34,453 nt of DNA from Acidimicrobiaceae bacterium (GTDB taxonomy: Bacteria; Actinomycetota; Acidimicrobiia; Acidimicrobiales; RAAP-2). The notes below the pieces were generated by a model, which saw only the letters and a program-made list of their open reading frames with translations, did no database searches and was not told where the DNA came from. Shown here piece by piece: positions 1 through 34,453 of this stretch (its first letter is position 1; each line of letters opens with the position of its first letter). The translations under genes and the position numbers were made by a program. The stretch covers positions 1-34,453 of the forward strand of contig PLNQ01000060.1 of assembly GCA_003141815.1 (NCBI GenBank). The letters are read 5' to 3'.

Positions 1-2
1 CC

Positions 3-122
3 AAGATCCGACTCATCAATCATCGGGGCTACGGACACCACTCCGCCGAGGCTGTCATCGCCATGGTCTATCTCTGCTGTGGTGGTCTCACCATTGATTT
101 ACCAACAACGAGTTTCGACTGA
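3..122 (+). CDS. Transposase, C-terminal fragment (cut by window edge), probably ISL3-like
   Basis: The first 39 codons of the window read as the end of a transposase. The conserved-looking tail contains the segment INHRGYGHHSAEAVIAM followed by LCCGGLTIDLP, then a TGA stop. This Gly-Tyr-Gly-x-His-Ser pattern followed by a short Gly-Gly segment and a Leu-Pro near the C-terminus resembles ISL3-type (IS204/IS1001/IS1096/IS1165) DDE transposases. The family call comes from memory of such tails and the catalytic domain lies outside the window. It lies beside a decayed kinase gene, which fits an insertion or deletion scar. No terminal inverted repeat could be recognised downstream. Confidence 0.55.
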   Translation, partial: KIRLINHRGYGHHSAEAVIAMVYLCCGGLTIDLPTTSFD

Positions 123-280
123 TGCTTAAAATTCACCCACACCAACCCGAGGAGAACCCAACTTTTGCCGACCTTGAGTCACACAATAAGCACCGCCTAA
201 CCGCTGCGCTTTCTGATATGCCGATCATTCATGCAGACAAGACGACCAACGAACTCGTGGGTGTCACTGCCTCCACTTAA
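122..280 (+). CDS. Small hypothetical ORF (52 aa) overlapping the transposase stop
   Basis: An ATG overlaps the transposase TGA (TGATG) and opens a 52-codon frame ending in TAA. The product is hydrophilic, rich in His, Asn and Thr, with no membrane segment or motif I recognise. The stop-start overlap would allow translational coupling to the transposase. Base composition is AT-richer than the rest of the window, so it may belong to the mobile element. There is no homology evidence; chance is a real alternative at this length. Confidence 0.25.
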   Translation: MLKIHPHQPEENPTFADLESHNKHRLTAALSDMPIIHADKTTNELVGVTAST

Positions 281-449
281 ACCAAGAATTGCGACCGTTG
301 CCTTCAGTGCAAACGGAGTTATCGACGCATTCACGAGCAAAGGCGGCGTACTCAGCGACTACGCACTCGGAATATCATCAAAGGTCTGGAAACTGGCTCA
401 GAAAGTCAGAGTTGACCTTATCTATAGCTCATCTGGTTGAAAAAATTAT
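281..449 (+). other. AT-richer unexplained stretch between mobile-element remnant and kinase pseudogene
   Basis: This stretch is clearly less GC-rich than its surroundings and has no recognised gene. Two short open frames cross it (231-440 and 289-543), but neither product resembles a known family and they lack a ribosome binding site. It probably holds the outer end of the inserted element and junction sequence. No clear inverted or direct repeat was found by eye. Confidence 0.4.
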
Positions 450-1099
450 GGCTGTCGTCACGACCTTCGTTCCCTCGGCGCCGGTCTGGCCCTCGCCGTG
501 GCCCAGACCGGCGAGGGCGCTGCCACGTCTTTATCACCAGTGACACGGCGCACGATGGCGACCTACCTGGGCGCCTCCGATAGGTTGAACGCGAGCGATA
601 TCAAGGACGACTTGATCGCGCGTTCCGAAATCACCTACGTCGAGGGATATCTCTTCGACCTGCCGCCGGCGAAGGAGTCGATTCGAAAGGTTGTCAACTT
701 CGCGCACGAGCACGACTCGATGGTCGCGTTGTCACTCTCGGGCACGTTCTGCGTCACCCGACATCGGCGCGACTTTCCTCGATCTCGTGACGAGCGGCGT
801 CGACGTCATACTCGCGAACGAGACCGAAATCCTCTCGTTGTTTCAGTTCGACCATCGCGGCGCGGCCCTCGAGACTCTCGACGAGATCGGCGTGCTGGCG
901 GTCGTGACGCGCGGTCCGCGCGGGGCCGACGTTGCTACGGTGTCGGGCGTCGTGAGTGTACCGACGATGGACGTTGAGGAAGGGGCCGATCAAAACGGGG
1001 CCGGCGATATGTTCGCGTCGGATTTTCTCTACGGTCCCGCTCTGGGCGCGTCCCGAAACCGACCTCGAAGCACTCGGAATTGAACCGGGGCTGCTGTAG
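450..1099 (+). pseudogene. PfkB-family carbohydrate/adenosine kinase, decayed
   Basis: Three pieces of one PfkB-type kinase (ribokinase/adenosine-kinase superfamily) lie in order but in different frames. The first piece starts near HDLRSLGAGL at about 459 and includes RRTMATYLGASDRL and the strand pattern EGYLFDLPPAKES. After RHRRDF the frame shifts at about 774-779, where one extra base sits in a T/C run. The second piece carries DVILANETEIL and the catalytic-loop remnant NGAGDMFASDFLYG, whose GAGD holds the family's catalytic Asp. The sequence then jumps, in a third frame, to GARPETDLEALG and a TAG stop, so the C-terminal helices are deleted. The N-terminal substrate-binding part is also missing. 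Adjacency to a transposase end suggests disruption and decay. Confidence 0.8.
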
Positions 1100-1116
1100 T
1101 TCGCTGATGTCTTCTA

Positions 1117-1956
1117 CTAGATGCCCTGCGCGTCGAGAATCTTGTCGAGTTCTCGGGTACGATCTGTCTCCCACTTGACCCAGGTGACGGTGATGGGAAT
1201 ACAGGCCAACAGCATCAGCGCGTCACCGCACACCCACATAATCGAACCACTGAGATGAATGTTCAAGAGCATCCACGCCCGGCTCGCTCCCGCCGGGGCG
1301 ACTGGCGGATAGGCCGAAAAGGGAATCTTCGTGGTCATGTTCAGCGCGAGGCCGGTGAACGTGTCGACGGGCACCGCGGCCATGACGTAGACCAAGCGAA
1401 GACCGGGGTGCAGGGTGACGCCGCGTTCCATGCCGAAGGCCGCGCGAAAGAAGAGGTAGCCCACGACGAGGAAGAGGAGGTGTTCGAAATGGTGAATCCA
1501 AGCGTCTTCGATCGTTAAGTTCACGAAGTTCGTCAAGTGAGTCACCGGAATAATCACGAAGTAGAGGGCCAGCGCGACGAGCGGGTTGGTCACGGCGCTC
1601 ATCACACGACCGTCGAGCAGGCGACGAATTGTCGGCGTGCCGGAGCGGTAAGCGAGATCGAGCGGGGTGGCTAACGCGAAGAGGGGAGCGGCCACCATGA
1701 TCAACAAGAGGTGTTGCACCATGTGATCGCTGAAATATTCCATGTCGTACGCGCCGATGAACGTCTCGGTGGCGATGAAGGTGACGAGCAGTCCCGAGGC
1801 GAAACAGACCGAGCGGAGGCGCGGCCACTTCGTGACCCGCGACACGCCGAGCGCATAGAGGGAGCCCGCAATCACCAGGAGAATGATGGGGAGTACGCCC
1901 AATTCCCAGTGGTTCAGATGATGCCAAGAAAACGGCGGATTCGTCATCGCGGGCAC
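1117..1956 (-). CDS. ctaG: Cytochrome c oxidase assembly protein, CtaG/caa3 type
   Basis: A polytopic membrane protein of 279 aa, the usual size for the Caa3_CtaG family, which assists assembly of the aa3/caa3-type cytochrome oxidase in the plasma membrane. Family features seen are the SDHMVQHLLLIMVAAPLF segment, the histidine-rich WIHHFEHLLFLVVGYLFF helix and about seven hydrophobic helices. No signal peptide is evident beyond the first helix. The GTG at 1956 is preferred over the ATG at 1947 because TAAGAT lies exactly 6 nt upstream, as at other genes here. It is transcribed away from the 2012 gene. The family call is firm; the oxidase genes themselves are not in the window. Confidence 0.9.
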   Translation of the reverse strand: MPAMTNPPFSWHHLNHWELGVLPIILLVIAGSLYALGVSRVTKWPRLRSVCFASGLLVTFIATETFIGAYDMEYFSDHMVQHLLLIMVAAPLFALATPLDLAYRSGTPTIRRLLDGRVMSAVTNPLVALALYFVIIPVTHLTNFVNLTIEDAWIHHFEHLLFLVVGYLFFRAAFGMERGVTLHPGLRLVYVMAAVPVDTFTGLALNMTTKIPFSAYPPVAPAGASRAWMLLNIHLSGSIMWVCGDALMLLACIPITVTWVKWETDRTRELDKILDAQGI

Positions 1957-1962
1957 TGATCC

Positions 1963-1968
1963 ATCTTA
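1963..1968 (-). promoter_or_regulatory. -10 element of ctaG (leaderless geometry)
   Basis: TAAGAT on the minus strand lies 6 nt before the GTG at 1956. A transcript starting about 7 nt downstream of the hexamer would begin at the start codon. No good -35 was seen. Confidence 0.5.
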
Positions 1969-1999
1969 CGACGCAAGATTGATGCGAAGACCAGCTCAG

Positions 2000-2005
2000 T
2001 AGGAT
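2000..2005 (+). promoter_or_regulatory. -10 element of the 2012 gene (leaderless geometry)
   Basis: TAGGAT lies 6 nt before the GTG at 2012. With the ctaG hexamer only about 31 bp away on the other strand, the two divergent promoters must share or overlap upstream contacts within 55 bp. Confidence 0.5.
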
Positions 2006-2011
2006 GGTTCA

Positions 2012-2386
2012 GTGCGCTCCAAGTATTTTTCTCGTCGAGCACTCGTCTTGCACTTAGCGGTCATCTTGTGGGTCGCGTTCTCTGCGACGGCGGGGTGGTG
2101 GCAGGTTGGCCGAGCGGTGCAAGGAAATTCCTTAAGTTTTCTCTACTCCATTGAGTGGCCCGTGATCGCCGTCCTCGGCGTGCTCGGTTGGTACGCCCTG
2201 TTGAACATCGAAAAGGTGACCGAGTCCGAAGAGAAGGAACGAATCGAGTACGAAGAGTCGATGCGCGCCGAAGCCCGTGCCGCGAGAGCCGCAGCGATCG
2301 AAGAAGAGGACCCTAGCCTCGCGGCGTACAACGACCACTTGGCGCAACTGTCGCACGTACCAAAAAAGCGCCTCTGGGGTCACTAG
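2012..2386 (+). CDS. Small membrane protein with two TM helices and charged C-terminal coil
   Basis: Not recognised as a named family. The 124 aa product has a hydrophobic helix at about residues 10-28 ending in WWQVGRA, which recalls the first helix of SURF1-like oxidase-assembly proteins. A second helix at about 45-63 follows. Then comes a highly charged Glu/Arg/Ala-rich stretch at about 66-100, likely a helix or coiled coil in the cytoplasm, and a basic tail. The GTG start is set by the TAGGAT hexamer 6 nt upstream. Its stop overlaps the next start (TAGTG), so it probably forms an operon with the DUF3817 and GDPD genes. Its place opposite ctaG makes a respiratory-assembly role possible, but that is only inference. 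Confidence 0.75.
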   Translation: MRSKYFSRRALVLHLAVILWVAFSATAGWWQVGRAVQGNSLSFLYSIEWPVIAVLGVLGWYALLNIEKVTESEEKERIEYEESMRAEARAARAAAIEEEDPSLAAYNDHLAQLSHVPKKRLWGH

Positions 2387-2712
2387 TGGACGCTACGTTC
2401 CGGCGCTATCGAGCCGTGTCCTTCGTGACAGGAACGACGCTCCTGATTCTCTTCGTGACGCTGTTCTTACACACCGTGGATCTGACGTTTTGGAAGCAGA
2501 TTCGTCTCTTCGTGGACGTCGTGGGCATTGGGCACGGCGTCGTGCTGTATCCGATCTACATGATCATGTGCTTCAACCTCGTTACGAAGTTCCGATTACA
2601 CGTGGCCTATCTCGCCCTGATGCTCTTCGCGGGATTCGTACCCGGTCTCGCTTTTTACTTAGAGCATCGCATGCGCGTGAAGCTCTACCCCCAGGGCCTG
2701 CCCGCGAAATGA
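2386..2712 (+). CDS. DUF3817-family integral membrane protein
   Basis: A 108 aa protein with three likely transmembrane helices (about residues 10-27, 40-66 and 70-90). It shows the pattern of actinobacterial DUF3817 proteins: an Arg-rich start (FRRYRAVSFVTGTTLLIL), a central GHGVVLYPIYMI segment, and a final helix followed by a charged segment (FYLEHRMRVKL). The function of the family is unknown. It starts on a GTG that overlaps the previous stop by one base, and its own TGA overlaps the next gene's ATG (ATGA), which indicates translational coupling on both sides. The family assignment is by pattern. Confidence 0.75.
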   Translation: MDATFRRYRAVSFVTGTTLLILFVTLFLHTVDLTFWKQIRLFVDVVGIGHGVVLYPIYMIMCFNLVTKFRLHVAYLALMLFAGFVPGLAFYLEHRMRVKLYPQGLPAK

Positions 2713-3563
2713 GCCAGTGGCTGTCGGGTAGGGTCATCGCCTTCGCGCACCAGGGAGGTTCCTTCGAAGGTCCCTCGTCGACACTGGCCGCGATCGATCA
2801 CGCACTCAACGTGGGCGCGAACGCGATCGAGCTCGACGTACACGCGACCAAGGATCGCCACCTCGTGGTCTGTCACGATGCATCGGTCGATCGTACGACG
2901 AATGAACACGGCGAGATCGCGGACCTCACGCTTGCGGAACTCTCTGAGATGGACAACGCGTACTGGTGGATCGATGGCGACGTCGTGAGCCCGGGACGGT
3001 CTGCGGGGGAGTACCTTCTTCGAGGACGTGCGCCACGCGACCGTCGTTATGGCGTAGCCACGCTCGAAGAGGTGGCGACGGCATTCCCGGGCGTGTTACT
3101 CAACCTTGACCTCAAGCGCATGAGCCCCGAGGTCGAACCCTACGAGGCGCTACTCTTCGAGGAACTACAGCGCCTCGAGATCACTGGCTCGGTGATAGTG
3201 GCGTCCTTTCACGACGAGGCCATCCAGCGCTTTCGCTTCCTGGCCCCAGGCGTGGCAACGTCGGCGGCCACGAACGAAACCGCCACCTTCTACTTCTCTC
3301 TGCTCGAAGGAACACCCATCGTGCCGCCGGTCAGTGCCTTTCAGGTCCCCGCGACCTTCGCCGACGTGGACGTCGTCACCGAGGCGTTCGTCGAAGCAGC
3401 GCACGCCGCGGACGTTGCCGTGCACGTCTGGACCATCAACGAGGTTGATGAGATGACGCGTCTCGTCGAGGTGGGCGTGGATGGACTGATCAGTGATCGA
3501 CCCACGCCACTGGCCGCTCTGTTGAAAGAACGAGGCTGCGTGTGGGACGGAAAACTTGGTTGA
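2709..3563 (+). CDS. Glycerophosphodiester phosphodiesterase (GDPD)
   Basis: Hydrolyses glycerophosphodiesters to glycerol-3-phosphate and an alcohol. The 284 aa protein has the single GDPD TIM barrel. Motifs in order are AHQGGSFEGPSST (substitutes for the usual AHRG...PENT), ELDVHATKD (metal-binding Glu/Asp), VCHDASVDRTT (catalytic His), LNLDLK, and the late VHVWTINEVDEM and GVDGLISDRP segments typical of bacterial members. There is no signal peptide, so it is probably cytoplasmic. The ATG at 2709 overlaps the upstream stop (ATGA); the open frame continues upstream to 2277 but that part is out-of-frame shadow of other genes. The first motif lacks the usual Arg and Glu (HQ for HR, PSST for PENT), so activity or specificity may be altered. 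Confidence 0.88.
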   Translation: MSQWLSGRVIAFAHQGGSFEGPSSTLAAIDHALNVGANAIELDVHATKDRHLVVCHDASVDRTTNEHGEIADLTLAELSEMDNAYWWIDGDVVSPGRSAGEYLLRGRAPRDRRYGVATLEEVATAFPGVLLNLDLKRMSPEVEPYEALLFEELQRLEITGSVIVASFHDEAIQRFRFLAPGVATSAATNETATFYFSLLEGTPIVPPVSAFQVPATFADVDVVTEAFVEAAHAADVAVHVWTINEVDEMTRLVEVGVDGLISDRPTPLAALLKERGCVWDGKLG

Positions 3564-3579
3564 GGCGTTAGCCTCGACC
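3558..3579. terminator. Candidate bidirectional terminator over two convergent stop codons
   Basis: A 9-bp stem with one G-T pair (GGTTGAGGC / GCCTCGACC) closes a 4-nt loop. The GDPD stop lies in the left arm and the bL37-like stop (TTA on plus) lies in the loop. On the minus strand a short T run (complement of AAAA at 3551-3554) follows. On the plus side a second small hairpin (CGGC-TTTTT-GCCG) follows inside the opposite gene. Confidence 0.5.
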
Positions 3580-3651
3580 ACAGTTCGGCTTTTTGCCGTG
3601 GTTGGCCTTCTTTTTTGCGCGTAGTTTGCGCTTCACGGTCCGCTTTGACAT
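3568..3651 (-). CDS. bL37-like 50S ribosomal small basic protein (27 aa)
   Basis: A 27-codon gene that most gene finders would miss. The product begins MSKRTVKRKLRAKKK and contains ANHGKKPN. This closely matches the pattern of bL37, the roughly 24-residue actinobacterial large-subunit protein found in mycobacterial ribosome structures (a basic run, then ANHGKRPN). It is almost entirely Lys/Arg, as expected for rRNA binding. It is a single-gene unit on the strand opposite its neighbours. A TAACAT hexamer 8 nt before the ATG suggests a leaderless or nearly leaderless transcript. The product has a short extra tail with a Cys after the Pro-Asn. Confidence 0.85.
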   Translation of the reverse strand: MSKRTVKRKLRAKKKANHGKKPNCGRG

Positions 3652-3659
3652 AGGTGACA

Positions 3660-3665
3660 ATGTTA
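3660..3665 (-). promoter_or_regulatory. -10 element of the bL37-like gene
   Basis: TAACAT on the minus strand lies 8 nt before the ATG and is preceded by CCTAG. The same CCTAG-TAA context occurs before bS22 (9540-9549) and eno (26071-26081). Confidence 0.45.
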
Positions 3666-3704
3666 CTAGGTAAAGCGTGACGCGAGCCAAACGAGGGAAT
3701 CAAC

Positions 3705-4562
3705 GTGGATGAGGTGGACGCTGGCCTGTTGGTCCTCGTGGCGACGCCGCTCGGGAACCTCAGCGACCTCTCTCGTCGGGCCCTGGAACTTTTCGAGACA
3801 GCCGACGTCATCTACTGCGAGGACACGCGCCACTCGAGAACGCTCTTCAGCGCCCACGACATTTCCCTCCGGGGCAGACTTCACTCCCTGCACCAGCACA
3901 ATGAAGCGGCCCAGTGTGCCCAGATCGTCGCACGCGTTCGTAACGGCGACCTCGTGGTCCTTATCAGCGACGCGGGCACGCCAGGCATCTCCGACCCCGG
4001 GAGTCGTGTCGTGGCGGCCGTGATCGAGGCCGGTCTCGTCGTGACGACAGCGCCTGGACCCTCCGCCGTCGTCGCGGCTCTGACCATCAGTGGACTCTCG
4101 ACGGAGCGATTCGTCATGGAGGGCTTCCTCCCTCGAAAGTCCAGCGAGCGGGCGAAATTTTACGAGCAGTGGGCGCGCGAAGAACGAACGATTGTCTTCT
4201 ACGAGTCGCCACAGCGCCTGAAGGGTGTTGTTCGCGAACTCGCGGACATCTTTCCGACGCGACGAGTGGCGATCGCGCGCGAGATGACCAAACTTCACGA
4301 GGAGGTGCTTCGCGGCAGGCTCGCGGACGTGGCCGTGGCATTGGATCAACGTGAGGTGATCGGCGAGATCGTCGTGGTGCTCGAGGGCGTGTCGTTCACG
4401 CCCGTCGTGGAGGACGACGTCGTGCGCGCGGCTCTGGTCGAACAGTTCGACGTCGGCGCGTCCACGCGCGACGCCGTTGACTATGTCGCCGAGATGTTGG
4501 GGGTCGCGCGCCGTGAGGTGTACCAACACGCCCTCGAATTGCGAAAAGCCGAGCCGCACTAG
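3705..4562 (+). CDS. rsmI: 16S rRNA (cytidine1402-2'-O)-methyltransferase RsmI
   Basis: A SAM-dependent enzyme that 2'-O-methylates C1402 of 16S rRNA in the decoding centre. The 285 aa protein belongs to the tetrapyrrole-methylase fold. Key motifs are VATPLGNLSDLSRRALE at the N-terminus, YCEDTRHS, ISDAGTPGISDPG, TAPGPSAVVAAL and FYESPQRL, all diagnostic of RsmI. Its length matches the family. The GTG at 3705 follows a weak GAGGGA ribosome-binding sequence. The neighbour metG lies 17 nt downstream, but that gene has its own -10-like hexamer, so co-transcription is optional. Confidence 0.95.
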   Translation: MDEVDAGLLVLVATPLGNLSDLSRRALELFETADVIYCEDTRHSRTLFSAHDISLRGRLHSLHQHNEAAQCAQIVARVRNGDLVVLISDAGTPGISDPGSRVVAAVIEAGLVVTTAPGPSAVVAALTISGLSTERFVMEGFLPRKSSERAKFYEQWAREERTIVFYESPQRLKGVVRELADIFPTRRVAIAREMTKLHEEVLRGRLADVAVALDQREVIGEIVVVLEGVSFTPVVEDDVVRAALVEQFDVGASTRDAVDYVAEMLGVARREVYQHALELRKAEPH

Positions 4563-4567
4563 TTCAC

Positions 4568-4573
4568 TAACCT
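4568..4573 (+). promoter_or_regulatory. -10 element of metG (leaderless geometry)
   Basis: TAACCT lies 6 nt before the metG ATG. There is no Shine-Dalgarno sequence, which fits a leaderless mRNA. Confidence 0.45.
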
Positions 4574-4579
4574 CTATCT

Positions 4580-6112
4580 ATGGGCCGCTTCTACATCACG
4601 ACTCCCATCTACTACGCGAACGACGCGCCCCACGTGGGCTCCGCGTATACGACGGTGAACGCGGACGCCCTGGCTCGGTGGCACCGATTGGCCGGTGACG
4701 ACGTCAAATTCCTCACCGGCACCGACGAACACGGCCAGAAAATGGCTGACGCCGCGGCGAAGAACGGGTTTTCCCCCCAGGAGTGGACCGACCAGGTGTC
4801 CGAGCGCTTTCGAGAGGCGTGGTCCGTGCTCGATATCAGTTACGACGACTTCATTCGCACGACCGAACCACGCCACTACGCCACCGTGCAGAAGTTCCTC
4901 TCGGTGATCTACGAAAACGGCTATATCTACACGGACGTCTACAAGGGCCTCTACTGCGTGAGCTGTGAGGACTATTACACGATCGAAGCCAGCGACGACG
5001 GCATGTGTCCGATCCACCACAGTCCGCTCACCGAGATGGAGGAGGAGAACTGGTTCTTCCGTTTGAGCGCTTTCGAAGATCGTCTCCTCGAGTACTACGC
5101 CGAGAACCCGGGCTTCGTCACCCCCGAAACGAAGCGCAACGAGGCCCTCGCCTTTATCAAGAGCGGTCTGCGCGACATCTCCATTACGAGGACTTCGATC
5201 ACGTGGGGCGTGCCGGTTCCCTGGGACGAGCGCCACGTCTTTTACGTCTGGTACGACGCCCTGATCAACTACCTGACCGCCATTGGCTACGGTCAGGACG
5301 ACGATGAGGTCGCCATCTGGTGGCCCAACTCGCATCACCTGATTGGCAAGGAAATCATTCGTTTTCACTGCGTTTGGTGGCCAGCAATGTGTATGGCGGC
5401 CGGTCTCGAGCCCGCGCACCACGTCCATGTCAATGGCTGGCTGTTGGTGGGCGGGGAGAAACTCGGCAAAACGATGGCCGCCGAAGGGGGTGTCAACCTC
5501 ACTGACATCGAGCCCATCGCGCTCACCAAGGAGTTTGGCGTCGATCCACTTCGCTACTACCTCTTGCGCGAAACGGCGCTGGGCAACGACGGAGAGTTCG
5601 CCCTCGAAAGCATCGTCGCTCGCTACAACACCGACCTCGCGAACAACTTGGGCAACCTCGTCGCTCGCGTCACCACCGTCGTCGCGTCGAAGTGCGCGAG
5701 CGTCGCGCCAGCGCCGAGCGGTGACTCGCCACTACGTCTCGCGGCAGAGTCGGCACTCCAAGGAGCCGCTCACGCGTGGGAAGACTTCGCGCCGCAGCGT
5801 GCGTTGGAGTCGACATGGTCATTGATCGGCGCCACGAACGCGTACCTCGAAACGCTGGCGCCATGGAAGATGGAACCCGGCGAGCAGGTCGACGCCGTCA
5901 TGGGTGACGCCCTCGAAGCCATACGGATCGTGGCCATTCTCGTCTCGCCGGCAATGCCGGGCGTCGCTGAAGAGATATGGCGTCGAATTGGTCTCACGGG
6001 CTCGCCGGCCTCGGCGCCCTTCTCCCGTTACGCCGTCTGGGGTCAGTCTGCGGGGGGCGGACGTGTCGTGAAAGGTGACCCGCTCTTTCCGCGCATCAAG
6101 AGCGACGAATGA
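4580..6112 (+). CDS. metG: Methionyl-tRNA synthetase
   Basis: Charges tRNA-Met with methionine in the cytoplasm. The 510 aa class I synthetase opens with FYITTPIYYANDAPHVGSAYT, where PHVG replaces the HIGH signature, and GTDEHGQK. It has a zinc knuckle, CVSC followed by CPIH at about residues 130-155, then WGVPVPWD, FYVWYDALINYL and WWPNSHHLIGKEIIRFH. The signature normally reading KMSKS is KLGKT here, inside GGEKLGKTMA. An anticodon-binding helical domain ends the protein; there is no C-terminal EMAP/tRNA-binding extension, as in short actinobacterial MetRS. The start is supported by TAACCT 6 nt upstream. The stop overlaps tatD (ATGA). Confidence 0.96.
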   Translation: MGRFYITTPIYYANDAPHVGSAYTTVNADALARWHRLAGDDVKFLTGTDEHGQKMADAAAKNGFSPQEWTDQVSERFREAWSVLDISYDDFIRTTEPRHYATVQKFLSVIYENGYIYTDVYKGLYCVSCEDYYTIEASDDGMCPIHHSPLTEMEEENWFFRLSAFEDRLLEYYAENPGFVTPETKRNEALAFIKSGLRDISITRTSITWGVPVPWDERHVFYVWYDALINYLTAIGYGQDDDEVAIWWPNSHHLIGKEIIRFHCVWWPAMCMAAGLEPAHHVHVNGWLLVGGEKLGKTMAAEGGVNLTDIEPIALTKEFGVDPLRYYLLRETALGNDGEFALESIVARYNTDLANNLGNLVARVTTVVASKCASVAPAPSGDSPLRLAAESALQGAAHAWEDFAPQRALESTWSLIGATNAYLETLAPWKMEPGEQVDAVMGDALEAIRIVAILVSPAMPGVAEEIWRRIGLTGSPASAPFSRYAVWGQSAGGGRVVKGDPLFPRIKSDE

Positions 6113-6906
6113 GCGGATGGACCGACGCGCACTGCCACCTGCAGGACACGATTCTTCACTCGTCGTCCGACGAGCAACGCACTAACGTCAACGACACGCT
6201 CGACCGCGCGTGCGCGGCCGGCGTCGACCGCGTCGTCGTCGTTGGCACCGACGCCGCGAGTTCGGCCGAGGCTCTCGCGATCACGGGCGTCGCCAGTCCC
6301 GTCGAGATCTACGCCACGGTCGGCCTCCATCCGCACGACGCAAAAGAAGACCTCGAACCGGTCGCGGCGCTCGCACGGGCGGGGCACGAGCGTCTGGTGG
6401 GCATCGGCGAGTGCGGCCTCGACTACTTCTACGAGCATTCGCCCAGAACCCAGCAACGACAGGCCTTTTCGGCCCAGATCGGCCTCGCGCACGAACTTGG
6501 TTTGGCGCTCGTCGTACACGCCCGCGACGCCTTTGACGATCTCTTCAGCATCCTGAAGAGTGAAGGCGTTCCTCCTCGAACGGTGATCCACTGTTTCACC
6601 GGTACACCCGACGACGCCGAAGGCTGTCTCGCTCTCGGATGTGACGTCTCCATCTCCGGTGTCGTGACGTTCAAGAACGCCGAGTCGCTGCGAGAGGCGA
6701 CGAAGCTCGTCCCACTCGATCGCTTGCACGTCGAGACGGACAGTCCCTTTTTGGCGCCCGTTCCCTATCGCGGTCGAACGAACGAGCCGTCCTACGTCGC
6801 CGTGGTGGGCGTGTACGTAGCGCAACTGCGCGACGAGGACCTCGAGCTCTTCAAAGACGCCACGGCGGCGAACTCGGCGCGGCTTTTCCAGTTGCCGCCC
6901 CGGTAG
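6109..6906 (+). CDS. tatD: TatD-family metal-dependent DNase
   Basis: A metal-dependent nuclease of the amidohydrolase TIM-barrel fold, associated with DNA 3'-end processing in other bacteria. The 265 aa protein has the first metal motif as DAHCHL, then VGLHPHDA, GIGECGLDYFYE, VVHARDA, VIHCFTG and VETDSPFLAPVPYRGRTNEP, the complete TatD motif series. It is translationally coupled to metG by ATGA. Metal-ligand residues all appear present. It sits at its usual actinobacterial place between metG and a cell-wall gene. Confidence 0.94.
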   Translation: MSGWTDAHCHLQDTILHSSSDEQRTNVNDTLDRACAAGVDRVVVVGTDAASSAEALAITGVASPVEIYATVGLHPHDAKEDLEPVAALARAGHERLVGIGECGLDYFYEHSPRTQQRQAFSAQIGLAHELGLALVVHARDAFDDLFSILKSEGVPPRTVIHCFTGTPDDAEGCLALGCDVSISGVVTFKNAESLREATKLVPLDRLHVETDSPFLAPVPYRGRTNEPSYVAVVGVYVAQLRDEDLELFKDATAANSARLFQLPPR

Positions 6907-7005
6907 CGCCAAGAACCCAGTATTTTCATGGATTTTTAGGGCGAGTTGCCTAAACGGCCGCCCTCTCCTAGCGTTACGGGGCGGGATTCATCGAAAAACC
7001 CCGCA

Positions 7006-7020
7006 GTCCTGGCGGAGGAC
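7006..7020 (+). promoter_or_regulatory. Hairpin holding the Shine-Dalgarno of the 7027 gene
   Basis: GTCCT and AGGAC form a 5-bp stem around a GGCGG loop. The strong GGAGGA ribosome binding site (7014-7019) lies partly in the loop and partly in the 3' arm. The rest of the 120-nt leader from 6907 holds further G/C-rich inverted segments, including CGGGG/CCCCG at about 6977-7003. Translation could be gated by folding. No riboswitch class was recognised. Confidence 0.4.
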
Positions 7021-7026
7021 GGATAA

Positions 7027-7857
7027 CTGAGTACAACACGACGCGGTGCGCTACGGCGCCCGCGGATTCTTCGTACCACGCTGGCCGGGTTGGCCATCTC
7101 CTTGGTACTTCTTGCGCCGGGCTCCGTCGGCGCCGCAACGAAGCACGCCCCGGTGCGCATGCCCAACCTCATTGGTCACAGTCGCGTGCAGGTGTATCGA
7201 ATGATGCGCAACGACGGTCTCTACTTTCAAACGCGCGGACCGGGTAGCGCCAACGATCACTGGGCGGCCATTACGGCCCAGTCGCCGCGTCCCGGCGTCG
7301 CTATCGCCTGGCACGCACAAGCGACCTTGACGGTCACGACCCAGTCGCCCCGCGGCCCGCGGGCGGTCCCACGCCTCACGGGGCTCACGAAGGCCGGCGT
7401 CTACGCCGCGATGCGCCGCGCGCAGCTTTTCTTTAAGACCGTCGGACCAGGGAGTACGAACGGTACCTGGACCGTCGCCTTGAGCCAGTCGCCGGCACCC
7501 GGCACCCGTGTGCGATGGCACGAGGAGATCACGGTTCACGTGAGTACCCACCGTCCCGTGGTGGCAGTGAAAAAGAGAACTCCGGTGAAGGTGACGGCCG
7601 TCGTCATCAACGGCTCGGGCTTCAAGATCGGCGTGGCGACGTGGTACAACTACGTCCCTGGTCGTTGCGCAACGTGGTACTTACCAAAGGGCACGAGGAT
7701 CACCGTCACCGACTTAGAGACCAGAAAATCGATCACGTGCATCATCACCGACCGCGAGGACCAGGGCAGCAATCGCGTCGTCGATCTCAACGAAACGCAG
7801 TTCGCGCAATTGGCGCCACTCGCGCAAGGTGTAATTAGTGTCAAAGTCTCTTGGTGA
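7027..7857 (+). CDS. Secreted PASTA-PASTA-RlpA-like (double-psi beta-barrel) cell-wall protein
   Basis: Probably acts at the peptidoglycan outside the membrane. After a basic N-terminus and a hydrophobic segment (LAGLAISLVLLAPGSVGA), two PASTA domains follow at about residues 45-105 and 110-170. These bind peptidoglycan or muropeptides in other proteins. They share GPGS and AQSPxPG-like motifs and look like a recent duplication. The C-terminal 80 residues are an RlpA/expansin-like double-psi barrel: GVATWYNY, CATWYLPKGTRITVTD, ITDRED and NRVVDLNETQF, keeping the acidic residue of the lytic domain. No ATG, GTG or in-frame TTG precedes the signal segment. The only start with good spacing to GGAGGA is CTG at 7027, and a TTG at 7090 would cut the signal peptide. 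It fills the slot of rpfB in mycobacteria. Confidence 0.85.
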   Translation: MSTTRRGALRRPRILRTTLAGLAISLVLLAPGSVGAATKHAPVRMPNLIGHSRVQVYRMMRNDGLYFQTRGPGSANDHWAAITAQSPRPGVAIAWHAQATLTVTTQSPRGPRAVPRLTGLTKAGVYAAMRRAQLFFKTVGPGSTNGTWTVALSQSPAPGTRVRWHEEITVHVSTHRPVVAVKKRTPVKVTAVVINGSGFKIGVATWYNYVPGRCATWYLPKGTRITVTDLETRKSITCIITDREDQGSNRVVDLNETQFAQLAPLAQGVISVKVSW

Positions 7858-8669
7858 CCCATACGCGTAGTGCGCTCGTCGCGTTGCTTCAAGACCACGG
7901 ACTGAAACCCTCGAGAGCCCTCGGCCAGAACTTCGTCGTGGACCCCAACACCGTGCGACGCATCGCGCGCCTCTCGGGCGTTGGTCCTGGTGATCAGGTA
8001 CTCGAGATCGGCGCGGGCCTTGGTTCGCTGACGCTCGCCCTCGTCGAGACCGGCGCGACGGTGCGCGCCATGGAGATCGATCGTTACCTGATCGAGCCCC
8101 TGCGCTCGGTCGTCGAACCGTACGGCGTGCGCGTCCATCACGTGGACGCCCTCAACGCCGACTACGACGAGATCCTCGGCGGTAAGCCCGCCGTCGTTGT
8201 GGCGAACTTGCCCTACAACGTGGCGACGCCGCTCGTGCTGCATCTCTTAGAGAGTCAGCCGCTGATCCGACGACTGCTCGTCATGGTGCAAAAGGAAGTG
8301 GGCGAGCGAATGGCGGCGCACGCCGGTGACGAAGCATACGGCGCGGTGTCGCTCCGCATGCAGTACTTCGCTGACGCCAAAGTCGTCGGAAAGGTCTCCC
8401 CGTCAGTCTTCGTACCTAAACCCAACGTCGACTCAGTCCTCGTCTCATTGGTGCGTCGCGACCAGGTACGCGTCGACCCGGCGCTCGTCAGCGAAGACGA
8501 GCTCTTTTCCGTTATTCGTACGGCTTTTGGCCAACGACGCAAGATGTTGCGTCGCTCGCTCTCCGCCTGGACGAGTGAGGGCGTCTTCGAACGCTCCGGC
8601 GTCGCCGAGACCCGCCGACCCGAGGAGTTGACGCTCGAAGAGTTCGCGGCCCTAGTGGCGGCAAAGTGA
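7854..8669 (+). CDS. rsmA: 16S rRNA dimethyladenosine transferase RsmA (KsgA)
   Basis: Dimethylates the two adjacent adenosines near the 3' end of 16S rRNA (A1518/A1519) late in small-subunit assembly. The 271 aa protein shows SRALGQNFVVDPNTVRRI, the SAM-binding LEIGAGLGSLT, the acidic AMEIDRYL, the NLPYNVATP catalytic motif and VFVPKPNVDSVLV, with the helical C-terminal domain. The GTG at 7854 overlaps the upstream stop (GTGA). A TTG three bases earlier is also possible. Its own stop overlaps ispE by GTGA, so the 7027 gene, rsmA and ispE are coupled in one operon. Confidence 0.96.
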   Translation: MTHTRSALVALLQDHGLKPSRALGQNFVVDPNTVRRIARLSGVGPGDQVLEIGAGLGSLTLALVETGATVRAMEIDRYLIEPLRSVVEPYGVRVHHVDALNADYDEILGGKPAVVVANLPYNVATPLVLHLLESQPLIRRLLVMVQKEVGERMAAHAGDEAYGAVSLRMQYFADAKVVGKVSPSVFVPKPNVDSVLVSLVRRDQVRVDPALVSEDELFSVIRTAFGQRRKMLRRSLSAWTSEGVFERSGVAETRRPEELTLEEFAALVAAK

Positions 8670-9421
8670 TTGAGCTGCTGGCCCCAGCGAAATTGACGTG
8701 GTACCTCGACGTCACCCGTCGGCGCGACGACGGCTTTCACGAGTTGCGCTCCGAGATGGTCACGGTGGACTTCGCGGACCGCCTCGACGTCGACGAAGCG
8801 GGCGACTCGCTACGCCTCGAAGGTCCCTTTTCCGAGATTCCCCTCGACCAGCACAATCTCGTCACGCGTGCGCTCAACCTGGTCGAACGACGCGCTGGCG
8901 TGACGTTGCATAAGGTCATTCCGCCCGGTGGAGGACTCGGTGGGGGCAGCGCCGACGCCGCAGCGATCCTTCGTTGGGCCGGGGGCGTCAGTAGTGAGGC
9001 AGCGCTCTCGCTCGGTGGCGACGTGCCGTTCTGTCAAGTGGGGGGTCGCGCACTCGTCGAGGGCGTGGGCGAGCGCGTGACGCCGCTGCCCTTCGAACCC
9101 CGAGAGGTCACGTTGATTCTGCTCGGTTTTGGCGTGAACACACGCGAGTGCTACCAGGCCTTCGACGAACTCGTCGACGGGGGCGAGCGGCCTGACGGGC
9201 GAAATCAACTCGAGGCGGCGGCGCGCCTCGTCGAGCCGCGACTGGGCGAAACCATGGACTGGCTGGGCGCGACGCTCGAGAATCGGGTCCACCTCGCGGG
9301 GTCGGGATCGACACTCTTCGTCGAAGGTCATCTCGAGCGCGGCGTCGAGACGTGGGACGTGTTGGGTCCCGAGGGTGTCGTTCAGTTTCGCCAGACCATC
9401 ACCACGCCGTCAGTGGCGTAG
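8666..9421 (+). CDS. ispE: 4-diphosphocytidyl-2-C-methyl-D-erythritol kinase
   Basis: An ATP-dependent GHMP kinase of the MEP isoprenoid pathway that phosphorylates CDP-ME. The 251 aa protein is on the short side for the family (about 280-310). It has APAKLTWYLDVTRRRDDGFHEL, the ATP-binding glycine loop PPGGGLGGGSADAA, GGDVPFC and the late LAGSGSTLF. The usual GAGLAGG start of the loop is GGGLGGG here. The GTG start overlaps the rsmA stop. The operon ends here, with bS22 converging from the other strand 6 nt later. Confidence 0.93.
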   Translation: MIELLAPAKLTWYLDVTRRRDDGFHELRSEMVTVDFADRLDVDEAGDSLRLEGPFSEIPLDQHNLVTRALNLVERRAGVTLHKVIPPGGGLGGGSADAAAILRWAGGVSSEAALSLGGDVPFCQVGGRALVEGVGERVTPLPFEPREVTLILLGFGVNTRECYQAFDELVDGGERPDGRNQLEAAARLVEPRLGETMDWLGATLENRVHLAGSGSTLFVEGHLERGVETWDVLGPEGVVQFRQTITTPSVA

Positions 9422-9427
9422 GTAGAA

Positions 9428-9529
9428 CTATTTGCCGGCAGCGCGACGCTGGAAGCGGGTTCGCTTCAGCATCTTCTTGTGCTTCTTCTTGCGCATGCGC
9501 TTACGGCGCTTCTTAATTAGTGATCCCAT
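9428..9529 (-). CDS. 30S ribosomal protein bS22 (AURKAIP1/COX24-type, 33 aa)
   Basis: A 33-codon gene. The product begins MGSLIKKRRKRMRKKKHKK and ends RTRFQRRAAGK. This is the AURKAIP1/COX24 signature (GSxIKKRRKRMxKKKHxK) of bS22, a tiny small-subunit protein seen in mycobacterial ribosome structures and shared with mitochondrial ribosomes. It is a single-gene unit opposite its neighbours, like the bL37-like gene at 3568-3651. A TAAGGT hexamer lies 10 nt before the ATG with no ribosome binding site, so the leader is at most a few bases. Confidence 0.92.
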   Translation of the reverse strand: MGSLIKKRRKRMRKKKHKKMLKRTRFQRRAAGK

Positions 9530-9539
9530 GGCTCGTAGA

Positions 9540-9545
9540 ACCTTA
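9540..9545 (-). promoter_or_regulatory. -10 element of bS22
   Basis: TAAGGT on the minus strand, preceded by CCTAG, lies 10 nt before the ATG. It resembles the CCTAG-TAACAT and CCTAG-TAACGT contexts of the bL37-like gene and eno. Confidence 0.4.
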
Positions 9546-9583
9546 CTAGGTTTTATCTAGGGACTTTTTTCAGAGGAGACGAC

Positions 9584-9952
9584 GTGCCCTGGCAACTCCA
9601 TCACGTGCAACTCGCCATTCCCCCCGGTGAAGAGGGTCATTGCGACGAGTTCTACGTGACCTTGTTGGGATTTGAAGAGCAAGTCAAGTCACCCCAGCAG
9701 GCCGCGCGCGGTGGCCGCTGGTACCAACGAGACGAGGCGGCCCTGCACCTCGGAGTCGAAGAAGATTTCCGTCCGGCGAAGAAGGCACATCCCGCCCTCG
9801 CCATTGAGAACTTCGACGAAATAGTCGCGCGCCTGACGGGCGCGGGTGTTGACGTCCGCTTCGATGACACAATTCCCGGTCGACGCCATTGTTACGTCGA
9901 CGACCCCGTGGGCAACCGGCTCGAGCTGATCGACGCCGCTAGTTCTCGCTGA
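9584..9952 (+). CDS. VOC-superfamily (glyoxalase/bleomycin-resistance-like) protein
   Basis: A 122 aa single-domain protein of the vicinal-oxygen-chelate fold, a family of metal-dependent lyases, dioxygenases and binding proteins. Seen are the N-terminal HHVQLAIPPG strand with the first His, FYVTLLGFEE, the central ALHLGVEEDF segment, and the terminal HCYVDDPVGNRLELI pattern with the conserved Glu. The substrate cannot be predicted. The start GTG has a strong AGAGGAGA site 6 nt upstream, so unlike many genes here it has a true leader, with TAGGTT at about 9547-9552 as a possible -10. It ends overlapping the convergent ferredoxin gene by 14 bp. Confidence 0.85.
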   Translation: MPWQLHHVQLAIPPGEEGHCDEFYVTLLGFEEQVKSPQQAARGGRWYQRDEAALHLGVEEDFRPAKKAHPALAIENFDEIVARLTGAGVDVRFDDTIPGRRHCYVDDPVGNRLELIDAASSR

Positions 9953-10178
9953 CGCGCTCGATACGCAGCGCCTGGCGTGGACAACCGCGCACCGCGAAGC
10001 GTGCCGATTCGAGAGTGGCGAGATCGCTCAAGGGCGTCGGCTCTCTTTTGATAATGGGATAGCCCCACTCGTCCATGCTCACGAGCTCCGGTGCCAGTTC
10101 GTGGCAGTGGCCAAAGCCGTCACAGAGGATTGGGTTCACTCGAAGGTAAAAGACGCCCGCGCGTCGTCTCACTCCCAT
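9939..10178 (-). CDS. Small 3Fe-4S-type ferredoxin
   Basis: A soluble one-electron carrier of about 79 aa. The cysteine pattern is CDGFGHC near residue 20 and a final CPRQAL near residue 67, three ligands in all, with the fourth position occupied by other residues. That is the pattern of [3Fe-4S] ferredoxins of the Fer4_13 type that often serve P450s or oxidoreductases in actinobacteria. It is last in the redox cassette. Its start overlaps the stop of the NuoF-like gene (either ATG at 10178 or GTG at 10172, the latter as GTGA), so it is co-translated and is the likely partner of that protein. Confidence 0.85.
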   Translation of the reverse strand: MGVRRRAGVFYLRVNPILCDGFGHCHELAPELVSMDEWGYPIIKREPTPLSDLATLESARFAVRGCPRQALRIERVSEN

Positions 10179-11446
10179 ATGAGCTCGCTCTCTTTTTCCA
10201 GTCGCGGTACCGCGACGAAGAACTTCCCCGAACGCGAGGCATTGCAGGGCGCCCCGCGCGCGTGACCCTGAAAGTCCCCGGCGAAGACGCGAAGAGCCGA
10301 TCGGACCAGGCGCACTACCCCGTCGGGGTGGCGACAGGCGCCGCGGCCGTCGATGACTCCACAACGGTGTTCGAGTCGCTGGAGGGCCTGAGACGAGTTT
10401 CGTTTTCCGGCGACGACTTCGGCGAGATCGTCACTCAGGGCGGGAAGTCCAAAGGCGCACGGTCCGCACTGACGCGCGCTCTCGTTGGCCATCCATTTGA
10501 CGACGCGTTGCGTCTCCATGACCCCACAGCCCTCGCGTCCGAGCGCCACGATGATCCCCGCGCCCACCGTCGCGCCCCACTGCGCCAGGGATTCGTTGTC
10601 GTAGGGCGTGTCGAGGTGCGCGGCGTCCAGCCACGAGCCCCCGTAGCCACCGAGCAGCAACGCTTGGGGGTCGGCGTCGGCGTCGGCGAAGTTGAGGACG
10701 GTTCGAAGCGTCATGCCCGCGACGACCTCGAGGACCTTTGGACGCTCGACGGCGCCCGTGACCGTAACGAGCGTCGATCCCGGACTGATCGTGGTCCCGA
10801 GGGTGCGAAACCACGCGGCGCCAAATCGACCGATCAGCGCGACGTGGGCGCAGGTCTCGACGTTGTCGAGTAACACCGCGTGATGGCGGATCTTGAGGAT
10901 GGAGGGACGCTGGGGACGGTACTGGGGGAGTGACTCGTTGTCGTTGAGCCAGTGCACCAGCGCCGACTCCTCGCCGGCGACGTAACGCCACGGTGCCGTT
11001 TCGAGTTTGAACTGCGGCCCGCGGGCACCAACGCGCGCTCGTTCGTCGAGTGCGCGTTGCACGTTGCCCACGGCGGTGGGATTGTCGCGCGACACGCACA
11101 CGATGACGTCTTTGGCGCCGATGATCGAGGCGAGGATCGCCGCGCCGTCAAGCACGAGGTGCGGGTTCGTGCTGAGCAACGTCGAATCCTTGTACGAAAC
11201 GGGTTCGCCCTCCATTGCGTTGACGACGACCACCTTGTTGTGGCCGCGCTGGTCACGCAGGAGTCGGGCTTTACGAGCGGTGGGAAAGGCGGCGCCGCCG
11301 CGACCAGTGAGGCCCGAGGCCTCGAGTTCGTCGAGGAGCGACGCAACTTTGACGGTCGTCGCGAAGGTCGCTTCGTGCTGTCCGAGCGTCAATGGGGTGC
11401 CCGGCGTCCCGTTGAGAAGACGAGGGAGTTCTTGCGCGAGCATCAT
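10169..11446 (-). CDS. NuoF-like NAD(P)H/FMN/iron-sulfur oxidoreductase with SLBB domain
   Basis: Resembles the electron-input subunit of complex I and of RnfC/HoxF-type enzymes: NADH and FMN sites, an SLBB domain, then an iron-sulfur domain. Seen are LTGRGGAAFPTARKARLL (FMN/NADH glycine loop), NAMEGEPVSYKD, YVAGEESALVHWL, SLBB strands VTVTGAVERPKVLEV, and a C-terminal ESARQCGPCAFG followed by HRCGVIDGRGACRHPDG. In NuoF the cluster motif is ESCGxCxPC, so the first Cys is Ala here; the extra Cys in HRCG may replace it. The 425 aa length fits. No other complex I subunit is nearby. It overlaps the membrane-protein gene (ATGA) and the ferredoxin gene, suggesting one electron-transfer complex. Confidence 0.85.
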   Translation of the reverse strand: MMLAQELPRLLNGTPGTPLTLGQHEATFATTVKVASLLDELEASGLTGRGGAAFPTARKARLLRDQRGHNKVVVVNAMEGEPVSYKDSTLLSTNPHLVLDGAAILASIIGAKDVIVCVSRDNPTAVGNVQRALDERARVGARGPQFKLETAPWRYVAGEESALVHWLNDNESLPQYRPQRPSILKIRHHAVLLDNVETCAHVALIGRFGAAWFRTLGTTISPGSTLVTVTGAVERPKVLEVVAGMTLRTVLNFADADADPQALLLGGYGGSWLDAAHLDTPYDNESLAQWGATVGAGIIVALGREGCGVMETQRVVKWMANESARQCGPCAFGLPALSDDLAEVVAGKRNSSQALQRLEHRCGVIDGRGACRHPDGVVRLVRSALRVFAGDFQGHARGAPCNASRSGKFFVAVPRLEKESELIWE

Positions 11447-12177
11447 CGGCGCTTCTTCGATCGGCTAGGGGCCTGACTTCGAGGGAAGGACTGCGCTTTG
11501 GCGCTCGTTCCAGGGGGTGTGGCCGCGCTGGGCTCACTGCGGGGGAATGAGGACGACGCCTTCGTTGACACCGGCCGGGGCGTCGCTGGTGCGGGACCTT
11601 TGCTCGCGGCGAGCGGGGAGAGTGCGGTACGCCCTGCGGCGCGAGTGGGGCGCTTGAAGTAGCGCAAGAGAGCGGCGGCGAGCACGCACGTTGCGCAGGC
11701 CGCCACGACGGCTAGACCGACACCGCTCTTGGCGTCGGTGCCTGTGAGGTAGGCGTGCAGGATGGCACTCGAAAAGGCCAACCAGCTGAACCAGTGGATG
11801 AAGCGCCACGTCTCGTTCTTCACGCGAACCTTCAAGAGGCTCGAGATCCAGACGGCGAGGATGAGGTCGAAGGCCACCGCGCCCAGCGCCACGCCGACGC
11901 GACGGTAGGCGGACGTCATGGGCACAAGCACCGAAATCCAACCGGTGGGTACGTAGGAGTCGATCACCGTGGTCGTGATGTGTAGAGCCAGAAAGATCAT
12001 CGCGACGATGGAAACGGAGCGGTGCAGTTCGTTGACCTCGAAACGCCCCACGACGGTACCCCCGACACGGTTCGCCACGAGCGTGCCCAAGGTCACGACG
12101 AGCGTGAAGAGCACGAGCGTCACCATCCCGGTGGCCCTCGTCGTGTACCAGAGGTAGGGCGTGGTGAGGGCGATCAC
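11443..12177 (-). CDS. Ferric-reductase-like di-heme transmembrane protein
   Basis: A 244 aa membrane protein with about five or six helices in the first 170 residues, of the ferric reductase-like transmembrane (cytochrome b) type. Two helices carry histidine pairs spaced for stacked b hemes: ELHRSVSIVAMIFLALH (His-x13-His) and IHWFSWLAFSSAILH (His-x12-His). Residues 170-244 form a Pro/Ser/Ala-rich, basic tail, probably disordered and cytoplasmic. It has no FAD/NAD-binding reductase domain of its own, so electrons must come from a partner; the adjacent NuoF-like protein and ferredoxin are the obvious ones. It overlaps ApbE upstream (GTGA) and the NuoF-like gene downstream (ATGA). Confidence 0.85.
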   Translation of the reverse strand: MIALTTPYLWYTTRATGMVTLVLFTLVVTLGTLVANRVGGTVVGRFEVNELHRSVSIVAMIFLALHITTTVIDSYVPTGWISVLVPMTSAYRRVGVALGAVAFDLILAVWISSLLKVRVKNETWRFIHWFSWLAFSSAILHAYLTGTDAKSGVGLAVVAACATCVLAAALLRYFKRPTRAAGRTALSPLAASKGPAPATPRPVSTKASSSFPRSEPSAATPPGTSAKAQSFPRSQAPSRSKKRR

Positions 12178-13073
12178 GCGGACACCTCGTCGAGGGGCCA
12201 GCCGCCAACGAACTCGACGCTGCCGTCGTTGCGCACGAAACGCCCCGACCAGCCGGCTTGGGCGACGTGGTAGCCGGCGTCCTCACCCCAGAGCAGTGAC
12301 GCGGTGGCGAAGGCGTTGGCGAGCACGCAGTTGCGGGCCGAGACCGTGGCGGTGGCGTACGGGCCCACCGCGTAGCTCCCCGTGCGTGGATCGACGATGT
12401 GATTGACGATCTGTCCACTCGCGCGCCACGTGCGCGCAGTAGTGGACGACGTCGCGATACCGCCGTCGTGGATCGCGACACGCGGTTCCTTGCCGTCAAG
12501 CTCGAGTGAGTCGCTAAGGCCAATGGCCCAGAGTCCCTGGGGCCCTCGACCGCGAACCGCGACGTCGCCGCCGACTTCGACGACGACGCCGCCCGTGGGC
12601 GCCACGTCGTTCGCGATCAAGTCGGCCACGAGCGCTTTCGCGCTCGCGCCGAGGTCGAGTTGACAGCCGGGCGCGAGCATCACCGTGTGCTCAGCGCGAT
12701 CGAGGTCGAAGGCGCTCGCGCCGACGCCCTTCACCGGTTCGGCGAGGGTGATGTCGCCGCGACCTTTCAGTTCGTCGTAGTCGACGTCGTAACCAAGCGC
12801 CAAGAGGGCGGGCAGCACGCTGGGGTCGCAAAGTCCTTGGGTGGCCTCATGCGCCAGGAGCGCGGCGCTGAGAGCGAGTTCCAACGTGGCGCTGATCGCC
12901 ACGGTCTCACCGGCGCGAGCGTTCACTCGTGAGATCTCCGAATCGTCTCGAAAGCGATTGCACGCACCATCAAACTCGTTGAGCCAGTGCCATAGTCGTT
13001 CTTGGGCGAAGTTTAACTGGTGCTCGTTTTCGGTGACGAGCGTTCCGCTGAGCCCCCAGATCTGGAAGTTCAT
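12174..13073 (-). CDS. apbE: ApbE-family FAD:protein FMN transferase
   Basis: Transfers FMN from FAD onto a Ser/Thr of a target protein, forming a covalently flavinylated redox carrier. The 299 aa protein matches the family: NRFRDDSEISRVN early on, GLCDPSVLPALLALGYD, LDLGASAKALVAD (usually LDLGGIAKG), VVEVGGDVAVRG, IVNHIVDPRTG and a late ANAFATASLLWG where many homologs have ADALATA. There is no signal peptide or lipobox, unlike Gram-negative ApbE. No protein in the cassette shows a clear flavinylation motif (S/T-G-A-S/T), so the acceptor must lie elsewhere or be cryptic. It is 7 nt after the Thr-rich gene and coupled to the heme protein. Confidence 0.93.
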   Translation of the reverse strand: MNFQIWGLSGTLVTENEHQLNFAQERLWHWLNEFDGACNRFRDDSEISRVNARAGETVAISATLELALSAALLAHEATQGLCDPSVLPALLALGYDVDYDELKGRGDITLAEPVKGVGASAFDLDRAEHTVMLAPGCQLDLGASAKALVADLIANDVAPTGGVVVEVGGDVAVRGRGPQGLWAIGLSDSLELDGKEPRVAIHDGGIATSSTTARTWRASGQIVNHIVDPRTGSYAVGPYATATVSARNCVLANAFATASLLWGEDAGYHVAQAGWSGRFVRNDGSVEFVGGWPLDEVSA

Positions 13074-13080
13074 GGCGCTG

Positions 13081-13464
13081 CTAGTGGCAGGTCACTTGAC
13101 CAGACGGTGAGGTGGTGCACACCGTCGTCGTCGTGACCGGCGCCGTGGTCGGGACCGTCGTACTGGGAGTAGTGGGCGTCGTCACTGGTTTCGTCGTGGT
13201 CGAACCCGACGAATCGTCGGATTCTGACGAGCTGGAAGTGGAAGGCGTGGTCGTCGTGGGGGTGTCGTCCGACGTCGTGGACGTGCTACTTGTCGTTGAG
13301 GGAACGGTGGTGGGTGTCGAGACGATGGGCTTCGCCGCACCGGCTAAGTACACGACGGCGACGCCAGAGAGTACGCCCGAGCCCAGAAGGAGGGCCTGGG
13401 TGAGGCGACGGACTCGTGCGAATCGACGATCGCGTTGCTGGGGGGTGCGGGCAGCTGGTGTCAT
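13081..13464 (-). CDS. Thr/Ser-rich membrane-anchored protein at head of redox cassette
   Basis: Not recognised as a family. The 127 aa product has a basic N-terminus (about residues 1-22), one hydrophobic helix at about 24-46, then about 75 residues made almost entirely of Thr, Ser, Pro and Asp. It ends VCTTSPSGQVTCH, with two cysteines near the C-terminus. Topology suggests an outward-facing, probably glycosylated stalk. A ribosome binding site (AAGGAAA) precedes the ATG. It ends 7 nt before apbE, so it is the first gene of the redox cassette or of an extended operon with the kinase. It could be a wall-spanning linker or a truncated relic of an FMN-binding protein; both are guesses. Confidence 0.75.
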   Translation of the reverse strand: MTPAARTPQQRDRRFARVRRLTQALLLGSGVLSGVAVVYLAGAAKPIVSTPTTVPSTTSSTSTTSDDTPTTTTPSTSSSSESDDSSGSTTTKPVTTPTTPSTTVPTTAPVTTTTVCTTSPSGQVTCH

Positions 13465-13550
13465 AAGGTTTCCTTAGGTCCCAGTCTTGTTGGTCATTCT
13501 TAAGACGTGACATCGTCGTTATAAGAAGATTGACAAAATTCGCTTCGCGA

Positions 13551-14900
13551 CTACGTTTGCTCCGTCTCGGGCACGGTGATCGTGAATCGAGCGCCGCCGA
13601 GCGTCGGATCGCGGTCAACGGCGACGGTGCCACCGATCTCCTCGACGACTTGGGCGACGATGGAGAGTCCGAGCCCCGAGCCCGGCAGTGATCGAGCAGA
13701 CGGTGCTCGCCAAAACCGGTCAAAGACGAAGTGGCGGTCCTCGTCACTGATGCCTTGACCACTGTCGGAGACCGTGATGGTGCCGTGCGAGGACTCCACG
13801 ATGATGCGACCGCCGGTCGGCGTGAACTTGACCGCGTTCGTCAGCAGATTGGAGATCGCGCGGTTGAGACGGTCGTGTCGGGCCAGCACGTAGGACGGCT
13901 CCATCTCGACGTCAATCGTGATGTCGCGAATACGGGCGTAGGTGCGAGCCGTCTCGACGCACTCGTCGACGCAGTCGTCGAGTCGAAGGGTCTCGAGCTC
14001 GCCCTCGGACTTCTCGCCGCGGGCGAGCTCGCCGAGGTCGGTGACGAGCGCCGCGAGCTCGTCCACCTGGGTGACCATGTCGTCGGTGATCTGGCGTAGG
14101 TCGTCGGGGTGCAGTTCGGGCGCGCGCGAGAGCACTTGGGCGTTCGTGCGTAGAGACGTCAACGGCGTCCGGAGTTCGTGGCTCGCGTCGAGGACTAGTT
14201 GGCGCTGCAGCGTCTGACTGCTCTCCACCGATCGCAGAAGTCGGTTGAAGACGCGTCGGAGTCGACCAAGTTCGTCAGCGTCACCTTCGTCCAGCCGGTA
14301 CTGCAGGTCGTTGGTCATGGCGACGGTCTCGATCTCGTTGGTGACCTTCTCGAGGGGGTGGAGGGCCTGGCGCGCGAGGAACAGTCCGAGGCCCAAGGCC
14401 AAGAGCAGACCACCGGCCGCGACCAACATCAGGGTCGTCACGAGGCGAGTGAGTTCGGTGATCTGGCCCGTGATGTTGACCATGTAGAGCTGCGCCGAAG
14501 TCGTTGAAATCTGACAGACTTGCGTCTGGCCCGTCTGGCAGTTGACGAGGGAGTTCTTGGGCAGTGGTTCGATCAGTTGGCGGTAGCTCTGACCATTGAG
14601 GGACACGGTTCGAATGACGCGTGCGCTCTTACCTTTCGCGACGCTCAGGATCGTGGAGTCGATGCGCACGATGGACGGGGGCAACGTCGTGCCACTGGGC
14701 AGCACGATCTCTGAGTAGGAACCGGTGACGCGGTTTTCTTCACTCACGCTGTGCGTCTGTTGCGAGGCCTGAATCAGTGACACGTCCACAGAGCGCAGGA
14801 TGGCGCTACGCGCTACGAGAAACGACGCAAAACTCGCGAGGATGACCGCGATCGCGGCGGCCGCCACGGTCGCGGTGATGACGCGTAAGCGAAACGTCAC
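13551..14900 (-). CDS. Sensor histidine kinase, HAMP type (MprB-like)
   Basis: A membrane-bound kinase of 449 aa. It has TM1 at about residues 8-28, an extracytoplasmic sensor of about 120 residues, TM2 at about 155-178, a HAMP linker, HisKA with DASHELRTPLTSL (phospho-His), an N box (AISNLLTNAVKF), a G1 box (VSDSGQGISDED), an F box (FDRFWRA) and a G2 box (GSGLGLSIVAQV). All catalytic boxes are intact. The sensor holds a Cys-x7-Cys pair (NCQTGQTQVC), a possible disulfide. The GTG start overlaps the regulator's stop (GTGA); the open frame extends upstream to 15035 only as a shadow. A small TCGC-GAA-GCGA hairpin and ATTTT follow the stop, a weak possible terminator. Confidence 0.93.
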   Translation of the reverse strand: MTFRLRVITATVAAAAIAVILASFASFLVARSAILRSVDVSLIQASQQTHSVSEENRVTGSYSEIVLPSGTTLPPSIVRIDSTILSVAKGKSARVIRTVSLNGQSYRQLIEPLPKNSLVNCQTGQTQVCQISTTSAQLYMVNITGQITELTRLVTTLMLVAAGGLLLALGLGLFLARQALHPLEKVTNEIETVAMTNDLQYRLDEGDADELGRLRRVFNRLLRSVESSQTLQRQLVLDASHELRTPLTSLRTNAQVLSRAPELHPDDLRQITDDMVTQVDELAALVTDLGELARGEKSEGELETLRLDDCVDECVETARTYARIRDITIDVEMEPSYVLARHDRLNRAISNLLTNAVKFTPTGGRIIVESSHGTITVSDSGQGISDEDRHFVFDRFWRAPSARSLPGSGLGLSIVAQVVEEIGGTVAVDRDPTLGGARFTITVPETEQT

Positions 14901-15598
14901 GACGTTCGAAGCGCGTAACCCACTCCGCGCACCGTTTGGATGAGTCGCGCCTTGTTGTCTTCTTCGAGTTTGCGCCGGAGGTAGCCAATGTAAACGGCCA
15001 ACGAGTTCGTTCCCGAGTCGAAGTTGTAACCCCACACCAGATCCAGGATCTGATCGCGGGTGAGTACCTGACGAGGGTGGTGCAAGAACAGTTCGAGCAG
15101 GTCGAACTCGATCTTGGTAAGTTCGACCAGTCGAGCGCCGCGATGCACTTCACGCGTCTGGGGATTGAGCGTGAGATCCTCGAAACGAAGTACCGTGCCG
15201 TCGACGTCAGCGACGTTGTGTCGACGAAGCAACGCGCGCAGGCGCGCCAATAACTCCGCCAGGTCGAAGGGCTTCACGAGGTAGTCGTCCGCTCCCACAT
15301 CCAGGCCCTCGACACGGTCGTTCACGGCGTTGCGAGCGGTCAACATCAAAATGGGCGTCGTATCGCCCGAGCGACGAATGCGACGACAGATCTCAAGTCC
15401 GTCAATGTCGGGTAGTTGAAGGTCGAGCACGATGGCGTCGGGAGCTCGAAGTTGTATGGACTTCAGCGCCGTGGCGCCGTCTTCGAAGAGCTCGACGTCG
15501 TAGTTCTCCATACGGAGGGCGCGGCCGAGGGCCGATCGGATGGCCGAGTCGTCGTCGACGATGGCCACGTAGGAGTTGGGTGTAGGAGCGGTGGTCAC
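14897..15598 (-). CDS. OmpR/PhoB-family response regulator (MprA-like)
   Basis: A 233 aa DNA-binding regulator, partner of the overlapping kinase. The receiver domain shows the acidic pair VDDDSAIR, the phospho-acceptor in IVLDLQLPD, the Thr of MLTARN and the Lys of LVKPFDL. A C-terminal winged helix follows: LTKIEFDLLELFLHHPRQVL, LDLVWGYNFDSGTNSLAVYI and the RGVGYAL end. The overall pattern is closest to mycobacterial MprA. The GTG start at 15598 has CCTAGAAAGT shortly upstream but no clear SD. Targets are not visible from sequence; the redox cassette downstream on the same strand is the closest candidate. Confidence 0.94.
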   Translation of the reverse strand: MTTAPTPNSYVAIVDDDSAIRSALGRALRMENYDVELFEDGATALKSIQLRAPDAIVLDLQLPDIDGLEICRRIRRSGDTTPILMLTARNAVNDRVEGLDVGADDYLVKPFDLAELLARLRALLRRHNVADVDGTVLRFEDLTLNPQTREVHRGARLVELTKIEFDLLELFLHHPRQVLTRDQILDLVWGYNFDSGTNSLAVYIGYLRRKLEEDNKARLIQTVRGVGYALRTS

Positions 15599-15642
15599 GT
15601 CGCGACTTTCTAGGGTTGGTTGTCAGGCTCTAGTGTTGCTGA

Positions 15643-15671
15643 TTGGTATTAAGCATCCTCAGTCATACTCT
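15643..15671 (+). promoter_or_regulatory. Promoter of tRNA-Gln
   Basis: TTGGTA (15643-15648) and TACTCT (15666-15671) are separated by exactly 17 bp and end 33 bp before the mature tRNA. This is the best sigma70-like -35/-10 pair noticed in the window. Confidence 0.5.
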
Positions 15672-15704
15672 AAGAATCTCTGAAGATTGCCACAGTATCG
15701 GCAG

Positions 15705-15780
15705 TGGCGGGTAGTTCAATTGGCAGAACGACGGACTTTGAATCCGTAGGTTGGAGGTTCGAGCCCTCCCCCGCCAGCCA
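15705..15780 (+). tRNA. tRNA-Gln (anticodon UUG)
   Basis: The sequence folds into a complete cloverleaf: acceptor TGGCGGG/CCCGCCA, D-stem GTTC/GAAC, anticodon stem ACGGA/TCCGT around loop CTTTGAA, a 5-nt variable loop, T-stem GGAGG/CCTCC with TTCGAGC, and discriminator G. The 3' CCA is encoded. The anticodon TTG reads CAA. Confidence 0.97.
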
Positions 15781-15787
15781 AGAAGGT

Positions 15788-16684
15788 CTAAAAACAGACG
15801 CGCTCGAGGATTTTCGCGAGTTCGACGGGCTGATCGCCCTGGATGGAGTGTCCGGCGTTCTCGACGTGCACGACCGTGGCCCCCTGCACGCGACGAAGTA
15901 TTTCGGCCTCGTCGTCGTCGTCGACGACCGAGCCGCGCGCCATTCCGCGAACGAGGGTGAGGGGCATCGTGAGCTCGCCGAGCTTCTCCCAGAGGTCGCC
16001 CGTCTCGGGCGCGCGGAGTTCGGACTGGGGGTGTTGTTGGTGTCGCCAGACCCACGTGCCGTCGGGCCGTTGGAGCGCGTTGTGCAGAATGCCCCGTCGA
16101 AGGGACGAGACCGCCCTCGTGGGGTTGTGCTCGATCGTGCGCGCGAGGAGCTCGTCGAAGTTGTCGAACGTCTTGGGACCGTTCACGAAGTCGGTGATGT
16201 GTCGGGCCTTGTCGGCGTTGACGCCCGGCGTGATGTCGATGAGTACGAGCGAACGAACGAGGTCGGGGCGCTCGGCGGCGACGAGGATGGAACACAGGCC
16301 CCCGAGTGACATGCCCACGAGCGGCAGGGCGACGTTCGTCAGTTGTTCGAGCGCGCGTTCGAGGTCGAGCGCATGGCTCGCGATCGCCGAGGCTCGGTAG
16401 GGCGAAGCGTCGGAGTGTCCGTGTCCGGGAAGATCTAGTGCGACGAGGGGTCGCCCGAGCGCGAGCGCCACGGTGTCGAAGGTATGGGCGTTCTGCGCGC
16501 CACCGTGCACGAGGACCAGTTCGGGATCGCCCTCGCCCCAGCGCAGCCCGCTGAGTTGACGAAGGCCGTCGACAGCCACGAAGAAACGTCGCACGGTCGG
16601 GTCGTGAACGTGAAGGCCCCACTCGCTTACGTTCTCGTGAAACAGAGAAAATTCATCGTACGGCAACATGGGCACGCGAGTCAT
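15788..16684 (-). CDS. Alpha/beta hydrolase
   Basis: A 298 aa alpha/beta-hydrolase-fold enzyme of unknown substrate. Seen are the oxyanion region LVLVHGGAQNAHTFDTV, VALDLPGHGHSDASPYRA, the nucleophile elbow VGMSLGG (Ser), a cap-like insertion after residue 170, and the late catalytic His in VENAGHSIQGDQP. It is probably cytoplasmic, with no signal peptide. The ATG at 16684 has AGGAG about 9 nt upstream; an ATG five codons later is an alternative. It is divergent from glmU with only 29 bp between starts and converges on tRNA-Gln. Confidence 0.88.
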   Translation of the reverse strand: MTRVPMLPYDEFSLFHENVSEWGLHVHDPTVRRFFVAVDGLRQLSGLRWGEGDPELVLVHGGAQNAHTFDTVALALGRPLVALDLPGHGHSDASPYRASAIASHALDLERALEQLTNVALPLVGMSLGGLCSILVAAERPDLVRSLVLIDITPGVNADKARHITDFVNGPKTFDNFDELLARTIEHNPTRAVSSLRRGILHNALQRPDGTWVWRHQQHPQSELRAPETGDLWEKLGELTMPLTLVRGMARGSVVDDDDEAEILRRVQGATVVHVENAGHSIQGDQPVELAKILERVCF

Positions 16685-16713
16685 CGTAGGGGACTCCTGC
16701 TAGAGATGGAAGA

Positions 16714-17805
16714 GTGAGTCGTCCTACGTGTGTCGTCGTGCTCGCCGCTGGCGAGGGAACGCGGATGCGCTCGTCACGACCCAAGCCGCTGCACCAGCTC
16801 TGCGGTCGAGCCATGGTGCGTTACGTGCTCGACGCCGCGACCCAAGAAAACGTTCGGGCGACCATCGTCGTCGTTGGCCACCACTCAACCTGGGTTCAAA
16901 AGGAACTCGGCGAAGTCGCGCGCCGCGACCTTCCCCTGACCTTTGTCGAACAGGACGAACAACTCGGTACCGGTCACGCGGTGCGGGTGGCGCTGTCGAC
17001 GATTGACGACGCCATTGGCGACATTGACGGGGACGTGTTGATCCTGCCCGGCGACACCCCGTTGCTTCGTCGTTCGACGGTGGCCCACCTCCTCGCGGCG
17101 CATCGCGAGCGCAACGCCGCGTTGACGGTCTTAGGCGCCCGCGTGGACGATCCGACCGGCTACGGTCGCCTGATCCACGCCAAGGACGGCACCCTCGAGC
17201 GCATCGTCGAAGAGCGCGACGCCACCGTCGACGAACGGGCGATCAGCGACGTCAACACGTCGATCATGGTGGTGCGCCAGAGCTTGCTCGGACCGGCGCT
17301 CCGACGAGTGGGTCGTCGTAACGTCCAGAACCAGTACTACCTCACCGACCTTGTGTCGGTGTTGCACGAGACGGGACACCTCACCCTGTCGTTGATGCTC
17401 GAGGACCCGAGCGAGGCGTCGGGGGTCAACGACCGTCTCCAGCTCGCGCGCGCCGAAGCGGTGCTTCGTCGGCGCATCAACGATCAATGGATGGCGCGAG
17501 GGGTGACGATGTGGAATCCCGACGCCACCTACATCGACGCCGACGTCGAACTCGCTGCTGAGGTCTCGCTTCTACCGGGAACGATCCTGAAGGGTCACTG
17601 CGTCATCGCGCGAGGCGCCCAGATCGGACCCAACGCCGTGTTGAGTGACGTCGAGGTGGGTGAAAACGCCTTCGTCGGTGCGGTCGAGGCGTCGCGGGTT
17701 CGCGTCGGGGCGGACGCGCGCGTGTCGTCCTTCGTCGTTCTTAGTCCCGGCGCCGACGTCGCCACGGGCGAGATTGTCACGCCCTTGACGCAGCGTTCTC
17801 ACTAG
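16714..17805 (+). CDS. glmU: GlmU-like UDP-GlcNAc pyrophosphorylase lacking the acetyltransferase half
   Basis: The uridylyltransferase half of GlmU makes UDP-GlcNAc from GlcNAc-1-P and UTP. Its motifs are complete: VVLAAGEGTRMRSSRPKPLH, EQDEQLGTGHAV, LILPGDTPLL, DPTGYGRLI, EERDA, VNTSIM and SGVNDR. The usual linker and start of the left-handed beta helix follow (TMWNPDATYIDADVEL, TILKGHCVIARGAQIGPNAVL). The protein stops at 363 aa, whereas GlmU is normally about 450-480. The helix coils holding the acetyl-CoA site and catalytic His (E. coli His363 region) are absent. The stop is followed only 30 bp later by prs, so no frameshifted remainder exists here. The start GTG has TAGAGA 7 nt upstream. 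Confidence 0.88.
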   Translation: MSRPTCVVVLAAGEGTRMRSSRPKPLHQLCGRAMVRYVLDAATQENVRATIVVVGHHSTWVQKELGEVARRDLPLTFVEQDEQLGTGHAVRVALSTIDDAIGDIDGDVLILPGDTPLLRRSTVAHLLAAHRERNAALTVLGARVDDPTGYGRLIHAKDGTLERIVEERDATVDERAISDVNTSIMVVRQSLLGPALRRVGRRNVQNQYYLTDLVSVLHETGHLTLSLMLEDPSEASGVNDRLQLARAEAVLRRRINDQWMARGVTMWNPDATYIDADVELAAEVSLLPGTILKGHCVIARGAQIGPNAVLSDVEVGENAFVGAVEASRVRVGADARVSSFVVLSPGADVATGEIVTPLTQRSH

Positions 17806-17822
17806 CCACCTCCGTTCACCTG

Positions 17823-17828
17823 TACGCT
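17823..17828 (+). promoter_or_regulatory. -10 element of prs (leaderless geometry)
   Basis: TACGCT lies exactly 6 nt before the prs GTG, in a 29-bp gap after glmU. No Shine-Dalgarno sequence is present. Confidence 0.4.
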
Positions 17829-17834
17829 GGCGCC

Positions 17835-18809
17835 GTGGAGTCCCTCGCCAAGCGTCGTCTCGTCATCGTGACGGGCCGCTCTCATCCGGCGCTCGCGGCC
17901 GACGTGGCCGACAAACTTGGTGTCCATCTCACCGAAGCGAACTTGCGCGAGTTCGCCGACGGAGAAATTCACTGTCGTTTTGACGAATCCATTCGTGGCG
18001 CGCACGTGTTCATCGTGCAAACGCACGGTTCACCAGTGAACGATTCACTCATGGAACAGCTCATCATGATCGACGCCGCCAAGCGGGCCTCGGCGAAGAG
18101 CATCACGGCGGTTATTCCGAACTACGGGTACGCGCGCCAAGATCGCAAAACCGCTGGTCGTGAACCCATTACCGCGAAACTCGTCGCCGACATGCTCCAA
18201 ACGGCCGGCGCCAGCCGGGTCTTATCCGTGGACTTCCACTCGGGTCAGATCCAGGGATTCTTCAACATTCCCGTCGACCACTTGGTCGCGGCCCCCGTGC
18301 TCGAGGACTACCTGAAGGCCAACGCCAATCCCCACGAACTGGTCGTGGTCGCTCCCGACGCGGGTCGCGTGAAGGTCGCTGAACGCTACGCGCAGCATCT
18401 GGGTTGTGACCTTGCGCTGGTGCACAAGACCCGTCCCCACGGCGTCGCCAACGTGGCCGTCGCCCGCCACATCGTGGGTGACGTGGACGGACGACACTGC
18501 GTCTTGATCGACGACATGATCGACACGGCGGGCACTATCGTGGCGGCCTGCGACCTCTTGAAGGCCCACGGCGCCAACGAGATTTGGGTGATGGCGACGC
18601 ACGCGGTCTTCTCACCGCCGGCGGTGGATCGTCTTTTTAACGCGCCCATCAGCCGGGTCATCGTGACTGACACGCTGCCGCTCGGTCCCGACAAGCACTT
18701 CGAGAAGTTGGAGATTCTCTCCATTGCGCCGATTATCGCCAACGCCATCTCCGCGATCTTCGACGACGCGTCGGTCTCGGACATCTTCGGCGGTGAAAAC
18801 CTCCTGTAA
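17835..18809 (+). CDS. prs: Ribose-phosphate pyrophosphokinase (PRPP synthase)
   Basis: Makes PRPP from ribose-5-phosphate and ATP for nucleotide, His and Trp synthesis. The 324 aa class I enzyme has REFADGEIHCRFDESIRG, the ATP loop IPNYGYARQDRKTAGREPI, SVDFHSGQIQGFF, the flexible loop VHKTRPHG, and the PRPP-binding VLIDDMIDTAGTIV. All key motifs are intact. It follows glmU as in most actinobacteria. The GTG start is supported by TACGCT 6 nt upstream. Confidence 0.97.
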   Translation: MESLAKRRLVIVTGRSHPALAADVADKLGVHLTEANLREFADGEIHCRFDESIRGAHVFIVQTHGSPVNDSLMEQLIMIDAAKRASAKSITAVIPNYGYARQDRKTAGREPITAKLVADMLQTAGASRVLSVDFHSGQIQGFFNIPVDHLVAAPVLEDYLKANANPHELVVVAPDAGRVKVAERYAQHLGCDLALVHKTRPHGVANVAVARHIVGDVDGRHCVLIDDMIDTAGTIVAACDLLKAHGANEIWVMATHAVFSPPAVDRLFNAPISRVIVTDTLPLGPDKHFEKLEILSIAPIIANAISAIFDDASVSDIFGGENLL

Positions 18810-18835
18810 GTCCTCGAGGGTCGCGAGCGGTCGTC

Positions 18836-18872
18836 GGTCTGTCCCGCCCTCAAGCCCTCACCAGGACTGACC
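18836..18872. repeat. Inverted repeat between prs and rplY
   Basis: GGTCTGTCC (18836-18844) and GGACTGACC (18864-18872) pair over 9 positions with one T-T mismatch and a 19-nt loop. There is no T run after it, so it is either a weak terminator of prs or part of the rplY control region. Confidence 0.35.
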
Positions 18873-18906
18873 TACGAGGGTCTCGGGGAGCTCGCCAAAC
18901 TCGGAC

Positions 18907-18912
18907 TAGACT
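18907..18912 (+). promoter_or_regulatory. Possible -10 element of rplY
   Basis: TAGACT fits the TANNNT pattern and would give a leader of roughly 45-50 nt that includes the strong AGAGGAG ribosome binding site. Confidence 0.35.
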
Positions 18913-18966
18913 TGTTTTCCTGTGCGTCGCCCCTGGGCCGCCAGTCATTTCTTAAGAGGAGTACTC

Positions 18967-19566
18967 ATGTCACAGGTCACGTTGCACGCGTCGACGAGCC
19001 GCGCCCACGGTTCGGCGAACTCGCGACGCCTGCGCCACGCGGGTTCGATTCCTGGCGTTCTTTACGGTGAGGGTGTCGAGGCTTTGCCGGTGTCGGTCAA
19101 CGCCAAGGACTTTCGTAGCGCCGTCTCGGGCGACCAGGGCCTCAACTCCTTGATCACCCTCGACGCCGACGGCAAGAAGTACACCGTCATGGCCCGCGAG
19201 ATCCAGCGCCACCCGGTGAAGGGCACGGTCGCGCACATCGACTTTCAGGTCGTCGACCCCAATCAGGCGGTGGTCGCCGAAGTGCCGTTGCACCTCATCG
19301 GCGACGCCGTTGAAGTTCGCCACGCCGACTGGGAAGTCGACCAGCAGATGTTCAGCATCGAGGTACGCACCCGACCCGACCAGATCCCCAACTTCATCGA
19401 AGTGGACATCTCGGATCTCACCGTGGGCTCGGCGATTCGCGTGAGTGACCTCGTACTGCCTAAGGGCGTCGAGGCCGCGGGCGATCCGACGGTGTCAGTC
19501 GTGGCGACCCACGCCGGACGCGCCGCCAAGGCGGTCGCGTCACCCGACGAAGCTCCTGCGGAGTAA
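18967..19566 (+). CDS. rplY: 50S ribosomal protein bL25, long Ctc type
   Basis: Binds 5S rRNA in the large subunit; the long form with an added C-terminal domain is also called general stress protein Ctc. The 199 aa protein has an N-terminal L25 domain with SRRLRHAGSIPGVLYGEGVE and VMAREIQRHPVKGTVAHIDF. The TL5/Ctc domain follows, with VEVDISDLTVGSAIRVSDL, and then an Ala/Glu-rich tail. The ATG at 18967 has AGAGGAG 7 nt upstream; an in-frame upstream extension from 18922 lacks support. Only 3 nt separate it from pth. Confidence 0.95.
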   Translation: MSQVTLHASTSRAHGSANSRRLRHAGSIPGVLYGEGVEALPVSVNAKDFRSAVSGDQGLNSLITLDADGKKYTVMAREIQRHPVKGTVAHIDFQVVDPNQAVVAEVPLHLIGDAVEVRHADWEVDQQMFSIEVRTRPDQIPNFIEVDISDLTVGSAIRVSDLVLPKGVEAAGDPTVSVVATHAGRAAKAVASPDEAPAE

Positions 19567-19569
19567 GTC

Positions 19570-20187
19570 GTGGCGCTGCGACGCGCTCGTGAGAACGATC
19601 GAAGGGGACAGAAGAGCACGTTGCTCATCGTGGGTCTCGCCAATCCCGGTGCGGAGTACGAAGGTTCGCGCCACAACGTCGGCGGCGATGCGCTTCGTCT
19701 CGCGGTGCAACGCCGTGGCGGCAAGTTAACGCTGGAGCGCCGTCAACGCGCGCTGAGCGTGACGCTGACAACGCCGCGCGGACCGATCACTCTGGCCGTG
19801 CCGACGACGTTCATGAACGAGTCGGGGGCCGCCCTGCCACCCCTTCTCCGACGAACCTCGATTGACGATCTCCGCCAACTCGTTGTGGTGCACGACGAGC
19901 TCGACCTCGAACCGGGGCGTCTTCAGTTGAAGTTCGGCGGCGGACTCGCGGGCCACAACGGATTGCGCTCGATCGCCCAGACCCTCGGTACGCAGGACTT
20001 CGCCCGACTTCGCGTTGGTATTGGCAAACCACCGACGAAGGAGCGGGGCGCCGATTACGTCCTTCGCCGGCCAACGGGAAAGGGTCGTGAAGCGATGGAC
20101 GCCGACATCGCGCGCGCGGCCGACGCCATCGAAACGATCCTGGACTTCGACTTCGACGAGGCCCAGCGACGCGTCAACGGATCGTGA
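19570..20187 (+). CDS. pth: Peptidyl-tRNA hydrolase
   Basis: Recycles peptidyl-tRNAs released from stalled ribosomes. The 205 aa protein shows LLIVGLANPGAEYEGSRHNVGG with the catalytic His, PTTFMNESGAAL, VVVHDELDLEPGRLQLKFGGGLAGHNGLRSI with the catalytic Asp and the substrate-binding Asn, and FARLRVGIGKP. The N-terminus has about 16 extra basic residues before the family core; a later start is possible. The GTG at 19570 lies 3 nt after rplY, a conserved pairing. Its stop overlaps mfd (GTGA). Confidence 0.95.
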   Translation: MALRRARENDRRGQKSTLLIVGLANPGAEYEGSRHNVGGDALRLAVQRRGGKLTLERRQRALSVTLTTPRGPITLAVPTTFMNESGAALPPLLRRTSIDDLRQLVVVHDELDLEPGRLQLKFGGGLAGHNGLRSIAQTLGTQDFARLRVGIGKPPTKERGADYVLRRPTGKGREAMDADIARAADAIETILDFDFDEAQRRVNGS

Positions 20188-23100
20188 GTGAGCTGAGCGG
20201 TCTGCGGCGAGTCCTCGAACTCGTCAGTCCCTCGATTCGCGCGTCCGTCTCGTCTGGGTCCTTCGTGCCGTCGAGCTACGCGACGCCCCTTGCGATCGCG
20301 GCCCTTTCACTCGACGTTTCCTTCATTGTTGCGATCACGGCCACCTCGAGCGACGCCGAACACGTCCGCGACGCGCTCGTCGCGTGGCTCGGTGAGCGCG
20401 ACGTCGCGCTCTGGCCAGGCTGGGACACACACCCCCTTGAACGAGTCAGCCCCGACAGTCAGGTCATGGCCATGCGGGCACTGCTGCGATGGCAGATCCA
20501 ACAGGGGAGGGGACCACGCGTCGTCGTCGCGTCGGCGCGCTCGATTGCGCAGGTCCTCTCTCCCGAACCGCTTCGCTCGCCCTACGTCTTCACCCGGGGG
20601 AGCGAGATCAACCGAGACGAGTTCGTGGCTGGACTCGTCGCCATGGGGTATCGACGCGAGCACCTGGTCGAGCACCGCGCGGAGATCGCGGTGCGAGGGG
20701 GGATCGTCGACGTCTGGCCCGCGCAGAACGACCAGCCCTTACGACTCGACTTCTTCGGCGACGAGATCGAACGCCTGACGGTCTTTGACATCGCGACCCA
20801 GCGATCGACCCACGACCTCGACGAAGCCGTCATCGCGCCCGCGCGTGAGTGGATGCCCGGCGACGTGACGCGCCGCCTCGCCGAGGAACTCTCGACGAGT
20901 GAACCTTGGGCGAGTACGACGTTCGATCGTCTCGCCACCGGTCAACTCTTCGACGGCATGGAAGGTTGGATGGGTCTCTTCGTCAGCGAGGCCCGCACCC
21001 TGCTCGACGAGGTCGACGACGCGAAAGTGCTCGTCGTCGAACCCGACCGCGTTCGATCGCGACTCACCGAACTTCTTGGCGAAGAGCGTGAACTGACCGA
21101 CGTCGTCGCGGCCACCTGGCGCGCGAGTGGGACGGTGCCCCTGTTGCATCTCGACTACGACCAGGTTCTCGAAGGACGAATCGACATCGCGTTGGAGACG
21201 AGTGCGTCGTCCTTGGGCGCGACCGGTCAACTCACGTCGCCGCCCGTCGTCCAGGGCGACGCGGCGCGCATCGCCGCGCACGTGCGCGGTTGGTCGAAGG
21301 CTCGTCGCGGCGTGGTGTTGACCTCGACGTCCGCCGCGATCGAGCGGATGGCCGATCAGTTGCGCGGCGAAGGTCTCGAGGTCACGACCGATCCGAGTCA
21401 CGTGCTCGAAGCGCGTCTCAGTGTCGTGGAGAGTTCGCTTCCGTCGGGATTCTCGCTCGACGATCCCGAGGTGGTCGTCTGGAGCGAGAGTGACCTCACG
21501 GGCCGGCGAAGCCAACGTCGCGTCGCACGAACGAGAGCGCGTAACGTCGACGGATTCTTTGACGACCTCTCGGTGGGAAGTTACGTGGTCCATCGCCAAC
21601 ACGGTGTCGCGCGCTTTTCGGGCACGACGACCCGAGCGATCAATGGCGTTACGCGTGACTACCTAATCCTCGAGTTCAAGGACGGACGCAGCTACTGGCC
21701 CACCGAACAGATAGACGCGCTCACCCCCTACACGGGCGGTGACAGTCCTGCGCTTTCGCGCATGGGCGGCGCGGAGTGGCAAAAGACGAGGGCGAAGGCG
21801 CGCGCCGCGGCGTTCCTCGTCGCTCAAGAGTTGGTCGATCTCTACCGTCTACGAAGCGTCGCGGAGGGCCACGCCTTCAGTCCCGACACCGCGTGGCAGC
21901 ACGAGATGGAAGAGCTCTTCCCATTCACCCTCACCGCCGATCAGGCCCAGGCGATCGTGGACGTGAAGTCCGACATGGAGTCGCCACGTCCGATGGACCG
22001 ACTGGTCTGCGCGGACGTGGGCTTTGGCAAGACAGAGGTCGCGCTGCGCGCGGTCTTCAAGGCCGTGCAGGACAACAAGCAGGCGGCGATCCTCGTGCCG
22101 ACAACGCTGCTCGCGAGTCAACACTTCGCCACGTTCACCGAACGTTTCGCCGGGTTTCCCGTGAAGGTCGCGCTACTCAGTCGTTTCGTCGACGAGCGAG
22201 AGACCAAGGCGACGCTGCTCGGACTGAGCGAGGGGACGATCGATGTCGTCATCGGTACGCACCGACTCCTGAGCGACACCGTCTCCTTCAAGCAGTTGGG
22301 GCTCCTGGTCGTCGACGAAGAGCAGCGCTTCGGCGTCCAACACAAGGAGTCGATCAAGACGCGCTCGGTCGGTGTGGACGTCTTGACGTTGAGCGCGAGT
22401 CCCATTCCGCGCACGCTCGAGATGGCCTTCGCGGGCATCCGCGACCTCTCGATGATCACGACGCCGCCGGCCGATCGCCGACCCATCCTCACTCACGTCG
22501 GGGAGTTCAACGAACCGGCCGTCGCGGAGGCGATCCGTCGCGAACTCCTCCGCGAAGGTCAGATCTTCTTCGTGCACAACCGCGTCAGCGACATCGACCA
22601 GACGGCCCGACGCCTCGGTCAACTGGTCCCCGACGCGAGGATCGCCGTCGCGCACGGCCAGATGAACGAGGGCACGCTCGAACGCGTAATGATCGACTTC
22701 TGGGAGCGACGCTACGACGTGCTGGTCTGTACGACCATTGTCGAGTCGGGCATCGACCTGCCGTCGGTGAACACCTTGATCGTGGACCGCGCCGAGCGGC
22801 TCGGTCTCGGTCAGTTGCACCAGTTGCGCGGACGGGTGGGACGCAGCGGACAGCGCGCGTACGCCTATCTCTTTCACCCGGCCGACCAAGTGCTCTCCGA
22901 GACCGCGTACGAACGACTGCGCACCATTGGCGACAACACCGCGCTCGGCAGTGGTTTCAAGATCGCCATGCGCGACCTCGAGATTCGAGGCGCGGGCAAC
23001 CTTCTGGGACACGACCAGTCGGGACCGGTGGCGGCCGTCGGCTACGACCTCTACGTGCAGTTGGTCGCCGAAGCCGTCGCCGACGCGAAGGGTTTTCACG

Positions 23101-23579
23101 TGCCGGACGTCGTGCCGATCAACCTCGACGTTCCCGGCGAGGCGCACTTGCCCAAGGAGTACGTCGAGGCAGACGACGCCCGACTCGAGGCCTACCGTCG
23201 CCTCGCGGGAGTCACCACCCTCGAAGAACTCGAGGACCTTCGCAACGAGTGGATCGACCGCTACGGGGCGCTACCCGCGCCGACGATCGGGCTCTTGGAT
23301 CTGGCGCGACTGCGACTCGCCTGTCTCGACTTCACGGTCACGTCGGTGGTGGTCCAACCCGCGCGCGTAGGTGTTCGCTCGAAACCCGTCTTGAAGATGG
23401 GACCACTCACCCTGGCGCTCTCGCAACAGCTTCGTCTGCGACGAAAGTACGGCTCGAGTGCGTATAACGAGTCCACGAAGGAACTTCGTCTGGAACTCGC
23501 GCCGAGCGCCACGACGCCGCGCGCGATCCGCGAACTGCTGGAGGAACTGCACGCCGCGACGACAGACGTACAAGTCTGA
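20184..23579 (+). CDS. mfd: Transcription-repair coupling factor Mfd
   Basis: A DNA translocase that removes stalled RNA polymerase and recruits UvrA for strand-specific repair. At 1131 aa it is full length. The N-terminal UvrB-like module contains WPGWDTHPLERVSPD and VRGGIVDVWPAQ. An RNA polymerase-interacting domain (about residues 455-530) contains SYVVHRQHGVARFSG. The helicase core has Walker A ADVGFGKTEVALRA, VPTTLLASQHF, IGTHRLLSD, the DEEQRFGVQHKE box, SASPIPRTLEMA, the TRG-type region FVHNRV, VCTTIVESGIDLPSVNT and QLRGRVGRSGQRAYAYLF. The C-terminal TRCF domain closes it. The start overlaps pth by GTGA. Confidence 0.98.
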   Translation: MSELSGLRRVLELVSPSIRASVSSGSFVPSSYATPLAIAALSLDVSFIVAITATSSDAEHVRDALVAWLGERDVALWPGWDTHPLERVSPDSQVMAMRALLRWQIQQGRGPRVVVASARSIAQVLSPEPLRSPYVFTRGSEINRDEFVAGLVAMGYRREHLVEHRAEIAVRGGIVDVWPAQNDQPLRLDFFGDEIERLTVFDIATQRSTHDLDEAVIAPAREWMPGDVTRRLAEELSTSEPWASTTFDRLATGQLFDGMEGWMGLFVSEARTLLDEVDDAKVLVVEPDRVRSRLTELLGEERELTDVVAATWRASGTVPLLHLDYDQVLEGRIDIALETSASSLGATGQLTSPPVVQGDAARIAAHVRGWSKARRGVVLTSTSAAIERMADQLRGEGLEVTTDPSHVLEARLSVVESSLPSGFSLDDPEVVVWSESDLTGRRSQRRVARTRARNVDGFFDDLSVGSYVVHRQHGVARFSGTTTRAINGVTRDYLILEFKDGRSYWPTEQIDALTPYTGGDSPALSRMGGAEWQKTRAKARAAAFLVAQELVDLYRLRSVAEGHAFSPDTAWQHEMEELFPFTLTADQAQAIVDVKSDMESPRPMDRLVCADVGFGKTEVALRAVFKAVQDNKQAAILVPTTLLASQHFATFTERFAGFPVKVALLSRFVDERETKATLLGLSEGTIDVVIGTHRLLSDTVSFKQLGLLVVDEEQRFGVQHKESIKTRSVGVDVLTLSASPIPRTLEMAFAGIRDLSMITTPPADRRPILTHVGEFNEPAVAEAIRRELLREGQIFFVHNRVSDIDQTARRLGQLVPDARIAVAHGQMNEGTLERVMIDFWERRYDVLVCTTIVESGIDLPSVNTLIVDRAERLGLGQLHQLRGRVGRSGQRAYAYLFHPADQVLSETAYERLRTIGDNTALGSGFKIAMRDLEIRGAGNLLGHDQSGPVAAVGYDLYVQLVAEAVADAKGFHVPDVVPINLDVPGEAHLPKEYVEADDARLEAYRRLAGVTTLEELEDLRNEWIDRYGALPAPTIGLLDLARLRLACLDFTVTSVVVQPARVGVRSKPVLKMGPLTLALSQQLRLRRKYGSSAYNESTKELRLELAPSATTPRAIRELLEELHAATTDVQV

Positions 23580-23584
23580 TTCGG

Positions 23585-23590
23585 TATCAT
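23585..23590 (+). promoter_or_regulatory. -10 element of the surA-like gene (leaderless geometry)
   Basis: TATCAT lies 6 nt before the GTG at 23597, in a 17-bp gap after mfd. This is the closest to the TATAAT consensus of the short-spaced hexamers. Confidence 0.45.
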
Positions 23591-23596
23591 GAGAAG

Positions 23597-24682
23597 GTGC
23601 GTCGCCTTGTAGCCCTGTTCGTTCTCGCTCTGCTCGGGGCCACGTTTTACGGGCTCAGTAGTTCGTCCTCGGGCATCGTCGTGAACAATCAAACGCTGTC
23701 GGCGAACACCCTCGGAAGTGAACTCAGCGCGATTTCGCACAACAACACGTTGCAGTGTTACATCACTGCTCTCAGTCCCACGAGCTACGCACCGGGCGCG
23801 GGGGGTTATTCCATGAAAGCCTCCGGTGCCGCGGCGTGGGCGAACCTGCGCGTCGAAGGCCTCGCGATCGACCAGTACGTCACCAAGTCGCTGAAGTATC
23901 ACCCGAGCGCCCAGGACCTTGCTCTTGCGGAGTCGTCGCTCAAAGGTGAGATGACCGCACAAGCCAGCGCGAACTCGATTACCTGTCCGGGAACAACCAC
24001 GCAAGCCCTCGCGACTATGCCGAGCGAGATGCGTGCGGCCGAAATTCTGGCCCAAGCCGACTCGCTCTACTTGGTGCAGAAGATCAAGACGACGACTCCC
24101 CTGACGACGGCCTCGATGAAGAGTTACTTCGCGCAGCACACCTCGAACTACGACACGCTGTGCGTCTCGGTCGCCCTCGTCCTTCCGACATCGGTCCCTG
24201 CGTTCGCGCAAGGTGAGGCGGCCGGACTCGGTGTGACGACGCTCGTGAAGCAGTTCTCCCAAGACACGGTGTCGGCCGCTAAGGGTGGTGCAGTCGGCTG
24301 CTTCTCGCCGACGTCGACCTCGTACTCCAACGTGCGCTCCGACGTGGGGACGCTGCCACTCAACACGTTCGCCACGACGCCCAACTACATATCGAACAAC
24401 GGGCAGACCTACGCGCTGTACGTCGCGGTGACCAAGCGCACCCCGACGTCGTTCAACGCGGCCGCCGCCACGGTGCTGGCGGATCTGCAGAGCCTGAACG
24501 CCTCGTCGGCGAACACGCTCAAGAACGACCTGCTCTACACCGCCGCGGTGCACGTCGATCCGGCCTTCGGTCGGTGGGGACTCAATACGACGGGCCCCAC
24601 CGTCTTCGCGTCGGCCAAGCCCTCGACGAGTGACGTGACGGGATCGAAGAAGCTCAGTACCACCACCGCCACGTATAAGTGA
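23597..24682 (+). CDS. SurA/parvulin-like secreted folding factor, degenerate
   Basis: A 361 aa exported protein with a signal or anchor segment at residues 1-22 (RRLVALFVLALLGATFYGL). The mature part begins with an inside-out SurA-type N-domain (VVNNQTLSANTLGSELSAI). Around residues 170-280 a parvulin-like pattern is visible: QFSQDTVSAAKGGAVGCFSP and the terminal YALYVAVTKRTP. The usual early catalytic His strand (like HILV) reads CVSVALVL, so prolyl isomerase activity is doubtful. A Thr-rich tail ends it. A PpiC/SurA-like gene between mfd and mazG is a known actinobacterial arrangement. It is coupled to mazG by GTGA. Confidence 0.75.
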   Translation: MRRLVALFVLALLGATFYGLSSSSSGIVVNNQTLSANTLGSELSAISHNNTLQCYITALSPTSYAPGAGGYSMKASGAAAWANLRVEGLAIDQYVTKSLKYHPSAQDLALAESSLKGEMTAQASANSITCPGTTTQALATMPSEMRAAEILAQADSLYLVQKIKTTTPLTTASMKSYFAQHTSNYDTLCVSVALVLPTSVPAFAQGEAAGLGVTTLVKQFSQDTVSAAKGGAVGCFSPTSTSYSNVRSDVGTLPLNTFATTPNYISNNGQTYALYVAVTKRTPTSFNAAAATVLADLQSLNASSANTLKNDLLYTAAVHVDPAFGRWGLNTTGPTVFASAKPSTSDVTGSKKLSTTTATYK

Positions 24683-26064
24683 AGCCCGTCGTACGTGTCG
24701 TAGGACTCGGGCCTGGCAGTCTCGATCACGTCACGCTTCGCACTCAGTCACTCCTTACTTCGTCACCGGTCGTTCGACTTCGCACCCGTGAACACCCCAG
24801 TGCCGCGCACTTCGGCGATCTCGAGAGTTACGACGAGTTCTACGAAAGTGCGTCATCGTTCGAAGAGCTCTACGTGGCGATCGTCGACGATCTCATCGCG
24901 TTGGCGCTGAGTTCGTCGACGAACGAAGTCGTCTACGCCGTGCCTGGTTCGCCGACGGTAGCCGAGCGAACCGTCGAGCTCTTGCGCGAACGTCCCGAGG
25001 TGACGACCATCACCGAGCCCGCGGTTTCGGTCATTGACGTGGCGTGCGCCGTGTTGGGACGTGACCCCATGAGCGCGGGTCTGCGCGTGGTGGACGCCTT
25101 AGGCTCCGCCGAAGATTTTCGAGGCCCCGGTCCACTCTTGATTCTCCAGACCTACGCACCCGAGGTGCTCGCGAGTGTGGCCGACCGACTACCGCCAACG
25201 AGTGCGGTCGTTGTCTTGCATCACCTCGGACTCGACGACGAGGAGATCATCACCCTTCGCGCGTCGGCACTGGCGTCGTTCGCTCACGCCGATCACTTGA
25301 CGTCACTGTGGGTCGAGGGGTTTCGCGACGCCGGCGAGGCGATGGGTGACCTCATCGACTTCATGAAAAGACTGCGAGCCGAGTGTCCTTGGGATCAAGA
25401 GCAGACCCACGCCTCGTTGACGCGACACCTCCTCGAAGAGGCGTACGAGACCCTCGACGCCCTCGAGACGTTCGTGCGCGTCGAAGCCGATGGTCTGGAC
25501 GACGAGCGCGCGATTCTTCACGTCGAAGAAGAGCTGGGCGACTTACTCTTCCAGATCGTCTTTCACGCCGAGTTGGGCGATGAGGAGGGCATCTTCAACT
25601 TCGCCACCATTGCCGACTCGGTGCGCGACAAACTCATCGGACGCCATCCGCACGTCTTTGGTGACGTCACGGTCACCGACTCCAACGACGTCGCGACACG
25701 CTGGGAAGCCCTCAAGCAGATGGAGAAGGGGCGCGAGAGCGTCACCGACGGCATCGCGTGGCAACTCCCCGCGCTCACGCTCTACACGAAGCTTCTTCGA
25801 AAGGCCGTCCTCGTCGACGTGGGCGTCGAGTCCGGCGAGGCGTCACGTGAGCAGGCGGTGCGTGCACTGAATGCGCTCGAGCTCGACAGTGTTTCGGTTC
25901 GCGACGCGCAGTCTTCGTCGAACGTTGACAATGCGTGGGGTGACGCTTTGAGTTCTCTCGTCGCAGCCGCGCAGTTCGCGGGCGTGGATCTCGAGGGAGT
26001 GCTGCGCGAACGCGCGGCGAAACTTCGCGACGCAATTCAAGAAGCTGAGCGTTCGTCGAACTAA
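24679..26064 (+). CDS. mazG: MazG nucleoside-triphosphate pyrophosphohydrolase with N-terminal methylase-like domain
   Basis: Hydrolyses NTPs to NMP and pyrophosphate, cleaning aberrant nucleotides. The 461 aa protein is a fusion like B. subtilis YabN. Residues 1-215 resemble a tetrapyrrole-methylase fold (VRVVGLGPGSLDHVT, YAVPGSPTVAERTVELL). Residues 225-460 are MazG: DFMKRLRAECPWDQEQTHAS, the metal-binding LLEEAYETLDAL and EEELGDLLFQIVFHA, then IGRHPHVFGD and WEALKQMEKG. The acidic EExxE/ExxD ligands are intact. It is coupled upstream to the surA-like gene; eno follows with its own promoter-like element. Confidence 0.94.
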   Translation: MKPVVRVVGLGPGSLDHVTLRTQSLLTSSPVVRLRTREHPSAAHFGDLESYDEFYESASSFEELYVAIVDDLIALALSSSTNEVVYAVPGSPTVAERTVELLRERPEVTTITEPAVSVIDVACAVLGRDPMSAGLRVVDALGSAEDFRGPGPLLILQTYAPEVLASVADRLPPTSAVVVLHHLGLDDEEIITLRASALASFAHADHLTSLWVEGFRDAGEAMGDLIDFMKRLRAECPWDQEQTHASLTRHLLEEAYETLDALETFVRVEADGLDDERAILHVEEELGDLLFQIVFHAELGDEEGIFNFATIADSVRDKLIGRHPHVFGDVTVTDSNDVATRWEALKQMEKGRESVTDGIAWQLPALTLYTKLLRKAVLVDVGVESGEASREQAVRALNALELDSVSVRDAQSSSNVDNAWGDALSSLVAAAQFAGVDLEGVLRERAAKLRDAIQEAERSSN

Positions 26065-26075
26065 AGGTCGCCTAG

Positions 26076-26081
26076 TAACGT
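26076..26081 (+). promoter_or_regulatory. -10 element of eno
   Basis: TAACGT, preceded by CCTAG, lies 22 nt before the eno ATG. This leaves room for a short leader containing GAGGAG. Confidence 0.4.
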
Positions 26082-26094
26082 TGGGTCGAACTGA

Positions 26095-27387
<1,293 letters not shown>

Positions 27388-27499
27388 GGCAACACCTAAC
27401 GTAGGCGCCCCCCGTGGTGGCAACGACGGACTTTGGGTCGTCACGTTCAACGCACGACGCAAATCGCGTGCGCTGTCGTGTTCTGCGGAAGACACGAAG

Positions 27500-27505
27500 T
27501 ATGAT
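27500..27505 (+). promoter_or_regulatory. Possible -10 element of the ftsB-DUF501-ppx operon
   Basis: TATGAT lies about 75 nt before the TTG start at 27581, inside the 193-bp gap after eno. No convincing -35 was found. The gap otherwise holds one weak inverted repeat (ACGAC/GTCGT near 27423-27441). Confidence 0.4.
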
Positions 27506-27580
27506 GCCTCCCTAGCATTGAAAAATTACTGAGCGGTCAAGATTGGTTAGTAGTTTCGGAGTCTTTGTCGGGGGCGGCAA

Positions 27581-28042
27581 TTGTCAGTAACACAGAACGT
27601 CGACGTACACAGCCGTAACCGCTGGATGTTGCCCCTTGGCGTCCTGACCGCCGCCATCATGCTGGGCGGTTGGTTCCCGGCGTCTGCGTTGTGGCACCAG
27701 CAGACGCAGATCAACGCTACGGCGGCCCAGATCAAAGCCCTCCAACGACAACAGTCAGCACTGACGAGCCAGGCCAAATCTGTCGACACGAAGGCCGCCG
27801 CCACCGAGCTCGCGCGCGCACAGTACCAGTTGGTCTCGCCCGGCCAAAGTTTGATCCAGGTGCTGCCGGGCAACTCCGCGGGCCAGGTCTCACCAAGTTC
27901 GGCCGATCCCGGTCTGCAGCCACTGGTCTCGCCTTCGAACGCCGCACTGTCGGTCGGTTCGACAACGACGCCGACGCCGACGCACGCCAGCGCCAACGCG
28001 TACCTCTCTCGACTGGTTCGCACTCTCGAGTTCTGGCGTTGA
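27581..28042 (+). CDS. FtsB/DivIC-type septum formation initiator
   Basis: A bitopic division protein of 153 aa. It has a short cytoplasmic N-terminus, one helix at about residues 15-37 (WMLPLGVLTAAIMLGGWFPASAL) and a predicted coiled coil at about 40-75 (QTQINATAAQIKALQRQQSAL). The family motif ELARAQYQLVSPGQSLIQVL follows, close to the ELAREKYGLVxPGE pattern of DivIC/FtsB. A Ser/Thr/Pro-rich tail of about 50 residues is unusual in length. Such proteins bind FtsL and FtsQ/DivIB at the septum. The TTG start follows GGGGGCGG. The eno-divIC-DUF501-ppx order is actinobacterial and supports the call. Confidence 0.85.
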   Translation: MSVTQNVDVHSRNRWMLPLGVLTAAIMLGGWFPASALWHQQTQINATAAQIKALQRQQSALTSQAKSVDTKAAATELARAQYQLVSPGQSLIQVLPGNSAGQVSPSSADPGLQPLVSPSNAALSVGSTTTPTPTHASANAYLSRLVRTLEFWR

Positions 28043-28521
28043 CCTTTCGCGACGCGTTACCCGACGACCTCGCGATCGTCGAAGCCTTACTCGGACGCCC
28101 GCTCTCGGGTCGTTTCGCGGTCGTCGTTCGTCGCAGTGACGGACGGCCCGTCGTCATCGAGAACGAGCCGCATCTTCGTGACGGGACGCCCATGCCCACG
28201 CTGTACTGGCTCGTCGACCCTGATCTGCACGACGCAGTGAGTCGCATCGAAGGCGACGGGGGCGTGCACCGCTTCGAGGTGCTCGTGGACGCCCACGATC
28301 TGCAGCGCACGCATGACGAGTACGCGCGTCGGCGCCGCGCCGCAACCGTACGCACCGACCTCGTCCAACCCGAGGGGGGCGTGGGCGGTACGCGCGTGGG
28401 CGTGAAGTGCCTGCACGCGCACCTCGCGAACTTCCTGGTGGGCGCGGACGATCCCGTGGGCGAAGTCGTCGCGCGCTCCCTCGACGTGGACTCACTCATC
28501 GTTGAAGACGTCCGTGGCTGA
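28039..28521 (+). CDS. DUF501-family protein
   Basis: A conserved actinobacterial protein of unknown function, 160 aa. Family marks seen are the early LLGRPLSGRFAVVVR, PVVIENEPHLRDGTPMPTLYWLVDP, the basic YARRRRAATV, and GGVGGTRVGVKCLHAHLANFLVGADDPVG with a Cys-Leu-His-Ala-His run that could bind metal. It starts on a TTG overlapping the ftsB-like stop (TTGA) and its end overlaps ppx by 8 bp, so it is made together with a division protein and a polyphosphate/ppGpp-type phosphatase. The open frame extends upstream only as shadow. Confidence 0.92.
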   Translation: MTFRDALPDDLAIVEALLGRPLSGRFAVVVRRSDGRPVVIENEPHLRDGTPMPTLYWLVDPDLHDAVSRIEGDGGVHRFEVLVDAHDLQRTHDEYARRRRAATVRTDLVQPEGGVGGTRVGVKCLHAHLANFLVGADDPVGEVVARSLDVDSLIVEDVRG

Positions 28522-29437
28522 CGCCGTCGCTGCGATCGACTGCGGGAGCAACTCGACGCGAACGCTGATCGTTGACGGTGACGGGATCGCGATGGTGCGC
28601 GAGATGAACATCACACGTCTAAGCCAAGGCGTCGACGCGTCGGGTTCGCTGTTGCCTGATGCGATGGAGCGATCGTTTCGCGTGTTGCGTCACTACCGCG
28701 AAGCTTGTGACGACGCCGGCGTCACGAGGGGACTGCTCGTCGCGACGTCGGCCGTGCGCGACGCGACCAATGGTTCGGTGTTTCTCGATACTGCGCGCGA
28801 CATCGTGGGCTTCGACGCGAGGATCCTTCGGGGTGACGAAGAGGCGGCGTACTCGTACGCCGGCGCGACGGGTGATCTCGGTCTGGTCGCCGCGCCCACC
28901 ATGATCGTCGACATCGGGGGAGGATCCACGGAACTCGCGGTCGAACTCGACGGCGAACTCGTCAGTTACTCCATGCAACTCGGCTGTGTCCGGGTTACCG
29001 AACGCGCACTGGGCCGAGGCGTCGTGACGCCCGCGAGCGCCGAGGCTACCCGGTCGATGATCGAGCGAGAACTAGACCGAGCTTTCGCGGCCGCCCCCGC
29101 GTTTAACGACGTGGTGGCGAACGTGCGTCTCATCGGACTCGCGGGAACAGTGGCGACCCTCGCGCAACTCGACGCCAACGTCGCGGTCTACGACCGTGAC
29201 GTGGTGCACCATCGGTTGCTCTCGCGTTCGAGCGTGCAGCACTGGCGCGACTTGCTCGCGCACGAGCCGCCCGAAGAGCGATTGGGGCATTCCGGGATGG
29301 TGCTCGGACGAGAGGACGTCTTGCCCGCGGGGCTCTACGTCCTCGACGCGGTCATGGAACGTTTCAGCGTGACAGAGCTGTTGAGTTCGGAAAACGACAT
29401 TTTGGACGGGATAACGAGTTCGCTCGTGAACTCGTGA
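28514..29437 (+). CDS. Exopolyphosphatase/GppA-family phosphatase
   Basis: An ASKHA-fold phosphatase acting on polyphosphate and/or pppGpp. The roughly 307 aa, single-module form lacks the C-terminal HD domain of E. coli Ppx, as is usual in actinobacteria. Motifs are AIDCGSNSTRTLI (phosphate 1), ATSAVRDATNG, ILRGDEEAAYSYAG, VDIGGGSTELAV (phosphate 2) and LIGLAGTVATLAQL (adenosine region). The GTG at 28514 is preferred over a TTG at 28502 because it begins directly at the family core. It is the last gene of the ftsB-DUF501-ppx operon. Confidence 0.93.
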   Translation: MADAVAAIDCGSNSTRTLIVDGDGIAMVREMNITRLSQGVDASGSLLPDAMERSFRVLRHYREACDDAGVTRGLLVATSAVRDATNGSVFLDTARDIVGFDARILRGDEEAAYSYAGATGDLGLVAAPTMIVDIGGGSTELAVELDGELVSYSMQLGCVRVTERALGRGVVTPASAEATRSMIERELDRAFAAAPAFNDVVANVRLIGLAGTVATLAQLDANVAVYDRDVVHHRLLSRSSVQHWRDLLAHEPPEERLGHSGMVLGREDVLPAGLYVLDAVMERFSVTELLSSENDILDGITSSLVNS

Positions 29438-29486
29438 TTCACCACCTGGCGAGGACCTGTAACTTTGGGAGAGTGAGAACTCGCTC

Positions 29487-30116
29487 ATGGTAACCACTCG
29501 AAGCGCCGTCTATTCGCCCATCACCTTGCACGGGCGACGGATAGTGCTGCGCACGATGAACGAGCAGGACTACGAGCCGTGGTACGAGGTTCGTACGCGC
29601 TGTCGCGACTGGCTCTTGAAGTGGGAGCCCCGATCGGCCCACGCAACGCACCTGGCGGAAGATCACCGCAGCTTCGTGAGTCGTTGCGCGATTCGTGAAC
29701 GAGAACGTCAGATCGGTACCGGCTTCGGCTTTGGGATCTTCGTCGAGGGTCGGTTCATTGGTGAGATTACGCTGTCGTCGATCCAGCGTGGACCATTGCA
29801 GTCGGCCTACATTGGTTATTGGATCGACGAGGCGGTCGCCGGGCAGGGACTGATGCCCGAAGCCGTCGTCACGATGTTGCAGTACGCCTTTGAATCACTT
29901 CGGCTGCACCGAGTGGAGATCAACATCATCCCTCGCAACACCCCCTCGCGGCGCGTGGTCGAAAAACTCGGTCTGCGTTTCGAAGGGACCTCCGAGCGCT
30001 ATCTCGAGATCGACGGCGCGTGGGAGGATCACGCCCGTTACGCCATCACCGCTGAGGAGTGGAGCGATCGTGCACCGGAACTCGTCACGGACTGGCTGTT
30101 ACCCCGTCGCGACTAA
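29487..30116 (+). CDS. GNAT acetyltransferase, RimJ/RimL type
   Basis: A 209 aa acetyl-CoA-dependent transferase of the RimJ/RimL group, which acetylates ribosomal or other protein N-termini or small amines. Seen are ITLHGRRIVLRTMNEQD at the start, FIGEITLSSIQ, YIGYWIDEAVAGQGLMPEAV (acetyl-CoA binding loop, Q/GxGxM/A form), LHRVEINIIPRNTPSRRVVEKLG and LRFEGTSERYLEIDGAWEDH. These match RimJ closely. TAACTT lies 21 nt upstream as a possible -10. Its stop overlaps the convergent glycosyltransferase stop (shared CTAA). Confidence 0.9.
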   Translation: MVTTRSAVYSPITLHGRRIVLRTMNEQDYEPWYEVRTRCRDWLLKWEPRSAHATHLAEDHRSFVSRCAIRERERQIGTGFGFGIFVEGRFIGEITLSSIQRGPLQSAYIGYWIDEAVAGQGLMPEAVVTMLQYAFESLRLHRVEINIIPRNTPSRRVVEKLGLRFEGTSERYLEIDGAWEDHARYAITAEEWSDRAPELVTDWLLPRRD

Positions 30117-31045
30117 ACGGCCTCGTAACGTCGCTGCGTAAGTTCATCGAGTCGGGCCGTACGCAGCGTTCCGCCCAGCGCGCTCGCGATGCCCAATCCG
30201 CCGAGTGCGCCGTCGCGTCCTAGGACGAGGAGCGCATCGTGATCGTTTCGCGCGATGACCAGACCGTGCAGTCGCGCCTCTTTCGCGAGTGGAGCGACGT
30301 CGCTCGCTGTCACCGACGGTGGCAGTTCGACGACCGGGTTCTCGTAACGGGTCTTTTTCAGTCCGCGGATGTCACGCAGCATGGACCACGCGTCGTGACC
30401 GGGTCGAACCGAAGAACCGCCGACGTCCTGCCACGTGACGAGGAGCGGTCGGACGCTCAGTCCTAAGCGGTCTGCCAGGTACAGCATCTCGACATCGAAG
30501 GCGAAACCGTCGATCATGGCGAGTAGCGCCAAGAGCCGCGCCGGTCCGAGTTGGAGACCCTTACAGCCGCATTGCGTGTCACGCAAGGTCGTGCCCGTGT
30601 AGTGGCGGACCAATCGATTGAACGCAGCGCCCGCGAAGGTGCGCAGTCTCGAGTCGTACTTAATGTCACCCGACAGAGCTCTCGAACCAGGCACGACCGC
30701 GCAGTCGTGGAGGGCTGTGACGACGTCGGGGAGCTGTCGCGGGTCGATGGCCATGTCGGCGTCCACGGTGATGACGTAGATGCCCCGCGCGAGCGCGATG
30801 CCCAGGCGTAGTGCGGCGCCCTTGCCGAGGTTGGTGGGCTGTTGGACGAAGAGCGCGTGCTCTAGGTGACCGTAGATCTCGTGCGCGCGCTTCAAGGTAT
30901 CGTCGCTCGAGCCGTCATCGATCACGATGACTTCGACCGTGGAGGGATCCATCGCCTCCAACGTGGGCCAGAGACGTTCGTAGCCCACTGCCAGGCGTTC
31001 GGCCTCGTTGTAGGCCGGAATGACGAGGGAGAGAGTCGGGTTCAC
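30113..31045 (-). CDS. Family 2 glycosyltransferase, dolichol/polyprenol-phosphate type, with C-terminal extension
   Basis: Probably transfers a sugar to polyprenyl phosphate or a related acceptor at the membrane face. The first 230 residues of this roughly 310 aa protein are a GT-A domain: LSLVIPAYNEAERL, VIVIDDGSSDDTL, NLGKGAALRLGIALARG, VDADMAIDP (the DxD motif), GSRALSGD, TLRDTQCGCKGLQ and the late VTWQDVGGSSVRPGHDAWSML. This matches Alg5/DPM1-like enzymes. The last 65-70 residues form an extra domain-like extension (LHGLVIARNDHDALLVLG). The GTG at 31045 is chosen because longer starts run into the upstream gene. It is in one operon with the NlpC/P60 gene, 7 nt downstream of it. Confidence 0.88.
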   Translation of the reverse strand: MNPTLSLVIPAYNEAERLAVGYERLWPTLEAMDPSTVEVIVIDDGSSDDTLKRAHEIYGHLEHALFVQQPTNLGKGAALRLGIALARGIYVITVDADMAIDPRQLPDVVTALHDCAVVPGSRALSGDIKYDSRLRTFAGAAFNRLVRHYTGTTLRDTQCGCKGLQLGPARLLALLAMIDGFAFDVEMLYLADRLGLSVRPLLVTWQDVGGSSVRPGHDAWSMLRDIRGLKKTRYENPVVELPPSVTASDVAPLAKEARLHGLVIARNDHDALLVLGRDGALGGLGIASALGGTLRTARLDELTQRRYEAV

Positions 31046-31052
31046 GACCGCC

Positions 31053-32222
31053 CTAGGGTCGGGCGGCGCCGATGAGCCCGGCGGTGAAGAGGGGAGCGAG
31101 TGCGACGGTCGTGCCGGAGTGCGCGGCGGCGATGGTCGTATCGACACCCCACGGGCCACTACCCACGTACATCACGACGTGATCGACGAGGTTGTCGCCG
31201 TCGAGGTTGTAGTAGAACAGCAGGTCACCTGGCTGGAGTTGGGTCAACGTCACGTGGATCATGGCGGGGTACTGGGACTCCGTGGTTCGCGGAATGGAGA
31301 TCCCGGCCTTGCCCCACGCCCACTGGACGAGTCCGGAGCAGTCGAAGCCCACGCGCGCGGCCTCGCCACCCCAGACGTAGGGCACGCCGATCTGGGACAT
31401 GGCCGCCGTCACGGCCGCGTTGCCCTGGGCGGAGCTACCCACCACGGCGATAGTCGGCGTCGCGATCGCGGCCTGGATAGCGTCGATGACCTGGTTGGCG
31501 GCGTTCTGGCCACCCACGGCCGACGCCGCGGCGATCGCCTGCTCTTCGCCAGCGGTGTTCTTCGACTTGGCGGCCGCGACGCCCGCTTGGATCTCGTAGG
31601 AGACGATTTGACTCCGCAGTCGCGCCGTCACGGTGGCGAGCGTCGCCTGCGTGGCGTTTTGGAGTTGGATGTTCTGCTCGAGGAGACCTTTTAGTTGGTA
31701 CGTCGCGTATTGCGCTTTCGCGCGTTGTCCGGCGACCTTGGCGACAGTGTTCTGGAGTGACTTCTTCTCGCGCTCGTAGGTCGACACCAACTCGTCGAGG
31801 TTGCCGATCACCTGGTTTTGGAAGATCTTGGTGGCATCACTCTTGGTGACGTTTTGATTGAATAGCGAGAGGCCCTGCGCGTCGGCGGCGCCGAAGACGT
31901 AGGCGCGAACGACGGCGACGGCCAGCTTCTTTGATGTCACGGCGGCGGCGGCACGCTTCTGGGACTCCATGCCCTGGAGTTTTCCAATGTTGACGTTGAT
32001 AGTCGCCAGCGTGACCTTCTCCGCGTCGTACTGGTTGGCCGTCGTCTCGCTCCTCATTTGCTGACGAGAGAGGGCCGCCGAGAGGTCGGAGATCTGTTTT
32101 TGGGTCACGGCGATGGACGACGCGTCGGCCGAGGTCGGGGTGAAGAGTCCCGAAGCGGTCAGTGCCGCCAAAATAACTAGGGGAGTTGTTCGAGTCGTGC
32201 CCCGACGACGCACGCGAAACAT
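31053..32222 (-). CDS. Secreted NlpC/P60 peptidoglycan endopeptidase with coiled-coil N-terminus
   Basis: Cleaves peptide cross-links in the cell wall. The 389 aa protein has a signal peptide at residues 1-34 (basic start, hydrophobic LVILAALTASGLF). A long helical coiled-coil region follows at about 40-240 (ISDLSAALSRQQMRSE). The C-terminal NlpC/P60 domain shows IGVPYVWGGEAARVGFDCSGLVQWAW with the catalytic Cys, PGDLLFYY, VDHVVMYVG with the catalytic His, and IAAAHSGTTV with the third polar residue. The architecture resembles mycobacterial RipA/RipC-type hydrolases. The ATG start is set by TAGGCT 6 nt upstream. Confidence 0.94.
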   Translation of the reverse strand: MFRVRRRGTTRTTPLVILAALTASGLFTPTSADASSIAVTQKQISDLSAALSRQQMRSETTANQYDAEKVTLATINVNIGKLQGMESQKRAAAAVTSKKLAVAVVRAYVFGAADAQGLSLFNQNVTKSDATKIFQNQVIGNLDELVSTYEREKKSLQNTVAKVAGQRAKAQYATYQLKGLLEQNIQLQNATQATLATVTARLRSQIVSYEIQAGVAAAKSKNTAGEEQAIAAASAVGGQNAANQVIDAIQAAIATPTIAVVGSSAQGNAAVTAAMSQIGVPYVWGGEAARVGFDCSGLVQWAWGKAGISIPRTTESQYPAMIHVTLTQLQPGDLLFYYNLDGDNLVDHVVMYVGSGPWGVDTTIAAAHSGTTVALAPLFTAGLIGAARP

Positions 32223-32228
32223 AGAACC

Positions 32229-32234
32229 AGCCTA
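32229..32234 (-). promoter_or_regulatory. -10 element of the NlpC/P60 gene (leaderless geometry)
   Basis: TAGGCT on the minus strand lies 6 nt before the ATG at 32222, with no ribosome binding site between. Confidence 0.45.
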
Positions 32235-32311
32235 GTTAGCGCACGCAAGAAATTCGGGCGTTCCGTTAAATCGTAACAATGCGTTAGCGTTACGGCGCAA
32301 CCCGAGTGCGT

Positions 32312-32385
32312 GGGGGCGTAGCCCAATTGGCAGAGGCAGGGCGCTTAAACCGCCTCCAGTGAGGGTTCGAGTCCCTTCGCCCCTA
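32312..32385 (+). tRNA. tRNA with anticodon UAA (nominal Leu) but class I short variable loop
   Basis: A 74-nt cloverleaf: acceptor GGGGGCG/CGCCCCT, D-stem GCC/GGC, anticodon stem GGGCG/CGCCT around loop CTTAAAC, variable loop of only 5 nt (CCAGT), T-stem GAGGG/CCCTT with TTCGAGT, and discriminator A. CCA is not encoded. The anticodon UAA reads UUA (Leu), and A73 suits leucine. However, bacterial tRNA-Leu normally has a long class II variable arm and about 85 nt. All stems and T-loop residues are intact, so it looks functional. TAGCGT at 32285-32290 could be its -10. Confidence 0.9.
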
Positions 32386-32414
32386 CGCAACCTCGAGGCC
32401 TTGCCAATATTTAG

Positions 32415-32420
32415 TAGCGT
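32415..32420 (+). promoter_or_regulatory. -10 element of the 32427 gene (leaderless geometry)
   Basis: TAGCGT lies 6 nt before the GTG at 32427, in the 41-bp gap after the tRNA. Confidence 0.4.
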
Positions 32421-32426
32421 TGTAGG

Positions 32427-33230
32427 GTGGCTAAAAGCACATCAGGTAAATGGGTAAGTAGGGTTGGCGCCGCGGGTGGTGGCAAGACCTACCAAAAATC
32501 TCGTCCTGGTAACTACTACGGGGTGCTCGCGGTCATCGTCGTGCTCGGCCTCGCGCTCACCATCTTCTCGCGCTACGAGTACCAGAACCCCGTAAAGAAG
32601 CACTCCACCGCCATTGCGCCGGTCATCGGTTCAACTCGGTACGCCGCCCTGTCCATCGAGGCCTGTGGCAAGAAACTCAGTTACCTGAACGCCGACCCGA
32701 CCTTCAAGGGCGGCTTCACGGTTGCGCTCGATAACGTCATCAAACTCACGCCCGCCACCACGGCGGAGGCGGGGAACAATGCGACGCTAAAGCAGTTTGC
32801 GGCCGAGTTCCCCGGACTGATCGCGACCTCGAGCGAACTCGCCGTGCCAACGGCGACCGGTGCCGCGAACCCCAAGACCACTTTCAAGAACGGTGCGGCG
32901 TGCCCCGCGACGTCGAAGTACGCCGGCAAACCGGGCAAGGTCGTTTACGCCTACTGGACGACGTTGGCCCAGAAGACGCCCACGCTCACGACCAATCCGG
33001 CCAAGATCAAATTCGTTAAGGACCTTCGCGTGACGATGGCCTTCGAACCCATGGGCGTCACGCCGACGCCTCCGTCGGCCACGACCGTCGACGCCATGTT
33101 CGCCACCGCCATCACGCCGACGACGACCACCACCACCCCGGTCCTGACACCGACGACTACGACGACGGGCGTCACGCCCACAACGACCACCACCACCAAG
33201 AGCGCGACCACCACGACGTCGAAGGGCTGA
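32427..33230 (+). CDS. Membrane-anchored protein with Thr-rich tail, function unknown
   Basis: Not recognised. The 267 aa product has a basic, Gly-rich cytoplasmic start (about residues 1-28) and one helix at about 31-47 (YGVLAVIVVLGLALTIF). An outward domain at about 60-215 has two cysteines (EACGKKL and GAACPATSKY) that could form a disulfide. A tail of about 45 residues that is nearly all Thr with Pro and Val follows, encoded by ACG/ACC repeats. Export and surface location are likely. It lies 3 nt before the sugar nucleotidyltransferase gene, so the two are probably co-transcribed; a link to envelope polysaccharide is possible but unproven. The GTG start is supported by TAGCGT 6 nt upstream. 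Confidence 0.75.
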   Translation: MAKSTSGKWVSRVGAAGGGKTYQKSRPGNYYGVLAVIVVLGLALTIFSRYEYQNPVKKHSTAIAPVIGSTRYAALSIEACGKKLSYLNADPTFKGGFTVALDNVIKLTPATTAEAGNNATLKQFAAEFPGLIATSSELAVPTATGAANPKTTFKNGAACPATSKYAGKPGKVVYAYWTTLAQKTPTLTTNPAKIKFVKDLRVTMAFEPMGVTPTPPSATTVDAMFATAITPTTTTTTPVLTPTTTTTGVTPTTTTTTKSATTTTSKG

Positions 33231-33233
33231 TAG

Positions 33234-34259
33234 TTGCAGGCCATCATCCTGGTCGGGGGTAAGGGAACGCGGCTCCGCCCGTTGACTTACGAGACGCCCA
33301 AGCAGATGTTGCCGCTCGTGGGCGTACCCATGATCGAGTGCGTCCTCGAGTCGCTCGCGCGTCACGGGGTCACTGACGCCGTGCTCTCATTGGGCTACCT
33401 ACCCGACCGGTTCACCGAGGCCTACCCCTCGGGCCTCATCGCGGGCGTTCGCGTGACGTACGCCGTCGAAAAAGAGCCCCTCGACACCGCGGGTGCCATT
33501 CGATTCGCCGCCGACTTCGCCGGGGTCGACGAGACGTTCCTCGTCGTGAACGGTGACGTCGTGACCGATCTCGACGTCACGAGGCTCTTGAACTTCCACC
33601 ACGAGCGCGCCGCCGAAGTGACGATTGCGCTGCACCCCGTCCAGGATCCCTCACACTTTGGCGTCGTGCCGACCGACGACGACGGACGCGTTTTGGCCTT
33701 CGTCGAGAAACCGCCGCCCGGTGACGCTCCGACGAATCAAATCAACGCCGGCACCTACGTCTTCGAGCCACGCGCCCTCGATCGCATCGCGTCCAGTGGG
33801 CCCGTGAGCGTCGAACGAGTGACGTTTCCCGCACTTGCCGCCGCGAACACGCTCTTCGCCCTCTCCGATGACGCGTACTGGCTCGATACCGGCACGCCGC
33901 AGCTCTACTTGGAGGCCAACGTTGACATCTTGAAAGGTCGCAACCATCAGCACGACTACAGCGGCGTGGTCGACGGTTCGTGGCGTAACCCGTCGGCGAC
34001 GATCGACGCGACCGCGACGTTGCTCCACTCGGTCGTCGACCGAGAGTGCGTCGTCGGTGCGGACGTCATCCTCGAGGACTCTGTGCTCTTACCTGGCGCG
34101 ATCGTGCAGGGTGGGTGCGAGATACGTTCTTCCATCATCGGACCCGAGGCCGTCATCGGTACGAGCTCGGTCCTCGGTCCCACCTGCGTGGTCGGCGCGA
34201 AAGAACACGTGGCGTCAGACTCGCGCCTGTCGGGTGACGTGCGTCTCGGCGGGGTTTAA
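33234..34259 (+). CDS. Sugar-1-phosphate nucleotidyltransferase (mannose-1-phosphate guanylyltransferase type)
   Basis: Joins a sugar-1-phosphate to an NTP; the sequence is closest to actinobacterial ManB/GMPP-type enzymes that make GDP-mannose for glycolipids and glycans. The 341 aa protein begins MQAIILVGGKGTRLRPLT with the signature nucleotide loop, then TPKQMLPLVGVPMIE, VNGDVVTDLDV, FVEKPPPGDAPTNQINAGTY and YWLDTGTPQLYLEAN. A left-handed beta helix of hexapeptide repeats follows from about residue 245. The exact sugar and nucleotide cannot be read off the sequence. The start is TTG. It converges on cofE with stops directly adjacent. Confidence 0.87.
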   Translation: MQAIILVGGKGTRLRPLTYETPKQMLPLVGVPMIECVLESLARHGVTDAVLSLGYLPDRFTEAYPSGLIAGVRVTYAVEKEPLDTAGAIRFAADFAGVDETFLVVNGDVVTDLDVTRLLNFHHERAAEVTIALHPVQDPSHFGVVPTDDDGRVLAFVEKPPPGDAPTNQINAGTYVFEPRALDRIASSGPVSVERVTFPALAAANTLFALSDDAYWLDTGTPQLYLEANVDILKGRNHQHDYSGVVDGSWRNPSATIDATATLLHSVVDRECVVGADVILEDSVLLPGAIVQGGCEIRSSIIGPEAVIGTSSVLGPTCVVGAKEHVASDSRLSGDVRLGGV

Positions 34260-34453
34260 CTAACGAAAGAGGTCATCGTTCTTCTTTCGAACGATGTTCT
34301 CTTGGATCGAGCCCGGTCCAAAGAACGATTCGTCGAGACCGCGCACCAGCGCGAAGGGCGTACCCGCCGCCTTGTGCAAAACCAGATTGGCCGCGCCCGC
34401 GATCTCGTCGGCGATGGCGACCTCGGTCGCCTCCAGGAGTCGGCCGTTCGCGT
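34260..34453 (-). CDS. cofE: Coenzyme F420-0:L-glutamate ligase, C-terminal part (runs off the window)
   Basis: The last 63 codons of a gene entering from the right edge. The product contains LLEATEVAIADEIAGAANLV and HKAAGTPFALVRGLD, matching the C-terminal part of CofE/FbiB ligases that add glutamates to coenzyme F420 (AVADELAAAAELVMGKADGVPVAIVRGL-type pattern). This points to F420 biosynthesis in the organism. A 20-residue charged tail after the family end (SIQENIVRKKNDDLFR) matches the tail of stand-alone CofE; whether an FbiB nitroreductase domain exists cannot be judged because only the ligase end is seen. The TAG stop lies directly next to the TAA of the facing gene. Confidence 0.8.
   Translation of the reverse strand, partial: ANGRLLEATEVAIADEIAGAANLVLHKAAGTPFALVRGLDESFFGPGSIQENIVRKKNDDLFR

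Follow-up and report, generated by a model that had tools for sequence, protein, structure and literature searches.

What does an ApbE-family flavin transferase modify when its operon has no recognisable FMN-binding-domain protein? The question is raised by five minus-strand genes in a 34,453-nt window (the whole stretch of DNA analysed) from an Acidimicrobiaceae bacterium, contig PLNQ01000060.1, all found as open reading frames where a sequence-only reading had placed them. They encode a Thr/Ser-rich tether of 127 aa (P0001, 13081..13464), which is the candidate ApbE target; an ApbE-family flavin transferase (P0002, 12174..13073; PF02424, 1.6e-38); a bis-His membrane cytochrome with a basic C-terminal tail (P0003, 11443..12177; PF01794, 3.1e-7); a NuoF-like protein with FMN, SLBB and Fe-S domains (P0004, 10169..11446; Complex1_51K, 2.6e-34; NADH_4Fe-4S, 6.4e-15); and a small single-cluster ferredoxin with three cysteines (P0005, 9939..10178; Fer4_15, PF13459, 5e-7). 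Of the junctions in the earlier description, the first gap of 7 nt and the next two overlaps of 4 nt stand, but the final pair of genes overlaps by 10 nt if the ATG at 10178 is the ferredoxin start; this methionine is kept in 98% of 66 close relatives.

The comparison of neighbourhoods proposed earlier bore out co-occurrence of the genes in relatives, since 74 of the 80 best loci have the four core genes in identical order. Of the remaining six loci, five stop at a contig edge, and in L108 the NuoF-like gene alone was seen. A two-component system identified by Pfam adjoins the operon on the minus strand (13551..15598; histidine kinase, listed open reading frame 13551-15035; response regulator 14897-15598). 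The kinase lies on the same strand less than 400 bp upstream in 53 of 55 loci of the type A group defined below, and from its position the system is probably the regulator of the operon.

The machinery of ApbE, PF01794 cytochrome and NuoF-like protein is already in print; what is new is the Thr-rich tether. Among MsrQ-like flavinylation systems, a NuoF-like PF10589 protein was counted in 31 of 1797 clusters (Meheust et al. 2021, PMC8238504), so the arrangement itself, once thought to deserve description, is not new. In Actinobacteria those systems likewise have ApbE as the neighbour of a bis-heme membrane protein of PF01794, but they 'typically include' an FMN-binding-domain gene (PMC8238504), whereas in the operon a domain-less tether with a C-terminal motif stands in place of any recognisable protein of that kind. 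The operon further differs in having a ferredoxin gene and an ApbE with no evident signal, while clusters entered the survey through a signal peptide or lipid site predicted in ApbE or the FMN-binding gene (PMC8238504).

P0001 matched no Pfam family, and among hits up to E 10 none had an E-value below 1. It has one N-terminal hydrophobic segment, read from the sequence at about residues 25-44 (13333..13392, minus strand), and because the basic stretch RDRRFARVRR precedes it, the N-terminus of the tether is probably inside. The sequence-only reading took this Thr-rich protein for a stalk and nothing more; it also carries a conserved C-terminal tail. By our filter, tether relatives occupy the same gene place in 65 of the 80 loci. 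The remaining 15 comprise five contig-end cuts, five loci without an apbE match and five scored as lacking a stalk; among these last five, type A tails were present in L073 and L085 when the DNA was read, L106 and L111 encode the tether between the apbE and cytochrome genes, and no intact tail is present in L103. In 20 neighbourhoods sampled across the phylum a tether was found in 12 and none was seen in eight (L201, L207, L208, L209 and L211-L214), nor was one seen in L147 and L151; in G136 and G407 the tether and ApbE genes are far apart.

The tail of the window tether, C116-TTSPSGQVT-C126-H127 (13084..13119, minus strand), belongs to a Cys-ringed type A, C-x-[ST]-[STA]-[PA]-S-G-x(3-5)-C-x, found in the window and 55 further loci. 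Its Ser, Gly and last Cys are present in 56/56 and the first Cys is in register in 55/56; a hydroxyl residue is invariant at two places, the Ser of S-G and, three residues earlier, [ST]. Codons at the conserved residues vary synonymously, and a Shine-Dalgarno-like word lies in the last 40 nt in 1 of 55. Other tethers carry different endings. TTGAS is present in 11 of 12 type B tethers (0.01 expected by shuffling), and [ST]G[AGQ][ST] lies within the last six residues of 21 of the 30 tethers that are neither type A nor type B (0.59 expected) and is missing from this position in nine, expected counts that serve as a guide only, because the patterns were picked after the tails had been seen and the sequences are related. 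These tallies include non-fitting tails and leave out the first tether of L197 (ending GNSDD), the damaged first open reading frame of L155, L111 (whose ApbE is the same as that of L145) and the extra downstream tethers of L152 and L161.

The endings in the related operons, TTGAS, SGAS, SGGS and SGQS, match the ApbE motif [ST]GA[ST] or come close to it; the tether of L152 has a TTGAS tail and that of L198 an SGGS tail. The full canonical motif D-x-x-[ST]-G-A-[ST] is not matched by the window tail SPSGQVTCH; type B tethers and those of L204 and L205 have [ST]GAS and lack the leading Asp. In type A tips no Ser/Thr is conserved three residues past the Ser of S-G, and in 12 of 58 Ser/Thr is absent altogether between S-G and the last Cys. 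Two loci fetched on an ApbE match alone, L221 and L227, also pair an Asn- or Glu-type ApbE with tethers, ending SGGTGD and SGASGAYR. The idea that the tether is an FMN_bind protein whose domain was lost in this genome alone was rejected, since the tail recurs in 55 further loci with synonymous codon differences.

The gene read earlier as an FMN transferase does match the ApbE family, FMN transfer being a prediction from that match. Like ApbE of V. cholerae and Listeria FmnB, it is a PF02424 protein with the Ser and His of the triad (Ser209 and His225), but the Asp-Ser-His triad is incomplete, for the Mg-binding Asp is replaced by Asn253 (12315..12317, minus strand), equivalent to V. cholerae Asp285 and FmnB Asp301 by an inferred numbering offset. 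Across 97 operon ApbEs, a set with near-copies (L111 and L145 are identical), this position is Asn in 87 and Glu in 10, while Ser and His are kept in 96, the other having a gap. ApbEs near FMN_bind genes have Asp in 27 of 28 (L118 is the sole exception), and in a tree the two sets split into lineages by active-site residue. In FmnB the Asp binds both Mg ions, and alanine at the metal site greatly reduced or abolished activity; the Asn or Glu of the operon enzymes may therefore mean changed or lost activity. A second difference from the characterised enzymes is that a hydrophobicity scan (not SignalP) found no hydrophobic N-terminal signal, with one of 89 relatives scoring above 1.6, and by its sequence the operon ApbE looks cytosolic. 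At position 166, tabulated without the poorly aligned L118, Asn is found in 26 of 27 FMN_bind-adjacent ApbEs, whereas the 97 operon ApbEs have Glu in 69, Ser in 14 and Asn in 8, a pattern that may reflect an exchange of charge with position 253. No tether was found near the Asn- or Glu-type ApbEs of L147, L219, L220 and L222; the ApbE of L219, like that of the related L220, is of the Asn type and occurs with a ferredoxin, separate from the NuoF locus.

The search for other targets covered FMN_bind, DUF2271, NqrB/RnfD and DUF3570. The FMN_bind profile matched 0 of 118 loci. Seventeen genomes of the same genus that carry the operon have exactly one ApbE match each and no match to any of the four targets. 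Across the phylum, 12 of 14 ApbE-bearing genomes lacked a PF04205 match, but in L223 and L225 (genomes G399 and G305) an Asp-type ApbE is accompanied by an FMN_bind-like lipoprotein that both PF04205 and our own FMN_bind profile had missed, and a long open reading frame of G444 encodes one more Asp-type ApbE; 'orphan' status was therefore withdrawn for the phylum-wide genomes. Because Pfam can miss targets, only the same-genus count is used, a second ApbE being absent there too. A single FMN_bind protein, which bears an SGAS motif, occurs in the window's own genome (locus L001), adjoined by its own Asp-type ApbE.

The electron-transfer components largely agree with the earlier account. The two His pairs of the membrane protein are four histidines (His52, His66, His128 and His141) invariant in a 20-row alignment and placed on two helices, giving two predicted heme sites. 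The model has five long helices at pLDDT 65.7, against six transmembrane helices in MsrQ-like systems; its best fold matches are STEAP and NOX, with weak PDB matches, none at E <= 0.001. The NuoF-like protein shares its FMN, SLBB and Fe-S domains with NuoF of complex I, and its assignment holds at the level of the Complex1_51K and NADH_4Fe-4S matches. It nevertheless scores 197.2 bits against the NCBIfam NuoF equivalog cut-off of 558.65, its partner is a one-cluster ferredoxin, and the first of the four usual cluster cysteines is missing: C327, C330 and C371 are kept, and the first is Ala in the window and in 94% of 66 rows. The 3Fe-4S assignment of the ferredoxin fits its three cysteines (C19-x2-F-x2-C25 ... 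C66-P), 98-100% conserved in 66 rows, with another residue at the fourth ligand place, and the cluster is predicted on this pattern.

We favour, at somewhat better than even probability, the explanation that the operon exports electrons across the membrane and ends, on the outside, in a flavin borne by the tether tip. We infer its flavinylation, topology, electron path and acceptor as follows. NAD(P)H would reduce the NuoF-like protein at its FMN and Fe-S cluster; a small ferredoxin would then take electrons on to the cytochrome, and these would cross the membrane from an inner heme (His52/His128) to an outer heme (His66/His141). Either ahead of export or in the course of it, the operon's own cytosolic ApbE would attach FMN to the tether at its C-terminal tip, this tip being TTGAS/SGAS or SGGS/SGQS in related operons and, for the group to which the window belongs, the Cys-ringed loop. 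Held by the tether, the flavin would be able to reach an acceptor situated in the wall or outside it, which may be Fe(III), oxygen, a quinone or a partner enzyme. Counting against this is that the ApbE looks cytosolic and the tip should be outside; the changed metal site, the type A tips with no conserved Ser/Thr at the usual place, the tails that do not fit the motif, the Asn- or Glu-type ApbEs with no tether found, the loci where the two lie far apart, the weak fold matches and the lipoproteins missed by the FMN_bind profiles, all described above, also weigh against it. Electron export from NAD(P)H by way of a cytochrome that has no reductase domain fused to it, as proposed from sequence, fits the gene content. 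Two points of the earlier reading change: the arrangement was already known, and the tether is probably more than a stalk.

The real finding lies in the conserved tail of the tether, the absence of any recognisable FMN_bind domain and the change in the active site of ApbE. The tether is probably, judging from these sequences, a previously undescribed kind of ApbE target, with electrons passing from NADH out to its flavin tip. The fuller proposal has close to an even chance: that domain-less, anchored, disordered tethers with a C-terminal mini-motif form a new class of ApbE target matched to the Asn/Glu ApbE lineages, type A carrying FMN in the Cys-ringed S-G loop at an acceptor of a new kind, be it the invariant Ser, the preceding [ST] or a Cys. 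There are partial precedents. ApbE needs no more than a seven-residue motif, which performs best when placed at either terminus of a protein (PMC12052999). In the engineered Flavin-tag, as summarised there (Tong et al. 2021, via PMC12052999), a short motif at a protein end is likewise the target, but the tether is natural and membrane-bound, lacks the leading Asp and in the window has a changed motif. FMN_red targets (PMC11334425) also have a flavinylation-like motif on an unstructured C-terminal extension, attached there to a flavin-binding fold, whereas the tether has no folded domain known to Pfam.

The tether might instead be a structural, sensory or thiol element, its tail forming a disulfide outside the cell, while ApbE modifies another, unrecognised protein and shares with the tether no more than membership of one envelope module. 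The invariant Cys pair of type A, the usual place without a conserved acceptor Ser/Thr, a target search confined to FMN_bind, DUF2271, NqrB/RnfD and DUF3570, and the adjoining kinase and regulator all speak for such a role, which we nonetheless consider doubtful, as type B and C tails match or nearly match the ApbE motif in the same place beside ApbE, and the known targets tested are absent from the 17 genomes. It is less likely still that the operon ApbE is no FMN transferase and binds or hydrolyses FAD, supplying FMN to the NuoF-like protein while the cytochrome passes electrons to a quinone or oxygen without a flavin carrier. FAD binding or hydrolysis is reported for Treponema Ftp (PMC4767422), and replacement of the Asp in 97/97, at a site that in FmnB binds both Mg ions and where alanine greatly reduced or abolished activity, agrees with it; retention of Ser and His in 96/97 and the continued pairing of the enzyme with motif-bearing tethers do not.

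The SGAS-bearing FMN_bind protein of L001 offers a target elsewhere in the window's genome, but an unlikely one, since its own Asp-type ApbE adjoins it and the 17 same-genus genomes have the operon with neither an L001-type protein nor its ApbE; that it is the target and the tether a plain stalk is highly improbable. Gene content does not fix the direction of flow, so electrons might run inward, from an outside donor through the outer flavin to the ferredoxin or NAD+. We give this the slightest chance: no outside dehydrogenase was recognised in the operon, and the nearest, weakly matched folds, STEAP and NOX, are electron-exporting families.

After DUF2271 and DUF3570 were added to the known targets, 670 ApbE genomes were still left without one (PMC8238504). 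On the favoured explanation, a flavinylated tether at the outer end of an electron exporter, the orphan apbEs found in one group of actinobacteria would gain the tether as a definite candidate target, alongside naturally occurring ApbE lineages in which the metal site has changed. The operon may then represent the simplest natural form of a flavin-based electron relay at the cell surface in Acidimicrobiia.

The five minus-strand genes that the sequence-only reading had placed at 9939-13464 were recovered as open reading frames, and all but the first also by Pfam search. The host assembly comprises 2.93 Mb in 186 contigs (89.9% complete, 5.0% contaminated), and the best named relatives are Acidimicrobiaceae MAGs with the isolate names 'palsa' and 'bog'. 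The expectation that the neighbourhood would recur in relatives was borne out: the order apbE, PF01794 cytochrome, NuoF-like protein, ferredoxin was present in 74 of the 80 best named loci (L036-L115), while five of the other six run into a contig end and one, L108, holds the NuoF-like gene alone. The NuoF-like protein was found at 460 bits or more in 52 of 60 same-genus genomes. In 53 of 55 type A loci (named for the tether tail, below) a histidine kinase gene lies on the same strand less than 400 bp upstream, so expression of the operon is likely regulated. A small glyoxalase-family gene (9584-9952, plus strand) runs towards the operon from the other side and shares 14 nt with the end of the ferredoxin gene; 14 of the 55 type A loci carry a relative of it.

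The first gene (13081-13464, minus strand) encodes a Thr/Ser-rich, membrane-anchored tether for which no Pfam family was found. In the window and 55 loci its C-terminus follows the pattern C-x-[ST]-[STA]-[PA]-S-G-x(3-5)-C-x (type A), with the Ser, Gly and last Cys in 56/56 tails and the first Cys in register in 55/56, over tether lengths of 96-194 residues; loci L073 and L085 add two further such tails. Codons for Cys (TGC/TGT), Ser (TCG/TCC/TCA/TCT) and Gly (GGC/GGT/GGA/GGG) vary, and the constraint therefore acts on the protein. Between S-G and the last Cys, 12 of 58 tails have no Ser or Thr, and neither residue is conserved at the usual acceptor place. At locus L103 the tether gene (about 4190-4400) lacks an intact tail and the rest of the operon is whole.

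To locate the active-site residues, the window's ApbE was aligned with the V. cholerae enzyme (6nxi); residue numbers follow a review, with an offset derived in this analysis. Ser209, His225 and Asn253 of the window protein occupy the places of V. cholerae Ser241, His257 and Asp285. In FmnB, Asp301 is reported to bind both Mg ions, and alanine at these residues to reduce activity greatly or abolish it (PMC8906456). The metal-site Asp was replaced in all 97 operon ApbEs (Asn in 87, Glu in 10), and position 257 held Thr in 87 and Lys in 10, Lys accompanying Glu when rows were checked one by one. ApbEs near FMN_bind genes retained Asp in 27/28 cases; the exception, at locus L118, aligns badly. 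In a quick ApbE tree, in which 40 of 120 inner branches were open, a single branch (SH-aLRT 100) separated the Asp group from the rest, and Asn and Glu each accounted for two changes. A strongly hydrophobic N-terminus (over 1.6) was present in 1 of 89 operon ApbEs, which suggests that any transfer would be cytosolic.

Other tethers carry different tails. Type B comprises second operons of the same genus, where apbE usually follows two tethers; of 12 type B tethers, 11 have TTGAS close to their end. Paralogous same-genus operons were seen at L152-L157, L160 and L161, most with two TTGAS-tailed tethers before apbE; in these ApbEs Glu and Lys replace the usual Asp and Thr. The first tether of L160 (ending ...ATTRASGTG...) is the odd one of the 12, with TTRAS for TTGAS, and its second tether is intact. 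Type C and phylum-wide tethers end in VSGQS, VSGGS, VSGGT or VATGGS, with VTSGAS in loci L204 and L205. The motif [ST]G[AGQ][ST] fell within the last six residues of 21/30 such tethers (0.59 expected), and 15/30 ended exactly in [ST]G[AGQ]S (0.12 expected), where expectations come from shuffling each tether's own letters and the patterns were set on related rows after the tails had been seen. The nine non-fitting tails were SSQS, TGSSGF, SSSSSF, SHAS, TFAS, SSGS, SRGS (twice) and SNAS. As a check, five Asn- or Glu-type ApbEs were later fetched on their ApbE match alone: in two, the tether before ApbE ends SGGTGD (L221) or SGASGAYR (L227), and near the other three (L219, L220, L222) no tether was found.

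Nineteen of 60 same-genus genomes had no FMN_bind match. Seventeen of these (70-97% complete) encode the operon NuoF-like protein together with a single ApbE match. In 15 the two are neighbours on one contig; in genomes G012 and G021 they lie on different contigs. The remaining two are G013, where no operon was found, and G047, which has three ApbE matches and where FMN_bind was perhaps missed. PF04205 matches are weak in this group, so the missing second ApbE is better evidence than the missing FMN_bind. DUF2271 and NqrB/RnfD each matched in 0/20, and DUF3570 in 0/17. An FMN_bind profile built here matched 30/30 loci chosen for FMN_bind and 0/118 operon loci, some of them incomplete; both it and Pfam miss divergent FMN_bind-like lipoproteins. 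Two of these, at L223 and L225 (motif AGSS), lie beside an Asp-type ApbE and out of reach of PF04205 in whole-genome searches. With no second ApbE and no target of the kinds tested (FMN_bind, DUF2271, NqrB/RnfD, DUF3570) in the 17 genomes, the adjoining tether is the candidate target. The host genome itself has a second flavinylation operon (L001, contig G000:C133), whose cytochrome bears a fused reductase domain. This second operon also encodes an Asp-type ApbE and an FMN_bind protein that combines an SGAS motif with a Thr-rich linker.

Cytochrome His52, 66, 128 and 141 were invariant in 20 aligned sequences. The predicted model (pLDDT 65.7) has five long helices, one of which (residues 45-75) bears His52/66 and another (121-145) His128/141. 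Its best PDB folds were STEAP1 (E 0.005), STEAP2 (0.006), SpNOX (0.016) and NOX5 (0.28), at TM 0.40-0.50; as none reaches E 0.001, the likeness is suggestive only. Across 66 type A rows of the NuoF-like protein, C327, C330, C371, C307 and C401 stand at 100% and the first cluster Cys is replaced by Ala in 94%; the ferredoxin has three Cys. Rieske-type oxygenase genes adjoin the NuoF-like gene at L158 and L211, a reading of the sequence that suggests a further use for this NADH-oxidising module. At L207 (genome G202, 7.9 Mb, no ApbE match) the NuoF-like protein is fused to ferredoxin beside a long membrane protein. Given these neighbourhoods and this fusion, the two proteins would fit a general NAD(P)H:ferredoxin reductase pair.

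In the proposed mechanism, electrons would pass from NAD(P)H to the FMN and Fe-S centres of the NuoF-like protein, then through ferredoxin to the inner and outer hemes, and finally to FMN on the tether tip and an outer acceptor. The minimal flavinylation motif is reported to be seven residues, and tags to perform best when placed at the N or C terminus of a protein (PMC12052999), so a short tether tip can be enough. Against flavinylation, the Asp that opens the motif is absent from the tethers, a loss with a reportedly minor effect (PMC12052999), and no Ser/Thr is conserved in the type A tip where the acceptor usually sits. In type A, FMN may be carried by a Cys, by the invariant Ser or by the [ST] that precedes this Ser by three residues; alternatively, flavinylation may have been lost.

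A survey described 31 MsrQ-like clusters with a NuoF-like protein and notes that some ApbE targets remain unidentified; 'stalk', 'disordered' and 'Thr-rich' are absent from its main text (PMC8238504). The operon would work like an MsrQ-like exporter, but it falls outside the survey's signal and FMN-binding criteria. Another paper adds Flavodoxin_4 and FMN_red as ApbE targets, and its available text names no tethers (PMC11334425); nor did searches of the open-access literature turn up a description of tethers of this kind. An exporter with FMN on the tether tip is the best explanation and somewhat favoured, at a figure lowered because three of the five later ApbEs had no tether nearby. For the same reason, the broader proposal has slipped from even to marginally below it: that domain-less tethers with a C-terminal mini-motif may form a class of ApbE targets matched to Asn- and Glu-type ApbEs, with the acceptor changed in type A.
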